Shown here one piece after another: positions 1 to 64,000 of a stretch of 64,000 nt of DNA. The stretch comes from Micromonospora sp. RP3T (GTDB taxonomy: Bacteria > Actinomycetota > Actinomycetes > Mycobacteriales > Micromonosporaceae). A program made the translations under genes and the position numbers. Within the stretch, counting starts at the first letter, position 1, and each line of letters opens with the position of its first letter. The stretch covers positions 62,001 to 126,000 of the forward strand of contig NZ_PYPS01000007.1 in assembly GCF_003027925.1 (NCBI RefSeq). Direction: 5' to 3'. Below the pieces are notes generated by a model, which was not told the DNA's origin, did not search any database, and saw only the letters and a list, made by a program, of their open reading frames with translations.

Positions 1-55
1 CGTGCGCGTCCCAGACCTTCTCGGCCAGGGTCCTCGGTTGAGTGACTCCCACCAT
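1..55 (-). CDS. leuC: 3-isopropylmalate dehydratase large subunit, 5' end only
   Basis: Only the first 18 codons lie in the window. They read MVGVTQPRTLAEKVWDAH, which matches the N-terminus of actinobacterial LeuC; the rest runs off the left edge. LeuC with LeuD isomerises 2-isopropylmalate to 3-isopropylmalate in leucine synthesis, using a 4Fe-4S cluster. The gene diverges from ndgR, the arrangement known in Streptomyces and Corynebacterium, where the IclR-type NdgR/LtbR controls leuCD. An AGGA lies 9 nt before the ATG, but a TAGGAT box ends only 6 nt before it, so the transcript may be leaderless. The identification rests on a short peptide plus synteny. Confidence 0.75.
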   Translation of the reverse strand, partial: MVGVTQPRTLAEKVWDAH

Positions 56-61
56 CTGGAC

Positions 62-67
62 ATCCTA
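62..67 (-). promoter_or_regulatory. Predicted -10 box of leuC
   Basis: TAGGAT on the minus strand ends 6 nt before the leuC ATG, so transcription should start at or next to the start codon. No convincing -35 box lies 17 nt upstream, which would fit an activator-dependent promoter. The whole divergent region is only about 50 bp, so an NdgR operator would have to overlap it. This is inference from spacing. Confidence 0.4.
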
Positions 68-104
68 AATTCTGGGAGGTAAATTTCGGCTTGTGGGACA
101 CAGT

Positions 105-791
105 ATGAGCGGTGTCGGCGTTCTCGACAAGGCGGTGGTCATCCTGGCCGCCTGTGTCGACGGCGCCAGCCTGGCCGAACTCGTTGAACGCACCAAGCTG
201 CCCCGGGCCACCGCGCACCGGCTGGCGCAGGCGCTGGAGATCCACCGGATGCTGGTCCGGGACACCCAGGGCCGATGGCGCCCCGGGCCACGCCTGGGCG
301 AGCTGGCGAACGCGGCGCCGGACGTGCTGCTCACCGCCGCCGAGCCGCTGCTCGCCGCGCTGCGCGACGCCACCGGTGAGAGCGCCCAGCTCTACCTGCG
401 CCGCGCCGACGAGCGGATCTGCGTGGCCGCCGCCGAACGCGCCAGCGGCCTGCGGGACACCGTCCCGGTCGGTTCGGTGCTGCCGATGGTCGCCGGCTCG
501 GCCGCGCAGATCCTGCTCGCCTGGGAGCCACCCGAGGCGGTCATGCCGCTGCTGCCCCGCTCCAAGTTCACCGGCCGCACACTGGCCGAGGTGCGCCGGC
601 GCGGCTGGGCACAGAGCGTCGCCGAGCGGGAGGCGGGCGTGGCGAGCGTCTCGGCCCCGATCCGCGACCGCACCGGCCGGGTGATCGCCGCGATCAGCAT
701 CTCCGGCCCGATCGAGCGCCTCGGCCGCCGCCCCGGCGAACGCCATGCCATGGCCGTCGTCCGGGCCGGCCAACGCCTCTCCGGCCTCTGA
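105..791 (+). CDS. ndgR: IclR-family transcriptional regulator NdgR
   Basis: This 228-residue protein has a winged helix-turn-helix at about residues 8-60 (SLAELVERTKLPRATAHRL) and an IclR effector domain. The stretch ESAQLYLRRADERICVAAAE is nearly the same as in Streptomyces NdgR. NdgR family members bind DNA upstream of leuCD and respond to amino acid supply; divergence from leuC supports the same role here. I chose ATG 105 because the protein then starts MSGVGVLDKA like its homologues, with GGGA 6 nt before it. GTG 93 is an in-frame alternative that sits better under GGGAGG at 74-79. The gene converges on the tRNA-Glu genes and ends at a strong hairpin. Confidence 0.9.
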   Translation: MSGVGVLDKAVVILAACVDGASLAELVERTKLPRATAHRLAQALEIHRMLVRDTQGRWRPGPRLGELANAAPDVLLTAAEPLLAALRDATGESAQLYLRRADERICVAAAERASGLRDTVPVGSVLPMVAGSAAQILLAWEPPEAVMPLLPRSKFTGRTLAEVRRRGWAQSVAEREAGVASVSAPIRDRTGRVIAAISISGPIERLGRRPGERHAMAVVRAGQRLSGL

Positions 792-824
792 CCCCCGCCG
801 GGCGCGAGGATCCCGGCGAAACGG

Positions 825-862
825 CGAACGGCCCGCCTCGCGAGAGCGAGACGGGCCGTTCG
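825..862. terminator. Bidirectional hairpin between ndgR and tRNA-Glu
   Basis: CGAACGGCCCG pairs with CGGGCCGTTCG, and CTCGC-GAGA-GCGAG forms an inner stem. There is no U run, as is common for actinobacterial terminators. It can stop transcription from both sides because ndgR and the tRNA operon converge here. Confidence 0.7.
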
Positions 863-870
863 GTGAGCTG

Positions 871-943
871 TAGCCCCGACCGGATTCGAACCGGCGCTAC
901 CGCCTTGAGAGGGCGGCGTCCTGGGCCACTAGACGACGGGGCC
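871..943 (-). tRNA. tRNA-Glu (CUC), copy 2 of the operon
   Basis: A 73-nt cloverleaf can be read on the minus strand: 5' GGCCCCG acceptor, D arm with TCGTCTAG, anticodon stem CCGCC/GGCGG around loop CTCTCAA giving anticodon CUC, T loop TTCGAAT, and 3' end CGGGGCT plus A. CCA is not encoded. It is identical to the copy at 1108-1180 and is the last gene of the Gln-Glu-Glu cluster. Confidence 0.97.
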
Positions 944-1070
944 AGGCACTTTTTCCTGCTTCACCACCCTCGCGGGCGGTGCGGGAGTAGTCTAGCGGCA
1001 CCGCTTCCGGCGCCGCTGCGGGGGGTCGCCCCCGCGAGGCGGCCGCGCATACCGGGGCCGGACAGCAGAA

Positions 1071-1098
1071 CAGCCCGCCCCGAGAACGGGACGGGCTG
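1071..1098 (-). terminator. Hairpin after the first tRNA-Glu
   Basis: On the minus strand CAGCCCG pairs with CGGGCTG, with CCCG-TTCT-CGGG as an inner stem. It lies just downstream of the tRNA-Glu at 1108-1180 and has the same two-tier design as the hairpin at 825-862. It could terminate part of the transcription or act as a processing site. Confidence 0.55.
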
Positions 1099-1107
1099 AC
1101 GGTGCTG

Positions 1108-1180
1108 TAGCCCCGACCGGATTCGAACCGGCGCTACCGCCTTGAGAGGGCGGCGTCCTGGGCCACTAGACGACGGGGCC
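1108..1180 (-). tRNA. tRNA-Glu (CUC), copy 1 of the operon
   Basis: The 73 nt are identical to those at 871-943: anticodon CUC, T loop TTCGAAT, no encoded CCA. The flanks differ from the other copy, so only the tRNA body is shared. It lies between tRNA-Gln and the second tRNA-Glu on the same strand. Confidence 0.97.
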
Positions 1181-1197
1181 AGAACTTTTCGTGCACT

Positions 1198-1217
1198 CCG
1201 ACAGCGGCAACTGTCGG
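1198..1217 (-). other. Hairpin between tRNA-Gln and tRNA-Glu
   Basis: CCGACAG and CTGTCGG form a 7-bp stem in the spacer between the two tRNAs. It may help processing of the polycistronic precursor. No U run follows. Confidence 0.35.
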
Positions 1218-1256
1218 ACATCCAGCGACCGGGACTCTCACGAACCCACGGTTGCG

Positions 1257-1328
1257 CTGGGGTACCAGGACTCGAACCTAGACTAACTGAACCAGAATCA
1301 GTCGGGCTGCCAATTACCCCATACCCCA
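1257..1328 (-). tRNA. tRNA-Gln (CUG)
   Basis: A 72-nt cloverleaf on the minus strand: acceptor TGGGGTA with TACCCCA, anticodon stem ACTGA/TCAGT around loop TTCTGGT giving anticodon CUG, T arm with GGTTCGAGTCC, discriminator G. The weak first base pair and G73 are typical of tRNA-Gln. It is first in the operon, next to the promoter at 1355-1383. Having tRNA-Gln and tRNA-Glu together is fitting because the window also carries gatCAB, which amidates misacylated Glu-tRNA-Gln. Confidence 0.96.
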
Positions 1329-1354
1329 TTGGCCCCTTGCGGCGCCGGGAATGA

Positions 1355-1383
1355 ACTTTACCCTCCCGCCGCCAGCAGGCCAA
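1355..1383 (-). promoter_or_regulatory. Promoter of the tRNA-Gln-Glu-Glu operon
   Basis: On the minus strand TTGGCC (1378-1383) and TAAAGT (1355-1360) are exactly 17 nt apart, close to the principal sigma factor consensus. The predicted start is about 20 nt before tRNA-Gln. No equally good promoter was seen before either tRNA-Glu. Confidence 0.7.
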
Positions 1384-1434
1384 ATCCAACCCCCCGAACC
1401 GCACCTGAGCTGCGGAAACGAGGCATCGGACGGA

Positions 1435-2238
1435 TCAGGCGACCGGAACGACCGGGTTGCTGAGTTCCCCGATCCCCTCGATCCGCACGGTGACCGTATC
1501 CCCCTCGGTGAGCGGGCTAACCCCCGCCGGAGTGCCGGTGAGCACGACGTCGCCGGGCAGCAGCGTCATCACGTGCGAGATGTACGACACCAGACCCGGC
1601 ACGTCGAACACCATGTCCTTGGTCCGGCCGAGCTGGCGCACCTCCATCTCCTCCGGATCGCGTCCCACCTCGCAGCGCACCTCCAGGTCGCGGACGTCCA
1701 GCCCGGTGGTGATCCACGGTCCGATCGGGCAGAACGAGTCGAAGCCCTTGGCCCGGGTCCACTGCCCGTCGGACCGCTGGAGGTCCCGAGCGGTGACGTC
1801 GTTGGCGCAGGTGTAGCCGAAGATGGCCCGCTCGGCGGCGGCCCGGTCGGCCCGCCGCGCGCCGGGGGCGCCGATCACCACGGCGAGTTCCGCCTCGTGC
1901 TCCACCTGCTTGGAGAAGATCGGCAGCCGGATGGCGTCCCGGGGGCCGATCACCGAGGTGGACGGCTTGAGGAAGAGCAGCGGCTCCTTCGGCACCTCGC
2001 TGCCGTGCTCGGCGGCGTGCTCGGCGTAGTTGCGACCGACGCAGACCACCTTGCTCGGCAGGATCGGCGACAGCAGCCGGACGTCGGAGAGCGCCCAGCG
2101 GGCGCCGGAGAACTGGATCTGCCCGAACGGGTGGCCCTCGATCTCGGCGATGGTCAGGCCCTGCGGCCCGGCCTCCGGCTCGCCCTCGACGACCCCGAAC
2201 GACATTCCCTTGGCATGAGCGAAACGAGCGATACGCAC
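1435..2238 (-). CDS. Fumarylacetoacetate hydrolase family protein
   Basis: This 267-residue protein has the FAH fold. A short N-terminal part (residues 1-60) precedes the catalytic domain with CVGRNYAEHAAE, the metal-ligand stretch HEAELAVVIG and GYTCANDVTARD, and the closing LLPGDVVLTGTPAG. These residues bind a divalent metal and cleave or decarboxylate acylpyruvate-type substrates. The true substrate cannot be read from sequence; homologues are often acylpyruvases or oxaloacetate decarboxylases. It starts at GTG 2238 and looks leaderless: TAGATT (2245-2250) ends 6 nt upstream. In streptomycetes this gene usually lies near gltX and ndgR-leuCD, which fits the position beside the tRNA-Glu genes. 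Confidence 0.85.
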   Translation of the reverse strand: MRIARFAHAKGMSFGVVEGEPEAGPQGLTIAEIEGHPFGQIQFSGARWALSDVRLLSPILPSKVVCVGRNYAEHAAEHGSEVPKEPLLFLKPSTSVIGPRDAIRLPIFSKQVEHEAELAVVIGAPGARRADRAAAERAIFGYTCANDVTARDLQRSDGQWTRAKGFDSFCPIGPWITTGLDVRDLEVRCEVGRDPEEMEVRQLGRTKDMVFDVPGLVSYISHVMTLLPGDVVLTGTPAGVSPLTEGDTVTVRIEGIGELSNPVVPVA

Positions 2239-2409
2239 CGGGCCAATCTATCCCGCGCCGGCCGGGCGGCCCGCGGACACCGGCAGGTGATCCCCGCCTC
2301 GACCGGTGCGCCAGGGTACGCCGGGACTCGCCGACCGGGAGGAAAATGCCGGCTTCGTACCCGCCCGGCGGGCCCCGGCCCATAGCTTCGGGTCCGGAGG
2401 TTCGTTGGT

Positions 2410-3870
2410 ATGCCTGCATCGAGACGACACCACAGGACCCTGGCCGTGCTGGTGAACTGCCTCGGCGTGCTCGCCGCCGTGCCGGCGCTGCCCCCGGCGG
2501 CGCCCCGGGCGGTCGCCGCGCCCGCCCGGTCGGCCCCGCCACCGGCCCTGGCCGCCGCGCCGGTCCGCCCGGTGGCGGCGGCCACCCCGATTCCGACCGG
2601 CGTGCCGGCGGTGCCCCCCGCGGTGCCGACCACCGGCCCGGCGCCGGTGCAGCCGTCGATGCCACCGGTGAGCGTGGCCGTCGGCGCCGCCGGTACCCCG
2701 GCGCCGGGGTACCGGATCGAGGTCCGCAACGCCGGCCCGGCGCCGGTCGAGACGATGGTCCGGCAGGAGCTGCCGACCGGGTCCCGGGCCACCACGGTCA
2801 CCGGCGGCGGGCAACGCACCGGCCCGGTCGGGGCGACCACCGGCGAGGTGACCTGGCGGCTGCGCCTGCCGGCGCGGAGCACCACCACGCTGCACACCGC
2901 GCTCGCGGTCACCGGCCCGGACCGTTCGGTGACGGCTCCCGCCTGCGTCTACGGCACCGACGGCACCCGCCCGTACGACTGCGCCACGGCGACCTGGGTG
3001 GCCGCCGCCGCGGCCCCGACCGCGCCGGCGACGGCCGCCCCGGCCTGGCGTCGCCCGCCGGTGCTGCTGGCCGCGCTCGCCGCGCTGCTGGTGCTCCTCG
3101 CCGGGGCGCTCTGGTGGGTGGCCCGCCGCCGGCGGCGCGGCGCCCCGGTGCCGGCCGGCATCGCCAGGTCCGGCACGGGCCCGACCGGCCCGGTGGGCAC
3201 CGCCGGGCCCCTTGCCGTCCCGACCTGCCCGGCGGACGGCGACGGGACGCCGGTCGGCCCCGGGATGGGCGGTCCGACGGACCGGGGCACGGTCTACCCG
3301 CGCCCGGCGCTGCCGACGCCCACCGTCCGGCGTCGCCGACCGCCGGTCTGGTTGACGGTCGGCGTGGCGGCGGCGGTACTGGCCGGCGTGGTCGGCGCGG
3401 CGGCCTGGACCGCCACCCAGCGGGTCGCCGCGATGGACACCACCAAGCAGCCGACCAGCGGCGCCTGGGTGGGCAGCAGCGTGACCGGAGCGCTCGGCGT
3501 GCCGCTGCGCGAGACCGCGTTCGAGTTCACCGTCTACCGGATGAGCTGCGGCGCGGGCGCGGTGCCGGCGGCGCCGGCCGGCGGGCGGCCCTGTCTGGCC
3601 ACGGTCGGCGTGCGCAACCTCACGTCGGAGCAGCAGACCTGGCACGGGCAGTTGCAGCGCGCGTACCTGCCGAGCGGCAACTGGGTGGCCGCGGACGAGG
3701 ACGCCACCCGGGTGGCGAACCTGGGCCGGGACGTGTTCGCCCAACCGGTGGCCGCCGGCCGGCGGGTGCTGCTGCCGCTGGTGTTCACCGTGCACGGGGC
3801 CGAGCCGCCGAAGCAGTTGGAGCTGCGCAGCGGCGTGTTCTCCGCCGGCGTGCGGGTGGACGTGGACTGA
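2410..3870 (+). CDS. Multi-domain membrane protein with DUF11-like and DUF4352-like domains
   Basis: The 486 residues start with a signal or anchor helix (about 14-31), followed by a Pro/Ala-rich linker. A beta-rich domain at about 95-190 (YRIEVRNAGPAPVETMVRQE) resembles DUF11 surface repeats. Hydrophobic helices at about 215-235, followed by RRRRRG, and about 310-335 bracket a Gly/Pro-rich loop. The C-terminal part (about 350-486) resembles the DUF4352 immunoglobulin-like fold with two cysteines (MSCGAG and RPCLAT) that could pair. GGAGG lies 9 nt before ATG 2410. It is probably an envelope protein with extracytoplasmic binding domains. I do not recognise a function. Confidence 0.7.
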   Translation: MPASRRHHRTLAVLVNCLGVLAAVPALPPAAPRAVAAPARSAPPPALAAAPVRPVAAATPIPTGVPAVPPAVPTTGPAPVQPSMPPVSVAVGAAGTPAPGYRIEVRNAGPAPVETMVRQELPTGSRATTVTGGGQRTGPVGATTGEVTWRLRLPARSTTTLHTALAVTGPDRSVTAPACVYGTDGTRPYDCATATWVAAAAAPTAPATAAPAWRRPPVLLAALAALLVLLAGALWWVARRRRRGAPVPAGIARSGTGPTGPVGTAGPLAVPTCPADGDGTPVGPGMGGPTDRGTVYPRPALPTPTVRRRRPPVWLTVGVAAAVLAGVVGAAAWTATQRVAAMDTTKQPTSGAWVGSSVTGALGVPLRETAFEFTVYRMSCGAGAVPAAPAGGRPCLATVGVRNLTSEQQTWHGQLQRAYLPSGNWVAADEDATRVANLGRDVFAQPVAAGRRVLLPLVFTVHGAEPPKQLELRSGVFSAGVRVDVD

Positions 3871-3903
3871 CCGGGTGCCGGACGGCGGTCGTACCCTGGG
3901 GGC

Positions 3904-4785
3904 GTGACCGCCGCCCTCGCCCCCGCCGCCGTGCTCGACGCGGCCGACTGGCGGGCCCGCCGGCGCGACCACGAGGAACGGGTCGACGCCTGGCTGACGC
4001 CGCACCTGGCCCGCCGCCGCACCGGCGTGAAGCACCCGGTGGAGGACTTCCTCTTCACCTACTACTCGCACCGGCCGGCCCAGCTGCGCCGCTGGCACCC
4101 GGGCGCGGGCGTGGTGCTGCGCGACGTCGACCCGGCCGGGTTCGGCCCGGACTACACCGCCGGCGCCGCCGGGCTCACGCTCGACACCGAGCGGGTACGC
4201 GCCCGCCGCGCCGAGTCCATCACCTGGATCCGGACGCTGCTGGCGGCGACCGCCTCCCGTCCGGCGCACCTCGGCTGCTTCGGCATGCACGAGTGGGCGA
4301 TGGTCTACCGGCAGACCCAGGAGCAGGTCCGGCACAACGCCTGGCCGCTGCGGCTGAGCCCGGCGGCGACCGCGGCGGTGGTCGAGGAGCGCGGCGTGCG
4401 GTGCAGCCACTTCGACGCGTTCCGCTTCTTCACCGCGCCGGCCCGGCCGCTGAACGTGCTCCAGCCGACCCGGGAACGCCAGCACGCGCTGGAGCAGCCG
4501 GGCTGTCTGCACGCCAACATGGATCTCTACAAGTGGGCGTACAAACTCTCCCCGCTGGTGGCCTCGGAACTCGTGGCCGACTGCTTCGCGCTGGCGCGGG
4601 AGATCCGGACGCTGGACATGCGGGCCAGTCCGTACGACCTGGCCGACCTGGGCCACCCGCCGGTACGGGTGGAGACGCCGGAGGGCCGGGCCGAGTACGC
4701 CGCCGCCCAGCGCGGGTTCGCCGAGCGGGCCGCCGGCCTGCGGGCCCGGCTGCTGGCCGCGCTGGATCACGTCGTCCCGGCCTGA
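3904..4785 (+). CDS. Conserved protein annotated as 3-methyladenine DNA glycosylase in relatives
   Basis: A 293-residue soluble protein with conserved stretches KHPVEDFLFTYYSHRPAQLRRWHPG and HLGCFGMHEWAMVYRQ. From memory, close actinobacterial homologues carry the name 3-methyladenine DNA glycosylase, but I see no helix-hairpin-helix-GPD motif or AlkA/Tag signature, so the enzymatic name is doubtful. The many His, Tyr and Trp residues in conserved blocks suggest an enzyme. GTG 3904 is the start; TACCCT (3892-3897) ends 6 nt before it, so the mRNA is probably leaderless. It is followed by a convergent esterase gene and a large palindrome. Confidence 0.6.
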   Translation: MTAALAPAAVLDAADWRARRRDHEERVDAWLTPHLARRRTGVKHPVEDFLFTYYSHRPAQLRRWHPGAGVVLRDVDPAGFGPDYTAGAAGLTLDTERVRARRAESITWIRTLLAATASRPAHLGCFGMHEWAMVYRQTQEQVRHNAWPLRLSPAATAAVVEERGVRCSHFDAFRFFTAPARPLNVLQPTRERQHALEQPGCLHANMDLYKWAYKLSPLVASELVADCFALAREIRTLDMRASPYDLADLGHPPVRVETPEGRAEYAAAQRGFAERAAGLRARLLAALDHVVPA

Positions 4786-4882
4786 GACCCGCTCGTCCCA
4801 CGGCTGCGACGGCGTGCTCCCGCGCCGGGCCGACGTCGGCGCGTGCCGGGCGTGTCGCGTGCCGGGGACATGTTCCGCTGCG

Positions 4883-4928
4883 AGCCGTATACCTCCTGGT
4901 CATAAATATGACCAGGAGGTATACGGCT
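4883..4928. repeat. Perfect 46-bp palindrome between convergent genes
   Basis: Two 22-nt arms match exactly around a 2-nt AA centre. Each strand reads AGCCGTATACCTCC, then TGGTCATA, then the mirror. Base composition is far more AT-rich than the surroundings. It sits 97 nt after the end of one gene and 61 nt after the end of the convergent one. Each arm holds ACCTCCT (like the 3' end of 16S rRNA) or its complement AGGAGGT. It has no U tract, so an ordinary terminator is not the only reading; a large dimeric protein site or a small mobile palindrome is also possible. Confidence 0.9.
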
Positions 4929-4989
4929 GTCACGCGATGTGCTTCTCCGCTCCGTCACACCGGGTGTTCAGCGCGGCGAGCCACGAGCG

Positions 4990-6159
4990 TCAGCCCAGCG
5001 TGCAGGCCGGCAGCGGCGGCGGGTTCGGGACGGCGCCGTTGGCCAGCAGGCCGAACGTGGCCTCGGCGCCCGGGGCGAGCGCGCCGTTCCAGGTCGCGTT
5101 CCGGGCGGTCACCGCGGTCCCGCCCTGCGCCACCTGGGCGCTCCATGCCTGGGTGATCTGCTGGCCGCCGGTGAGCGCGAAGCGGACCACCCAGGAGGGG
5201 ATCGACACGGCGCCGGTGTTGCGGACCGTCACCTCGGCCTGGAAGCCGCCCGGCCACTGACCGGCGATGCGCCAGGTGGCCGTGCAGTTGCCGATCGTCG
5301 GCGTCGGCGACGGGTAGTCGGTCGGGTGCGGGGGGCCGGTCGGCGTCTCGGTCGAGCTCGGCGACGCGGTGGGCGACGTCGTGGGCGACGGGGTCGGGGA
5401 CCTGGTGGGCGTCGGGGTGGGCGTCGGGGTGCCCCGGCGCAGCGCGGCGGTCAGCGCCGGGTACCACCGGTCGGACATCTTCTGGTCACCGGCGGCGTTG
5501 GGGTGCACCCCGTCGTACGTGTCGGTGGCGGTGTCGAAGCCGGTCCACTGGTCGACCACCACGATCGGCGAGGCGGCGGTGGTCTTCCCCGCCGCCCAGC
5601 CGTCGATGGCGGCGTTGAGCGCCACGGTCCGCTGCCCGCACTCCGGGCAGCTCGCCGGGTTCATCGGGATGATCTTCGCGACCAGCACCGCGGTGGCCGG
5701 GTTGGCGGCCCGCATCTGGTCCACCAGCTTCGAGTACGCGGCCAGGATGGTGCTCGGCGCGATGTTGCTCCACACGTCGTTGGTGCCGAGGTGCATGAGC
5801 ACCACGTCGGGGTGGGTGGCGGCGAGCCAGCCCGGCAGCAGGTTCTGGTTGGCGATGTTGGTCGCCAGGTAGCCGCCGTGCCCCTCGTTGTCGCCGTCGT
5901 AGGGCACGCCGCAGCCCTGGGGGCCGAGCGTGCCGACGAAGTCGACGTCGGTGTGGCCGGTGGACTGGAGGCGGTTCCAGAGCACGGCCCGCCAGCAGCC
6001 GGGCGACCCGGTGATGGAGTCGCCGAGCGGCATGACCCGGATCGGGGCGGCGGCTGCGGCGGCCGGTGGGGTGACGGAGACGAGGGTGAGACCGAGGGCG
6101 AGGGCGGGCAGCAGCGCGGTGACCGCGGTCAACGCGGCGCGCAGGCGGATTCGGGGCAT
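4990..6159 (-). CDS. Secreted SGNH/GDSL esterase with C-terminal CBM2
   Basis: The 389 residues begin with a signal peptide (1 to about 37, ending AAAAAA). An SGNH hydrolase domain (about 40-240) follows with block I GDSIT, the block III-like GTND and block V DGVHPN; these provide the Ser, Asn and Asp/His of the catalytic set. A Thr/Pro/Ser-rich linker (about 245-285) leads to a family 2 carbohydrate-binding module (about 290-389) that opens with NCTATWRI and closes with ACTLG, so its two cysteines can bridge. It likely deacetylates or de-esterifies plant polysaccharide. AGGAG lies 10 nt before the ATG. A LacI-type palindrome upstream suggests sugar control. Confidence 0.9.
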   Translation of the reverse strand: MPRIRLRAALTAVTALLPALALGLTLVSVTPPAAAAAAPIRVMPLGDSITGSPGCWRAVLWNRLQSTGHTDVDFVGTLGPQGCGVPYDGDNEGHGGYLATNIANQNLLPGWLAATHPDVVLMHLGTNDVWSNIAPSTILAAYSKLVDQMRAANPATAVLVAKIIPMNPASCPECGQRTVALNAAIDGWAAGKTTAASPIVVVDQWTGFDTATDTYDGVHPNAAGDQKMSDRWYPALTAALRRGTPTPTPTPTRSPTPSPTTSPTASPSSTETPTGPPHPTDYPSPTPTIGNCTATWRIAGQWPGGFQAEVTVRNTGAVSIPSWVVRFALTGGQQITQAWSAQVAQGGTAVTARNATWNGALAPGAEATFGLLANGAVPNPPPLPACTLG

Positions 6160-6219
6160 GCGTACGGGACTCCTGTCACGTGACGATGGTCGGTGACGGC
6201 CCTGACGCTCCCGTACGCA

Positions 6220-6233
6220 TTGAAGCGCTTCGA
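6220..6233. promoter_or_regulatory. LacI-type operator-like palindrome upstream of the esterase
   Basis: TTGAAGCGCTTCGA contains a perfect 10-bp palindrome GAAGCGCTTC and the LacI-family core AAnCGnTT. It lies about 60 nt before the esterase start codon, a normal operator position for secreted polysaccharide-degrading enzymes. The cognate regulator is unknown; the LacI protein in this window appears to use a different motif. Confidence 0.5.
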
Positions 6234-6261
6234 CGCCTGCGATTCAACCCCCGGACGGCGG

Positions 6262-6687
6262 TCAGTCGCCGTCCACCCGGCGGTCGCGCTTGCGCTGGGA
6301 CTGCCGCTTCTTCTCGGCCAGCCGGCGCTCCTTCGCGCCCCGCGACGGACGGGTCGGCCGGCGCGGCTTGGGCGGCGGGGCGACCGCCTCGCGCAGCAGC
6401 GCGGTCATCCGCTCCCGGGCCGCCTCCCGGTTGGCCAACTGAGCGCGGTGCTCGCTGGCGGTGACCGTCAGCACGCCGTCGACCAGTCGGCCGGCGAGCC
6501 GGCCCAGGGCCCGCTCCCGCAGCGCGGGCGGCACACTGGGCGAGCCGGCCAGGTCGAAGCTCAGCTCCACCCGGGAGTCGGTGGTGTTGACGCCCTGCCC
6601 GCCTGGCCCGGACGACCGGGAGAACCGCTCCCGCAGCTCGGCGGCGGGCACCACGAGCCGGTCGGTCACCCGCAGTCCGTCGTCCAC
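6262..6687 (-). CDS. arfB: ArfB-type ribosome rescue hydrolase
   Basis: A 141-residue class I release factor-like protein. It keeps the peptidyl-tRNA hydrolysis motif GGQ in SSGPGGQGVN but lacks any codon-recognition domain. The C-terminal tail is very basic (RRPTRPSRGAKERRLAEKKR), as in ArfB/YaeJ, where the tail enters the empty mRNA channel. It frees ribosomes stalled at the end of broken messages. It starts at GTG 6687, 9 nt after the end of the small membrane gene on the same strand. TAGCCT (6694-6699) ends 6 nt upstream, which suggests its own leaderless transcript. Confidence 0.9.
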   Translation of the reverse strand: MDDGLRVTDRLVVPAAELRERFSRSSGPGGQGVNTTDSRVELSFDLAGSPSVPPALRERALGRLAGRLVDGVLTVTASEHRAQLANREAARERMTALLREAVAPPPKPRRPTRPSRGAKERRLAEKKRQSQRKRDRRVDGD

Positions 6688-6696
6688 GCCCCGAGG

Positions 6697-6993
6697 CTAG
6701 CGCCCCGGACGGTGGCTCGGGCTCGGGGTGCCGGTCGGGGCCGGTCCGGCTCGTTCCTGACCGGCGCCGGACGCCGCGTACGCGGCGGCGCCGACCAGCA
6801 GCAGGGCGATCACGACCAGCTTGGCGGCCACGCCGCGGATCGCCGCCCAGGCGGTGCGCCGCGCGCCCGGCACGCTGCTACGGACCGTCCGGTAGTCCTT
6901 CCAGCCGCGCTTGGCACGGGCGTACGACGCGCCGACTCCGGCGCCGATGACCAGGCCCACCAGGAGGAGGGCCGCGATGACAGCTTGCTCCAC
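6697..6993 (-). CDS. Small two-helix membrane protein
   Basis: A 98-residue protein with transmembrane helices at about 5-23 (VIAALLLVGLVIGAGVG) and 57-75 (LVVIALLLVGAAAYA). A basic loop with RAKRGWKDYRTVRSS lies between them and a Pro/Ser tail follows. Similar small proteins sit before arfB in other actinobacteria, but I know of no function. Start GTG 6993 has GATACT ending 7 nt upstream; GGAGG touches the start codon and is too close to be a ribosome site. Confidence 0.6.
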   Translation of the reverse strand: MEQAVIAALLLVGLVIGAGVGASYARAKRGWKDYRTVRSSVPGARRTAWAAIRGVAAKLVVIALLLVGAAAYAASGAGQERAGPAPTGTPSPSHRPGR

Positions 6994-7081
6994 CTCCGCC
7001 AGTATCCATACTCAGCGTAATATTTCCATGGTCCGATGGTCCCACGCCGGATATCCGACAGTTCCGGCTTGTCCGCGCAGC

Positions 7082-7942
7082 TCAGCCGCCCCGGCCGATG
7101 ATCGTGTCGGCGGTCTGCTGGACCTGGTCGATGGGGATGGCGAAGCCGATGCCGATCGAGCCGTTCCCGTCGATGGTGGCGATGGCGGTGTTCACGCCGA
7201 CCACCTCCCCGCGCGCGTTGACCAGCGGCCCGCCGGAGTTGCCCGGGTTGATGGAGGCGTCCGTCTGCACCGCGGTGTGCCGGCCGTTGCCGATCCGGAC
7301 CTGCCGGTTGAGCGCGCTGACGATACCGGCGGTGACCGTGCCGGCGAGCCCGAGCGGCGAACCGACCGCGAGCACCGGCTCGCCCACCCGGGTCCCGTTC
7401 GGCTTCGCCAGCGGCAGCGGCGGCAACCCGGCCGACGCGGGCACCTTGAGCACGGCCAGGTCGCTGTCCGGCGCCCGGCCCACCACCTCGGCGGCGATCC
7501 GACGCCCGTCCGAGGTCTCCACCGTCACCGGGCCGGCGCCGCCCCGGGCCAGGATGTGGTCGTTGGTGACGATGTGCTGCTCGTTGTCGATGGCGAAGCC
7601 GGAGCCGGACGCTCCCGCGCCGGACTTCCCGCCGACCATCACCGACACCACCCCGGGCACCGTCCTGCCGGCGGCGGTGACCAGCTCGGCCGGCACCGGC
7701 GCGGCGGAGGCCGCGGACGGGCCGGGCGCGCCCCGGTCGGCCGCCCAGGTGCCGGCCGCCGCGCCGGAGACGGTGGAGAGCGCCACCACCGCCGCCGCGC
7801 TCAGCAGCCGGCCCGACCAGCCCCGTCGCCCCGCCGGCCGGGCGGATCCGGGTACGCCGTCGGGACCGCGTCCGTCCGGGTCCAGCTCCGGGGAGACGAA
7901 CCACGGGCCGCGCGGCTCGCCGAGTCCGGTCTGCACTGCCAT
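7082..7942 (-). CDS. Membrane-anchored trypsin-like serine protease without PDZ domain
   Basis: The 286 residues comprise a cytosolic Gly/Pro-rich N-terminus, one transmembrane helix (about 44-64) and an extracytoplasmic S1C protease domain (about 90-286). The triad is visible as His in TNDH, Asp in DSDLAV and Ser in GNSGGPL. HtrA/DegP relatives usually add one or two PDZ domains; here the chain stops right after the protease. GAGGAG precedes ATG 7942. The gene is 46 nt behind the VWA gene and probably ends the moxR operon. It could process envelope proteins handled by that chaperone system. Confidence 0.88.
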   Translation of the reverse strand: MAVQTGLGEPRGPWFVSPELDPDGRGPDGVPGSARPAGRRGWSGRLLSAAAVVALSTVSGAAAGTWAADRGAPGPSAASAAPVPAELVTAAGRTVPGVVSVMVGGKSGAGASGSGFAIDNEQHIVTNDHILARGGAGPVTVETSDGRRIAAEVVGRAPDSDLAVLKVPASAGLPPLPLAKPNGTRVGEPVLAVGSPLGLAGTVTAGIVSALNRQVRIGNGRHTAVQTDASINPGNSGGPLVNARGEVVGVNTAIATIDGNGSIGIGFAIPIDQVQQTADTIIGRGG

Positions 7943-7988
7943 GCCTGGCTCCTCACGTGTCGTGCGTCGTCCGGTCCGGATGTGCGGG

Positions 7989-8948
7989 TCAGGGCAGCCG
8001 GGAGAACCACCGCAGCGAGCCGGCGGCGGCGCCCATGGCCAGGACCAGCCCGAACCCGATGAAGCGGGCCGAGATGTCCTGCCGTTGGGTGCGGTAGCCG
8101 ACCGAGGTGCCGATGTCCTCGTAGACGTCCTTCAGCTCGCGGCTGGTCGACGCCTCGTGGAAGCCGCCGCCGGTCGCCTCGGCGACCGCCTTGAGCGTCT
8201 GCCCGTCCACCGGCACCTGGATCGCCCGGCCGCCCCGGTCCACCGACCCGCCGGGCGTGCCGAACGAGATGGTGTGCACCGGCACCTTGGCGGCCACCGC
8301 CTGGTCCGCGGCCTCCATCGGGTCCATCCCGGAGGTGTTCGCGCCGTCGGAGAGGATGATGATCCGGGCCGGTGGCGGGTTCTTGGCGGCGCTGGCGTCC
8401 AGGCTCTTCACCGCGCCGAGCGAGGTGCTGATCGCCTCGCCGATGGCGGTGCCCTGCACGCCGGTGATCCCCTCGGCGAGCCGCTGGATGCCCTCGTGCA
8501 GCGCCTCCCGGTCGGTGCTCGGCGGCACCAGCACCGCCGCGCTGCCGGCGAACGCGACCAGGCCGACGTTGAACTCGTCCGGCAGCCCGTCGACGAACTT
8601 CCGGCCGGCCTCCTTGGCCGCGGTGAGCCGGTCCGGGTCCACGTCACCGGCGAGCATCGAGGTGGAGACGTCCACCGCGACCATCACGGTGGCCCGTTCC
8701 CGGGGCACCCGCACCTCCGCCTCGGGCCGGGCGAACCCGACCACCAGCAACGCCAGCATGGCGAGGAAGAGCCCCGCCGGCACGTGCCGGCGCCAGGCCG
8801 GCCGGCGCGGCGCGACCCGGTCCAGCAGGCGCAGGTTGGTGAAGCGGACCGCGTAGCGGCTCTGCCGGCGCTGGCGCACCAGGTAGCCGGCGACCAGCGC
8901 GGCGACCAGGAGCAGCAGCCAGAGTCGCGCGGGTGACTGCCAGCTCAT
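7989..8948 (-). CDS. VWA-domain membrane protein (BatA-like)
   Basis: A 319-residue protein with an N-terminal helix (about 7-25), a second helix (about 53-72), a von Willebrand A domain (about 85-285) with an intact metal site (DVSTSM ... GTAIGEA ... LSDGANT), and a final helix (about 297-315). The architecture is that of BatA-type proteins, which work with MoxR ATPases and DUF58 proteins in envelope stress or metal-centre assembly. Its ATG overlaps the stop of the DUF58 gene by ATGA, so translation is coupled. Confidence 0.88.
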   Translation of the reverse strand: MSWQSPARLWLLLLVAALVAGYLVRQRRQSRYAVRFTNLRLLDRVAPRRPAWRRHVPAGLFLAMLALLVVGFARPEAEVRVPRERATVMVAVDVSTSMLAGDVDPDRLTAAKEAGRKFVDGLPDEFNVGLVAFAGSAAVLVPPSTDREALHEGIQRLAEGITGVQGTAIGEAISTSLGAVKSLDASAAKNPPPARIIILSDGANTSGMDPMEAADQAVAAKVPVHTISFGTPGGSVDRGGRAIQVPVDGQTLKAVAEATGGGFHEASTSRELKDVYEDIGTSVGYRTQRQDISARFIGFGLVLAMGAAAGSLRWFSRLP

Positions 8949-9973
8949 GCCGCACCGCCCCGGGCGGCGGCCGGCGCGGTGGCCAGCCGACGCTGCTCGT
9001 GCACGTGCCGGACCACGTCCGCGCACCAGTCCCGGTCGGTGCGCAGCGTCAGGTGGGTGGCGCCGGCCCGGCGCAGGGCCCGGCGCACCTGGTCGCGTTG
9101 GGCGGCGGCGGCGTGCGCGTACCGCTCGCGCAGCGCCGGGTCGCCGGTCCACACCTCGCGGTGCCGCCCGTTCTCCGGGTCGATCAGGGTGATCAGCCCG
9201 ACGTCGGGCAGCTCCAGCTCGCGCGGGTCGGTCACCTCCACGGCGAGCACCTGGTGCCGGACCGCCAGCCGGCGCAGCGCGGTCGCCCACGGCGGGGGCG
9301 AATCCGGGTCGTCCGGCAGGTCGTCGAGGAAGTCGGAGATCACCACCACCAACCCGCGCGAGGTGGCGACGCGCTGCACCCCAGCCAGACCGTCGGCCAG
9401 GCCCGGCGTCGCGGCGTCGGGGTCGCCGTCGGCCCGTCCGGCCGCGCGCGCGTCCGGCCGCTCACCGGTACGCGGGGCGTCGAGCAACGCGCGGAGCAGC
9501 CCGAGCAGATGGGTCCGACCGCTGCGGGCCGGGAACCGGCGCAACCCGTCCGGGGCGAGCACCTGGGCGCCGAGCCGGTTGCCGACGCCGGCGGTGAGGA
9601 AGCCGACGCAGGCCACCGCCGCCACCGCCAGTTCGCGTTTGTCCAGTGTGGACGTCCCGTACTCCATGCTGGGGCTGGCGTCGACCAGCACCCAGGTGGT
9701 CAACTCCCGGTCGGCGTCGACCTCCCGCACGTGCGGGACGGTGGTGCGGGCGGTGACCGCCCAGTCCATCCGGCGTACCTCGTCCTCGCCGGGGCGGTAC
9801 TCGCGACTGCCGGCCGCCTCGCTGCCGGGACCGGGCAGCAGGCCCCGGTACCGGCCGTGCAGCAGGCCGTCGAGCCGCCGCGTCACGGTCAGCTCCAAGC
9901 GGCGCAGCCGCTGGTCGGGGGCGAGGTCGACGAGGCCGGGACCGGCCGGCGCGGGAGCGGTGCGGCGGGTCAC
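8945..9973 (-). CDS. DUF58 domain protein of the MoxR operon
   Basis: 342 residues. The DUF58 core is visible at REYRPGEDEVRRMDWAVTAR and the adjoining VWA-like fold at VLVDASPSM. About 30 residues rich in Ala, Gly and Asp interrupt the middle (RTGERPDARAAGRADGDPDA), a likely disordered insertion. DUF58 proteins are the constant partner of MoxR AAA+ ATPases. Start and stop both overlap neighbours by 4 nt (9970-9973 and 8945-8948), so moxR, this gene and the VWA gene are translated as a coupled unit. Confidence 0.88.
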   Translation of the reverse strand: MTRRTAPAPAGPGLVDLAPDQRLRRLELTVTRRLDGLLHGRYRGLLPGPGSEAAGSREYRPGEDEVRRMDWAVTARTTVPHVREVDADRELTTWVLVDASPSMEYGTSTLDKRELAVAAVACVGFLTAGVGNRLGAQVLAPDGLRRFPARSGRTHLLGLLRALLDAPRTGERPDARAAGRADGDPDAATPGLADGLAGVQRVATSRGLVVVISDFLDDLPDDPDSPPPWATALRRLAVRHQVLAVEVTDPRELELPDVGLITLIDPENGRHREVWTGDPALRERYAHAAAAQRDQVRRALRRAGATHLTLRTDRDWCADVVRHVHEQRRLATAPAAARGGAA

Positions 9974-11019
9974 GCCGCCGCCAGGTCCGCCGCCGCCGGC
10001 GCGGGACCGGTCACCAGCCGGGGCGGAGGCACCGCCTCGACCAGGCGACGCACCAACTCCTCGCCGGTGACCCCGTCGGCCACCGCGTCGAAGGAGAGCA
10101 CCAGCCGGTGCGCCAGCACGTCCACCGCCAGGTCCCGGACGTCCTCGGGGAGCACGTAGTCCCGGCCGTGGATCAGCGCGTGCGCGCGGGCGGCGGCGAC
10201 CAGGCCGAGCGTGGCCCGAGGGCTGGCCCCATACGCCAGCAGCGGCGCGACGTCGGGCAGGCCGAAGCGGCAGGGGTCCCGGGTGGCGAGGATGAGCCGG
10301 ACCACGTACTCGGCGAGCGCGTGGTGGACGAAGACGTCGGCGGCGCGGCGTTGCAGCTCGCGCAGCCGGACCGGGTCCAGCACCGGACGCGCGGTGGGTC
10401 GCTCGGTGCTCATCCGGTAGAGGATGGCCAGCTCGTCGGCGTCACTCGGGTAGTCGACCACGACCTTCATGAGGAACCGGTCGCGCTGCGCCTCGGGCAG
10501 TTGGTAGACGCCCTCCGACTCGATCGGGTTCTGGGTGGCCAGCACCAGGAACGGGTCGGGCACCGGCCAGCTCCGTCCGGCGATGGAGACCTGCCGCTCG
10601 GCCATCGCCTCCAGCAACGCGGACTGCACCTTGGCCGGAGCGCGGTTGATCTCGTCGGCGAGCACCAGGTTCGCCATGATCGGTCCCAGCTCCACGTCGA
10701 ACGCCTCGGTGGAGGCCCGGTAGATCCGGGTGCCGACGATGTCCGACGGGACCAGGTCGGGCGTGAACTGGATCCGGGAGAACGTGCCGCCGACCACTGT
10801 GGCGAGTGTCTGCGCGGCCAGCGTCTTGGCCACCCCCGGCACGCCCTCCAGCAGGCAGTGCCCGTCGGCGACGAGCGCGGTGAGCAGGCGGTCGACGAGC
10901 CGATCCTGCCCGACGATCACGCGTTTGACCTCGAAGAGGGTCTGGTCCAACTCGACGCCGCTCGCGTCCGCGTCGACCGGGCTGGGCACGCTGGCCAGGG
11001 TGTCCGAGATGTCCGTCAC
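9970..11019 (-). CDS. MoxR-family AAA+ ATPase
   Basis: A 349-residue AAA+ protein with Walker A GVPGVAKT, Walker B LVLADEINRAP, sensor 1 in LVLATQNPIE and the C-terminal lid. MoxR ATPases act as chaperones that mature or insert metal-dependent and envelope complexes together with VWA partners. Start is GTG 11019. It heads a four-gene unit: this gene, DUF58, VWA and S1C protease. A 192-nt spacer precedes it, holding the promoter and the terminator of the upstream gene. Confidence 0.92.
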   Translation of the reverse strand: MTDISDTLASVPSPVDADASGVELDQTLFEVKRVIVGQDRLVDRLLTALVADGHCLLEGVPGVAKTLAAQTLATVVGGTFSRIQFTPDLVPSDIVGTRIYRASTEAFDVELGPIMANLVLADEINRAPAKVQSALLEAMAERQVSIAGRSWPVPDPFLVLATQNPIESEGVYQLPEAQRDRFLMKVVVDYPSDADELAILYRMSTERPTARPVLDPVRLRELQRRAADVFVHHALAEYVVRLILATRDPCRFGLPDVAPLLAYGASPRATLGLVAAARAHALIHGRDYVLPEDVRDLAVDVLAHRLVLSFDAVADGVTGEELVRRLVEAVPPPRLVTGPAPAAADLAAA

Positions 11020-11169
11020 GGTGCTTGCTTCCCGGGCCGGACGGCCGACAAACGTCGGATTATCCGGCCCAGGCTGGTCCGGTCCGGGCCGGACCGGGAG
11101 GACCTCCCCGACCGGGCGGGAACGGCGCGAAACGGCGTCCGGAGCCCTGGACCGGGACGGAACATGACA

Positions 11170-11195
11170 CCGGCCCCCGCCGTGGCGGGGGCCGG
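11170..11195 (-). terminator. Hairpin after the secreted-protein gene
   Basis: GGCCCCCGCC and GGCGGGGGCC pair almost completely, with flanking C-G pairs. It follows the minus-strand gene that ends at 11212, which also shields moxR from read-through. Confidence 0.65.
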
Positions 11196-11211
11196 CGTCC
11201 GGCGGGGCGGG

Positions 11212-11733
11212 TCAGCTGGTGACCACGAGGTGGAACGGCCGCGGCGAGACGATGCCGGCGGAGTTGCGGGTCTGCACGAAGACCGCGTTCGGCGTCAGCA
11301 GCCGCGGCGCGACGGACACCTCGCCGGCCGGCGGGACGTTCGCCGAGTCGTTGGTGCCGACGGTCGCCACGTACGCCTTCTGGCTCACGTCGTAGTCGAG
11401 CAGCACCTGGAACTGCCCCGGCGTCACGCCCGGCCCGGGCGGGAACCGGAACGCGGAGACCACGTTGCCGGAGTGCTGGAGCAGCACGCCGGTGGACGAC
11501 ACCACCGCCCAGGCGACCTGCCCGGGAGCCGGCGGGGCCAGCGTGGCCCGCATGGCGGACCGGGCGGCCTGCCGCTCGGCGGGGCTGACCTCCGGCTGCT
11601 GCCCGGCGGACCGGGTGGGCTGGCCGGCCTTCGACTCGGGCTGGGCGGCGACCGCGATCCCGCCACCGGCCACGGTGAGGGCGAGCGCGGCGAGCGCCAC
11701 CACCGTCGCCTTTCGCTTGAAGAATGTAGCCAT
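11212..11733 (-). CDS. Secreted protein of unknown function
   Basis: 173 residues with a typical signal peptide: KRK, then VVALAALALTVAGGG, cleavage near AVAAQ at about residue 29. The mature part has a short polar linker and a beta-rich domain (LAPPAPGQVAWAVVSSTGVL to the end). No cysteine and no recognised family. ATG 11733 has GGGAG at a good distance, whereas an upstream in-frame ATG at 11790 would place the charged start of the signal peptide internally, so I rejected it. A near-consensus promoter lies 130 nt upstream. Confidence 0.7.
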   Translation of the reverse strand: MATFFKRKATVVALAALALTVAGGGIAVAAQPESKAGQPTRSAGQQPEVSPAERQAARSAMRATLAPPAPGQVAWAVVSSTGVLLQHSGNVVSAFRFPPGPGVTPGQFQVLLDYDVSQKAYVATVGTNDSANVPPAGEVSVAPRLLTPNAVFVQTRNSAGIVSPRPFHLVVTS

Positions 11734-11864
11734 GACTGGTCTCCCTCTTTTGACCGTGGTGATGAAACGGCGCGAGCAATTGCGGGACATCGGGTTCCCG
11801 CAGTGGAGAGCACGGCCGCTGAGCTGGTCTTACTACGGAGCATTGGAATGTCTCAACCAGGTGG

Positions 11865-11893
11865 AACCTAACACCGGAAAATGGGTCGGTCAA
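11865..11893 (-). promoter_or_regulatory. Promoter of the secreted-protein gene
   Basis: Minus-strand TTGACC (11888-11893) and TAGGTT (11865-11870) are 17 nt apart, close to the housekeeping sigma consensus. The predicted start near 11858 leaves a 5' leader of about 125 nt. The 287-nt gap 11734-12020 is noticeably less GC-rich than its surroundings; apart from this promoter and the TACGCT box of the next gene I see nothing in it. Confidence 0.65.
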
Positions 11894-12020
11894 TAGCGTT
11901 AATCGCGTGTCCAACGCGCCTCGAAAGCCGTCTCGAAATTGTGAGAAGGCCACGCTCGACCATTCACGAAATTGCTTCGCGGGACACCGGACCGACCCGC
12001 CCCCCGGTACGCTCACCGCC

Positions 12021-13013
12021 GTGATCACCATGGACGCTCCCCCGCGCGACGACACCCGCCGCAGCCGGTGGGCGACGGTGGCGTGCTGGCTGGCGGTCGC
12101 GCCGGTGGCCGCCTGGGCGGTGCTGCGGCTGGCCGGGCTGGAACGGGGCCCGCTGGTGCTGACGACCGCCTTCACGCCGTACGTCGCCGCGGCGGCGCCG
12201 GTGCTCGCGGGGCTGGCACTCGCGCTGCGCCGCCGCGCGCCCGCGGTGGTCGCGGCGCTCGCCACGCTGGCGCTGGTCGGCGCCGTGGCGCCGCGGGCGG
12301 TCGCCGACGACCAGCCGCCCGCCGACGGACCGACGCTGCGGCTGCTCACCGCCAACCTGCGCCTGGGCTCGGCCGACCCGGCCCGGCTGGTGGCCCTGGT
12401 CCGCGCGCACCGGGTGGACGTGCTCACCGTGCAGGAGCTCAGCCCGCAGCTCGCCGCCGACCTGGACCGGCTCGGCCTGGCCACGCTGCTGCCGTACCGG
12501 TCGCTGAGCCCGGAGGTGGGCTCCACCGGCTCCGGCCTGTACGCCCGCTATCCGCTGCACGACCCCGGCTACCGACGTCATCGGCGATACTTCCTCACCC
12601 AGGCGTACGCCACGCTGACGGTGCCGGGCGCGCCGCCGCTGCGGGTGGAGTCGGCGCACCCGGGCGCGCCGTACATCCTGGACGCGGTGCCGCAGTGGTG
12701 GACCGACCAGCGCGCCCAGCCGCCGGCCACCCCGAGCGCCGGGCTCAGTGTGCTGGCCGGCGACTTCAACGCCACGCTTGACCACGCCACCGTGCGCCGC
12801 CTGATCGCGACCGGCTACACCGACGCCGCCGACGCGGTCGGGGCCGGGCTCGCCGGCACCTGGGGCCCGTACGACGGCGACCCGATCCCGCCGGTCACCA
12901 TCGACCACGTGCTTGTCGACCGCCGCATCGCGGTCCGCGCCGTCGACGTCTGGCCGGTGCAGGGCAGCGACCACCGGGCGGTGCTGGCCGAGCTGCGCCT
13001 GCCGGCGGCGTGA
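12021..13013 (+). CDS. Membrane-anchored endonuclease/exonuclease/phosphatase family protein
   Basis: 330 residues. Three hydrophobic helices (about 14-32, 40-62 and 66-84) precede an EEP domain with TANLRLG, VLTVQELS, LAGDFNATLDH and GSDHRAVLAEL. These are the metal and catalytic residues of the DNase I/Mg-dependent phosphatase fold. Actinobacterial members with this topology face outward and may act on nucleic acid or phospholipid; the substrate is not known. GTG 12021 is chosen because TACGCT ends 8 nt before it (leaderless pattern); ATG 12030 is possible. The gene converges on cimA with a 19-nt gap. Confidence 0.8.
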   Translation: MITMDAPPRDDTRRSRWATVACWLAVAPVAAWAVLRLAGLERGPLVLTTAFTPYVAAAAPVLAGLALALRRRAPAVVAALATLALVGAVAPRAVADDQPPADGPTLRLLTANLRLGSADPARLVALVRAHRVDVLTVQELSPQLAADLDRLGLATLLPYRSLSPEVGSTGSGLYARYPLHDPGYRRHRRYFLTQAYATLTVPGAPPLRVESAHPGAPYILDAVPQWWTDQRAQPPATPSAGLSVLAGDFNATLDHATVRRLIATGYTDAADAVGAGLAGTWGPYDGDPIPPVTIDHVLVDRRIAVRAVDVWPVQGSDHRAVLAELRLPAA

Positions 13014-13032
13014 GCGGGGCCGGGCCCCCGCC

Positions 13033-14625
13033 TCAGGCGTTCAGCCGGGCCCCCGCCTTGTCCAGGCCGTAGGTGAGCGCGTCGACGAGCGCGTGCCAGC
13101 TCGCCTCCACCACGTTGGGGTGCACGCCGACGGTGGTCCAGTCCCGGCCCGCGCCGGCGGTCTCCACCAGCACCCGGGTCACCGCGCCGGTGCCGTGGCT
13201 GCCCTCCAGGATGCGCACCTTGTAGTCGGCCAGCTCGAACTCCCGCAGCTCCGGGTAGTGCCGGGCCAGCCCGGACCGCAGCGCCTCGTCGAGCGCGTTG
13301 ACCGGGCCGTTGCCCTCGGCGGTGGCGATCAACCGCTCGCCGCGTACCCGGATCTTGACGGTCGCCTCGGAGACCACCGCGCCGTCCTCGCGGTGCTCGA
13401 CAAGCACCCGGTACGACTCCAGCGCGAACGGCCGGGCCGGCGCGGCGTCCGGCAGCTCGGAGCGGACCAGCAGCTCGAACGAGGCGTCGGCGGCCTCGAA
13501 CGACCAGCCGCCGGCCTCCAGCTCCTTGACCCGGCCGGTGACCCGGGAGAGCGCCTCCGGATGGCCGGCCAGGTCCAGACCCAGCTCGCGGCTCTTGAGC
13601 TCGATGCTGGCCCGGCCGGCCATCTCGGTCACCAGGATCCGCATGTCGTTGCCCACCACGGCGGGGTCCACGTGGTTGTAGAGCAACGGGTCGACCTTGA
13701 TCGCGCTCGCGTGCAGCCCCGCCTTGTGGGCGAAGGCGGCGGCCCCGACGTAGGCCTGGTGGGTGTCGGGGGCGATGTTGGCGATCTCGGCGATGGCGTG
13801 CGAGACCCGCACCATCTGTTCCAGGCAACCCTCCGGTAGGACGGGCATGCCGAGCTTGAGCTGGAGGTTGGCGACGATCGCGAACAGGTCCGCGTTGCCG
13901 GGGCGCTCGCCGTACCCGTTGGCGGTGCCCTGCACGTGCCGGACGCCGGCCTCGACCGCGGCGATCGTGTTCGCCACCGCGCAGGCGGTGTCGTTCTGGG
14001 CGTGCATGCCCAGCCGCTCCGGCGCCACGCCGGTCCGCGCGATGAGGTCCTCGATCGCGGCGGTGACCTGGGAGGGCAGCATGCCGCCGTTGGTGTCGCA
14101 GAGCACGAACCGCTCGGCGCCGGCGGCCATCGCGGTCGCCACCACGGCAGCGGTGTAGCCGGGGTCGTGGCGGAAGCCGTCGAACGTGTGCTCCCCGTCG
14201 ACGAACACCCGCCGCCCCTGCGCCACCAGGTACGCGACGGTGTCCCGGACCATCGCCAGGTTCTCCTCGGCGGTGGTGCGCAGCGCGCGCTCGACGTGCC
14301 GCAGGTCCGCCTTGGCGACCAGCGCCACGGCCGGGGTCCCGGCGTCGAGCAGCCCGCCCACCTGCGGGTCGTCGGAGACCGCCAGGCCGGCCTTGCGGGT
14401 GGCGCCGAACGCGACCAGGACGGCGTGCCGCAGGTCCAGCTCCGTGCGGGCCCGACGGAAGAACTCGGTGTCCTTGGGCACCGCGCCCGGCCAGCCGCCC
14501 TCGATGAAGCCGACCCCGAGGTCGTCGAGCAGGCGGGCCACCGCCAGCTTGTCGACCACCGAGTAGCTGAGCCCTTCACGCTGGGCGCCGTCGCGCAGCG
14601 TCGTGTCGTACACCTGGAAGGTCAT
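13033..14625 (-). CDS. cimA: Citramalate synthase
   Basis: 530 residues of the LeuA-like DRE-TIM superfamily: DTTLRDGAQREG at the N-terminus, metal-binding HAQNDTACAVAN, and a C-terminal regulatory domain (about 390-530) of the LeuA dimer type. The enzyme condenses pyruvate and acetyl-CoA to (R)-citramalate, which is turned into 2-oxobutanoate by LeuCD and LeuB. This feeds isoleucine without threonine. LeuB and LeuC lie in the same window. AGAGGA precedes the ATG. Upstream there is a leader peptide rich in Val/Leu/Ile codons and an intrinsic terminator, so expression is probably attenuated by branched-chain tRNA charging. Distinguishing it from 2-isopropylmalate synthase rests on length and on the N-terminal block. 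Confidence 0.9.
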   Translation of the reverse strand: MTFQVYDTTLRDGAQREGLSYSVVDKLAVARLLDDLGVGFIEGGWPGAVPKDTEFFRRARTELDLRHAVLVAFGATRKAGLAVSDDPQVGGLLDAGTPAVALVAKADLRHVERALRTTAEENLAMVRDTVAYLVAQGRRVFVDGEHTFDGFRHDPGYTAAVVATAMAAGAERFVLCDTNGGMLPSQVTAAIEDLIARTGVAPERLGMHAQNDTACAVANTIAAVEAGVRHVQGTANGYGERPGNADLFAIVANLQLKLGMPVLPEGCLEQMVRVSHAIAEIANIAPDTHQAYVGAAAFAHKAGLHASAIKVDPLLYNHVDPAVVGNDMRILVTEMAGRASIELKSRELGLDLAGHPEALSRVTGRVKELEAGGWSFEAADASFELLVRSELPDAAPARPFALESYRVLVEHREDGAVVSEATVKIRVRGERLIATAEGNGPVNALDEALRSGLARHYPELREFELADYKVRILEGSHGTGAVTRVLVETAGAGRDWTTVGVHPNVVEASWHALVDALTYGLDKAGARLNA

Positions 14626-14658
14626 CGGAGTCCTCTTCTCGTGCCTGGGGAGAGCAAC

Positions 14659-14688
14659 AAAAAGACCCCCCGCGAAATGCGGGAGGTC
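14659..14688 (-). terminator. Attenuator terminator of cimA
   Basis: On the minus strand GACCTCCCGC pairs with GCGGGGGGTC around a short loop and is followed by five T residues. A U-tailed terminator is unusual in this genome, where other terminators lack U runs. It lies between the leader peptide and cimA, 34 nt before the start codon, so it acts on the cimA message itself. A second hairpin (14690-14717, GCGCGCCGGC with GCCGAGCGCGC) stands between leader and terminator, as expected for a pause structure. Confidence 0.85.
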
Positions 14689-14716
14689 GGCGCGCTCGGC
14701 GAGGGAAGCCGGCGCG

Positions 14717-14749
14717 CTAGCTGCTAATGATCAGGACGGAGCTGGTCAC
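14717..14749 (-). CDS. cimA leader peptide MTSSVLIISS
   Basis: A 10-codon reading frame from GTG 14749 encodes M-T-S-S-V-L-I-I-S-S. It has four consecutive branched-chain codons (GTC CTG ATC ATT), ATT being rare in this genome. The stop codon touches the base of the pause hairpin. Ribosome stalling at these codons when Val, Leu or Ile tRNA is uncharged would change folding ahead of the terminator. No good ribosome site is seen; CAGAGT ends 7 nt before the GTG, so translation may be leaderless. The peptide as such is not expected to have a function. Confidence 0.75.
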   Translation of the reverse strand: MTSSVLIISS

Positions 14750-14907
14750 GACCGGTACTCTGCCACCTCCGCCGCGTGCTGGGAGCGGTAATCCACATTC
14801 CGGGATGCGGGCAAGGATTGAAAAGTCGGCCAACGGGTATGAACCGGCTCAGCAACGACACATTCACTCCCCATGACGGCCTACCGGCCGGGACAGGAGT
14901 CACCCCT

Positions 14908-15372
14908 ATGGACAGGCTCGACCCGCACACCACGCACGGCACCACCGAGCCGGTCGCCGACGGTGGCCAGGGCGCCTACGCCGGCGGCGCGCCCGCCGGC
15001 GCGTTCGACCCCTGGCGTTACCGCGACGAGGCCGGCGTGGCCAGCGCCGACCTCACCGGCTACAAGGTCGAGGCGACCGACGGCAGCATCGGCAAGATCG
15101 ACAAGGCGAGCCACGAGGTCGACGACAGCTACCTGGTGGTCGACACCGGCCCGTGGATCTTCGGCAAGAAGGTCATGCTCCCGGCCGGCACGGTGAACCG
15201 CGTCGACCACGACGACCGGAAGGTCTTCGTCGACCGGGACAAGGACCAGATCAAGGCGGCCCCGGAGTACGACGAGAGCAACCACGCCGACCCGGCCTAC
15301 CGGGACAAGCTCGGCGGCTACTACGGCGAGAACTACTCCGCGCTGCCGCCGGACGGCCCGGCCCGGATCTGA
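14908..15372 (+). CDS. PRC-barrel domain protein
   Basis: 154 residues. A flexible Gly/Ala-rich N-terminus leads to a PRC-barrel at about 45-120 (DLTGYKVEATDGSIGKIDKA, then DTGPWIFGKKVMLPAG, then VFVDRDKDQIKAAP). A Tyr/Gly-rich tail follows (GGYYGENYSALPPDG). PRC-barrels occur in photosynthetic reaction centres and RimM; the stand-alone actinobacterial forms are stress or surface associated with no proven role. ATG 14908 is preceded by AGGAG at 9 nt; earlier in-frame starts lack a ribosome site. Confidence 0.75.
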   Translation: MDRLDPHTTHGTTEPVADGGQGAYAGGAPAGAFDPWRYRDEAGVASADLTGYKVEATDGSIGKIDKASHEVDDSYLVVDTGPWIFGKKVMLPAGTVNRVDHDDRKVFVDRDKDQIKAAPEYDESNHADPAYRDKLGGYYGENYSALPPDGPARI

Positions 15373-15436
15373 GACAGCACCGGCCACGGCCGGCGGGGGC
15401 ACACCGATGCCGCCGCCGGCCGTTACCGTGTCAGGG

Positions 15437-16168
15437 GTGGACGCCCCGGAGACCCCCTTCCCCGCCCTGTTCAACTTCCGCGACGTCGGCGGCTACCCCG
15501 CCCGCGACGGCCGCGCCGTCCGACGCGGTCGGCTCTACCGCTCCGACTCGCTGCACCGCATCGACGAGACCGACCGGGCCGCGTTCACCGCGCTCGGCAT
15601 CCGCACGGTGATCGACCTGCGCCGGCCGACCGAGGTGGCGCGCGACGGCCGGGTGCCCGACTACGACGGGCTCGCCTACCGGCACATCCATCCCGAGCAT
15701 GCGGACTGGGCCGCCCAGCAGTTCGAGTCCTCCGGCGTCGACCTGGCCCGCTACCTCGCCGACCGGTACGCGGACCTGGCCCGCACCGGCACGGCGGGGC
15801 TGGCCGAGGCGGTCGGCCTGATCGCCGACAGCGCCAACGCCCCGGTGGTGGTGCACTGCGTCGCCGGCAAGGACCGCACCGGCATCGTCTGCGCGCTCAC
15901 GCTGGCCGTGCTCGGCGTGGCCGACGACGACATCGTCGCGGACTACGCGCTCAGCACCGCCGCGTCCGAACGGTTCAGCGCCTGGGTGCGGGCCACCCTG
16001 CCGGACGCGGAGGAGCTGCCGCCGCCGTTCCTGGGCTCCCCCGCCGAGGCGATGGAGCTGTTCCTCGCCGAGCTGCGCGCCGGCCACGGCTCGGTCGAGG
16101 GCTACCTGACGCACGCCGGCGTCACCGAGGCCCAGCTCGACGCGCTCCGCGCCCACCTCCTGGAATGA
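15437..16168 (+). CDS. Tyrosine-protein phosphatase (Ptp/SIW14-like)
   Basis: 243 residues. The catalytic P-loop HCVAGKDRTG supplies the Cys-x5-Arg active site, and FNFRDVGGY plus TVIDLRRPTEV are the N-terminal signature of the actinobacterial and mycobacterial PtpB-like family. Such enzymes remove phosphate from phosphotyrosine, phosphoserine or phosphoinositides. GTG 15437 is chosen because TACCGT ends 7 nt upstream (leaderless). It converges on ilvE across a long stem-loop. Confidence 0.88.
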   Translation: MDAPETPFPALFNFRDVGGYPARDGRAVRRGRLYRSDSLHRIDETDRAAFTALGIRTVIDLRRPTEVARDGRVPDYDGLAYRHIHPEHADWAAQQFESSGVDLARYLADRYADLARTGTAGLAEAVGLIADSANAPVVVHCVAGKDRTGIVCALTLAVLGVADDDIVADYALSTAASERFSAWVRATLPDAEELPPPFLGSPAEAMELFLAELRAGHGSVEGYLTHAGVTEAQLDALRAHLLE

Positions 16169-16174
16169 CGTGTC

Positions 16175-16226
16175 GACCAAGGAGTTGGCGTCCGGCTCCG
16201 GACCGGGGGACGCCAACTCCTTGGTC
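16175..16226. terminator. Bidirectional terminator between phosphatase and ilvE
   Basis: A 19-bp perfect stem (GACCAAGGAGTTGGCGTCC and its complement) closes a loop of about 14 nt. The two flanking genes converge here. It has no U run. Confidence 0.85.
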
Positions 16227-16241
16227 ACGCCTCCGGGGGCG

Positions 16242-17339
16242 TCAGAGCACCCGGGTGACCCAGTGGTGGGGGTCGGCGGTGCGACCGCGCTGGATGTCGA
16301 CCAGCTTCTGCCGCAACGCCATGGTGGTGCGGCCCGGCTCGCCGCCGCCGATGAGGAACTCGCCGTCCGGGAAGCGCACGCCGCCGATCGGGGTGATCAC
16401 GGCGGCGGTGCCGCACGCGAAGACCTCGCGCAGCCGGCCGCTGGCCGCGTCCGCCTGCCAGTCGGCGAAGCTGACCGGGCTCTCCCGGACCGTGTGCCCG
16501 GCCTCGCCGGCCAGCATCAGGATCGCGTCGCGGGTGATGCCCGGCAGGATCGTGCCGCTCAGCGGCGGGGTGACGACCGTGCCGTCGTCGTAGACGAAGA
16601 AGACGTTCATGCCGCCCAACTCGTCGACGAACCGCCGCTCGACCGCGTCCAGGAAGACCACCTGGTCGCAGCCGGCCTCGATCGCCTCGGCCTGGGCCGC
16701 CAGCGAGGTGGCGTAGTTGCCGCCGCACTTGGCCGCGCCGGTGCCGCCGGGCGCGGCCCGGGTGTAGTCCGGCGAGACCCAGACCGTCACCGGCTTCACC
16801 CCGCCGGCGAAGTAGGCGCCGGCCGGCGACGCGATGACGCAGTAGAGGTATTCGTTGGCCGGGCGCACGCCGAGGAAGACCTCGCTGGCGAACATGAAAG
16901 GCCGCAGGTAGAGGCTGCCGTCCTCGTGCTCCGGGATCCACTCCCGGTCGATCTCGACCAGTCGACGCAACGACTCCAGGAACGTCTCCGGCGGCAGCTC
17001 CGGCATGGCCAGCCGGCGGGCGGACGCCACGAAGCGGGCCGCGTTGGCCTCCGGGCGGAACATGGTCACCGAACCGTCACCGGTGCGGTACGCCTTCAGG
17101 CCCTCGAAGATCTCCTGCGCGTAGTGCAGCACCGCGGCGGCCGGGTCCATCGGGATCGGGGCGCGCGCCTCGACCCGGGCGTCGTACCAGCCCTTGCCGT
17201 CGGCGTAGCGGATGGTGACCATGTGGTCGGTGAACACCCGGCCGAACCCCGGGTTCGCCAGCAGGGCGGCCCGGTCGGCGGCGGATACCGGCGCGGGATT
17301 CGGACGGATCTCGAAATCGAGCTTGTCACCACCGCTCAT
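16242..17339 (-). CDS. ilvE: Branched-chain amino acid aminotransferase
   Basis: 365 residues of fold-type IV PLP enzymes. The Schiff-base lysine is in GAAKCGGNYATSL; conserved YLRPFMFASE and EVFACGTAAVITPIG are present. It interconverts valine, leucine and isoleucine with their 2-oxo acids. ATG 17339 has GGGAGG at 8 nt; an upstream in-frame start at 17393 is less likely. leuB lies directly upstream on the same strand, but a strong hairpin (17490-17515) separates them, so ilvE probably has its own promoter. Confidence 0.95.
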   Translation of the reverse strand: MSGGDKLDFEIRPNPAPVSAADRAALLANPGFGRVFTDHMVTIRYADGKGWYDARVEARAPIPMDPAAAVLHYAQEIFEGLKAYRTGDGSVTMFRPEANAARFVASARRLAMPELPPETFLESLRRLVEIDREWIPEHEDGSLYLRPFMFASEVFLGVRPANEYLYCVIASPAGAYFAGGVKPVTVWVSPDYTRAAPGGTGAAKCGGNYATSLAAQAEAIEAGCDQVVFLDAVERRFVDELGGMNVFFVYDDGTVVTPPLSGTILPGITRDAILMLAGEAGHTVRESPVSFADWQADAASGRLREVFACGTAAVITPIGGVRFPDGEFLIGGGEPGRTTMALRQKLVDIQRGRTADPHHWVTRVL

Positions 17340-17489
17340 CGCGCTGACCTCCCTGCGGGTCCACGGCATGCGGGGGTCGCACACCGACGTCACTGGTGCC
17401 AGAAACTTACCCCGAACGGTCGTTCAGCGGATAGCTCCGGCCCCGCACATCGACGATGCCAATCGGGGGGAGCTGGCCCGGAAACGGGT

Positions 17490-17515
17490 CTGGCGGCCCG
17501 GAACCGGGCCGCCAG
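17490..17515 (-). terminator. Terminator after leuB
   Basis: CTGGCGGCCCGG and CCGGGCCGCCAG form a 12-bp GC stem immediately after the leuB stop codon, before ilvE. Confidence 0.75.
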
Positions 17516-17529
17516 CAGGATCGGCCCGG

Positions 17530-18561
17530 TCAGGCTACCGCGTGGGCGGCGAGCCGGTCGCCGACCTCGTCGGTGCGCAGCGGCGTGCCGGGGGTACGCC
17601 CGGACAGCTCGGCGGCGACCGCGGCGGTGACCCGCGCGGCGGCGTCGGCGTGGCCGAGCTGGTCGAGCAGCAGCGCGGCGGAGAGCACGGCGGCCACCGG
17701 GTCGGCGACGCCCTTGCCGGCGATGTCCGGCGCGGAGCCGTGCACCGGCTCGAACATCGACGGGTACCGCCCCTCCGGGTTGATGCAGCCGCTGGCGGCC
17801 AACCCGATGCCACCGGTCACCGCGGCGGCGATGTCGGTGAGGATGTCCCCGAAGAGGTTGTCGGTCACCACCACGTCGTACCGGGACGGGTTCGTCACCA
17901 GGAACATCGCGGCGGCGTCGACGTGCTGGTACTCCGTGGTCACGTCGGGGTGCTCGGCGGCCACCTCGGCGAAGGCGCGGGACCACAGCGAGCCGGCGTG
18001 GGTGAGCACGTTGGTCTTGTGCACCAGCGTGACCTTGCGCCGCTCCCGGCGGTCGGCCCGGGCGAACGCGTCCCGGATCACCCGCTCGACACCGTGCCGG
18101 GTGTTCAGGCTCTCCTCGGTGGCCACCTCGGCCGGGGTGCCCCGGTGCAGGCTGCCGCCGGCGCCCGCGTAGAGCCCCTCGGTGCCCTCGCGGACCACCA
18201 CGAGGTCCACCTCGCCAGGCTTGACGGCCGCCAGCGGGCCGGTCACGCCGGGCCAGAGCCGGGACGGCCGGAGGTTCACGTACTGGTCGAAAGCGAAGCG
18301 GAGCTTGAGCAGCAGGCCGCGCTCCAGCACGCCGGGCGGCACGGTCGGGTCGCCGACGGCGCCGAGCAGGATGGCGTCGTGACCGGCCAGTTCGTCGAGG
18401 ACGCTGTCCGGGAGCACCTCGCCGGTGCGGTGCCAGCGCGCGGCGCCGAGGTCGTACTCGGTGGCCTCGATGCCGGGCAGCACGGCGTCGAGGACCTTGC
18501 GGGCCTGCCCGACCACCTCGGGACCGATGCCGTCACCGGCCACCACCGCGATGCGTGCCAC
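17530..18561 (-). CDS. leuB: 3-isopropylmalate dehydrogenase
   Basis: 343 residues of the beta-decarboxylating dehydrogenase family: [17 protein letters not shown] at the N-terminus, the substrate-arginine region, and [19 protein letters not shown] carrying the metal-binding aspartates. It oxidises and decarboxylates 3-isopropylmalate in leucine synthesis, and erythro-3-methylmalate in the citramalate route, so it also serves CimA. GTG 18561 is preceded by GAGGAG at 7 nt. It runs toward ilvE with a terminator between. Confidence 0.95.
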
Positions 18562-18780
18562 CTGGCGCTCCTCACCTCGTCGTTCTGCGCAACGCTACGT
18601 CGCCGTCCCGCCTCCCGGTACGAGTCTTCCACCATCCGGGAAGCCCGATGCACAGGAGGCTCCCAGCCGGCATTCATGGTGCGGTCATCTCCACTGCTTA
18701 GGGTCGAGTCGACCGGGTCGACGGGCACCCGGCACCGGCATCGCCGCGACGGTGCGGCGGCCAGCGAGGGGGCGGGTGTC

Positions 18781-19653
18781 ATGCGGATCGACCAGCGGCG
18801 GGCACACTGGGCGGACGAACAACCCCGGACCCGCTGGGTCGACCAGACCGGCTTCCGCCAGCCCCGCCCCGACCTGCGCCTCGGCTCCCGCAGCCACCGG
18901 GTGGAGCGCGACGGCACCGCCCCCTACGACCGGATCAGCGTCCGGCACACCGTCAGCACCTCCACCGCGGAGTACACGCTGCTGCTCAACGCGCCGGACT
19001 GGTTCGGTCACCGGGGCGTCGGCGAGGCGCTCCGCGACGCCGTCGCCGAACTGCGCGCCGTCGACCTCACCTTCGGCCCGAACCAGCCGGACAGCCTGGT
19101 GTCGCGGCTGCGACGCGACGAGATCAGCCCCGACTCGTACCCTCCGCTGGCCGACCTGGTGGACCGCTGCGCCGCCATGCGGGCGGCGACCGACGGATGG
19201 TTCGACGCCTGGGCGGTGCCGGGCGGCTTCGACCCGGGCGGCCTGCTCGGCGGCTGGGCGGTGGAGCGGGCCGCGGCGCGGTTGCGCGCCGCCGGCATCC
19301 ACGACTACGCCGTGCTCAGCGGCGCCGACCTGACGGTACGCGGCCACGCCGCGCACGGCGGCCCGTGGCGGGTCGCGGTGCACCACCCGACCGAGGCCCG
19401 CCGGCCGCCGCTGGTGCTGGAGATGACCGCCGGCGCGGTCGGCACCTCCGGGGTCACCGGGCGGCGGGGGCACGTCGTCGACCCGCACACCGGGGAGTCG
19501 ACCGAACGGCTGGTCGCCGCCACCGTGGTCGGCCCGGACCTGGCGATCGCCGACGCCTACGCCACCGCCCTGTACGCCGCCGGGCCGGCCGGCCTGGCCT
19601 GGTTCCGCGACGGCTCGGACTACCGCGCGCTCTTCGCGCACCAGCGCCGCTGA
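18781..19653 (+). CDS. ApbE-like FAD:protein FMN transferase
   Basis: 290 residues. The signature FDPGGLLGGWAVERA corresponds to the ApbE flavin-binding motif, and VVDPHTGEST and AIADAYATALYAAG match the metal and substrate regions. ApbE proteins attach FMN covalently to Thr or Ser of target flavoproteins. There is no lipoprotein signal, so this form is probably cytosolic. No flavinylation target is visible nearby. ATG 18781 follows a G-rich ribosome site. Divergent from leuB. Confidence 0.8.
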   Translation: MRIDQRRAHWADEQPRTRWVDQTGFRQPRPDLRLGSRSHRVERDGTAPYDRISVRHTVSTSTAEYTLLLNAPDWFGHRGVGEALRDAVAELRAVDLTFGPNQPDSLVSRLRRDEISPDSYPPLADLVDRCAAMRAATDGWFDAWAVPGGFDPGGLLGGWAVERAAARLRAAGIHDYAVLSGADLTVRGHAAHGGPWRVAVHHPTEARRPPLVLEMTAGAVGTSGVTGRRGHVVDPHTGESTERLVAATVVGPDLAIADAYATALYAAGPAGLAWFRDGSDYRALFAHQRR

Positions 19654-19697
19654 CGCGCGGTCACGCCCCGCTCGCATCCGGGGCGCGGAACCGCGAT

Positions 19698-19733
19698 CGG
19701 CCCCCGCGGTCTCGGCAACGACCGTGGGGGCCG
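19698..19733 (+). terminator. Terminator after the ApbE-like gene
   Basis: GGCCCCCGCGGTC pairs with GACCGTGGGGGCC around an 8-nt loop, 45 nt after the stop codon. The remainder of the 335-nt gap (19734-19988) shows nothing else I can name. Confidence 0.7.
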
Positions 19734-19988
19734 GTCAGCGACGAATGCGCGTGGCTCGCGCAATCGAGGGGTGCGGGCCGACGGACCGGACGCCCGACCG
19801 CGCCACCCGAAGACGGGCCGGGAAATCGACTCAGCCGGAAACCGCACCGGGTACGCTAGCGAATCGACGCAACTCGACGCAAGAGTCTCCACAGCGGACG
19901 CCGCCGGACCGGTGTCGACAATCAGCAGGTGAACCCTCGGGGCGGGGCGGAAGTGACGCCGGCCGCCGGGGATGGCACGCTGTCCGCC

Positions 19989-20345
19989 GTGAGTTTCGAT
20001 CTGAGCGTGTGGGCCCTGCCGAACGGGGCCACCCCGGAGCAGGTGCGAGCGGCCGTGCGGCAGTGCCGCGAGGGATGGCACGGCGAGCAGCACCCCGACC
20101 CGCGCGTGGTCGGCTTCTACCGGGCGATCACGGCGAGCTACCCCGACCGGCCGGCCCGACCGGGCACGCCGTGGGAGGTCGCACCGCTGCACGCGGCCGC
20201 CGACCACGTCGAGATGAACCTGCACCCCGCCTGCCCGGACCAGGTCCTGCTGGACATCGAGCGGCTGGCCGGCGAACACGACCTGATGCTCTTCGACGCG
20301 CAGGACGGCTCGGTCTACCCGCCGCCCGCCCGCGTCCGGTCCTGA
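19989..20345 (+). CDS. Conserved hypothetical protein, 118 aa
   Basis: A small acidic soluble protein beginning MSFDLSVWALPNGATPEQV and ending near LMLFDAQDGSVYPPP. Proteins starting with this S-F-D-L-x-V-W pattern are common in actinobacteria, sometimes beside polymorphic toxins, but no toxin gene is near here, so an immunity role is unsupported. GTG 19989 is chosen: CACGCT ends 7 nt upstream. A longer in-frame start at 19929 lacks a ribosome site. It converges on serA and shares the terminator at 20366-20412. Confidence 0.6.
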   Translation: MSFDLSVWALPNGATPEQVRAAVRQCREGWHGEQHPDPRVVGFYRAITASYPDRPARPGTPWEVAPLHAAADHVEMNLHPACPDQVLLDIERLAGEHDLMLFDAQDGSVYPPPARVRS

Positions 20346-20365
20346 CCGACGCGACCGGCGTCCCG

Positions 20366-20412
20366 CACGACGAAGGGCCCGGCCGAAGCGGCCGGGCCCC
20401 GATCCGTCGTGC
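20366..20412. terminator. Bidirectional terminator between the 118-aa gene and serA
   Basis: Inner stem GGGCCCGGCC-GAAGC-GGCCGGGCCC with outer arms GCACGACG and CGTCGTGC. The two genes converge on it. Confidence 0.8.
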
Positions 20413-20415
20413 GGA

Positions 20416-22014
20416 CTACTCGTCGCGCAGGTCGGCCGCGCTGGCCGCGACCGCACCGATCGAGTCGGCCGCGGAGGTGAGCAGGTCGGCGCCGAGCGCC
20501 TGGTCGACGGTGAGCGTCATCAACGTCTCGCCGCCGGCCTCCCGCCGGGCCACCTGCATGGCGGCGATGTTGACGCCGGCCTCGCCGAGCAGCGTGCCGA
20601 CCGTGCCGACCACCCCGGGACGGTCGACGTAACGCAGGAAGACCAGGATGCCCTCCGCGCCGATCTCCACGTCGAAGCCGTCCACCTCGGTCAGCTTGAG
20701 CACGTCCCGGGCGCCGGTGTGCACCGCCGTGCCGGAGACCCGGACGGTCCGCCCGTCCGGCAGCGCGCCGCGCACCGTCACCAGGTTCGGGTGGTCCACC
20801 GTCTCGGTCGGCGTGGCCAGCGTGACCTCGACGCCCCGCTCGGCGGCCAGGTGCGGCGCGTTGACGTAGGTGACCTGCTCCTCGACCACGGAGCTGAACA
20901 GCCCCTTGGTGGCGGCGAGCTTGAGCACCGACACGTCGTGGCTGGCGATCTCGCCGCGCACCTCGACGGTGACGCTGGCGGCCACGCCGCCGGCCAGCGC
21001 GGTGAACGCCCGGCCCAGCTTCTCGGCCAGCGGCAGCAGCGGCCGGACGTCCTCGGCGACCACGCCGCCGGCCTGCACGTTCACCGCGTCCGGCACGAAC
21101 TCGCCCTGGAGCGCGAGCTTGACGCTCTTCGCCACGGCCAGACCGGCCTTGTCCTGCGCCTCGTTCGTGGAGGCGCCCAGGTGCGGGGTGGCCACCACGT
21201 TGTCGAACGCGAACAGCGGCGACGAGGTGCAGGGCTCCTTGGCGTACACGTCGACTCCGGCGCCGGCGACCCGGCCCTCCGCGATCGCGTCGGCGAGCGC
21301 CTGCTCGTCGACCAGCCCGCCCCGGGCGGCGTTGACGATCCGGACGCCCGGCTTGACGACCGCCAGTTCCTTCTCGCCGATCAGGCCCACCGTCTCCGGC
21401 GTCTTCGGCAGGTGGATCGAGATGAAGTCGCTCTCCCGCAGCAGCTCCTCCAGGCCGACCAGACGCACCCCGAGCTGCGCGGCGCGGGCCGGCTGGATGT
21501 ACGGGTCGTACGCGATGAGCCGGGTGCCGAACGCGGCGATGCGCTGCGCGAACAGCACGCCGATGCGGCCGAGGCCGACCACGCCCACGGTCTTGCCCTG
21601 GATCTCCACGCCGGTGTACTTCGACCGCTTCCACTCGCCGGCCTTGAGCGCGGCGCTGGCGCTGGCGGTGTTGCGGGCCACCGCGAGCAGCAGCGCGACC
21701 GCCTGCTCGGCGGCGGAGACGATGTTGGAGGTGGGAGCGTTGACCACCATGACGCCACGCGCGGTGGCGGCCGGCACCTCGACGTTGTCCAGGCCGACGC
21801 CGGCCCGGGCGACCACCTTCAGCCGGGGCGCCGCCGCGACCGCCTCGGCGTCGATCTGGGTGGCGCTGCGTACGATCACCGCGTCGGCCTCGGAGAGCGC
21901 GGAGAGCAGGGCCGGACGGTCGGTGCCGTCCACGTGGCGCACGTCGAAGTCGTGCGCGAGCACCTCGATGGCGGCGGGGGCGAGTTCTTCGGCGATCAGT
22001 ACGACAGGATTCAT
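20416..22014 (-). CDS. serA: D-3-phosphoglycerate dehydrogenase
   Basis: 532 residues, the long type with an intervening ASB domain and a C-terminal ACT domain. The NAD site is VVGLGRIGVLFAQR. Catalytic Arg, Glu and His appear in NAARGGLVDE, the stretch AKEP and TPHLGAS. It catalyses the first step of serine synthesis and its ACT domain usually senses serine. ATG 22014 has GAGGA at 7 nt; a longer frame start at 22182 is rejected because it gives an unrelated N-terminus. It follows ilvC on the same strand, with a strong terminator between them, as in other actinobacteria. Confidence 0.95.
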   Translation of the reverse strand: MNPVVLIAEELAPAAIEVLAHDFDVRHVDGTDRPALLSALSEADAVIVRSATQIDAEAVAAAPRLKVVARAGVGLDNVEVPAATARGVMVVNAPTSNIVSAAEQAVALLLAVARNTASASAALKAGEWKRSKYTGVEIQGKTVGVVGLGRIGVLFAQRIAAFGTRLIAYDPYIQPARAAQLGVRLVGLEELLRESDFISIHLPKTPETVGLIGEKELAVVKPGVRIVNAARGGLVDEQALADAIAEGRVAGAGVDVYAKEPCTSSPLFAFDNVVATPHLGASTNEAQDKAGLAVAKSVKLALQGEFVPDAVNVQAGGVVAEDVRPLLPLAEKLGRAFTALAGGVAASVTVEVRGEIASHDVSVLKLAATKGLFSSVVEEQVTYVNAPHLAAERGVEVTLATPTETVDHPNLVTVRGALPDGRTVRVSGTAVHTGARDVLKLTEVDGFDVEIGAEGILVFLRYVDRPGVVGTVGTLLGEAGVNIAAMQVARREAGGETLMTLTVDQALGADLLTSAADSIGAVAASAADLRDE

Positions 22015-22127
22015 CGGTCCTCGTAGACGCTCGGTATCGGTTGGCCTGGGGCGTCGGGGCGCCGCGCTGCGCCCTGCGCCGATCCGTGCCATGGCCGTCG
22101 GGTGCCGCGTGGAGCACCACACCAAGG

Positions 22128-22182
22128 ATGGTAGGTGTCGGCCCGCCCTCCGGGTCCCGGACCACGGGGTGAGGGCCCTCAC
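22128..22182 (-). promoter_or_regulatory. Predicted serA promoter with a 14-bp palindrome upstream
   Basis: TACCAT (22128-22133, minus strand) is a candidate -10 box about 115 nt before serA, without a clear -35 box. Upstream of it GTGAGGGCCCTCAC (22169-22182) is a perfect 14-bp palindrome, placed where an activator would bind. The regulator is not known. Confidence 0.4.
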
Positions 22183-22230
22183 ACGCGGTCGTCACGCGCC
22201 GGACACCGCCGGTTCACGTGCCGACGGCGA

Positions 22231-22274
22231 CGACCCGCGGCCCGACGCCGGGGAGAGCGTCGGGTCGCGGGTCG
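22231..22274 (-). terminator. Terminator of the ilvBNC operon
   Basis: An 18-bp near-perfect stem (CGACCCGCGGCCCGACGC with GCGTCGGGTCGCGGGTCG) lies 32 nt after the ilvC stop codon and separates it from serA. Confidence 0.8.
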
Positions 22275-22305
22275 CACGATGTGCCCGGTCGGGCGGTGTG
22301 CCGGG

Positions 22306-23893
<1,588 letters not shown>

Positions 23894-23895
23894 TG

Positions 23896-25821
23896 TTAGA
23901 TGTCGTCCTCGTCGAAGACGGGGCGGACGCCCCGGGCGAACATGATCTCGTCGTTGCTGGTGCCGGCGGCCACCATCGGCCACACCATCGCGTCCTTGCC
24001 GACCACGAAGTCGATGACCACCGGCGCGTCGGTGATCGCCATGGCCGCCTCGATGGTCTTGTCCACGTCGGCGGCGTTCTCGCAGCGCAGCCCGACGCAG
24101 CCGAGCGCCTCGGCGAGCTTGACGAAATCCGGGATGCGGTGCTTGTGCGTGCCCAGCTCGGTGTTGGAGTAGCGCTCCCCGTAGAACAGCGTCTGCCACT
24201 GCCGGACCATGCCGAGGTTGCCGTTGTTGATCACGGCGACCTTGACCGGGATGCCCTCCAGCGCACAGGTGGCCAGCTCCTGGTTGGTCATCTGGAAGCA
24301 GCCGTCGCCGTCCACCGCCCAGACCGTGGTCTCCGGTCGGCCCACCTTGGCGCCCATCGCGGCCGGCACGGCGTAGCCCATGGTGCCCAGCCCGCCGGAG
24401 TTCAGCCAGGTGTTCGGCTTCTCGTAGGAGATGAACTGGCTGGCCCACATCTGGTGCTGGCCGACGCCGGCCACGTAGATCGCGTCCGGACCGGCGATCT
24501 CACCCAACCGCTTGATCACGAACTGCGGGGAGAGCGTGCCGTCGGCCGGCTCCTCGAAGCCGAGCGGGTACCGCTCGCGCAGGTCGTCGAGCTGGTGCCA
24601 CCAGTCCGCCAGGTCGGCGGCCGGGTGGGTGGCCTGCTCGGCGGTGACCGCCGCGATCAGCTCGTCGATCACGTGCCGCGCGTCGCCCACGATCGGGACG
24701 TCGGCGTGCCGGTTCTTGCCGATCTCGGCCGGGTCGACGTCGGCGTGCACCACCGCGGCGTCCGGCGCGAACGAGTCCAGCTTGCCGGTCACCCGGTCGT
24801 CGAAGCGGGCGCCGAGCGCCACGATCAGGTCGGCCTTCTGGAGGCCGTAGACCGCGGCGACGGTGCCGTGCATGCCGGGCATGCCGAGGTGCTGCCGGTG
24901 CGAGTCGGGGAACGCGCCGAGCGCCATCAGCGTGGTGACCACCGGGATCCCGGTCAGCTCGGCCAGCCGGCGCAGCCCCTCGGTGGCGCCGGCCTTGAGC
25001 ACGCCGCCGCCGACGTAGAGCACCGGCCGGCGGGCCGTCGTCATCAGCCGGGCCGCCTCGCGGATCTGCTTGCCGTGCGGGTGCAGCGTGGGCCGGTAGC
25101 CGGGCAGGTCCAGCGTCGGCGGCCAGGAGAACGTGGCCGGCGCCTGGAGGACGTCCTTGGGGATGTCGACGAGCACCGGGCCGGGCCGGCCGGTGGCGGC
25201 CAGGTGGAACGCCTCGGCGAGCACCCGGGGGATCTCGTCGGCGGTCTGCACCAGGAAGTTGTGCTTGGTGATCGGCAGCGTGATGCCCTGGATGTCGGCC
25301 TCCTGGAAGGCGTCCGTGCCGATCGACGGCCGGGCCACCTGGCCGGTGATCGCCACGATCGGCACCGAGTCCATGTAGGCGTCCGCGATCGGGGTGACCA
25401 GGTTGGTCGCGCCCGGGCCGGAGGTGGCGATGCAGACGCCGACCCGACCGGTGGCCTGCGCGTAGCCGGTGGCCGCGTGCCCGGCGCCCTGCTCGTGGCG
25501 GACCAGGATGTGCCGGACGGTGGAGTCGTAGAGCGGGTCGTACGCGGGCAGGATCGCGCCGCCCGGGATGCCGAAGACCACGTCGACGCCGAGCGCCTCC
25601 AGCGAGCGCACGAGCGAACCGGCGCCGGAGACCTGCGCGGTGGTGGGCTGCCGTGCCGGTGTGCCGGCCGGGTCCGCGCCGGCCGGGACGGCCCGGCTCG
25701 CGGCGGGGGCGGCGCCGGTGCGGGCGGCGGGGGCGTGGTCGGCGGCGTCGCCGGTCGCGCCGGTGCCCGTGCGGGCTCGTCGGGCGGAGTGGGCGAGGGT
25801 CTCTGGCGTGGGTCTCGTCAT
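23896..25821 (-). CDS. ilvB: Acetolactate synthase catalytic subunit
   Basis: 641 residues: a disordered Ala/Gly/Pro-rich extension (about 1-65), then the three ThDP-enzyme domains. The catalytic glutamate is in [16 protein letters not shown], and the ThDP/Mg motif [14 protein letters not shown] is near residue 505. It joins two pyruvates, or pyruvate and 2-oxobutanoate. The extension is absent from E. coli enzymes but common in actinobacteria. It heads ilvBNC and sits behind an attenuator (25905-25997). Confidence 0.97.
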
Positions 25822-25904
25822 GGCGGTTCAGGCCTTCGGCTGTGAGTGGGTGACGCGGTTGTCAGGTGGGGCGGCGTGCGCCCCGGCGATGGTCCGACGG
25901 CAAC

Positions 25905-25934
25905 AAAAAAGCCCTCGTGCAGGATGCACGGGGC
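25905..25934 (-). terminator. Attenuator terminator of ilvB
   Basis: GCCCCGTGCA and TGCACGAGGGC (one bulged A) form a stem followed by six T residues on the minus strand, 84 nt before ilvB. With the leader peptide this makes a classic transcription attenuator. Confidence 0.88.
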
Positions 25935-25935
25935 C

Positions 25936-25962
25936 AGCGCACTCTCGGGAGGAGAGTGCGCT
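25936..25962 (-). other. Pause hairpin of the ilvB attenuator
   Basis: AGCGCACTCTC and GAGAGTGCGCT form an 11-bp perfect stem with a 5-nt loop. Its first base is the last base of the leader-peptide stop codon, so a ribosome at the end of the leader would disrupt it. Confidence 0.75.
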
Positions 25963-25997
25963 CAGGTAAGTACTCGCAGCGACCGGTTCGACGACAT
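25962..25997 (-). CDS. ilvB leader peptide MSSNRSLRVLT
   Basis: An 11-codon frame from ATG 25997 to TGA. The codons CTG, CGA, GTA, CTT, ACC precede the stop; GTA (Val) and CTT (Leu) are rare in this genome and are the expected control codons. A near-consensus promoter places the transcription start at the ATG, so the leader is probably translated without a ribosome site. An alternative frame starting at an upstream GTG would contain this peptide too. Confidence 0.72.
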   Translation of the reverse strand: MSSNRSLRVLT

Positions 25998-26001
25998 GCG
26001 G

Positions 26002-28437
26002 CTAAGCCTGACGCATCTCACGCGATGAGTCAACTGATCCCACATTTTGGTTCACGGACGTGGGCGTGTCGGTCGTCGACACCCCCTCCACGCCAGCCGT
26101 CACCTGCGGGGACGCCTCCACGGCGGGGCGTGGGGCGGGCGGGTTGTTACGCAGCCGCGGCAGCAACGGCGACGGCGTACGCGTCGGCGGGGACGGCGGC
26201 GCGGGCGGGATCGCGGCGGGCCGGTTGCCGGGCGCGGTGGCCGCCTCCAGCATCGCCTCCAGGTGCTCGGCCGGCACCCCCCAGCCGAAGAGCGCGCCCT
26301 GGCCGAACCGGCAGCCGGCGGCCACCACGGCGGCCAGCTCGGTCGGGTTGGTGACCCCCTCGGCGATCACCTCCAGCCCGAGCTGGTGGCCGAGGCGCAT
26401 GACGATGTCGACCATCGGGGCGAACGCCGGCCCCTCCCGGCCCACCGGCCGCACCGGCTCGTGCTCGGCGACCAGACTGTGGTCGATCTTGAGGATGTCG
26501 ATCGGCAGCCGCCGCAGCTGCCCCAGCGAGGAGTAGCCGGCGCCGAAGTCGTCGAGCGCGATCCGGACGCCGGTCAGCCGCAACGCGGTCAGCCGCCGGA
26601 TCAGCTCGTCCAGGTCGGTGGCGACGGCGTGCTCGGTCACCTCCAGCACCAGCCGCTGCGGCGGCACGTGGTGCGCGCGCAACGCGTCGGCCACCTGGAC
26701 GACGTACTGCGGGGCGTGCAGCTCGCGCGGCGAGACGTTCACCGACACCCAGACGTCGTGCCCGTCGGCCAGCCAGCGGGAGAGCTGGTAGCACGCCTGG
26801 TGCAGCACCCACGCGCCGAGCTTGGCGATCATCCCGCACTCCTCGGCCAGCGGGATGAACTCGTCCGGCCGGACGTTGCCCAGCTCCGGGTGACGCCAGC
26901 GGAGCAGCGCCTCGGCGCCGACCGGCCGGACCGAGGGCAGCGAAGCCACCGGCTGGAAGACCAGCCGCAGCTCGTCGCGCTCGATCGCGCCGCGCAGCTC
27001 GTGCTCCAGCCGGGTGCGCCGGCTCAGCAACTGGTCGTACGTGGCGTCGTAGCGCTCGATCCGGTTCTTGCCGCGCTGCTTGGCGTAGCGCAACGCCAGG
27101 TCGGCGTTGCGCAGCAACAGCTCGACGTCGTGGACGCCCGGGCTGCCGGCCACCCCGATGCTGACCGAGAGGAAGACCGGCCCGTCCGCCTCCTCGTACG
27201 GGCGGCCGAGCACCCCGAGCAGCCGCTCGGCGACCGGCCCGGGCTCGGCCGAACCGTGCATCAGCACCGCGAACTCGTCGCCGCCGAGGCGGGCGGCCAG
27301 ATCGCCCGGCCGCAGGTTGCCGCGCAGCCGCCGACCCACCTCGGCGAGCACCGCGTCGCCGACGTCGTGCCCGCGCATGTCGTTGACGTTCTTGAAGCCG
27401 TCCAGGTCGAGCCCGAGCAGCACGCAGGGCACCCCCGTCTCGGCGCACCGGTGCAGGGCCCGCAGCAGCCCGCGCCGGTTGGCCAGGTCGGTGAGCGGAT
27501 CGGTGTGCGCCAGCTCGCGGAAGTGCGCCTCCCGTTCGGCCAGCCGGACGGCGTAGCCGCGCACGTCGTTGAGGGCGAGATACTGCCGGGCGACGAGCGC
27601 GAACCCCTCGACACTGCCGGTCACGATGCCGTACCCGTCGAACCGGCCGCCCTGGGTGAGGTGGTACATCGCGGAGGCGGCCATGGCGAACATCGGCACG
27701 AACGCGTACTCGCCGTCGCGGCGGATGAGGTCGACGTCGAACCGCGTCGCGTCCGCCCGGCGCCCGGCGACGGCGGTGGTCACCAGGCCGGCCACGGTCA
27801 GCACGGCGCCGGCCAGCAGCATGCCCGGGCCGCCCTGGCAGAGCCCGGCCGCCACGCCCAGGCCCCCGGCGGTCACCGCGATCGCGCCGCCGCCGAGCAG
27901 CGTCAGCCAGCCGCGCGGCGGGGCGGCGCGCAGCACCAGGATCAGCGTCAGCCCGGTGGTGAGCGCGGCGCTGACGGTGGCCAGCAGGATGGGCAGGCAG
28001 GCGACCGGGGTGGCGTCGCCGAGCAGCCGGGTCGGCGCGCTGAACGCCACCCAGCCGACGAACCACAACGCGGTCGCCATGATCACGCCGTCGAGCAGCA
28101 GCCGGGCGGTGGCGGCCCGGGTCGCCGCCGCGCCGGGCAACCGCAGCAGCGCGGCGCCGAGGCCCACCGCGGCCACGGTGGTGGACGCCGCGACGAGCGT
28201 GGCCCAGCCGGTGCGCTGGCCCTGCCGGTGCGCCCAGTGGTCCCCGGCGAGCAGCAGGCCGGCCAGGCCGAGGAGCAGGCTGAGCAGGGCGGTCCCGCCG
28301 GCCACGGCCAGCAGCAGGTGGGCCTGCCGACGGGGGCCGGTGCGGCGCCGGGCCGACGCGGCGAGCAGCGCGACGGCGCCGGCCGCGACGCAACCGCTCA
28401 GCGCCGCGACGGCGACCATCCCCGGGGACGACTGCAC
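26002..28437 (-). CDS. Membrane GGDEF-EAL protein (c-di-GMP turnover)
   Basis: 811 residues. Seven or so hydrophobic helices (about 1-250) form a membrane sensor of unrecognised type. A GGDEF domain (about 320-480) keeps [10 protein letters not shown], and an EAL domain (about 500-740) keeps [17 protein letters not shown] and VIAEGV. Both catalytic sites look intact, so it could make and break c-di-GMP. The last 60 residues are Pro-rich. GTG 28437 is used because AGAGTT ends about 6 nt upstream; ATG 28419 is equally possible. Its stop codon overlaps the ilvB promoter region. It diverges from ilvD. Confidence 0.88.
26005..26033 (-). promoter_or_regulatory. Promoter of the ilvBNC leader
   Basis: TTGACT (26028-26033) and CAGGCT (26005-26010) on the minus strand are 17 nt apart; the start is expected about 7 nt on, at the leader ATG. 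The promoter lies inside the 3' end of the GGDEF-EAL gene on the same strand. Confidence 0.65.
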
Positions 28438-28548
28438 GTGTCCAACTCTGCCGGATCCGTGCCCTCCGTGGGGGACCGGGTGTGCAACTGTTGGGACACA
28501 GGGTGTACGCCCGGAAGTCGCCGGGCCGGCGGTGTCAGACTGGTGGAC

Positions 28549-30396
28549 ATGCCTGAGCTGCGGTCGAGGACATCCACCCACGGTCGGACGATGGCCGGCG
28601 CCCGGGCCCTCTGGCGGGCCACCGGGATGACCGACGACGACTTCGGCAAGCCGATCGTCGCCATCGCCAACAGTTTCACCCAGTTCGTACCCGGTCATGT
28701 CCATCTCAAGGACCTCGGCGGCCTGGTGGCGGACGCGGTGGCCGAGGCCGGCGGCGTGGGTCGGGAGTTCAACACCATCGCCGTCGACGACGGCATCGCC
28801 ATGGGCCACGGCGGCATGCTCTACTCGCTGCCCAGCCGCGAGCTGATCGCCGACGCGGTGGAATACATGGTCAACGCGCACTGCGCGGACGCCCTGGTCT
28901 GCATCTCCAACTGCGACAAGATCACCCCCGGAATGCTGCTCGCCGCGCTGCGGCTGAACATCCCGACCGTGTTCGTCTCCGGCGGCCCGATGGAGGCCGG
29001 CAAGACGGTGGCGATCGAGGGCGTCGTCCACTCCAAGATCGACCTGATCGACGCCATGATCGCTTCCTCGAACGAGGCGGTCACCGACGACCAGCTCGGC
29101 GAGATCGAACGCTCGGCGTGCCCGACCTGCGGCTCCTGCTCCGGCATGTTCACCGCCAACTCGATGAACTGCCTGACCGAGGCGATCGGCCTGGCGCTGC
29201 CCGGCAACGGCTCGACGCTGGCCACCCACGCCGCGCGCCGGTCGCTCTTCGTCGAGGCCGGCCGCACCGCCGTGGAGATCGCCAAGCGCTGGTACGACGA
29301 GGACGACGCCTCGGTGCTGCCCCGGAACGTCGCCAACCGGAAGGCGTTCGACAACGCGGTCGCGCTCGACGTGGCCATGGGCGGCTCGACGAACACGATC
29401 CTGCACCTGCTCGCCGCCGCCCGCGAGGCCGAGCTGGACTTCGAGGTGGCCGACATCGACGCCGTCTCCCGCCGGGTGCCGTGCCTGGCCAAGGTCGCCC
29501 CGAACTCGCCGAACTACCACATGGAGGACGTGCACCGGGCCGGCGGCATCCCCGCCATCCTCGGCGAGCTGGACCGCGCCGGCCTGCTCCACCGCGACGT
29601 GCACGCGGTGCACTCCCCCAGCCTCGACCGGTGGCTTGCCGACTGGGACGTCCGGGGCGGCTCACCCACCCCGACCGCGGTCGAGCTGTTCCACGCCGCG
29701 CCCGGCGGCGTGCGTACCACCGAGCCGTTCTCCACCACCAACCGCTGGTCGTCGCTGGACACCGACGCGGCCGGCGGCTGCATCCGCGACCTCGCGCACG
29801 CCTACAGCGCCGACGGCGGGCTGGCCATCCTGCACGGCAACCTGGCGCCGGACGGCTGCGTGGTGAAGACCGCCGGGGTGCCCGAGGAGTGCCTGACGTT
29901 CCGCGGCCCGGCCAAGGTCTTCGAGTCGCAGGACGACGCGGTGACCGCCATCCTGGCCAAGCAGATCGTCGCCGGCGACGTGGTGGTGATCCGCTACGAG
30001 GGCCCGAAGGGCGGCCCCGGCATGCAGGAGATGCTCTACCCCACCTCGTTCCTCAAGGGCCGGGGGCTCGGGCGCGCCTGCGCGCTACTCACCGACGGCC
30101 GGTTCTCCGGCGGCACCTCCGGCCTGTCCATCGGGCACGTCTCCCCGGAGGCGGCCTCCGGCGGGCTGATCGCGCTGGTGCGCGACGGCGACGAGGTCGT
30201 CATCGACATCCCGGGCCGCTCCATCGAGCTGAACGTGCCCGCCGACGAGCTGACCGCGCGCCGGGTGGCCCAGGAGAAGCGCGACCGCCCGTACACCCCG
30301 ACCGACCGGCAGCGCCCGGTCTCGGCGGCGCTGCGCGCGTACGCCTCGATGGCCACCTCGGCCAGCGACGGCGCGTACCGTCGCGTCCCCGAGTAG
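28549..30396 (+). CDS. ilvD: Dihydroxy-acid dehydratase
   Basis: 615 residues of the IlvD/Edd family. Cluster cysteines appear in [11 protein letters not shown] and [16 protein letters not shown]; the C-terminal block [14 protein letters not shown] is conserved. It dehydrates dihydroxy acids to the 2-oxo acids of valine and isoleucine. ATG 28549 gives the family N-terminus [18 protein letters not shown]. It diverges from the GGDEF-EAL gene and is followed, 4 nt after its stop codon, by a 52-bp hairpin repeat. Confidence 0.97.
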
Positions 30397-30400
30397 GTGC

Positions 30401-30452
30401 AAGGAGGGGCCCCCGCTTAACGCATTTTGTATAGGCGGGGCCCCCGCTTAAC
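30401..30452 (+). repeat. GGGGCCCC hairpin repeat, copy A
   Basis: A 52-bp element 4 nt after the ilvD stop codon. The stem GGGGCCCCCGC / GCGGGGCCCC closes an 18-nt loop TTAACGCATTTTGTATAG. The block GGGGCCCCCGCTTAAC occurs at both ends as a direct repeat. Copies B, C and D in this window share the plan. It may terminate ilvD. Confidence 0.9.
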
Positions 30453-30477
30453 ACCCCCGCCGGTAACGTGCGGCGGC

Positions 30478-31200
30478 GTGGAGACGACGGTGAGCTACGC
30501 GCGACTGATCCGACCGGCGATCGACCGGGTCTACATGGGCGCCCGCCTGAAGGCGCGCCCCCGGATGGCGGCGTTCTACGCCGAACGCGGCCACGAACTC
30601 GGCATGGAGAACACGCTCTTCTCCGGCGTGCTGGCCCGGCCGCTGCCGGCCGAGGCGCTCGCCGACGGCCTCGTCTACACCGGTGTGGACCTGAGCCGGG
30701 AGCTGGCGCAGGGCGTCTTCGTCCGCGACGACGAGGGCGCCTGGCACCTGACCGAACGCGGCCGGGAGTTGGCGTCGTTCGGTCAGCGCGCCACCGGCGA
30801 GGCCGCCGAGGAGCTGTGGGGGACGCGGCCCGAGGTGCTGCCCGGACTGAGCGTCGTGCCCCGGCTCGCGGAACTGGTCGGCCGGGTGTTGGCGCACGCG
30901 CAGGCCACCGGCGGGCCGGCGTTCCGGGCCATGTCCCCGCCGTACGAGCCGGCGGGCGCATCCCCGGCGCTGCTGCTCGTCACCCGGCTGGGCTCACTGC
31001 GGCACCACCGGGCGGACGCGCACCGGGCCGCGTGGCGGGCCGCCGGGCTGACCGCCGAGGAGATCCGCGCCCTGCCGGACGGGCCGGACCGCGCGCCGAT
31101 CGAGGCCGACACCGACCGCCGCGACGAGCCGGCGTACGCGGTGCTCACCGAGGCCGAGCGGTGGGAGCTGCTGGCCGGCCTCGCCGCCCTGCCCAACTAG
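30478..31200 (+). CDS. Uncharacterised protein with a winged-helix-like fold
   Basis: 240 residues. LTERGRELASFGQRATGEAAEELWG resembles the wing of MarR-like domains, and the overall pattern recalls the SCO6745-type helix-turn-helix family, but no DNA-recognition helix is obvious. The N-terminal block YARLIRPAIDRVYMGARLKAR is not one I recognise. GTG 30478 is chosen because TAACGT (30464-30469) ends 8 nt upstream. Function unknown; regulator is only a guess. Confidence 0.55.
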   Translation: METTVSYARLIRPAIDRVYMGARLKARPRMAAFYAERGHELGMENTLFSGVLARPLPAEALADGLVYTGVDLSRELAQGVFVRDDEGAWHLTERGRELASFGQRATGEAAEELWGTRPEVLPGLSVVPRLAELVGRVLAHAQATGGPAFRAMSPPYEPAGASPALLLVTRLGSLRHHRADAHRAAWRAAGLTAEEIRALPDGPDRAPIEADTDRRDEPAYAVLTEAERWELLAGLAALPN

Positions 31201-31209
31201 GGTCTCCGG

Positions 31210-31398
31210 CTACCGCTGCTCCGGCGACCTGCGCACCCAGAGCGCGACGCCCACCAGCAGACACGCGGCGCCGACGACTGCGACGGCGGACTTCGCCACG
31301 CCGGAGATATCAGCGACGAACGGGAAGGCACGTGTCGCGACCAGGGCCAGGAAGGCCAGCACGAACAGGACGACGGCGAGAATGCGATGCGGTGTCAC
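31210..31398 (-). CDS. Small membrane protein, 62 aa
   Basis: Two predicted transmembrane helices (about 5-24 and 35-54) and a basic C-terminus (VRRSPEQR). It starts at GTG 31398, 12 nt after the stop of a truncated coding remnant on the same strand, so it was probably the second gene of a former operon. No family recognised. Confidence 0.55.
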   Translation of the reverse strand: MTPHRILAVVLFVLAFLALVATRAFPFVADISGVAKSAVAVVGAACLLVGVALWVRRSPEQR

Positions 31399-31410
31399 CG
31401 GGCTATTCGA

Positions 31411-31620
31411 TCAGACCGGGTCGACCGAGAGGACTCGCCCGGAGGTCGGGGCGTGGCCGGTCGGGTGGAACGGTATGGCTGTCTTCAGGAGCGAGTTGGC
31501 GTTGTCCTTCGCGATGAGGTTCACGTTGCGCACGGACCATCGCAGGTGCAGCACCGCGACGTCGTACTTGTCGTTGGGCGCCCAGCCGATGACCGGGACG
31601 CTCTCGCCCCGAACCAGGGT
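31411..31620 (-). pseudogene. C-terminal coding remnant cut off at repeat copy B
   Basis: 69 sense codons end in TGA at 31411. They have strong G/C third-position bias and read like a folded domain (VIGWAPNDKYDVAVLHLRW, later AIPFHPTGHAPTSGRVL). No ATG or good start exists at the 5' end; upstream the frame enters repeat B and meets TAG in it. A short internal start at a GTG near the middle is possible but would lack a ribosome site. The simplest reading is that the 5' part was lost where the repeat now lies. I do not recognise the family. Confidence 0.6.
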
Positions 31621-31672
31621 GTTAAGCGGGGCCCCCTCCTATACCGGATGCGTTAACAGGGGGCCCCTCCTT
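31621..31672 (-). repeat. GGGGCCCC hairpin repeat, copy B
   Basis: A 52-bp element, minus orientation, 7 nt after the stop of the metalloprotease gene. Stem GGGGCCCCCT / AGGGGGCCCC, with the conserved TTAACGCAT...TATAG in the loop. The base pair next to the loop is T-A instead of C-G, so both arms changed together. It borders a truncated gene on its other side. Confidence 0.9.
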
Positions 31673-31679
31673 ACCGCAA

Positions 31680-34439
31680 TCAGATGATGCCGGTTTCGCG
31701 GGTGAGGTTGCGGACCTGCCACTCGCCGGCGACCACGTCGCTGTTGGGGCGGTACAGCAGCGCCGTGTTGCCGTTGACGGCGGTGTACGTGAGGTAACGG
31801 CGGGTGTCGCCCACCCAGGCCGAGATGCCGGTCCGGCCGGGCGGGAGGTCACCGGTCGGGATGTCCCGCACCTGCCAGGCGTCGCCGTCGGAGACGACCT
31901 CCCGCAGGCCGCCCTGGTAGTCGGCGCAGACGATCACCCAGGTGAGGTCGACCCCGTCGACGCTGAACAGCCGTTGCACGGTCATCGCGCGGGTGGGCGG
32001 CAACCCCAGCTCGGCGGTGAGCGACCGGGTGTGCCACACCCCGTCGCCGCCCAGCTCCCACATCCGGACGTCCAGGCGGTAGTCCAGGGCGAACAGGCGG
32101 TGCTCCTCACTGGCACGGGCCGACCCGAAGATCGGCATGGCCTCCAGCGGGGTCGGGTTCTCGGCCTGCGTCGCCCAGGTCAGCGAGATGTGGCTCCAGC
32201 CGTCGGCGTGTTCCTGGAGCAGGCGCAGCCCGTCCTCGTTGTCCCGGTACGCCACCGCGTCGAGGCCGGTCGCCTGGTCGACGTACCCGATGATGCTGCC
32301 GTTGTGGGTGCCCGCGCCCGGCTGCGAGATGTCCTGCCAGGTCCAGCCCGCACCGGGCGTCTCGGAGAGGCGGATGATCCGGCCGTCGGGGTCGCCGTAG
32401 ACGATCCGCTGGGTGTCGCCGTTGCGGTAGGCGTAGGGCGAGCCGGCGATCGGGGGCGCGCCGCCGGTCTCCACGTTCAGGTCGTTCCACCACCACTCGC
32501 CGCCGTCGTACCAGAGCTGGTGCAGGTGGTCACCGTCGCCCCGGTAGACGTACGACGGCACGCCGTCGTGGGCGAAGAAGAGACTGGGGGCGTGGCCGCG
32601 GGCCATCAGTGGCGCGCCGAGGTCGGCGGTGAGCCGGGTGTACGTCCAGGTGTCCGCGTCGGCCGGGTAGTGCACCAGGAGATGCTGCTCGCAGTCCTGG
32701 AGGGCGATGTGGTCGACGCCGGGCAGCACCTGCATGCCGGTGCCGGAGAGGAACGGCAGCCGACCGTACGCGTGGTGGATGCCGGCCCGGTCGTCGGACT
32801 TCGGGACGCGGTACCAGGTGGCGTTGCGGTACATGACGTTCTTCTTCTTGCCGTGGTGCAGGCCGAGCGCGTGGCCCAGCTCGTGCGTCACGACGTGCCG
32901 GAAGTCGGAGTTGTACCAGGTGAGGTCGAAGTAGCCGGGGGCATCCCAGTTGATCTCCCGATTGAAGATCATCGGGAGCTGGGCCCGTTCCGCCGGCCAG
33001 TTCTGCCCGGCGTACCACTTGGTGACCGCGTACACCGACCTGAACCAGTTCGAATCGCGGAAGACCGGGTCGTCGCCGACGGAGATGAGGATGTCCGCCT
33101 GAGCCGGGTCGTCGACCCGCTCGAAGTCGAACGGGCCGTACCAGTCGGCGCCGAGCACCTTGTTCCACTCGGCGAACGCCGCCCGGACGAGTTCCTCCTT
33201 CAACTCGTCGGTGAAGCCGGGCCGGGCGTTCGGCATGTGCATGTCGCCCAGGTGGTAGGTCAGGTTGGTGTGCCGGTAGTGGTTGAGCACGTGGAAGCTC
33301 GGCACCGCCGCCACCGGGTCCGGGTTGCCGCAGCCGGGAGCGGTCAGGTGCGCGACGGTGGTGGCGTCCGGACGCCCGGTCACCGGCAGCTCGTGGAACT
33401 CCTGGTACGCCCGCAGCGCCCCGCCCAGCCCGCCCGCGACCGGGTAGCCGGCGTCGGTGAGCAGTGTGGACACCGCCGCCAGCGGCACCTCGGTGAGGTC
33501 CGGCCGGATCAGCGACACCGTACCCTCGACGTTGTCGCCCACGTAGACGCCGCCGTCCGCGCCCACCTCGACGCCGTACGGGCTGGGACCGGTGACCACC
33601 GGTTCGAGCGTGTGCGGCTGGTACGGGCCGGTGGCGTCGATGAACTGGGCGCCCCGGTCGGTGGCGGCCCAGGCCTGCGACAGGTGCGGGTGCGCGGCGA
33701 GGTCCCGCGCCCCGGCCGCCGTGCCCACCGCCCCCAGCCGCTCCCCCGTCTCGGGCGCGTGCACGCCGGCCAGCGGATGTACCGAGCCGCCGCCCAGGGA
33801 GGCCAGGTAGATCAGGCCGTCCTGGCCGACCGCCACCGGCCCCGGCTGGAGGCGCGACGGCGTGACCGGCGTGGCCCGCACCGTACCGTCCGGTTCGACC
33901 ACGGCGAGCGCGTCCACCGGCGGGGTGGCCGCCTGGTCGGAGAGGGAGACATGGACGCGGCCGTCCGGGGCGACGGCGAGCCGCACCGGCCGTGACGGCA
34001 GGGCGATGATCCGGCGCCGCGCCGGGTCCCCGGCCTCGATGGCGAAGAGTCGCCGATGCGCCCAGTCGGCGGTGTACAGCACGTCGGCGGCCGGGTCGAC
34101 GGCCACCGCGATCAGCCCGAAGCCGATCGGGATCTCCTCGACCCGGCCGGTGTCCAGCGCGCAGGCCGAGACGCTGTAACTCTCCTTGCCCCAGTTCATC
34201 ACGTACGCGGTCCGCCGACCCGGATGCCAGGCGACCGCCCGCGGGTAGTGGCCGACCGGCATCGGGGCCGCGACCGGGGCGAGCGTACGCGGGTCGAGCA
34301 CGTGCAGCTTTCCCCGACCGGAGGCGCCGTAGTGGGTGGCGAGCAGCACCGGACCGGCCAAAACGAGGCCGTGGACCGACCCGGGGTCCTCCGACGTGCC
34401 GAGGCGGACGTGGAACGGCGGCGGAACAGGAGTGGCCAT
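31680..34439 (-). CDS. Matrixin-type metalloprotease with two beta-propellers
   Basis: 919 residues. An N-terminal propeller (about 20-325, repeated VDP/AxDG-type blades) is followed by a peptidoglycan-binding-like helix bundle (about 325-366). PGCGNPD (Cys370) resembles the cysteine switch of animal matrix metalloproteinases. A matrixin catalytic domain (about 390-560) has HELGHALGLHH (519-529) and Met-turn NVMY. A second propeller-like region fills about 565-919. So the order from 325 onward mirrors animal proMMPs: pro-domain, switch, catalytic domain, propeller. No signal peptide or membrane helix is visible, so how it would leave the cell is unclear. ATG 34439 has GAGGT at 5 nt. Confidence 0.85.
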   Translation of the reverse strand: MATPVPPPFHVRLGTSEDPGSVHGLVLAGPVLLATHYGASGRGKLHVLDPRTLAPVAAPMPVGHYPRAVAWHPGRRTAYVMNWGKESYSVSACALDTGRVEEIPIGFGLIAVAVDPAADVLYTADWAHRRLFAIEAGDPARRRIIALPSRPVRLAVAPDGRVHVSLSDQAATPPVDALAVVEPDGTVRATPVTPSRLQPGPVAVGQDGLIYLASLGGGSVHPLAGVHAPETGERLGAVGTAAGARDLAAHPHLSQAWAATDRGAQFIDATGPYQPHTLEPVVTGPSPYGVEVGADGGVYVGDNVEGTVSLIRPDLTEVPLAAVSTLLTDAGYPVAGGLGGALRAYQEFHELPVTGRPDATTVAHLTAPGCGNPDPVAAVPSFHVLNHYRHTNLTYHLGDMHMPNARPGFTDELKEELVRAAFAEWNKVLGADWYGPFDFERVDDPAQADILISVGDDPVFRDSNWFRSVYAVTKWYAGQNWPAERAQLPMIFNREINWDAPGYFDLTWYNSDFRHVVTHELGHALGLHHGKKKNVMYRNATWYRVPKSDDRAGIHHAYGRLPFLSGTGMQVLPGVDHIALQDCEQHLLVHYPADADTWTYTRLTADLGAPLMARGHAPSLFFAHDGVPSYVYRGDGDHLHQLWYDGGEWWWNDLNVETGGAPPIAGSPYAYRNGDTQRIVYGDPDGRIIRLSETPGAGWTWQDISQPGAGTHNGSIIGYVDQATGLDAVAYRDNEDGLRLLQEHADGWSHISLTWATQAENPTPLEAMPIFGSARASEEHRLFALDYRLDVRMWELGGDGVWHTRSLTAELGLPPTRAMTVQRLFSVDGVDLTWVIVCADYQGGLREVVSDGDAWQVRDIPTGDLPPGRTGISAWVGDTRRYLTYTAVNGNTALLYRPNSDVVAGEWQVRNLTRETGII

Positions 34440-34798
34440 GGTGACCTCGACTGGCGACAGGGTCCGGGCGGACCGTTTCGACGGACCGCTTCGGTCCACC
34501 ACCAGTGGAGGTCGCCACCGTGCCGCTGTCAGTCGTTTCCCCGGCGCGGTGCGGTCAGATCTCGGATCCTCGCCGTGGTGGCGGCCGGGAATCGCAGTCA
34601 GCTAACAGACGGAAGGGCCGGTAAGGGCCGAACCGTTGACCCGGACGCCTCCGTCCGGCAGACCGATCCGGGCCGGGCGGATCGTCCGACACCCGACCCG
34701 GGCAGCTCTTTCCATGCGTACGCGCCCACGATCACGCCGCTTTCCGGCCCGGCCCGCAGGTAACTTCTCGTACCACCGCCTTCACGAGGAGTATCCGC
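34440..34798. other. Intergenic region between divergent genes
   Basis: 359 nt between the metalloprotease and nuclease starts. It holds two small stem-loops, GGACCG-CTT-CGGTCC (34483-34497) and CCGGACG-CCTC-CGTCCGG (34641-34658), and the GAGGAG ribosome site of the next gene. I could not find a convincing -35/-10 pair. Confidence 0.4.
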
Positions 34799-36196
34799 AT
34801 GTCCGAGGAGACCTGGCTCGCGGCCCGCCTGATCCCCACGTCCGGCATCAACGGCGCGGAGGAGCAGGAACGCCGGGCGACGTCCGCCCTGCTGGCGGTG
34901 ATGAGCGCGGTACGGGAGTTCGGGCGGGTGCTGACCCAGTCCCTGGGCGCACCGGCCGGCACGGTGCAGACGTTCATCGAGGTGCCGTTCAAGCTCGGCA
35001 CCCAGCAGCTCTTCCCGGACGGCCTCATCCGGGTCACGCGGGGGCAGCGACAGTGGACCGCGCTGGTGGAGGTGAAGACCGGCAGCAACGCGTTGCGGGC
35101 CGAGCAGGTGGAGGCGTACCTGGACATCGCCCGCGAGCACGGCTTCGACGCGCTCGTCACGATCTCCAACGAGATCGCCCCGGTGCCCGGCCAGCACCCG
35201 ACCACTATCGATCGTCGGAAGCTGCGCAAGGTCGCGCTCTACCACCTGCCCTGGACGGAGATCCTGACCCAGGCGGTGATCCAGAAGGAGTACCGCGGCG
35301 TCGCCGACCCGGATCAGGCGTGGATCCTGGGCGAGCTGATCAGGTACCTCGAACACCCACGTTCGGGCGCACTGGAGTTCAGCGACATGGGACCGGCGTG
35401 GGTCCCCGTACGCGATGGGGTGTCGGCCGGGACGCTGCGGGCCGGCGACGGCGGCGCGGCGGAGGTGGCCGGCCGCTTCGACGCCCTGATCCGCTACGCC
35501 TGCCTGCGCCTCGGCCGGCAGTTGGGCACCGACGTCACGCCCGCTCTGAGCCGCCGTGACCTCGCCGACCCGGCCGCCCGCACCCAGTCGCTGGTCAACC
35601 AGCTCGTCACCAGCGGAACCCTGACCGGAAGCATCCGGATTCCGGGCGCGGTCGGCCACCTCCACGTCACCGCCGACCTGCGGGCCGGGCAGATCGTCTG
35701 CCACGTCGACGTGGACGCTCCCCGCACCGGCCGGCCGACCACCAGGGTGAACTGGCTGGTCCGCCAACTGAAGGACGCGCCGGAGACGGTGCGGATCGAG
35801 GCGTTCGCCATGCACGCCCGCGGAGGCGGCGCGACGGACCTGCTGCGACAGGTCCGCGCCGAGCCCGGCATGCTGATCACCGACCCCGCCCGTGAGCTGC
35901 GGGCGTTCCGGGTCGCGCAGAGCACGGCGGCGGGCACCAAGCGGGGCAGCGGGCGGGGCGCCTTCATCGACTCCGTGCTGCGCGCGATCGACGACTTCTA
36001 CGAACAGATCATCCAGAACCTGAAGCCGTGGATGCCCGCCCCGCCGCGCCTGCGTACGCCGGAGGATGTCATGCCAGTGCAGCCGGTCGCCGCGAGCCTC
36101 GTCTCGACCGCCATCTCCTCCCAGGACAGCCCCGACCTCGGCACGCCGTCGGAGACATCCGCCGGTCACGGGGCCGATGCGCCCTCTGCGGAGTGA
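34799..36196 (+). CDS. PD-(D/E)XK nuclease-like protein
   Basis: 465 residues. The core is visible near the N-terminus: Asp74 in FPDGLIRV, Glu91-Val-Lys93 in ALVEVKTG, and Gln103-x3-Tyr107 in EQVEAYLDIA. This is the D...ExK plus QxxxY set of RecB-like restriction-type nucleases. The middle part (about 215-420) is an alpha/beta region of unknown fold, and the last 50 residues are disordered. Actinobacterial homologues are sometimes labelled stress response protein. It stands alone, with no methylase, helicase or phage gene nearby. GAGGAG is 9 nt before ATG 34799. A nuclease role is inferred from the motif only. Confidence 0.7.
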   Translation: MSEETWLAARLIPTSGINGAEEQERRATSALLAVMSAVREFGRVLTQSLGAPAGTVQTFIEVPFKLGTQQLFPDGLIRVTRGQRQWTALVEVKTGSNALRAEQVEAYLDIAREHGFDALVTISNEIAPVPGQHPTTIDRRKLRKVALYHLPWTEILTQAVIQKEYRGVADPDQAWILGELIRYLEHPRSGALEFSDMGPAWVPVRDGVSAGTLRAGDGGAAEVAGRFDALIRYACLRLGRQLGTDVTPALSRRDLADPAARTQSLVNQLVTSGTLTGSIRIPGAVGHLHVTADLRAGQIVCHVDVDAPRTGRPTTRVNWLVRQLKDAPETVRIEAFAMHARGGGATDLLRQVRAEPGMLITDPARELRAFRVAQSTAAGTKRGSGRGAFIDSVLRAIDDFYEQIIQNLKPWMPAPPRLRTPEDVMPVQPVAASLVSTAISSQDSPDLGTPSETSAGHGADAPSAE

Positions 36197-36246
36197 CCAC
36201 AGCGGTCCTTTCGAGGGCCCGGCGGGGATCTCCATCGCTCGTGCCT

Positions 36247-36298
36247 GTTAAGCGGGGCCCCCGGCTATGCAGAATGCGTTAACCGGGGGCCCCTCCTT
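36247..36298 (-). repeat. GGGGCCCC hairpin repeat, copy C
   Basis: A 52-bp element, minus orientation, that begins at the last base of the beta-mannosidase stop codon. Stem GGGGCCCCCGG / CCGGGGGCCCC and loop TTAACGCATTCTGCATAG. The loop-proximal pair is G-C where copies A and D have C-G, a compensatory swap. Confidence 0.9.
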
Positions 36299-38739
36299 CA
36301 GCCGTTGACGCAGCGCAGCACCGGGCGGCGCGTCAGCGCCGCCGCGTCCAGCGGCGCGGCGGCGCGCACCGTGAACACGGCGGCCTCCCCCGGCAGCAGC
36401 GTGACCAGCGCGGTGTCGACCTGCGCGGACGGGTCCAGCCGGTCGGGAAAGAGCGTCAGGTCGCGCAGCACGGTCCGGGCGGTCACCCGGACCCGCTGGC
36501 CGCCGTCGGTCGGCTCGACGGTCGCGTCCCACTCCGCCGCCGGCCACGTGATGTCGCGGTCCTCGGCGAAGAACCACAGCGCCCGCTCCGCGGTGTCGCC
36601 GGCGTCCGCGACGAGCAGCTCACGGCGGGCCTCGTCCGGCCGCGCCAGCTCCGCCGGCAGCGCCAGCACCACCGAGGAGTACGCCGGGACGTCGAGGTCG
36701 ACCGAGGTCTTCGCCCTCGGCTCCCCGGTGACGGTGAGCCGGGTGACGGTGGCCGGCCCGGTCCACGCCTGCCCGGTCTCGTTCACCGCGACCAGCGCCA
36801 GCCCACCGTCGCGCGGCTGCACCGTGAGCAGCCGGTCGGCGTAGGCGCGGCGCAGCGCGTACCACAGGGGTTTACGCCGGCCGTCGCCGTCGACGGCGGC
36901 CCAGGAGGTGACCGGCCAGCAGTCGTTGAGCTGCCAGACGATGGTGCCGGTGCAGACCGGCCGGTGGGACCGGAAGTGCTCGACGCCGAGCTGGATGGCG
37001 CGCGCCTGGTTGAGCTGGGTGTAGTAGTGCCAGTCGTCGAAGTCGGCGGGGGGCGGCAGGTGGGCGTCCAGCCCGCGCTGGAGTTTCCGGTCCCCGTCGA
37101 TCGCCTTCTGGTGGTGGCTCATGCCGGGCGAGTCGTGCGCGAGCGGCTCGTCGGAGATGGACCGGCGCAGTGTCGCGTACGCGGGCGGGGCCTGGTAGCC
37201 GAACTCGGCGACGAAGCGGGGCACGTACTCGCGGTACTTGGTGTAGTCGTCGTCGTTCCAGACGTCCCAGATGTGCATGGTGCCGTGCGCCGGGTCGTTG
37301 GGGTGCCGGTCCTCGGTGCCGGACCAGGGGCTGCCCGGCCAGTACGGGACGGTCGGATCCAGCTCGCCGACGATCGCGGGCAGCAGCTCCAGGTAGTAGC
37401 CGCGCCCCCAGGTGCGGCCGGCGAGCGGCTCCTGCCAGTCCCAGTCGTGCCAGCCCCAGATGTTCTCGTTGTTGCCGGTCCAGAGCACCAGCGAGGGGTG
37501 GCCGGCGAGCCGGGCCACCTGTTCCCGCGCCTCGGCCTCGACCTCGGTGCGGAACGGCTCCTCCTCCGGGTACGCCGCGCAGGCGAACAGGAAGTCCTGC
37601 TGCACCAGCAGCCCCATCTCGTCGGCCAGCTCGTAGAAGTCGTCCGACTCGTACCGGCCGCCGCCCCAGACGCGCAGCAGGTTGACGTTCGCCCCGACCG
37701 CCTGGTCGAACCGCTGCGCCAGCCGCTCGCGGGTGACCCGGTTGGGGAACGCGTCGTCGGGGATCCAGTTGACCCCCTTGACGAAGATCGGCAGGTCGTT
37801 GACGTGCAGCGTGAACGGGGTGCCGTGGGCGTCGGGCGTGGTGTCGAGGCGGACCGAGCGGAAGCCGATCCGACGGGACGCGGCGTCGAGGTCCCGCCCG
37901 TCGGCGGCGTGCAGCGTGACGTGGAGGTCGTGCAGCGGCTGGTCGCCGTGGCCGACCGGCCACCACAGCGCCGGGTCGGGCACGGTGAGCGCCAGCGCGG
38001 CGGTGCGTTCCCCGGCCGGCACGGTGACCTCGGCGGTGACGCCGGCGACGTCGGCGCGTACGGTCAGCGGCTCGTCGCCGGCCCGCTCCACGTCGACGTG
38101 CAGCTCCACCCGGCCGACGCCGGCGGAGACGGTGACCAGCGGCCGGACCGCGGCGAGCCGGGCGGTGGACCAGGCGTGCAGGCCGATCTGCTGCCAGATG
38201 CCGGCGGTGACCACCGTCGGTCCCCAGTCCCAGCCGAAGTTGCAGGCGGTCTTGCGGATGAACTGGAACGGCTCCGGGTACGCGTTGGGTCGGTCGCCGA
38301 GCCGGTCCCGGTGCGCCTGGGCGTAGCGGTACGGCGAGTCGAAGCGTACGGCCAGGGTGTTGTCGCCCGGACGCAGCAGCGCGCGGACGTCGAACCGGTA
38401 GGAACGGTGCTGGTTCTCGGTGCGCCCGACCTCGACGCCGTTGAGCGTCACGGTGGCCACCGTGTCCAGGCCGGCGCAGACCAGGTCGACCCGGTCGTCC
38501 TCGCCCGGCTGCCAGGCGAACGTGGTCCGGTAGACCCAGTCGGTGTGCCCGATCCAGAGCAGCCGGTTCTCGTTGTCGTCGAGGTACGGGTCGGGGACGA
38601 GACCGGCGGCGAGCAGGTCGGTGTGTACGCATCCGGGCACCGTGGCCGGCACCTCGGCCCCGGCGATCTCCGGCGGCACCTGCGGGCCGGGCTCGGCCCG
38701 CAGCGTCCAACCCTCGTGCAGCAGCGTGGAACGGCTCAC
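36298..38739 (-). CDS. Beta-mannosidase, glycoside hydrolase family 2
   Basis: 813 residues. Jelly-roll sugar-binding domain (about 1-180), Ig-like domain (about 190-290), TIM barrel (about 300-600) and C-terminal beta domains. The acid/base Glu lies in WTGNNENIWG and the nucleophile in VAEFGYQAPP, as in GH2 mannosidases. It removes beta-mannose from the ends of manno-oligosaccharides. No signal peptide, so it works on sugars imported by the transporter next to it. GTG 38739 overlaps the permease stop (GTGA). Directly followed by repeat copy C. Confidence 0.9.
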   Translation of the reverse strand: MSRSTLLHEGWTLRAEPGPQVPPEIAGAEVPATVPGCVHTDLLAAGLVPDPYLDDNENRLLWIGHTDWVYRTTFAWQPGEDDRVDLVCAGLDTVATVTLNGVEVGRTENQHRSYRFDVRALLRPGDNTLAVRFDSPYRYAQAHRDRLGDRPNAYPEPFQFIRKTACNFGWDWGPTVVTAGIWQQIGLHAWSTARLAAVRPLVTVSAGVGRVELHVDVERAGDEPLTVRADVAGVTAEVTVPAGERTAALALTVPDPALWWPVGHGDQPLHDLHVTLHAADGRDLDAASRRIGFRSVRLDTTPDAHGTPFTLHVNDLPIFVKGVNWIPDDAFPNRVTRERLAQRFDQAVGANVNLLRVWGGGRYESDDFYELADEMGLLVQQDFLFACAAYPEEEPFRTEVEAEAREQVARLAGHPSLVLWTGNNENIWGWHDWDWQEPLAGRTWGRGYYLELLPAIVGELDPTVPYWPGSPWSGTEDRHPNDPAHGTMHIWDVWNDDDYTKYREYVPRFVAEFGYQAPPAYATLRRSISDEPLAHDSPGMSHHQKAIDGDRKLQRGLDAHLPPPADFDDWHYYTQLNQARAIQLGVEHFRSHRPVCTGTIVWQLNDCWPVTSWAAVDGDGRRKPLWYALRRAYADRLLTVQPRDGGLALVAVNETGQAWTGPATVTRLTVTGEPRAKTSVDLDVPAYSSVVLALPAELARPDEARRELLVADAGDTAERALWFFAEDRDITWPAAEWDATVEPTDGGQRVRVTARTVLRDLTLFPDRLDPSAQVDTALVTLLPGEAAVFTVRAAAPLDAAALTRRPVLRCVNG

Positions 38740-39632
38740 GACTTCACCGCGCCTTCCATGATTCCGCGGACGATCTGGCGTCCACCGATGAACAGCATCA
38801 GCAGCAGGGGGACGGTGGCGATGAACGCGCCGGCCAGCACCCGCCGGTAGATCACGTAGTTGCCGCTGGCCAGGTCGGAGATCGCCACCATCGAGGTCGG
38901 GTAGTCGGTGCCGCTCAACGTGATCAGCGGCCACTGGAAGTCGTTCCAGGTGGCCACGAACGTGAGCAGGCCGAGCACCGCCAGGGCCGGGCGGATCGCG
39001 GGGAGCACGATCGTCGCGTACACCCGCATGGTCGTGGCGCCGTCGACCCGGGCCGACTCGATCAGCTCGTCCGGGACGGTGTTCACGATGAACTGCCGCA
39101 TGTAGAACACGCCGAACGCGGTGACCAGGCCGGGCGCGATGACCGCGAGCAGGGTGCCGTTCCAGCCGAGCTTGCCCATCACGATGTAGAGCGCGACGAT
39201 GCCGAGCTGGTTCGGCACGGTCAGGGTGAGCACCACGAAGAGCATCAGCGCGCCGCTGCCCTTGAACCGCAGCTTGGCGAACGCGAACCCGGCCAGCGAG
39301 CAGAAGAACAGCACCGAGGCGGTGACCAGCGTCGACACGATGACGCTGTTGACGAGCGAGGCGGCGAAGTAGACGTCCTGGAGGGAGAAGACCTCGTCGA
39401 CGTTGGTCAGGAAGCGGTCGCTCGGCACGATCGCCGGTGGCAGCTTCGCCAGCGCCTCGTCGTTGCTGGTGGCGATGACGAACATCCAGTAGAGCGGGAA
39501 CGCGGCGAACAGCATGCTGACCGCGAGCAGCAGGTAGGTCCAGAACCCGGCCGGCGTCTCCTGCGGCGCCCGGGCCATCGCGCGCCGCTTGCGCGGGGCC
39601 GGCGGGGCGGCGGGTGGGGCTGCGACGCTCAT
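38736..39632 (-). CDS. Sugar ABC transporter permease (MalG type)
   Basis: 298 residues with six transmembrane helices starting about residue 30 and the EAA loop ELIESARVDGATTMRVYATIVLP that docks to the ATPase. No ATPase gene is in the cluster; as in other actinobacteria, a shared MsiK-type ATPase elsewhere may serve it. Start and stop overlap both neighbours by 4 nt, so the operon is tightly coupled. Confidence 0.93.
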   Translation of the reverse strand: MSVAAPPAAPPAPRKRRAMARAPQETPAGFWTYLLLAVSMLFAAFPLYWMFVIATSNDEALAKLPPAIVPSDRFLTNVDEVFSLQDVYFAASLVNSVIVSTLVTASVLFFCSLAGFAFAKLRFKGSGALMLFVVLTLTVPNQLGIVALYIVMGKLGWNGTLLAVIAPGLVTAFGVFYMRQFIVNTVPDELIESARVDGATTMRVYATIVLPAIRPALAVLGLLTFVATWNDFQWPLITLSGTDYPTSMVAISDLASGNYVIYRRVLAGAFIATVPLLLMLFIGGRQIVRGIMEGAVKS

Positions 39633-40642
39633 TTGCGCCCTCCGGACAGTCGGTTCGTCAGCAGGTAGTTGATCCCGGCGACGACCAGGATGATCAGGAA
39701 CAGCGCCCAGGACATCGCCGCGGCGTAGCCGAGGTTGAGGTCCTTCCAGCCGACCTTGTAGATGAGCTGGGCGATGGTCTGCCACTCGCCGTTCGGGCCG
39801 CCGGTGGCGGCCTGGGCGTTCGGGTCGAACAGCATCGGCTCGGTGAAGAGCTGGAGCCCGCCGATGGTGGAGAGGATCACGGTGAACACGACCACCGGCT
39901 GGATCATCGGCACGGTGATGCGCCAGAGCTGTTTCCACTGGCCGGCGCCGTCGATCGCGGCGGCCTCGTAGACGTCGCGCGGGATGGACTGCATGGCGGC
40001 CAGGTAGAGCAGCGCGTTGTAGCCGATCCACTTCCAGTTGACCATGGTGGCGATGGCGATCCAGGCGTGCAGCTTGTCGGCCCGCCAGTCGATCGGGTCG
40101 TCGGCGCCGCCGATGCCGAGCAGGCCGAGCGCCCAGTTGGCCATGCCGAAGTCGCGGGAGAAGAAGACGCTGAACACCATGGTCGAGGCCACGATCGGCG
40201 TCACGTACGGCAGCAGCACGCCGACCCGCCACCAGGTCTGCGCCCGCAGTTGCCGGTTGAGCAGCGAGGCGACCAGCAGCGCGAGCAGCAGTTGCGGGAC
40301 GGTGGAGAGCAGGAAGATGCCGAACGTGTTGTAGAGCGCGTTCCAGAAGTCCTCGTCGGCGAAGAGGCGACTGAAGTTCTCGACGCCGGCCCAGTAGGGC
40401 AGCGTCGGGTCGTCCAGGCGGTAGTTGCGCAGCGAGACCACCGCGTTGAACAGCAGCGGGAACAGCCCGAACACGATGAAGAGCAGGAAGAACGGCGCGA
40501 TCATCAGGTACGGCATGTAGCGCATGTCGAAGCGGTACAGCCGGTTGCGCCAGGTCAGCCGCCGGTCGTCGGCCCCGCGACGGCCGCGCTCCGGCGCGGG
40601 TCGGTGGCGCGGCGGCGCGGGCGCGGCACGGGTGCTGGACAT
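39629..40642 (-). CDS. Sugar ABC transporter permease (MalF type)
   Basis: 337 residues: a Pro/Arg-rich cytosolic N-terminus (about 1-40), six or seven transmembrane helices, and an EAA loop (VYEAAAIDGAGQWKQLWRITVP). It pairs with the MalG-type permease that follows. ATG 40642 lies 81 nt after the binding-protein gene; a stem-loop in that gap can lower permease expression relative to the binding protein. Confidence 0.93.
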   Translation of the reverse strand: MSSTRAAPAPPRHRPAPERGRRGADDRRLTWRNRLYRFDMRYMPYLMIAPFFLLFIVFGLFPLLFNAVVSLRNYRLDDPTLPYWAGVENFSRLFADEDFWNALYNTFGIFLLSTVPQLLLALLVASLLNRQLRAQTWWRVGVLLPYVTPIVASTMVFSVFFSRDFGMANWALGLLGIGGADDPIDWRADKLHAWIAIATMVNWKWIGYNALLYLAAMQSIPRDVYEAAAIDGAGQWKQLWRITVPMIQPVVVFTVILSTIGGLQLFTEPMLFDPNAQAATGGPNGEWQTIAQLIYKVGWKDLNLGYAAAMSWALFLIILVVAGINYLLTNRLSGGRK

Positions 40643-40682
40643 CGGATCACTCCAGAGCCGAGGTGGGGTGGACGGGTACGGC

Positions 40683-40714
40683 GGTGCCGGAGCGGGTCGG
40701 TCCGCTCCGGCACC
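40683..40714 (-). terminator. Intercistronic hairpin between binding protein and permeases
   Basis: GGTGCCGGAGCGG and CCGCTCCGGCACC form a 13-bp stem with a 6-nt loop. A stem at this spot in sugar ABC operons commonly gives partial termination or protects the binding-protein mRNA from decay. Confidence 0.7.
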
Positions 40715-40723
40715 GGTGGTGCG

Positions 40724-42007
40724 TCAGGACTTGGCGGCCTTGTCGGCCTCCTTGACCGCCTCGGACCAGGCGGCGTCGGGCTTCAGCGACTTGTTCTCCA
40801 CCCGGCGGATGACGTTCTCCACCGCGACCCGGGTCGGGCCGTTCTTCTTGCCCAGGTACTGCGGGGTGAGGCCCTGCGCCATCTTCGGGAAGATCTGGCC
40901 GACCGGGGCGTCGTTGAAGAACGGGTTCTTGAAGTCGGCGATGGCCGGGTCGGCGTAGAGCGCCGGCTGCGACGGCAGGTTGCCGACCTTCTTGAAGATC
41001 TCGATCTGCTGCTCCGGCGCGACCAGCCACTCCAGCAGCTTGTACGCCTCGTCGACATTCTTGCCCTGCTTGGGGATGGTCAGGAACGAGCCGCCCCAGT
41101 TGCCGCCGCCGCCGGGCACCGCGGCGATGTCCCACTTGCCCTGGGTGCCGGGCGCGGTGTCCTTGATGTGGCCGAGCATCCACGCCGGGCAGGCGAGCAC
41201 CGCGAACGCGCCGCTGGTGAAGCCCTTGTCCCAGTCGGCCTGGAAGCTGACCAGGTTGGCGGAGAGCCCACCCTGGACGGCCTTGACCGTGTAGTCGAAC
41301 GCGACCTTCGGGCCCTGCTCCATCTGGAGCTGCTCCTGGTCGTTGTAGAAGCCGACCTGCTGCTGCCCGAGGATCGGGTTGAACAGGTTCGTGCCGGCGT
41401 CGATGAACTTCTTCTTGGTCTTGCCGGTGTACTGCTGGCCGACCTCGAGGAACTTGTCCCAGGTGGGCCAGAGCGCGGAGACCTGGTCGCGGTCGGTGGG
41501 CAGGCCGGCGGCCTTGAACAGGTCGGTGCGGTAGCACATGGCCAGGCCGCCCACGTCGGTGCCGAGCCCGATCTGCGTCTTGCCGTCGGCGGACAGCGAC
41601 TGCTTCCACTTCCAGGGCAGGTACTTGCTCTCGTACGAGCCGGCGCCCTTGTCCAGCAGGTTGACGAACTTGTCGGACTGGCTGCGGAACTGGACCATGA
41701 AGCCCTCGTCGATCGCCGCGATGTCCGGCGCGCCGTTGCCGGCGACGAGCTTCTTCTGCAGGTCCTCGTGCTGGGCGTTGTACTCGCCCGAGTTGAGCTG
41801 GATCTTGACGTTCGGGTGGTCGGCCTCGTACTTCGTCTTGAGGTCCTGGAGGCCGAAGTCACCCCAGAAATTGATCTTCAACGTGACCTGACCGTCGGCC
41901 GCGTCCGCGCCGCCGGTGGTGCTCTTGCCGCTACAGGCGGCGACCATGACCAGGCTGACGGCACCGACGGCGGCCGTGCGCGCCCAGTGCGTCCAGGACC
42001 GTTTCAT
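40724..42007 (-). CDS. Sugar ABC transporter substrate-binding lipoprotein
   Basis: 427 residues, family 1 binding protein. Signal peptide with lipobox MVAAC (Cys near residue 25), then a periplasmic-binding fold (LKINFWGDFG, APDIAAIDEGF, FKAAGLPTDRDQ, PQLYA-like ends). It captures an oligosaccharide for the two permeases; the GH2 neighbour suggests mannose-containing or related sugars. ATG 42007. Expression is from the strong promoter at 42078-42106 under operator-like motifs. Confidence 0.92.
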   Translation of the reverse strand: MKRSWTHWARTAAVGAVSLVMVAACSGKSTTGGADAADGQVTLKINFWGDFGLQDLKTKYEADHPNVKIQLNSGEYNAQHEDLQKKLVAGNGAPDIAAIDEGFMVQFRSQSDKFVNLLDKGAGSYESKYLPWKWKQSLSADGKTQIGLGTDVGGLAMCYRTDLFKAAGLPTDRDQVSALWPTWDKFLEVGQQYTGKTKKKFIDAGTNLFNPILGQQQVGFYNDQEQLQMEQGPKVAFDYTVKAVQGGLSANLVSFQADWDKGFTSGAFAVLACPAWMLGHIKDTAPGTQGKWDIAAVPGGGGNWGGSFLTIPKQGKNVDEAYKLLEWLVAPEQQIEIFKKVGNLPSQPALYADPAIADFKNPFFNDAPVGQIFPKMAQGLTPQYLGKKNGPTRVAVENVIRRVENKSLKPDAAWSEAVKEADKAAKS

Positions 42008-42025
42008 GTCATCCTCCGCGCCAAA

Positions 42026-42039
42026 TGGGAACGCTCCCG
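42026..42039. promoter_or_regulatory. CebR-like operator in the binding-protein leader
   Basis: TGGGAACGCTCCCG differs in two positions from the known CebR operator TGGGAGCGCTCCCA. It lies between transcription start and start codon of the binding-protein gene. Related half-sites occur nearby at 42151 (TGGGAGCGCG) and 42191 (TTCGGGAGCGCC). Confidence 0.45.
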
Positions 42040-42056
42040 AGATCGAGAGACGTTGA

Positions 42057-42074
42057 CTGAACCGGATAAGTGAG
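42057..42074. promoter_or_regulatory. Operator-like motif, site 1, at the binding-protein start site
   Basis: CTGAACCGGATAAGTGAG sits directly downstream of the -10 box, over the expected transcription start near 42071. The same 18-bp pattern recurs at 42238 and 43407. It includes the LacI-like core AACCGG. The gap 42008-42390 (383 nt) consists almost wholly of such regulatory sites. Confidence 0.55.
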
Positions 42075-42077
42075 GCC

Positions 42078-42106
42078 ACCGTACGGTTCGCTCTTTGCAC
42101 TGTCAA
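42078..42106 (-). promoter_or_regulatory. Promoter of the sugar ABC operon
   Basis: Minus-strand TTGACA (42101-42106) and TACGGT (42078-42083) with a 17-nt spacer: the -35 box is a perfect consensus. A strong promoter with an operator at +1 fits a repressed, inducible operon. Confidence 0.75.
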
Positions 42107-42210
42107 CGGCCGGTTAACAGCGAGTCCGTCCCGTAACCTTGCGGACCGGGTGGGAGCGCGACCATGCGTGGTGGAGCGCTTTCCGGAGCAGTTTCGGGAG
42201 CGCCGGGAGG

Positions 42211-42239
42211 GTGGACACCGGGCCGGATCCCCGTACGCT
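42211..42239 (+). promoter_or_regulatory. Promoter of the LacI-family gene
   Basis: GTGGAC (42211-42216) and TACGCT (42234-42239) are 17 nt apart. The start near 42246 falls inside motif site 2, so the regulator probably represses itself. The leader is about 145 nt. Confidence 0.5.
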
Positions 42240-42271
42240 GAACCGCACAAGTGACCAACTGTGCGGTTCAG
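42238..42271. promoter_or_regulatory. Operator-like motif, site 2, within an inverted repeat
   Basis: CTGAACCGCACAAGTGAC repeats the pattern of site 1 over the LacI-gene start site. It is also the left part of a 12-bp inverted repeat (CTGAACCGCACA / TGTGCGGTTCAG, 10-nt loop), so it could act as an operator or an RNA hairpin. Confidence 0.55.
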
Positions 42272-42390
42272 TCGCCGGCGGGCCGCCGCGCCGACCGGCC
42301 GACGGGCCCGGTGCAGTAGCGTCACTCCCCGCCGCCACCCGGCGGCCGGAAGGCGCCCGCGAGGGCCGGACACAGTGGAGGAACGCTGCG

Positions 42391-43410
42391 GTGAAGCGGC
42401 CGACCATCGCCGACGTCGCCCGGCGCGCCGGGGTCTCCAAGGGCGCGGTCTCGTACGCGCTGAACGGGCAGCCCGGCGTCTCCGAGGCGACCCGCCAGCG
42501 CATCCTGGCCATCGCCGCCGAGATCGGCTTCAGCCCGAGCAGCGCCGCGCGGGCGCTCTCCGGCGCCACCGCCAAGGCGGTCGGGCTGGCGCTGTGCCGG
42601 CCCGCCCGGATACTGGGCATCGAGCCGTTCTTCATGGAGCTGATCAGCGGCGTCGAGGCGGAACTCTCCGCCCGCTCGTACGCGCTCACGCTCCAGGTGG
42701 TCACCGACCAGGAGGCGGAGATCGCGGTCTACCGCCGGTGGTGGGCCGAGCGCCGCGTCGACGGCGTCTTCGTCTGCGACCTGCGCACCGACGACCGGCG
42801 GGTGCCCGCGCTGGAGGAGTTGCAACTGCCCGCCGTGGTCATCGGCGGTCCCGGGCACACCGGCACCCTGGCCAACGTCTGGTCCGACGACGCGGCGGCC
42901 CTGGTCGAGACCGTCGAGTACCTGGTCGCGCTCGGGCACCGGCGGATCGCCCGGGTCGGCGGGCTCCCCTCGTTGCTGCACACCGAGATCCGCACCGACG
43001 CGTTCACCGACGTGTGCCGGCGGCTCGGCCTGGACGAGGCGAGCACGGTCTGGTCCGACTACACCGGCGAGGAGGGCGCCCGGGCCACCCGCCGGCTGCT
43101 CAGCTCCGCCAACCGCCCGACCGCGGTGATCTACGACAACGACGTGATGGCCATCGCCGGGCTGTCCGTGGCGCAGGAGATGGGGCTGGCCGTCCCCGGC
43201 GACCTCTCCATCGTCGCCTGGGACGACTCACCGCTCTGCCAGCTCGTGCACCCGCCGCTGACCGCGCTGGGCCGGGACATCCCGGCGTACGGGTCGCACG
43301 CCGCCCGGCAACTCCTCGCGGTGATCGCCGGGGAGCCGGTGACCGAGTTGCAGGACGAGACCGCCCACCTGACGCCGCGCGGCAGCACCGCCCCGCCGCG
43401 TCACCGCTGA
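42391..43410 (+). CDS. LacI-family transcriptional regulator
   Basis: 339 residues. N-terminal helix-turn-helix TIADVARRAGVSKGAVSYALNG with hinge (SSAARALSGATAKAVGLAL), then a periplasmic-binding-type effector domain (about 60-330). It diverges from the sugar ABC-mannosidase operon and is surely its local regulator; the inducer is probably a sugar released by that pathway. GTG 42391 has GGAGGA 8 nt upstream; longer starts run through the promoter region. The motif CTGAACCG-n3-AAGT lies at its promoter and across its stop codon. Confidence 0.92.
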   Translation: MKRPTIADVARRAGVSKGAVSYALNGQPGVSEATRQRILAIAAEIGFSPSSAARALSGATAKAVGLALCRPARILGIEPFFMELISGVEAELSARSYALTLQVVTDQEAEIAVYRRWWAERRVDGVFVCDLRTDDRRVPALEELQLPAVVIGGPGHTGTLANVWSDDAAALVETVEYLVALGHRRIARVGGLPSLLHTEIRTDAFTDVCRRLGLDEASTVWSDYTGEEGARATRRLLSSANRPTAVIYDNDVMAIAGLSVAQEMGLAVPGDLSIVAWDDSPLCQLVHPPLTALGRDIPAYGSHAARQLLAVIAGEPVTELQDETAHLTPRGSTAPPRHR

Positions 43411-43424
43411 ACCGGTTAAGTCAG
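43407..43424. promoter_or_regulatory. Operator-like motif, site 3, over the LacI stop codon
   Basis: CTGAACCGGTTAAGTCAG contains the full LacI core AACCGGTT and overlaps the end of the regulator gene. It is about 1.2-1.35 kb from sites 1 and 2, a distance that allows looping by a tetrameric regulator. Confidence 0.5.
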
Positions 43425-43428
43425 CTCC

Positions 43429-46014
43429 TCAGCGGGACGCCGAGGGGAACTCCTCGAACCACGCCTCGACCCGCTCCGCGGTCGCCGGCCGGGCCAGTGC
43501 GAAGCCCTGGCCGTACCGGCAACCCGCCCGGCGGGCGCCGGCCACCTGACCGTCCGACTCCAGCCCCTCCACCACCACCTCCACGCCGAGCCGGTCGCCG
43601 AGGTTCGCCACCACGTCGATCAGCGGACGCTGCCCGTCCCCGCCCGGCGCCACCAGGTGCGGGCCCACCTTCAGCAGGTCGATCGGCAACCGGCGGAGCT
43701 GGGCCAGCGAGGCGTGCTCGGCACGGAAGTCGTCGAGCGCGGTGCGCACCCCGAGCGACCGCAGACCGGCCAGCCGCGCCGTCACGGTGGGCAGCTCCGC
43801 CCCCACCGCCGGCTCGGCCACCTCCACCACCAGCCGTTCCGGCGGCACGTCGTACGCCGCCAACGCGGTCGCGGTACGCGCCACGAAGTCCGTCGCGGCC
43901 AGCTCCCGCGGCGTGACGTTGACCGCCATCCACAGCTCGCGGCCCCCCTCCGACCAGGCGGCGAGCTGCCGGCAGGCCCGGTCCACCACCCACCACCCGA
44001 CCTCACCGAGCAGGTCCAGGTCGGCCGCCACCGGCAGCAGCTCCGCCGGCAGCACGGTGCCCAGCGCGGGGCTGCGCCAGCGCAGCAGCGCCTCGGTGCC
44101 GACCGGCATCCGGTCCGCCAGCGCCACCACCGGCTGGTAGACCAGGTCCAGCTCGCCGCGAGCCACCGCGCCGGGCAGCTCCCGTTCCAGGTCGAGCCGG
44201 CGGACCAGTTGCTCCTCCAGGTAGGCGTCGTACCACTCGATCCGCTCCCGGCCGAGCTGCGCCGCCCGCCGCCGCGCCAGGTCGGCCTGGCGCAGCACGT
44301 CCTCCGGGTCGCCACCGGTGGTCTCGGCCAGCCCGACGCTGACCCGGAGCGGAGTACCGCCCTCCGGCCGGGGGTACGGCTCGGCGAGCGCCGTCAGCAG
44401 CCGCGTGCCCAGCGCGTACGCGGGCACCGGCCCGAGGTCGGTGAGCACGGCGAACCCGGTGTCGCCGACGTGGGCGACCAGGTCGTGCGGACCGCAGCCG
44501 GCGCGCAGCCGGCGCCGCACCTCGACCAGCGCCGGCCCGTCCGGCGGCGCCGCCTCGTCGCCGTGCACGTCCACCAGGAGCAGCGCGCCGCCGCTGCGCA
44601 GGGACAGCGCCCGCACCAGCTCGGCCCGGGTCAACAACGCCGGCTCACCGCCCTCGTCGCCCACGCCGGCAAGCCGCCGCAGCCACGCCTCGCTGGCCGC
44701 GAGCCGCTCCACCCGGCGGCGCTGGTCGGCGGCGGCCAGCAGCTCACCCACCATGATCGGCGGGATGACCGCCAGGCCCAGGGCCATCGCCGCCGGGGTG
44801 AACTCGCCCGCCGTGCCCAGGTGCACGCCGGCCGCGAGCGCGGCGATGCCGGCCGGCGCGGTGAGCCGGGGCCACGCGGCCGGCGCGGCCCCGTGGTGCG
44901 GTCGCTCCCCCGCCGAGGTACGCCGGGCGCCGGCGGCGATCAGCAGCGCACCGGCCAGCACCGGCGGCGCGACGGCCGACAGCGCGCGATCCGGGGCGTC
45001 GTACGCGAGCAGCACCACCAGCAGCGCCAGCCCGCCCAGCGTGAGCCCGGCGCCGGCGTGGCAGCACGCGGCGCCCGGCCGACGCCGGCGTTCGGAGACC
45101 GCCGCCATGGCGAGCACTGCCAACGCCACCGCCCCGCCACCGGTGGCCACCCACGCGACCGGCGGCACCGGACCGGCGGGCAGCAGCATCCAGCCGGCGA
45201 AGACCAGGCTGACGCCGAGCGCGAGCACGTCGACGGTGCGGCGCAGACGTTCCCGGCCGGGGAGCCGGGACCGACCCGGCAGGCGGAGCAGCGCGGCGGC
45301 GTGCAGCGGCGCGGTGAGGCCGAGCCCGATCAGCGCCACCGGCAGCCGGTGCGCCGGGTCGCTCAGCGGCAGCACCGCGACCGTGAGCCCGGCGACCAGG
45401 ACGGCCGCGTCGAGAATCGCGGCGACCCGCCGGGACAGCGCGACCCGGCGGGCCTGCCGCCCGGTCGCGGCGCCCGGGACGGGTGGGCCCGCCCGGCCGG
45501 TCACCTCGGCCCGACCCGGGGCGGGGGTCCGCTCCGGCGGCCCGGAGCCGCCCGCCCGCGGTATGCCGAGGCAGGTCTTCGGTCGACCCGGAACGGCGCG
45601 CGGCGCCGACGCCGGACCGTCGAGGTGCGGAACGGCGCGCGGCGCCGACGCCGGACCGTCGACGGGCGGAACGGCGCGCTGCCCCGAGACCGGATCGGCG
45701 GAGCCCGGGGGGACGTGCCGCGCCGGCGTCACGGGGTCGGCACCCGCTGCACGGCGGCGCGTCCGGGTCGAGGGCAGCGGGCTGCGCGCCGGGACGGCGT
45801 GACGAGTCGGCGCCGGGGTGGGCGGGACGCCTGCCAGCCAGGCGAGCCGGACACAGGCGAGGGCGGAGGCGCCGGCAACGGCGAGCGCCGCGGCGGCCGG
45901 ACCGGGCACGAGCCCGGCGACGCCGGCCAGCAGGAAGGACATGCCGAGGAGCGATACGGCCAGGTCGGGCAGCGGTGGCCGCCGGCGGGGTCCGGCGGAG
46001 GGGATGACGGGCAC
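43429..46014 (-). CDS. Membrane protein with degenerate GGDEF and EAL domains
   Basis: 861 residues from GTG 46014 (AAGG at 8 nt); ATG 46089 would add 25 residues without a ribosome site. Two helices near the start, a long Pro/Arg/Ala-rich segment (about 65-185) with a 13-residue tandem repeat, then about eight helices (185-430). The GGDEF signature is replaced by HVGDTGF, so no cyclase activity is expected. The EAL domain keeps EALLRW and LDDF, but the usual GTGYSSL loop reads RAEHASL. It is probably a c-di-GMP sensor or weak phosphodiesterase. Its operator-like site 3 neighbour belongs to lacI. No partner gene in operon. Confidence 0.8.
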   Translation of the reverse strand: MPVIPSAGPRRRPPLPDLAVSLLGMSFLLAGVAGLVPGPAAAALAVAGASALACVRLAWLAGVPPTPAPTRHAVPARSPLPSTRTRRRAAGADPVTPARHVPPGSADPVSGQRAVPPVDGPASAPRAVPHLDGPASAPRAVPGRPKTCLGIPRAGGSGPPERTPAPGRAEVTGRAGPPVPGAATGRQARRVALSRRVAAILDAAVLVAGLTVAVLPLSDPAHRLPVALIGLGLTAPLHAAALLRLPGRSRLPGRERLRRTVDVLALGVSLVFAGWMLLPAGPVPPVAWVATGGGAVALAVLAMAAVSERRRRPGAACCHAGAGLTLGGLALLVVLLAYDAPDRALSAVAPPVLAGALLIAAGARRTSAGERPHHGAAPAAWPRLTAPAGIAALAAGVHLGTAGEFTPAAMALGLAVIPPIMVGELLAAADQRRRVERLAASEAWLRRLAGVGDEGGEPALLTRAELVRALSLRSGGALLLVDVHGDEAAPPDGPALVEVRRRLRAGCGPHDLVAHVGDTGFAVLTDLGPVPAYALGTRLLTALAEPYPRPEGGTPLRVSVGLAETTGGDPEDVLRQADLARRRAAQLGRERIEWYDAYLEEQLVRRLDLERELPGAVARGELDLVYQPVVALADRMPVGTEALLRWRSPALGTVLPAELLPVAADLDLLGEVGWWVVDRACRQLAAWSEGGRELWMAVNVTPRELAATDFVARTATALAAYDVPPERLVVEVAEPAVGAELPTVTARLAGLRSLGVRTALDDFRAEHASLAQLRRLPIDLLKVGPHLVAPGGDGQRPLIDVVANLGDRLGVEVVVEGLESDGQVAGARRAGCRYGQGFALARPATAERVEAWFEEFPSASR
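45591..45683. repeat. 39-bp tandem repeat inside the degenerate GGDEF-EAL gene
   Basis: Two full 39-bp units (starting 45591 and 45630) and a 15-bp third unit (45669-45683) are nearly identical. They encode DGPASAPRAVPHL-type 13-residue units in the disordered segment. Near-identity at DNA level indicates recent slippage expansion. Confidence 0.9.
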
Positions 46015-46305
46015 GGCGGTCGCCTTCGTGAGGGGGCACGGGGCGGTGCTGTTGCGGTGCGGCGTGCGGGGCAGGACGGGCGGTCGCATCGGCGGGGACC
46101 GCTGCGGCCATGCCTAAGAACGATCCCGGAATCGGCTGGTGACGGCACGTTCAGAGTGACGCGCGTCACATTCACCGCGGTTGACGGCGACAAAACGGAC
46201 GGCAGGTGCCGCCAACTTCATGATCACGCGCGAGGGCCGGGGGGCGGGGCCGGGGGGCGGGGGCCAGGGGCGGGGTGTGAGCTGGTCGGATGCGATCATC
46301 GGAGC

Positions 46306-46743
46306 GTGAGTCGCGCCGACACCGTCCGGTTCCGTCCCAACCAGGCCATCCTGGTGGCCGCCATCGTCGCCTTCATCGGCGCGCTGCCGCTGGCCACCGC
46401 CCGATGGTGGCTGCTCTGGGTGCTGCTGGTGCCGCTCGGGATCGGGCTGTGGGCGTGGCGGTCCGGCACCGACGCCGACGCCCGTGAGCTACGGCTGCGG
46501 GCGCTCGTCGGGCAGCGACGGGTGCCCTGGGACCGGGTCGCCGAGCTGGCCGGCGACGCCCGCGGCCGGGCCGTCGTCCGGCTCGACGACGGTCAGGTGC
46601 TGACGCTGCCCGCGGTACGCGCCACCGACCTCCCCCGGCTGATCGCCACCACCGGGCAGCGCCTTCCCGACGGCGCCACCGGCCGGGGACGGCTCGACGA
46701 CGGCACCGGTCGGCAGCAGCCCGACGACGACGCCGGTCAGTAA
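46306..46743 (+). CDS. PH-domain-like membrane protein
   Basis: 145 residues: two transmembrane helices (about 14-33 and 35-52) and a small domain (ELRLRALVGQRRVPWDRVAEL, then VRLDDGQVLTLPAV) typical of bacterial PH-like (bPH) proteins, followed by an acidic Asp/Gly/Gln tail. Such proteins are common in actinobacterial membranes with unclear roles. GTG 46306 has GATCAT ending 6 nt upstream. The 3' end overlaps the convergent dehydrogenase gene by 7 nt. Confidence 0.75.
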   Translation: MSRADTVRFRPNQAILVAAIVAFIGALPLATARWWLLWVLLVPLGIGLWAWRSGTDADARELRLRALVGQRRVPWDRVAELAGDARGRAVVRLDDGQVLTLPAVRATDLPRLIATTGQRLPDGATGRGRLDDGTGRQQPDDDAGQ

Positions 46744-47663
46744 CCGTCCACCACCCGGTTCGTCAGCTCCTCCCCGGCCACGAAGCGGCGCAACTGCGCC
46801 CCCACCAGCCGGTACGCGCGCGGCAGCAGACCGCGCACCGAGCCGGCGACGTGCGGGGTGAGCAGCACGTTCGGCAGCTCCCACAGCGGATGGTCGGCCG
46901 GCAGCGGCTCCGGGTCGGTGACGTCCAGCGCGGCCCGGAGCCGCCCCGACGCCAGTTCGGCGAGCAGCGCCGGCGTCCGGGCCACCGGTCCCCGCGCGGC
47001 GTTCACCAGCAACGCGCCGTCCGGCATCGCGGCGAGGAACCGCTCGTCGACCAGCCCACGGGTCTGCCCGGTCAGCGGCACCAGCAGCACCACCACGTCC
47101 GCGGCGGGCAGCAGGGCGGGCAGGTCGGCCACCCCGTGCACGTCCTCGTCCGGGCGGGCGGTGCGGGCGACAAGCGTGAAGCTCACCTCGAACGGGGCGA
47201 GCCGGGCGCGTACCGCCGCGCCGATCGAGCCGGCGCCGACGATCAGCACCCGCTTGCCGGCCAGCTCGTCGGTCGGGGCGACCTCGTCGTACGCCCATTC
47301 CCGGCGGGCCTGGGCGCGGGCCAGCGGCGCGAACCCGCGCAGCGCGGACAGGATCGCGGCGACCACCCACTCGGCGGTGGCCGAGTCGTGCACGCCGCGG
47401 GCGTCGCAGAGCGTCACGCCGGCCGGCATCCGGCCCGCCCACGCGTCCGCGCCGGCGGAGAGCAGTTGCACCACCTCGACGTCCGGCAGGTCGGCCAGGA
47501 GCGCGCCGGCGTCCGGGCCGGCCAGGAACGGTGGCACCCAGAACCGCACCCCGGCCGGGGACGACGGGAGGCGGGCCGGATCGGTCAGCACCTCCACGGT
47601 GACGTCGGGCGGCAGTTCGCCGAGCAGTCGACGACCGTCGGGATGCGGAATCCATGCCTTCAC
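46737..47663 (-). CDS. D-isomer 2-hydroxyacid dehydrogenase
   Basis: 308 residues. The Rossmann motif is VLIVGAGSIGAAVRARL; the catalytic Arg, Glu and His lie in NAARGPVART, TDPEPLPADHPLW and LTPHVAGS. It reduces a 2-oxo acid with NAD(P)H; substrate not predictable. It lacks the extra domains of SerA and so is not a second phosphoglycerate dehydrogenase. GTG 47663. Divergent from the phosphatase gene. Confidence 0.88.
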   Translation of the reverse strand: MKAWIPHPDGRRLLGELPPDVTVEVLTDPARLPSSPAGVRFWVPPFLAGPDAGALLADLPDVEVVQLLSAGADAWAGRMPAGVTLCDARGVHDSATAEWVVAAILSALRGFAPLARAQARREWAYDEVAPTDELAGKRVLIVGAGSIGAAVRARLAPFEVSFTLVARTARPDEDVHGVADLPALLPAADVVVLLVPLTGQTRGLVDERFLAAMPDGALLVNAARGPVARTPALLAELASGRLRAALDVTDPEPLPADHPLWELPNVLLTPHVAGSVRGLLPRAYRLVGAQLRRFVAGEELTNRVVDGY

Positions 47664-47805
47664 GACCGCCGACGATATCCGTAGCCGCAGGTCGACGCGG
47701 CGGCGGCCGTGACGAACGCCCCGCCGGAGGTCGGACACCCGTGCGACAGGGTTTAATCGAGGGCGGGACGCCGGCCGGCGTCGCGACGCGCAGGACAGGG
47801 GGGCG

Positions 47806-49611
47806 ATGAGCGAGGACGACCCGGAGCGGAAGGTGGCGCCGATTCCGGCGCTGACCGATCCCGACCGGCTGCGGTCCCTCGACGAGACACGCCTCGACGC
47901 GGTGCCGGACGAGGCGTTCGACCGGTTCGCGCGGCTGGTCGGCGACCTGCTCGATGTGCCGGTCGCGCTGGTCTCCCTGGTCGACGCGGACCGCCAGTTC
48001 TTCCCCGGCGCGACCGGGCTGCCACAGCCCTGGGCGGATCGCCGGGAGACCCCGCTGAGCCACTCGTTCTGCCAGCACGTCGTCGACATCGAGGTGCCGA
48101 TGGTGCTGCCCGACGCCCGGCTCTACCCCCGGGTGCGGCTGAACCTGGCCATCGAGGACCTCGGCGTGGTGGCGTACGCGGGCATGCCGCTGACCGACCT
48201 GGAGGGGCGGGTGCTCGGCTCGCTCTGCGCCATCGACAGCAAGCCCCGCGCCTGGACCAGGGAACAGTTGCGTACGCTCGCCGACCTGGCCGCCGCCTGC
48301 TCGTCGGAGTTGCGGCTGCGGATCGCGGTCCGCAGCGCCGAACAGGCCCGCCGCCGCGCGGAGGAGGCCCACGACCGGCTCGCGATGCTGGCCGGGATGA
48401 GCGAGATGCTCGGCGGCACGCTCGACGTGGCCACCGCGGTCGACCGCCTGGCGCACGCCATGGTGCCGCTGCTGGCCGACTGGTGCCTGATCACGCTGGT
48501 CGACCCGGCGGGCCGGCCGCGCAGCGTCTCCGGCGTGCACCGGGACGGGGAACGCCGCGCCGACCTGGCCCGCTTCGCCACGCTGCTGACCACCGGGCTC
48601 GGCCCGGAGTCGCTGATCCGCTCGGTGCTGCGCTCCGGTCGGCCGGTGATGCGCGGCGCCGCCGGCATCGCGGACGTGGCGCACGGCACCACCCGCCCGG
48701 AGCTGGTGCCGCTTGCCGAACGGCTCGGCATCGGCTCGCACCTGACGGTGCCCATCACCGCCGTCGGCGACCGGGTGATCGGCGCCGTCACGCTTGTCAA
48801 CCGCGCCGGCCGGCGCGGGTTCGACGCGAGCGACCTGCGGACCGCGCAGGACATCGGGGTACGCGCCGGCCAGGCGGTCGGCAACAGCCGGCTCTACGGC
48901 GAGCAGCGGCACGTGGCCGAGGTGCTCCAGCACAGCATGCTGCCGGTGCTGCCGACCGTGTCCGGGATGGAGCTGTCCGCCGGCTACCTGCCGGCGGCGG
49001 ACCGGGTCGAGGTCGGCGGCGACTGGTACGACGCGTTCGTCCAGCCCGACGGCGAGCTGATCGCCGCCATCGGTGACGTCGCCGGCCACGACATCGAGGC
49101 CGCCGCCACCATGGGGCAGTTGCGCAACCTGGTCCGGGGCAACGCGTACGGGCGGGACGATCCGGTGGAGGAGCTGGTGGCCAACCTCGACCGGGCCATC
49201 GGTGGGCTCCGGGTGCCGACGGTCGCCACCGCCGTGCTGGCCCGGGTCCGGCCCGGCGACGGTGGGCTCCGGGTCTGCTGGTGCAATGCCGGGCACCCGC
49301 CGCCGGTGCTGATCCGCGCCGACGGCACGGTGTCGGTGGCGGAGGGACGCGGTCCGCTGCTCGGTCTGGTCCGCCCGCCCCGGCGCACCGGCCGGACGCT
49401 GACGCTCGCTCCGGGCGACACGCTGCTGCTGCACACCGACGGTCTGATCGAACGCCGGGACCAGCCGATCGACGAGGGGCAGGCGGAGTTGCTCGACCGG
49501 CTCGCCGCCGACGGTCCGGACGTGCCGCTGGCCGTGCTCTGCGACCGGCTGCTGGCCGCCGCGCACCGCCGCGAGGACGACGTCGCCGTGCTCGCCCTGC
49601 GCGCCGGCTGA
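47806..49611 (+). CDS. GAF-GAF-SpoIIE phosphatase
   Basis: 601 residues: GAF domain 1 (about 28-170, SHSFCQHVVDIEVPM), a short coiled coil (about 175-205), GAF domain 2 (about 205-365), and a PP2C-type SpoIIE domain (about 385-601) whose metal aspartates appear in GGDWYDAF, IGDVAGHD and REDDVAVLAL. Such proteins dephosphorylate anti-anti-sigma factors and link sensed signals to stress sigma factors. No sigma/anti-sigma genes adjoin. ATG 47806 follows a run of G residues. Confidence 0.9.
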   Translation: MSEDDPERKVAPIPALTDPDRLRSLDETRLDAVPDEAFDRFARLVGDLLDVPVALVSLVDADRQFFPGATGLPQPWADRRETPLSHSFCQHVVDIEVPMVLPDARLYPRVRLNLAIEDLGVVAYAGMPLTDLEGRVLGSLCAIDSKPRAWTREQLRTLADLAAACSSELRLRIAVRSAEQARRRAEEAHDRLAMLAGMSEMLGGTLDVATAVDRLAHAMVPLLADWCLITLVDPAGRPRSVSGVHRDGERRADLARFATLLTTGLGPESLIRSVLRSGRPVMRGAAGIADVAHGTTRPELVPLAERLGIGSHLTVPITAVGDRVIGAVTLVNRAGRRGFDASDLRTAQDIGVRAGQAVGNSRLYGEQRHVAEVLQHSMLPVLPTVSGMELSAGYLPAADRVEVGGDWYDAFVQPDGELIAAIGDVAGHDIEAAATMGQLRNLVRGNAYGRDDPVEELVANLDRAIGGLRVPTVATAVLARVRPGDGGLRVCWCNAGHPPPVLIRADGTVSVAEGRGPLLGLVRPPRRTGRTLTLAPGDTLLLHTDGLIERRDQPIDEGQAELLDRLAADGPDVPLAVLCDRLLAAAHRREDDVAVLALRAG

Positions 49612-49674
49612 GCGGCCGGCCCGCACCGCGTCGTCCGGCCCGGTTCGCCGTCGCGTGCGGCTACGCTGGGCCGG

Positions 49675-50850
49675 GTGAGCCCGCGACTCCCGTACCCCCG
49701 CGCCCACCGCTTCCGGACGGTGCTGGCGGCGTCCTGCGCGGCGCTGCTGCTGGGCACCGCCGGCTGCGCGCTCGGTGAGCCCGCGCCGGATCCGGCCGGC
49801 GAGCCGCCCAACCTGCCGACACCGTCGAGCACGGCCAGCCCCGGCGGGGCGAGCCAGCAGGTGGTGGCCACGGTGCTGGCGAAGGGGCTGGCGGTGCCGT
49901 GGGCGATCGCGTTCCTGCCCGACGGCGCGGCGCTGGTCACCGAGCGGGACAGCGGCCGGATCGTCCAGGTCGGCCCGGAGTCGGGGCCGGACGGGCTGGC
50001 CGTCCGGCCGGTCCAGACGGTGCCCGGCGTGGCGGCCGGCGGTGAGGGCGGCCTGCTCGGCATCGCCGTCTCCCCGAAGTACGCGCAGGACCGGACGATC
50101 TTCGTCTACTACACGGCCGAGGCCGACAACCGGGTCGCGAAGCTGCGGCTGGGTCAGACGCCGACGCCGATCCTCACCGGCATCCCGAAGGCCGGCAACC
50201 ACGACGGCGGCGGCCTGGGTTTCGGCCCGGACGGCTTCCTCTACGTGAGCACCGGGGACGCCGGGCGCACCGCGAACGCGCAGGACCCGAAGAGCCTCGG
50301 CGGCAAGATCCTCCGGATCACTCCGGAGGGCAAGCCGGCCCCGGGCAACCCGACCGCCGGTTCGCCGGTGTGGTCCTCGGGTCACCGCAACGTGCAGGGC
50401 TTCGCCTGGATGCCGGACAAGCGGATGTACGCGGTGGAGTTCGGCCAGAACACCTGGGACGAGATCAACCAGATCAACCAGGGCGGCAACTACGGCTGGC
50501 CGCAGGTCGAGGGGCGCGGCGACGACAACCGCTACGTGGACCCGGTCGTGCAGTGGCGCACCGCCGACGCGTCCTGCTCCGGGCTGGCCGCCGTGGAGCG
50601 GCTGCTGGTCGCCGCGTGCCTGCGGGGGCAGCGGCTGTGGCTGGTCGAGCTGGCCGGCAACGGGACCGTCCTGGGCCAGCCGCGCGAGCTGCTCACCGGC
50701 CGGTACGGTCGGCTGCGTGCCGCCACCGTGGCGCCGGACGGCTCGATCTGGGTGAGCACCTCGAACCGGGACGGCCGGGGTCGGCCGGCCGCCGAGGACG
50801 ACCGGATCCTGCGGCTGGTCCTCGCGGACGGCGGCGCCGGCCGGAGCTGA
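49675..50850 (+). CDS. PQQ-type soluble glucose/sorbosone dehydrogenase-like lipoprotein
   Basis: 391 residues. Lipoprotein signal with lipobox GTAGC (Cys near residue 31), a Thr/Ser/Pro linker, then a six-bladed propeller of the GSDH family ([47 protein letters not shown]). It oxidises sugars outside the membrane if PQQ is bound; many actinobacterial members have no proven cofactor. GTG 49675 has TACGCT ending 7 nt upstream. Confidence 0.88.
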
Positions 50851-50904
50851 GCCGCTTCGGACAGGTTTGCCAAGATCACTCACTGGGCAGGTCAGAATCT
50901 CAGC

Positions 50905-52512
50905 ATGGACGGCCAGGAGAACGAAGAGCAGCGCGCCGGGGACCCGACGTCCCCGGCGACCGGCCGCGCCCGCCGCCTCGCGGCCTGGCGACCGGGCCAC
51001 CGGCTGCGCCGGGTCGGCGTGGCGCTGGCGCTGCTCGCGGTCACGCTCGGCGGCATCGTGGTCGGCACGTACGCCGGCGGCCACGTCGGCACCGACATCG
51101 GCCCGTTCCGGGCGGAGCTGAAGCTCAGCCCGTCACTGAGCGGCGGCACCACCGTCGACATCCCGCCGTTGGGCGCGTTGTTGCTGGACAGCCACGACGG
51201 GCCGGCGTACCTGACCGTCGAGGTGGGCTCGCTGGACCAGCGACGCACCGAGGCGCTCATCGACGATCCGGCGAGCATCAGCCGGGCCAGCCAGTCGGCG
51301 GTGCAGGACGTCCGGGACGGCGTGCTGCGGCTCGGCCTGCGGACGCTCGCCTCGGCGGTGCTGGCCACCCTGCTCCTGGCCGGGCTGGTCTTCCGCGACG
51401 TGCGGCGTACCGCCTGGGCCGGCGGGTTGGCGCTGGTCATCACCGCCGGCAGTCTCGGCCTGGGCGCGGCCACCGTCCGGCCGCAGGCGATCGAGGAACC
51501 GCGGTACGAGGGGCTGCTGGTCAACGCGCCCGCGATCGTGGGTGACGCGCGGCGGATCGCCAACGACTACACCAAGTACGCGGAGCAGCTCCAGCGGCTG
51601 GTCGGCAACGTCAGCAAGCTCTACACCACGGTCTCGTCGCTGCCGGTGGTGCAGCCGTCCCCGGGCACCACCCGGGTGCTGCACGTCTCGGACATGCACC
51701 TCAACCCGACCGGCTGGCAGCTGATCCGTACGGTGGTCGAGCAGTTCGGCATCGACGTCGTGATCGACACCGGCGACCTCACCGACTGGGGCAGCGAGCC
51801 GGAGGCGTCCTACGTCGGCTCGATCGGCCTGCTCAAGAAGCCGTACGTCTACATCCGCGGCAACCACGACTCGCCCCGGACCGCCGCGGCGGTGGCCCAG
51901 CAGCCGAACGCCGTGGTGCTGAACAACTCGACCACGACGGTGGCCGGGCTGACCATCGCCGGCATCGGCGATCCGCGGTTCACCCCGGACAAGGAGACCT
52001 CACCGGCCGGCAGCGGACTCACGTCGGCGGTGGCCGACCAGGTGATCGGCGCCGGCGAGCAGCTCGCCGGCACGGTGGAGAAGTCGCCGCGAAAGGTGGA
52101 CGTGGCGCTGGTGCACGACCCGGCGTCGGCCGGGCCGCTCTCCGGCACCTGCCCGCTGGTGCTCTCCGGGCACACCCACGCCCGCCAGGTGTCGAAGCTG
52201 CCGCAGGTGCCGGGTGAGCAGCCGACGACGCTGATGGTCGAGGGCTCGACCGGTGGGGCCGGGCTGCGCGGGCTGGAGGGCGAGAAGCCGACGCCGCTGG
52301 CCATGACGGTGCTCTACTTCGACCAGCAGAAGCTGCTCCAGGCGTACGACGAGATCACCGTGGGCGGCACCGGGCAGTCGCAGGTCAACCTGGAACGGCA
52401 CGTCATCCGGGACCCGGCCAAGGGCGACGAGGTGCCGGTCACCCCGACACCGACCCGCGGCGCCCCGGAATCGGGGTCGCCGAGCGCGACCCCGGCCCCG
52501 ACCCCCAGCTGA
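50905..52512 (+). CDS. Membrane-bound metallophosphoesterase
   Basis: 535 residues: helix at about 37-58, an extracytoplasmic loop, two helices (about 145-192), then a calcineurin-like phosphoesterase domain (about 255-470) with DMH, GDLTD, GNHD and GHTH metal-binding motifs. A Pro/Thr/Ser tail ends the protein. The active site should lie outside the membrane. Substrate unknown. ATG 50905 has CAGAAT ending 6 nt upstream, so it may be leaderless. It follows the sugar dehydrogenase by 54 nt. Confidence 0.87.
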   Translation: MDGQENEEQRAGDPTSPATGRARRLAAWRPGHRLRRVGVALALLAVTLGGIVVGTYAGGHVGTDIGPFRAELKLSPSLSGGTTVDIPPLGALLLDSHDGPAYLTVEVGSLDQRRTEALIDDPASISRASQSAVQDVRDGVLRLGLRTLASAVLATLLLAGLVFRDVRRTAWAGGLALVITAGSLGLGAATVRPQAIEEPRYEGLLVNAPAIVGDARRIANDYTKYAEQLQRLVGNVSKLYTTVSSLPVVQPSPGTTRVLHVSDMHLNPTGWQLIRTVVEQFGIDVVIDTGDLTDWGSEPEASYVGSIGLLKKPYVYIRGNHDSPRTAAAVAQQPNAVVLNNSTTTVAGLTIAGIGDPRFTPDKETSPAGSGLTSAVADQVIGAGEQLAGTVEKSPRKVDVALVHDPASAGPLSGTCPLVLSGHTHARQVSKLPQVPGEQPTTLMVEGSTGGAGLRGLEGEKPTPLAMTVLYFDQQKLLQAYDEITVGGTGQSQVNLERHVIRDPAKGDEVPVTPTPTRGAPESGSPSATPAPTPS

Positions 52513-52560
52513 TTCCCCGTTACTTTTCGTGACGGCGGCATCGGAACGGGGTGTCGGCCC

Positions 52561-52699
52561 GCGCCCCCTTTGCTCTGCAGCCATCGACGCAGCAGCCACC
52601 GAGTGTCACCGCCCTGGCGACCGTCGCCGCGCGATGGTCCCGACCTAAGCGCAGGTCGAAGCCGTGGTGCGGATTTGGCTGCAGAGCAAAGGGCGGCGC
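52561..52699. repeat. 139-bp element with terminal inverted repeats
   Basis: The ends GCGCCCCCTTTGCTCTGCAG and CTGCAGAGCAAAGGGCGGCGC mirror each other over about 23 nt with a single offset. The middle holds a small stem CGACCT-AAGCGC-AGGTCG (52641-52658). No open frame is inside. It could be a MITE-like element or a structured RNA. The rest of the 341-nt gap between convergent genes (52701-52853) contains nothing I can name. Confidence 0.75.
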
Positions 52700-52853
52700 G
52701 CGGTACCTCCGTCGCTCCGCTCGGCCGTCACGGTCCGCGACAACACGTTCCGCTCACTCTCCGCGACGGCCTTCCGCCACACCGCATGACGGCACGGCCG
52801 CTCCCACCGCACGACGGCACGGGCCGCTGACGCCGCGCAACCGTCCGGCCGGG

Positions 52854-55202
52854 TCAGCGCAACGCGAGCGCGGCCAGCGCCGCGTTGACGATGCTGCCGG
52901 GCAGCAGGTCGTGCAGCTCGTACAGCTCCCGGACGGTGCCGGACTGACCGAACTCGTCCACCCCGAGCGGCACCGCCGGGGCGCCGACAGCCGAACCGAG
53001 CCAGGCCATCGCGTGCGAGGCCGCGTCCTGCACGGTCACCACCGGCACCCGGTCGGCGAACGCCGACCGCAGCGCGCCGGGCACGCTCGGCACGGTGGCG
53101 GTCCGCACGCCCTGACGCAGCGTCCGCTGCCACGCGCGGTAGAGCCGGTCCAGGCTGGTCACGTCCACCACGTGCGCCGCCACGCCCTCCTCCGCCAGCT
53201 CCGCGGCGGCGGCCAGCACCTCCGGCAGCACCGCGCCGGAGGCGGCGAGCTGCACGACCGGGGCATCCGCCAGATCCGGGTACGCCTGGTGCGCGTCGAC
53301 GAGCCGGTACGCCCCGGCCACCACCTGCCGGCGCAGCACCGCGTCACCGAGCCGGGCCCGCGCCGCCTCGAACGGCGCCTGGTCGATCGGTCGGGTGCTG
53401 AGCCGGAAGTAGTACGCCCCGTCCTCGGCCGGCGCGGCGGTGACGGCCGGCGCGGCACCGCCGGCGATCTGCCCGAGCGCGTCGCAGAGCAGCCAGTCCA
53501 GGCTGCCGGCGTACGCGGGTTCCAGGAACGTCACCCCGGGCAGCTCCAGGCCCACCGACGCGGTGATGGTGGACTGGTGCGCGCCGCCCTCGGGCGCCAG
53601 CGTGATGCCGGACGGGGTGCCGGCCACCACGAACCGGGAACCCGAGTAGGTGCCGTACAGGAACGCGTCGAGCCCGCGCAGCACGAACGGGTCGTAGACC
53701 GTGCCGACCGGCAGCAGCGGCTGGCCGGACAGGTCCCACGACAGGCCGAGCTGGCCCAGCAGCAGGAACAGGTTCATCTCGGAGATGCCCAGCTCGATGT
53801 GCTGCCCGGCGGGGCTCTCCGTCCAGCGCAGCATCCGGTCCTCGGTCCACGAACGCTGCTCGGTCGGGGCGAACACGCTGGTCTTGTTGATGAACCCGGC
53901 CAGGTTGGTCGAGGTGGCCACGTCCGGCGCGGTGGTCACCAGGTAGGGCGCCACCTGCGGGTCACGGGCCAGGTCGACGAGCACCCGGCCGAACACCTCC
54001 TGGGTGGAGACCGGCTTGTTCGCGCGTACCCGGGTCGACTCCGGCACGGTGACACCCAGCGCCCGCTCGCGCGGCGCGCGGGACAGCGCCTCCCGGCGTT
54101 CGCCGGCCCAGATGCCGGCCGGGGACGCCGGGTCGAGGCGGTCCCACTCGGTCTCCGCGGTCAGGCCGTGCGCCGTCCGCAACGCGGCCACCTGTTCGGT
54201 GCTCAGCAACGCCGAGTGGTTGCGCGGGTTGCCGGCGATCGGCAGCCCCCAGCCCTTCACCGTGTACGCGAACACCACGCTGGGCCGGTCGGTGACCGCG
54301 TCGCACTGGGCGTACGCGTCGAGCAGCGCCTGCGCGTCGTGCCCGCCCAGGTCGGTGACGAGCGGGCCCAGCTCGTCGTCCGGGACGTCGGCGACGAACG
54401 CGGTCACCTCGTCCGGCGCGCCGTCCAGGAACTGCTTGCGCAGGACCGGCCCGGTCAGCCCGAACAGCGACTGGTACTGCTCGTTCGGCATCCGGTCGAT
54501 CCAGTCGCGCAGCGCCGCACCACCCGGCCGGGCGTACGCCTCGGCGAGCCGGCGGCCGTACTTGACCTCGACGACGTGCCAGCCGGCGGCCTCGAACTGG
54601 CCGCGCCACTGGTTGATCCGGATGCCGGGGACGACCCGGTCCAGCGACTGGCGGTTGAAGTCGACGAGCCACATCACGTTGCCCAGGCCGGTGGTGGCCG
54701 GGTCGGCGACCGCCTCCCAGATGTTGCCCTCGTCCAGCTCCGCGTCGCCGATCAGCGCGATGAACCGGGAGTGCGGGCGCGCGCCGAAGTGCGCGTCGAC
54801 GTAGCGGCGGGTGACGGCGGCGAACAGCGGCGCGGCGGCGCCCAGGCCGACCGAGCCGGTGGAGAAGTCCACCTCGTCCGGGTCCTTGGTCCGCGACGGG
54901 TACGACTGGAGCCCGCCCCGGGCGCGCAGCTTCGGCAGGTAGGACCGGTCCAGGTTGCCGAGCAGGTACTGGATGGCGTGGAACACCGGGGAGGCGTGCG
55001 GCTTCACCGCGACCCGGTCCTCGGCGTCCAGGTGCTGGAACCAGAGCGCGGTCATCGCGGTCACCAGCGACGCGCTCGACGCCTGGTGGCCGCCGACCTT
55101 CACCCCGTCGCCGGTGTCCCGGTCGTGGTTGGCCGCGTCGACGATGCGGGTGGCGAGCCAGAGCACCCGGCGCTGGATCTCGTCGAGGACGTGCTCGTTC
55201 AC
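52854..55202 (-). CDS. AceE-type pyruvate dehydrogenase E1 / transketolase-like enzyme
   Basis: 782 residues of the homodimeric ThDP-dependent E1 class. GHQASSASLVTAMTALWF, the ThDP/Mg motif GDAELDEGNIWEA...VDFNRQSLD, and a transketolase-like middle and C-terminal domain (GISEMNLFLLLGQLGLS, APEGGAHQSTITASVGLELP) follow the AceE order. It is about 100 residues shorter than E. coli AceE. No E2 or E3 gene adjoins, so the acceptor is unclear. GTG 55202 has GGAGAG at 8 nt. It lies behind gatB and repeat copy D. Confidence 0.8.
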   Translation of the reverse strand: MNEHVLDEIQRRVLWLATRIVDAANHDRDTGDGVKVGGHQASSASLVTAMTALWFQHLDAEDRVAVKPHASPVFHAIQYLLGNLDRSYLPKLRARGGLQSYPSRTKDPDEVDFSTGSVGLGAAAPLFAAVTRRYVDAHFGARPHSRFIALIGDAELDEGNIWEAVADPATTGLGNVMWLVDFNRQSLDRVVPGIRINQWRGQFEAAGWHVVEVKYGRRLAEAYARPGGAALRDWIDRMPNEQYQSLFGLTGPVLRKQFLDGAPDEVTAFVADVPDDELGPLVTDLGGHDAQALLDAYAQCDAVTDRPSVVFAYTVKGWGLPIAGNPRNHSALLSTEQVAALRTAHGLTAETEWDRLDPASPAGIWAGERREALSRAPRERALGVTVPESTRVRANKPVSTQEVFGRVLVDLARDPQVAPYLVTTAPDVATSTNLAGFINKTSVFAPTEQRSWTEDRMLRWTESPAGQHIELGISEMNLFLLLGQLGLSWDLSGQPLLPVGTVYDPFVLRGLDAFLYGTYSGSRFVVAGTPSGITLAPEGGAHQSTITASVGLELPGVTFLEPAYAGSLDWLLCDALGQIAGGAAPAVTAAPAEDGAYYFRLSTRPIDQAPFEAARARLGDAVLRRQVVAGAYRLVDAHQAYPDLADAPVVQLAASGAVLPEVLAAAAELAEEGVAAHVVDVTSLDRLYRAWQRTLRQGVRTATVPSVPGALRSAFADRVPVVTVQDAASHAMAWLGSAVGAPAVPLGVDEFGQSGTVRELYELHDLLPGSIVNAALAALALR

Positions 55203-55254
55203 GGTGACTCTCCATCCGGGCGTCGCCGTTGACGCCCTCGGTGTGGGGGTGGCA

Positions 55255-55305
55255 AAGCGGGGCCCCCGCTTAACGCATTCTGCATAGGCGGGGGCCCCTC
55301 TTAAC
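55255..55305 (+). repeat. GGGGCCCC hairpin repeat, copy D
   Basis: A 51-bp element 5 nt after the gatB stop codon, between gatB and the AceE-like gene. Stem GGGGCCCCCGC / GCGGGGGCCCC and loop TTAACGCATTCTGCATAG. Relative to the gene it follows, it is inverted compared with copies A, B and C. Confidence 0.9.
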
Positions 55306-55310
55306 ACGTG

Positions 55311-56807
55311 TCAGGCAGCGCCGAGACGCTCCAGGATCAGCTCGCGGACGGTCTTCGCGTCCGCCTGGCCGCGGGTGGTCTTCATGACGGCGCCGACCAG
55401 GGCGCCGGCCGCCGCGACCTTGCCGCTGCGGATCTTGTCGGCGATGGCCGGGTTGGCGGCGATCGCCTCGTCCACGGCGGCGGTGAGCGCGCCGGTGTCC
55501 GAGACGACCTCCAGGTTGCGGGCGGTCATGATCTCGGTCGGCGAGCCCTCGCCGGCCACCACGCCCTCCAGCACCGTACGGGCCAGCTTGTCGTTGAGCT
55601 TGCCGGCGTCCACCAGGCCCTGCAACTCGGCCACCTGCGCCGGGGTCGCCCCGATGTCGGCCAGCTCCACGCCGGTCTCGTTCGCGCGCCGGGACAGCTC
55701 ACCGAGCCACCACTTGCGGGCCGCCGCCGGCGTGGCGCCGGCCGCCACGGTGGCCTCGATCAGCTCCACCGCGCCGGCGTTGACCACCGACTGCATGTCC
55801 AGGTCGGAGAGGCCCCAGTCCTGCTGGATCCGCTTGCGGCGCAGCCGCGGCAGCTCCGGCAGGGCGGCCTTCAGCTCGGCCACCCAGGCGGTGTCCGGCG
55901 CGAGCGGCACCAGGTCCGGCTCCGGGAAGTACCGGTAGTCGGTGGCGGTCTCCTTGGACCGGCCCGACGTGGTGTCGCCGGTGTCCTCGTGGAAGTGCCG
56001 CGTCTCCTGGACGATCCGGCCGCCCGCGTCCAGCACCGACGCCTGGCGCAGCATCTCCGAACGGACCGCCCGCTCGACCGAGCGCAGCGAGTTGACGTTC
56101 TTGGTCTCGGTCCGCGTGCCCCACTCCGCGCCGGGCAGGTTCAGCGAGGTGTTGACGTCGCAGCGCAGCGAGCCCTCCTCCATCCGCACGTCGGAGACAC
56201 CAAGCGAGCGGATCACGTCGCGCAGCTCGGCGACGTACGCGCGGGCGATCTCCGGGGCGAGCGCGCCGGTGCCGGGGATCGGCTTGGTGACGATCTCCAC
56301 CAGCGGGATGCCGGCCCGGTTGTAGTCGACGAGCGACTCGGTGGCGCCGTGGATGCGGCCGGTGGCACCACCGACGTGCAGCGTCTTGCCGGTGTCCTCC
56401 TCCAGGTGCACCCGCTCGATGCCGATGCGCACCAGCTCGCCGTTGACCTCGACGTCCAGGTGGCCGTCGAAGCAGAGCGGCTCGTCGTACTGGCTGATCT
56501 GGAAGTTCTTCGGCATGTCCGGGTAGAAGTAGTTCTTCCGGGCGAACCGGCACCACTCGGCGATCGAGCAGTTCAGCGCCAGGCCGATCCGGATGGTCGC
56601 CTCGATGGCCGCCTTGTTGGCCACCGGCAGCGAGCCGGGCAGGCCCAGGCAGACCGGGCAGACCCGGGTGTTCGGCTCGCCACCGAAGTCGGTCGGGCAG
56701 CCGCACCACATCTTGGTGTTCGTGCCCAGCTCGACGTGGGTCTCCAGGCCGATCACCGGTTCGTAGCGCGCGACGACCTCGTCGTACGCGGGCAGTGTCG
56801 TCGTCAT
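55311..56807 (-). CDS. gatB: Asp/Glu-tRNA amidotransferase subunit B
   Basis: 498 residues. [24 protein letters not shown] carries two cysteines of the zinc site, and the GatB kinase fold and C-terminal YqeY-like domain (about 350-498) are present. GatB activates the misacylated Glu or Asp on tRNA-Gln or tRNA-Asn for amidation. It lies in the same direction as gatC-gatA, but about 620 nt away, with two small genes in between on the opposite strand. Confidence 0.96.
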
Positions 56808-56947
56808 CTGAGCTCCAGGCGCGATCCGGACAGAACCGGTCCAGCCTAATCGGCTGGGCCGGCCACCCCGCTGCCGGGCTTCGAGATCGCCGCGCGGGGA
56901 CCCGCCGCGCCGGCATGAAGAAAACGACCCGGGGGTACGTGTCGACC

Positions 56948-57238
56948 ATGACGAATACGGGGGACAACTCGACGGTACGGCCGGACGAACCCGGGGAACC
57001 CCGGGTGCCGCCCTTCCTCCGGCATCCCCGGCAGATCGTGGTGGCGGTGGGCGCCGTCTTCGTCGTGGCGGTGACGCTCAGCACGATCCGGTGGTTCCTC
57101 TCGGACGACCCGGAACCGGAGAGCTTCGGCGCCTTGATGCTGGCCAGCGTTCTGCCCGGCGTCGTCGGCGCGCTCGTCGGGCTCGTCGCGGCGCGGTGGC
57201 TGACGAGCCGTCGACGGCGCGACCCGACGGGTCGGTGA
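56948..57238 (+). CDS. Small membrane protein between gatA and gatB
   Basis: 96 residues with helices at about 31-50 ([18 protein letters not shown]) and 66-86 ([21 protein letters not shown]), ending in [12 protein letters not shown] 56948 or 56915 could serve; neither has a fine ribosome site. Encoded opposite to gatA and gatB. Function unknown. Confidence 0.55.
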
Positions 57239-57420
57239 GGAACGGGCAGGTGAAGCCCGGCGTGGTGCCCGTCGCCGGGGCGGTGGCGCTCGGCCTGCCC
57301 GCGCTGCTGACCGGGATCTGGGTGGCGGACGGCGACCACGACTTCCGGGACGTGGTCGCCGTGGTCGCCGTCACGGGGATGTCCGGACCGGCGCCGACGG
57401 CGAACCGTCGACGCCGATCG
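57235..57420 (+). pseudogene. Coupled small membrane frame without a proper end
   Basis: GTG 57235 overlaps the stop of the preceding gene (GTGA) and opens a frame with one hydrophobic helix (VVPVAGAVALGLPALLTGIW) and a second short one (VVAVVAVTGMSG). The frame never meets a stop before it runs antisense through all of gatA, so the true 3' end is lost or a frameshift lies near 57380-57420. It is coding-like only for about 60 codons. Confidence 0.3.
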
Positions 57421-57429
57421 GGGACGGGG

Positions 57430-58905
57430 TCAGAGAGCCGGCGGGGTGAACGCGCCGACCGAGGACTCCAGCGCGGCGGCCACCCGGTACATCCGGTCGT
57501 CGGCCATGGTCGGGGCCATGATCTGCAGACCCACCGGGAGCCCGTCGGACAACCCGCACGGGACCGAGATGGCCGGACCGCCGTAGAGGTTCGTCGGGAT
57601 GGTGAAGAGGTCCGCCAGGTACATCTGGTACGGGTCCGCGGTGCGCGCGCCGATCGGGAACGCCACGAACGGCGTGGTCGGCGAGATCAGCGCGTCCACC
57701 TGCTCGAACGCGCTGGTGAAGTCGCGCGTGATCAGCGTGCGCACCTTCTGCGCCTGGCCGTAGTAGGCGTCGTAGTAGCCCGACGAGAGGGCGTACGTGC
57801 CGATCATGATGCGCCGCTTCACCTCGGGACCGAAGCCGGCCTCGCGGGTCAGCGACATCACCTCCTCCAGCGACCGGTTGCCGTCGTCGCCGACCCGCAG
57901 GCCGAACCGGACGCCGTCGAAGCGGGCCAGGTTGGAGGAGCACTCGCTCGGCGCGATCAGGTAGTAGGCCGGCAGCGCGTACCTGAAGTGCGGGCAGGAG
58001 ATCTCGACGATCTCGGCGCCCAGCTTGGCCAGCGCCTCGACCGACTCGCGGAACGCCGCCATCACACCCGGCTCGGCGCCCTCGCCGGTGAACTCGGTGA
58101 CCACGCCCAGCTTGACGCCGGTCAGGTCACCGCTCGCGCCGAGCTTCGCCGCACCCACCACGTCCGGCACCGGGGCCGGGATCGAGGTGGAGTCACGCGG
58201 GTCGTGGCCGCCGATCACCTGGTGCAGCAGCGCGGCGTCGAGCACCGTACGCGCGCACGGGCCGGGCGTGTCCAGCGACGAGGAGAACGCCACCAGGCCG
58301 TACCGGGAGGTGCCGCCGTAGGTGGGCTTCGCGCCGACGGTGCCGGTGACCGCGCCGGGCTGGCGGATCGAGCCGCCGGTGTCCGAGCCGATCGCCAGCG
58401 GCGCCTCGTACGCGGCGAGCGCCGCCGCGCTGCCGCCGCCGGAGCCGCCCGGGATGCGGTCGGTGTCCCACGGGTTCCGGGTCGGCCCGTACGCGGAGTA
58501 TTCGGTGGACGAGCCCATGGCGAACTCGTCCATGTTCGTCTTGCCGAGCATCACCGTGCCGGCGGCGCGCAGCCGCTCGACGATCGTCGAGTCGTACGGC
58601 GGACGCCAGCCCTCCAGGATCTTCGACCCGACGGTGGTCGGCACGCCCTTGGTGGTCAGCACGTCCTTGACCGCGACCGGGACGCCGGCCAGCGGGCCCA
58701 GCTCCTCGCCGGCGGCGCGGCGCTCGTCCACGGCCCGCGCGGCGGCCAACGCGCCGTCGCTGTCGACGTGCAGGAACGCGTGCACCCGGTCGTCGACGGC
58801 ACCGATCCGGTCCAGATGGGCGCGGGTGACCTCGACCGCCGAGGCGTCACCGTTGGCGACGAGGCCGGCGAGGTCGACGGCATTGAGCCTGGTCAGGTCG
58901 GTCAC
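57430..58905 (-). CDS. gatA: Asp/Glu-tRNA amidotransferase subunit A
   Basis: 491 residues of the amidase signature family. The Lys-Ser-Ser triad is visible: Lys in VAVKDV, Ser in [14 protein letters not shown] and [11 protein letters not shown]. It releases ammonia from glutamine for GatB. GTG 58905 overlaps the gatC stop codon by GTGA, so translation is coupled. Confidence 0.97.
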
Positions 58906-59207
58906 GATGCCACATCCTCGTCCAGGATCCGCGGAACGCGGAACCGCTGCTCCTCGGCGTCGGGCGCACCCGACAGCACCTCCTGCGGGGTCAGGCTCGG
59001 CGTCACCACGTCATCGCGGAGCACGTTGGTCAGCGGCACCGAGTGGGAGGTCGGCGGGATGTCCGCCGCGGCGACCTCGCCGACCTGCGCGACCGACTGG
59101 AGGATCACGTCCAGCTGGCCGGCGAACATGTCCAGCTCTTCCTCGGTGACGGCGAGCCGCGACAGTCGCGCGAGGTGCGCGACCTCCTCGCGGGAGATGG
59201 CGGCCAT
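58902..59207 (-). CDS. gatC: Asp/Glu-tRNA amidotransferase subunit C
   Basis: 101 residues. The N-terminal helix [20 protein letters not shown] and the C-terminal FRVPRIL are typical of GatC, which clamps GatA to GatB. ATG 59207 has AGGGGG at 8 nt; a longer start at 59273 is rejected. First gene of gatCA. Confidence 0.95.
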
Positions 59208-59313
59208 CGGGTGCCCCCTTCGTGGCTGTCCTTCAGACGTCTGCGTGTGCCGGCCGCGCGTCTGACGGAGCACGATGACGCGCGGTGACCGGAGCGAGTC
59301 TATTGTCCCGCCG

Positions 59314-61929
59314 TCACGACGACGCCTTCGACTCCCCCTCCGCCGCCGGCCCGCCCCGCCCGTCGCCGTCCACCGCGGTCGGGCGGACCGGGCGGTAGCG
59401 CGACAGCCAGGCGATCAGCTCCTCGGCCGGCATCGGCCGGGCGTGGAACCAGCCCTGCGCCACGTCGCAGCCGGCGGCGTGCAGCAGCCGCCAGGTGCGC
59501 TCGTCCTCCACGCCCTCGGCGACCACCCGCAGGCCGAGCGCGCCGGCCAGCTCGATCATCGAGCGGACGATCGCCGCGTCGTCCTGGTCGTCGGCCATGC
59601 CCAGCACGAACGACCGGTCCACCTTCACCTCGGACAGTGGCAGCCGGCGCAGGTGCTGGAGGGAGGAGTATCCGGTGCCGAAGTCGTCGAGCGCGATCCC
59701 GACGCCGATCCGGTGCAGGTGGGTGATGCTGGCCAGCACCCGCCGGGGGTCGGCCATCAGCGCGCCCTCGGTGATCTCCACCTGGAGCCGCTCGGGCGGG
59801 ACGCCGTACCGGGTGAGCCGGTCGGCGATCTGGTCGGCGATCTCACCGGTGTGCAGGTCCCGGACGCTGACGTTGAGCGCGGCCCGCAACGTGAGCCCGG
59901 CCGCGGACCACTTCGCGAGCTGCTCCACCACGTCGTCCACCACCCGGCGGGTGAGCAGCCGCATGACGGCGCTCTGCTCGGCGACCTGGATCAGCTCCCC
60001 CGGGTCGACCATGCCCCGGCGCGGGTGCCGCCAACGCAGCAACGCCTCGACGCCGACCACCTCGCCGGTGGCGATGGCAATCTGCGGTTGGTAGTACATG
60101 GTGATCTCGCCGGCCTCCGCGGCCGACGCGGCCGTGGTCGCCGCGAGCCGCGCGGCCGGGGCGGCCTCCGCGGCGGGTCCGCCGGGCGGGGCCGACGCGG
60201 TCGACACCGCTGGCGCCACCTTCGCCGCCGCCGGTGGGGCTGCCGCCGGTGGGGCTGCCGCGGCCGACGCCGGGTCACCGCCGGAACGAACCGGGTCGGG
60301 GACCCGGTCGGCCCGGCGGCGGGTCGGGTCGGCGCCGGTCAGGATCCGCTCGATCAGGTCGTCGGAACGCGCCTCGACACGCTCCCGGCGCCACCGGAGC
60401 CGCCGGCGGGCCGGAACGACGCCGGGCCGTTCCGCGCCCCGGCCGTCCGCGTGGACCGGCCGGCCCTCCTGCCCCGACCGGCCCTCACGGGCCGGCCGCG
60501 CATCGTGGACCGGGGGCCCGCCGTCCGGCCGACCCGGGTGCGCCGGCCGCGCGACGGGCAGACCCGGCGTCAGCGCCGCGCCGTCCCCGCCGCGCACGCC
60601 CACCGGCTCACCGGAGGACGACGGCGAGGACTCCAGCACCCGGCGCAGGTCCGCCAGGAGGCTCAACCGCTCGGCCGAGTTGTGGTCGGACTCCGGCGCG
60701 TAGACCGCCACCGTGTCGGTGCGGTGCTTGGCGTCGTACATGGCCACGTCGGCGTGCCGCATCAGGGTGGCGAAGTCCTCGCCGTGCTCGGGAAAGAGCG
60801 CGACGCCGATCGAGCCGCCCACGTCCAGCGGCAGCCCGTCCAACGGCACCGGCTCGGCCAGCGCGGCGACCACCCGGTCGGCCCGCTCCCGGGCCTCCTC
60901 GACGCCGGTCAGCCCCGGCACGACGATGGCGAACTCGTCGCCGCCGAGCCGCGCCACCATCTCGTGCTCGCCGACCACGTCGATCAGCCGGGCGCTCACC
61001 TCGACCAGCAGCCGGTCCCCCACCGCGTGGCCGAGCGCGTCGTTGACGTGCTTGAACCGGTCCAGGTCGAGCAGCAGCAGGGCCAGATGGGCGTTCGGCT
61101 CGCCCCGGGCGGCCCGCTCGGCGTGCAGGTGCACCTGCTCGACCACCTCGCTGAGCAACGCCTTGCGGTTGGGCAGCCCGGTCAGCGGGTCGACGTCGGC
61201 GAGCTGTTCCCGCTCGGCGGAGAGCCGGGCCATCCGGTAGACCGCGAAGAGTGGCACCAGCACCAGCGGAATCAGCGCCGCGCTGGCCCGCGCGGCGGCC
61301 ACCAGCACCGGCGCGAGCAGCAGCAGCGAGCCGGTGGAGAGCAGCTCGTAGGCCAGCCCGAGCCGGACGTTGGGCCACCACCGGTCCCCGAAGCGCAGCC
61401 GGATGGCGGAGTTGACCAGCCCGTAGTTGACCGCGAACCAGGCCACCGTGGCGCCGCCCACCGCTGCCACGTCCGTCCAGTGCAGCCGGCCGCCGCCGAA
61501 CAGCTCACCCGCACCGAACCTGGTGACCGCGTACGCGGCGGCCAGCGCGCACGCGTACTGGGCCGCGTTGAAGCCGGTGCGCCAGGCGGCGTACCCGAGG
61601 CGCAAGCCGGAGACGGCCACCGCCACGGCCTGCACCGCCACCGCCGGGCCGAGACCCCAGCCGAGCAGGATGGCGAAGGTGAAGCAGGTGGACGGGAAGA
61701 CCGCCGAGGTCTGCCGCCGGCCGGGCGGGACGAACGGGCGGGCGTCGCAGGCGACGGCGAGCGCCGCCATCGTCCAGAACGCGACCGGCAGCTCGGTCAA
61801 CCGGCCGGGCAGCGCGGCCAGCGGCCCGACCGAGACGAGCAGGGCGACGACGCCTACCGCACCGACGAAGCCGAAGAACGGCCCGGTCCGCCCCGGCGGG
61901 ACGGAGTTGCGCGGGTCGTCGGTCGCCAT
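59314..61929 (-). CDS. Membrane GGDEF-EAL protein, RmdB-like
   Basis: 871 residues. About eight membrane helices (20-240), GGDEF domain (about 250-405) with [10 protein letters not shown], then a very long disordered insert (about 420-600; Pro, Ala, Arg rich) and an EAL domain (about 605-850) with [18 protein letters not shown] and VVAEGVE. Both sites are intact. The locus ligA / this gene / gatCAB matches the Streptomyces coelicolor locus of RmdB (SCO5495), a c-di-GMP phosphodiesterase; I infer orthology from synteny. ATG 61929. Confidence 0.88.
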
Positions 61930-62081
61930 CGCACCTCCCGGGCACGGTCCTGGCGCGCGCCGTCACGCGCCGTACGCCAATGAAACGCCCTACGGACCGC
62001 TTTCCCCGACACGACAGTCACGAATCGGTGCTAGTCGTAATTAAGTTGGTATACGCCGCCGGGCGGTCACCCGGGCACCGG

Positions 62082-64000
<1,919 letters not shown>

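Follow-up and report, generated by a model that had tools for sequence, protein, structure and literature searches.

A Micromonospora matrixin with a proMMP-like prodomain, a conserved switch cysteine and two propellers

Can a bacterial protein carry the zymogen module of an animal matrix metalloproteinase (MMP), including the cysteine that latches the active site? The gene that raises this question lies in the window, a stretch of 64,000 nucleotides from Micromonospora sp. RP3T. It occupies the minus strand from an ATG at 34439 to a stop codon that ends at 31680, and encodes 919 residues; homologs have 916–919. A search of its own 7.13 Mb genome for Peptidase_M10 returns this one match alone (E up to 0.001). 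The features are as follows.

31680..34439, minus strand: matrixin gene with two propellers, 919 aa, including the stop codon; single open frame, single copy in the genome
34445..34448, minus strand: GAGG, Shine-Dalgarno-like, 5 bases upstream of the ATG
33504..34412, minus strand: N-terminal YVTN/YncE-type beta-propeller, residues about 10–312 (1l0q sequence match and YncE fold match)
33342..33482, minus strand: three-helix PG_binding_1-like prodomain, residues about 320–366 (sub-threshold Pfam match, profile and AlphaFold helices)
33318..33338, minus strand: switch motif PGCGNPD, residues 368–374 (alignments and count of prodomain-bearing frames)
33330..33332, minus strand: Cys370 codon, putative latch on the zinc (no variation in alignments A1, A3 and A4)
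32760..33278, minus strand: matrixin catalytic domain without structural-zinc motif, residues about 388–560 (Pfam and superposition)
32853..32885, minus strand: HELGHALGLHH, catalytic zinc site, residues 519–529 (conserved)
32832..32834, minus strand: Met536 of the Met-turn (NVMYRN; invariant in alignment A4)
31683..32753, minus strand: predicted seven-bladed PLL-lectin-like C-terminal propeller, residues 563–919 (repeats, AlphaFold strands and superposition)

Module layout and likeness to known metzincins

The protein consists, in order, of a YncE-type propeller, a three-helix prodomain, PGCGNPD, a matrixin domain and a second propeller. This layout is real and not a product of chance, because it recurs in five other genomes, each with PGCGxPD. 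The extra propeller ahead of the prodomain, proposed in an initial annotation of the locus, matches the Surface layer protein 1l0q in sequence (E 7.6e-9 as a single sequence, 2.6e-17 as a profile), and residues 6–313 of the predicted model superpose on E. coli YncE (Z 29, rmsd 2.3–2.5 Å). AlphaFold places the prodomain helices at residues 320–329, 338–348 and 359–366, and Pfam PG_binding_1 matches residues 341–365 with 21.3 bits, 1.7 bits short of its cut-off of 23. Pfam Peptidase_M10 (PF00413) covers residues 388–559 (E 1.1e-12; 48.5 bits vs a cut-off of 24). On the proMMP-like zymogen layout described in the same annotation (prodomain, PGCGNPD, and matrixin domain with HELGHALGLHH and Met-turn), Pfam, phmmer and the helices agree.

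The likeness to proMMPs extends across the junction of prodomain and catalytic domain. In phmmer, window residues 341–561 align to proMMP-1 with CG.PD over CG.PD. A profile of nine prokaryotic sequences, the window protein included, matches human proMMP-1 from prodomain to catalytic domain (E 2.6e-66) and also aligns proMMP-3, -10, -9 and -7, switch over switch, the motif being PRCGVPD in proMMP-1. The switch cysteine and the tyrosine of the first catalytic strand are 25 residues apart in the window protein and 24 in proMMP-1. In structural comparison, the catalytic domain has its highest Z score with karilysin (Z 13.9, rmsd 3.4 Å over 154 residues; matches within 1 of this Z are tied), and the best 50 matches show the matrixin fold with Z 12.2–13.9 and, in 49 of the 50, rmsd 2.8–4.4 Å, on a model with a mean pLDDT of 61.8.

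Animal and plant proMMPs (proMMP-1, -3 and -9 among them) share with the window protein the PG_binding-like prodomain, the CGxPD cysteine, HExxHxxGxxH, the Met-turn and a nearly equal spacing, whereas the window protein has Gly in place of the switch Arg, lacks the structural-zinc motif and a visible export signal, and carries a PLL-like propeller and an additional N-terminal one. Plant MMPs are placed in MEROPS M10A (PMC2715019). PRCGXPD is described as the motif of mammalian MMP zymogens and probably of other animal, plant and fungal MMPs (PMC6949598). Karilysin of Tannerella forsythia has the same matrixin catalytic fold, but its latency depends on an aspartate switch in a pro-segment of 14 residues (PMC6949598), unlike the putative Cys370 switch of the window protein. 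Cysteine latches are reported for two bacterial enzymes of other metzincin families, mirolysin and myroilysin (PMC6949598), and that of mirolysin has been demonstrated by structure and mutation (PMC6949598; PMC8259862). Promirolysin and promyroilysin, however, belong to the pappalysin and astacin families, and their pro-segments are extended and shorter than 50 residues, not helical and PG_binding-like.

The C-terminal propeller is seven-bladed and PLL-lectin-like by predicted fold. Seven W motifs recur about 50 residues apart (at 598, 649, 699, 748, 802, 855 and 907), and residues 566–914 of the full-length model superpose on Photorhabdus PLL/PHL lectins with Z 32.7–33.7 and rmsd 2.3–2.6 Å over 301–312 residues at 12–15% identity, these lectins taking ranks 1–18 among the best 50 matches. 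Foldseek TM scores against them are 0.69–0.77 on target length, and across all the structural alignments identity is 12–16%. At the sequence level, a profile picks up none of the PLL chains at E 0.1 or below, and in five members the region has no Pfam family above cut-off. In animal MMPs, the C-terminal domain is a hemopexin domain. The propeller that the initial annotation placed here in its proMMP-like layout is therefore retained, as PLL-lectin-like by fold and probably not hemopexin-like: repeat number and fold ranking set the latter aside, and no hemopexin appears among the matches listed.

Conservation of the switch cysteine

Conservation of the cysteine was scored on distinct frames of at least 150 codons with HExxHxxGxx[HD], taken from 88 sequences (the window and the relatives' loci). 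This yielded 69 frames, of which two (in L012 and L016) were dropped because no catalytic domain was matched at an E limit of 1e-3, leaving 67. Two profiles were used, one for the catalytic domain and one for the prodomain helices; the latter ends before the switch, so the cysteine is not in the model. With prodomains called at E under 0.05, 23 of the 67 metzincin-like frames have the helices, and the switch position is Cys in each of these 23, a count in which nine frames trained the prodomain model, six are one clade, and most relatives had been fetched with profiles in which the cysteine was one of the columns (1 in 226–257). The initial annotation had made its switch hypothesis depend on conservation of Cys370 in homologues, and the cysteine is conserved.

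CGxPD is present in 21 of the 23 prodomain-bearing frames, the others reading CGVSD (L053) and CALPD (L076). Among the 44 frames without a prodomain match, CGxPD occurs once, in L055 (RFCGVPD), where a prodomain-like region goes unmatched, and CGxxD lacking the Pro is found somewhere ahead of the active site in eight more. In L055 the switch Cys is the sole cysteine of a 991-residue frame, and in L015, which reads PRCGFPD, it is the sole cysteine of 561 residues counted from the likely start. [SP]RCGxPD is also found in the archaeal MAG L018, the cyanobacterium L019, three Nannocystis (L020–L022) and the Myxococcales MAG L028. L084 is borderline for the prodomain (E 0.043); Pfam does detect PG_binding_1 there.

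The search for homologues with PGCGxPD that had been suggested for this locus finds the motif together with the whole layout in five other genomes, four of the same genus (61–62% identity) and one from another family. The window protein, L002, L003, L010, L011 and L014 form this clade and all read PGCG[NT]PD (L016 is identical in length and sequence to L010, and L017 to L014). The motif is constant in six of six at a domain identity of 54–66%, next to a variable linker. L015, L018 and L019, in which no signal is visible, have the same module order from prodomain through C-terminal propeller, but differ in having recognisable DUF346/PLL repeats (by Pfam in L015, by eye in L018 and L019), PRCG or SRCG, a retained structural-zinc motif and no N-terminal propeller; the L018 frame runs off its contig. 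A DNA pattern for PRCGxPD was discarded as a search tool, since it matched in 242 of 396 genomes and its reversed control also matched often.

Export, proposed latency and competing readings

Signals were judged by hydropathy and by eye, with the starts of L003, L014 and L028 set by eye instead of at the upstream choice of the script. No signal peptide is seen at the conserved ATG of the window protein or in its same-layout relatives, and the 54 open codons upstream of this ATG contain no hydrophobic stretch by eye. Residues 24–35 are hydrophobic (2.01 over 12 residues vs 1.98–2.42 for the signals of Nannocystis), and we read them as the first strand of the propeller, where that strand is predicted; the aligned place scores 1.07–1.31 in L002, L010 and L011, and four same-genus relatives either score so or lack such a stretch. 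Among the 23 prodomain-bearing proteins, a lipoprotein-like signal is present in four, all from Myxococcota (L020, L021, L022 and L028), and none is seen in 18 others, L053 being left out as its frame opens inside the prodomain. The lack of a visible export signal is thus upheld, but it can no longer be called odd for a protease of this type, as first supposed, given that just 4 of the 23 have one. The Photorhabdus PLL lectins likewise have no recognised signal, and PLL2 and PLL3 are nonetheless reported in an extracellular fraction (PMC12203525). The start of L076 is mildly hydrophobic (1.38 over 12 residues).

We lean towards reading the window protein as a leaderless matrixin zymogen whose Cys370 maintains latency while the cytoplasm around it is reducing, and which opens after release. 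In this proposal, for which we infer the zinc contact, latency, oxidative opening, release, glycan binding and substrate, the PG_binding-like helices and the PGCGNPD loop would close over the active site, and Cys370 would bind the catalytic zinc as a fourth ligand beside His519, His523 and His529, taking the place of the water otherwise used by Glu520. The protease would be silent at its site of synthesis because the thiol would remain zinc-bound in the reducing cytoplasm. Exit from the cell would occur by lysis or some non-Sec route, and outside, the site would open once Cys370 is oxidised or the prodomain is cleaved. The C-terminal PLL-like propeller may tether the protease to glycans, and the N-terminal propeller may tether it to some partner. 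Oxidants and mercurials open proMMPs.

Latency via Cys370, which the initial annotation had suggested, is plausible for this protein. The residue before the switch Cys is Gly in six of six clade members vs Arg in all 17 other prodomain-bearing frames. The structural-zinc motif, which we take to have the form GxHxD (HxD), AHA, HFD, is present in 12 of those 17 (its third part by eye in three); it is absent from the window protein, and across the clade a single GDHPD is left, in L014. The structural zinc site is one that is named for MMPs (PMC12587646). With both the Arg and the structural-zinc motif lost, the latch of this clade may be loose or vestigial. AlphaFold models from nine and eight sequences (mean pLDDT 61.8 and 69.3) leave the switch loop unplaced, at under 50. 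With the prodomain–catalytic model, Foldseek ranks proMMP-9, -3 and -1 first, at rmsd 10.8–12.8 Å over both domains; MMP catalytic domains by themselves fit the model at the 2.8–4.4 Å given above for 49 of the 50 best matches.

The losses in this clade agree with a doubtful but serious alternative, in which the latch is a relic, Cys370 being kept for packing or a weak zinc contact in an enzyme that is either active all the time or regulated through its propellers. The clade has a long branch (0.93 changes per column in a tree of 63 catalytic domains), and a precedent is human MMP-26, in which an Arg-to-His change inactivates the switch according to a paper on plant MMPs (PMC2715019). Against a relic stands the constancy of PGCGxPD in all six members, at such domain identity and beside so variable a linker. 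An intracellular role, as a redox-triggered protease for self-destruction or conflict that is never exported, is unlikely: the unseen signal peptide agrees with it, as do the TPR-like repeats recognised by eye ahead of a similar module in the relative L055, but the sections examined of the conflict-system literature describe no such system, and no neighbour is conserved among the frames compared. When the window frames between 22000 and 46000 were compared by blastp with four same-genus loci and L017, no neighbour was found in common, the frames having been chosen for their length and third-position GC and a GGDEF-EAL gene being excluded because a spurious long frame masks it. For the same reason, an operon or guilt by association was rejected as a guide to function. 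Pfam assigns four nearby frames to GH2, to GGDEF-EAL, to a sub-threshold HTH match and to no family.

Delivery of the protein by a dedicated non-Sec exporter, such as a contractile injection system that carries it as cargo, is very improbable. The protein's own genome does have a T4-gp19-like tube gene (PF06841), but this gene is about equally common whether or not the protease is present (same-genus genomes: 4 of 5 with the protease vs 19 of 26 lacking it), which led us to reject an injection system as the exporter. Among six further actinobacterial genomes examined that carry a cysteine-switch matrixin, one has the tube gene, a count that leaves out G615, G623 and G641, and no secretion gene is recognised adjoining the protease among the frames scanned.

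Spread and possible origin of the zymogen form

The window protein is a divergent matrixin, and the zymogen form to which it belongs has a wide but sparse distribution among prokaryotes. Relatives are those among the matches listed and form a sample rather than a census. Out of 354 genomes in the family, 5 have the full layout at E up to 1e-20, the genome of the window among them, and a sixth match in the family, in G142, covers the propeller region only. A narrow profile (A2) finds matches in 3 of 394 genomes of the class, and a wider one (A4) in 8 of 316 of the class, 14 of 200 in the family of G749 and 5 of 199 in that of G612, the A4 counts taking in prodomain-less matrixins under E limits that vary between them. 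An earlier scan of contigs with the full-length protein had detected no relative.

Bacterial MMPs have been described from at least 1,039 species in a 2025 phylogeny that favours a bacterial origin of the family (PMC12587646). Their cleavage of animal matrix proteins is untested in the authors' own words, and a word search of the main text finds neither propeptide, prodomain nor cysteine (PMC12587646). No experimentally tested cysteine switch of a bacterial matrixin was found in the literature searched, which was largely open-access. More tentatively than for the window protein itself, and with considerable doubt, we suggest a thiol-latched matrixin family of prokaryotes, mostly leaderless, that extends over Actinomycetota, Cyanobacteriota, Bacillota, Myxococcota and an archaeal MAG, in which the cysteine switch would act as a compartment sensor. 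While the cytosol is reducing, the cysteine would sit on the zinc and keep such enzymes closed; oxidation that follows lysis or damage would open them, and a propeller or lectin arm would direct the freed protease. The clade of the window protein would be a derived one with a loosened latch. Animal and plant MMP zymogens would then have their PG_binding–CGxPD–matrixin module in common with prokaryotes, from which they may have inherited it. Should the complete zymogen module prove to span prokaryotes, animals would not have to be the inventors of their cysteine switch, and zymogens, beyond the catalytic domain by itself, could serve to test the origin of MMPs. The occurrence of a switch in proteins that lack an export signal also provides a concrete and inexpensive hypothesis on why latency would employ a thiol.

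In the tree of catalytic domains, 29 of 60 inner branches are open, which makes it too weak to root or date the prodomain. The prodomain label changes seven times on this tree vs about 19.4 times in shuffles, L055 being labelled as prodomain-bearing by eye. Patchy occurrence and unshared neighbours together suggest horizontal movement of the gene. Plasmid copies, annotated as 'matrixin family metalloprotease', are present in Paenibacillus and Streptomyces.

Cysteines ahead of the protease part

L082, encoded on a Paenibacillus sonchi plasmid, carries the prodomain and PRCGLPD, and seems to lack the Met-turn methionine (HSNVKASVSHRYLH). In the L055 frame (genome G1395), TPR-like repeats are followed by an RFCGVPD switch and then by the matrixin, and the switch cysteine is the sole cysteine among the 991 residues. 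L050 and L058 are metzincins without PG_binding-like helices in which a cysteine also precedes the protease part (QYCALKP and PLCGLPP, respectively), an arrangement that recalls the short cysteine pro-segments of bacterial astacins.

Metzincin–propeller fusion

At L012 (1456-3804, minus strand), a metzincin different from that of the window (HELGHSLGLHHGG) is fused to a propeller of the same type, which lies C-terminal to the metzincin part. Its host, G142, belongs to another genus within the window organism's family.

Adjacent and other genes

Window 34799-36193, plus: divergent neighbour, 465 aa
L083 (Streptomyces globosus plasmid) 1482-2747 and 2881-3813, plus: serpin-family gene and cysteine-switch matrixin
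G000:C95:80682-81074 (window's genome): T4-gp19-like tube protein (L071)

A Pfam search with the divergent neighbour returned no families at E 0.001. In L083, the serpin-family gene is immediately upstream of the matrixin, and the two possibly constitute an inhibitor–protease pair. The tube protein is perhaps a component of a contractile injection system; proteins of this type are frequent across the window organism's genus.
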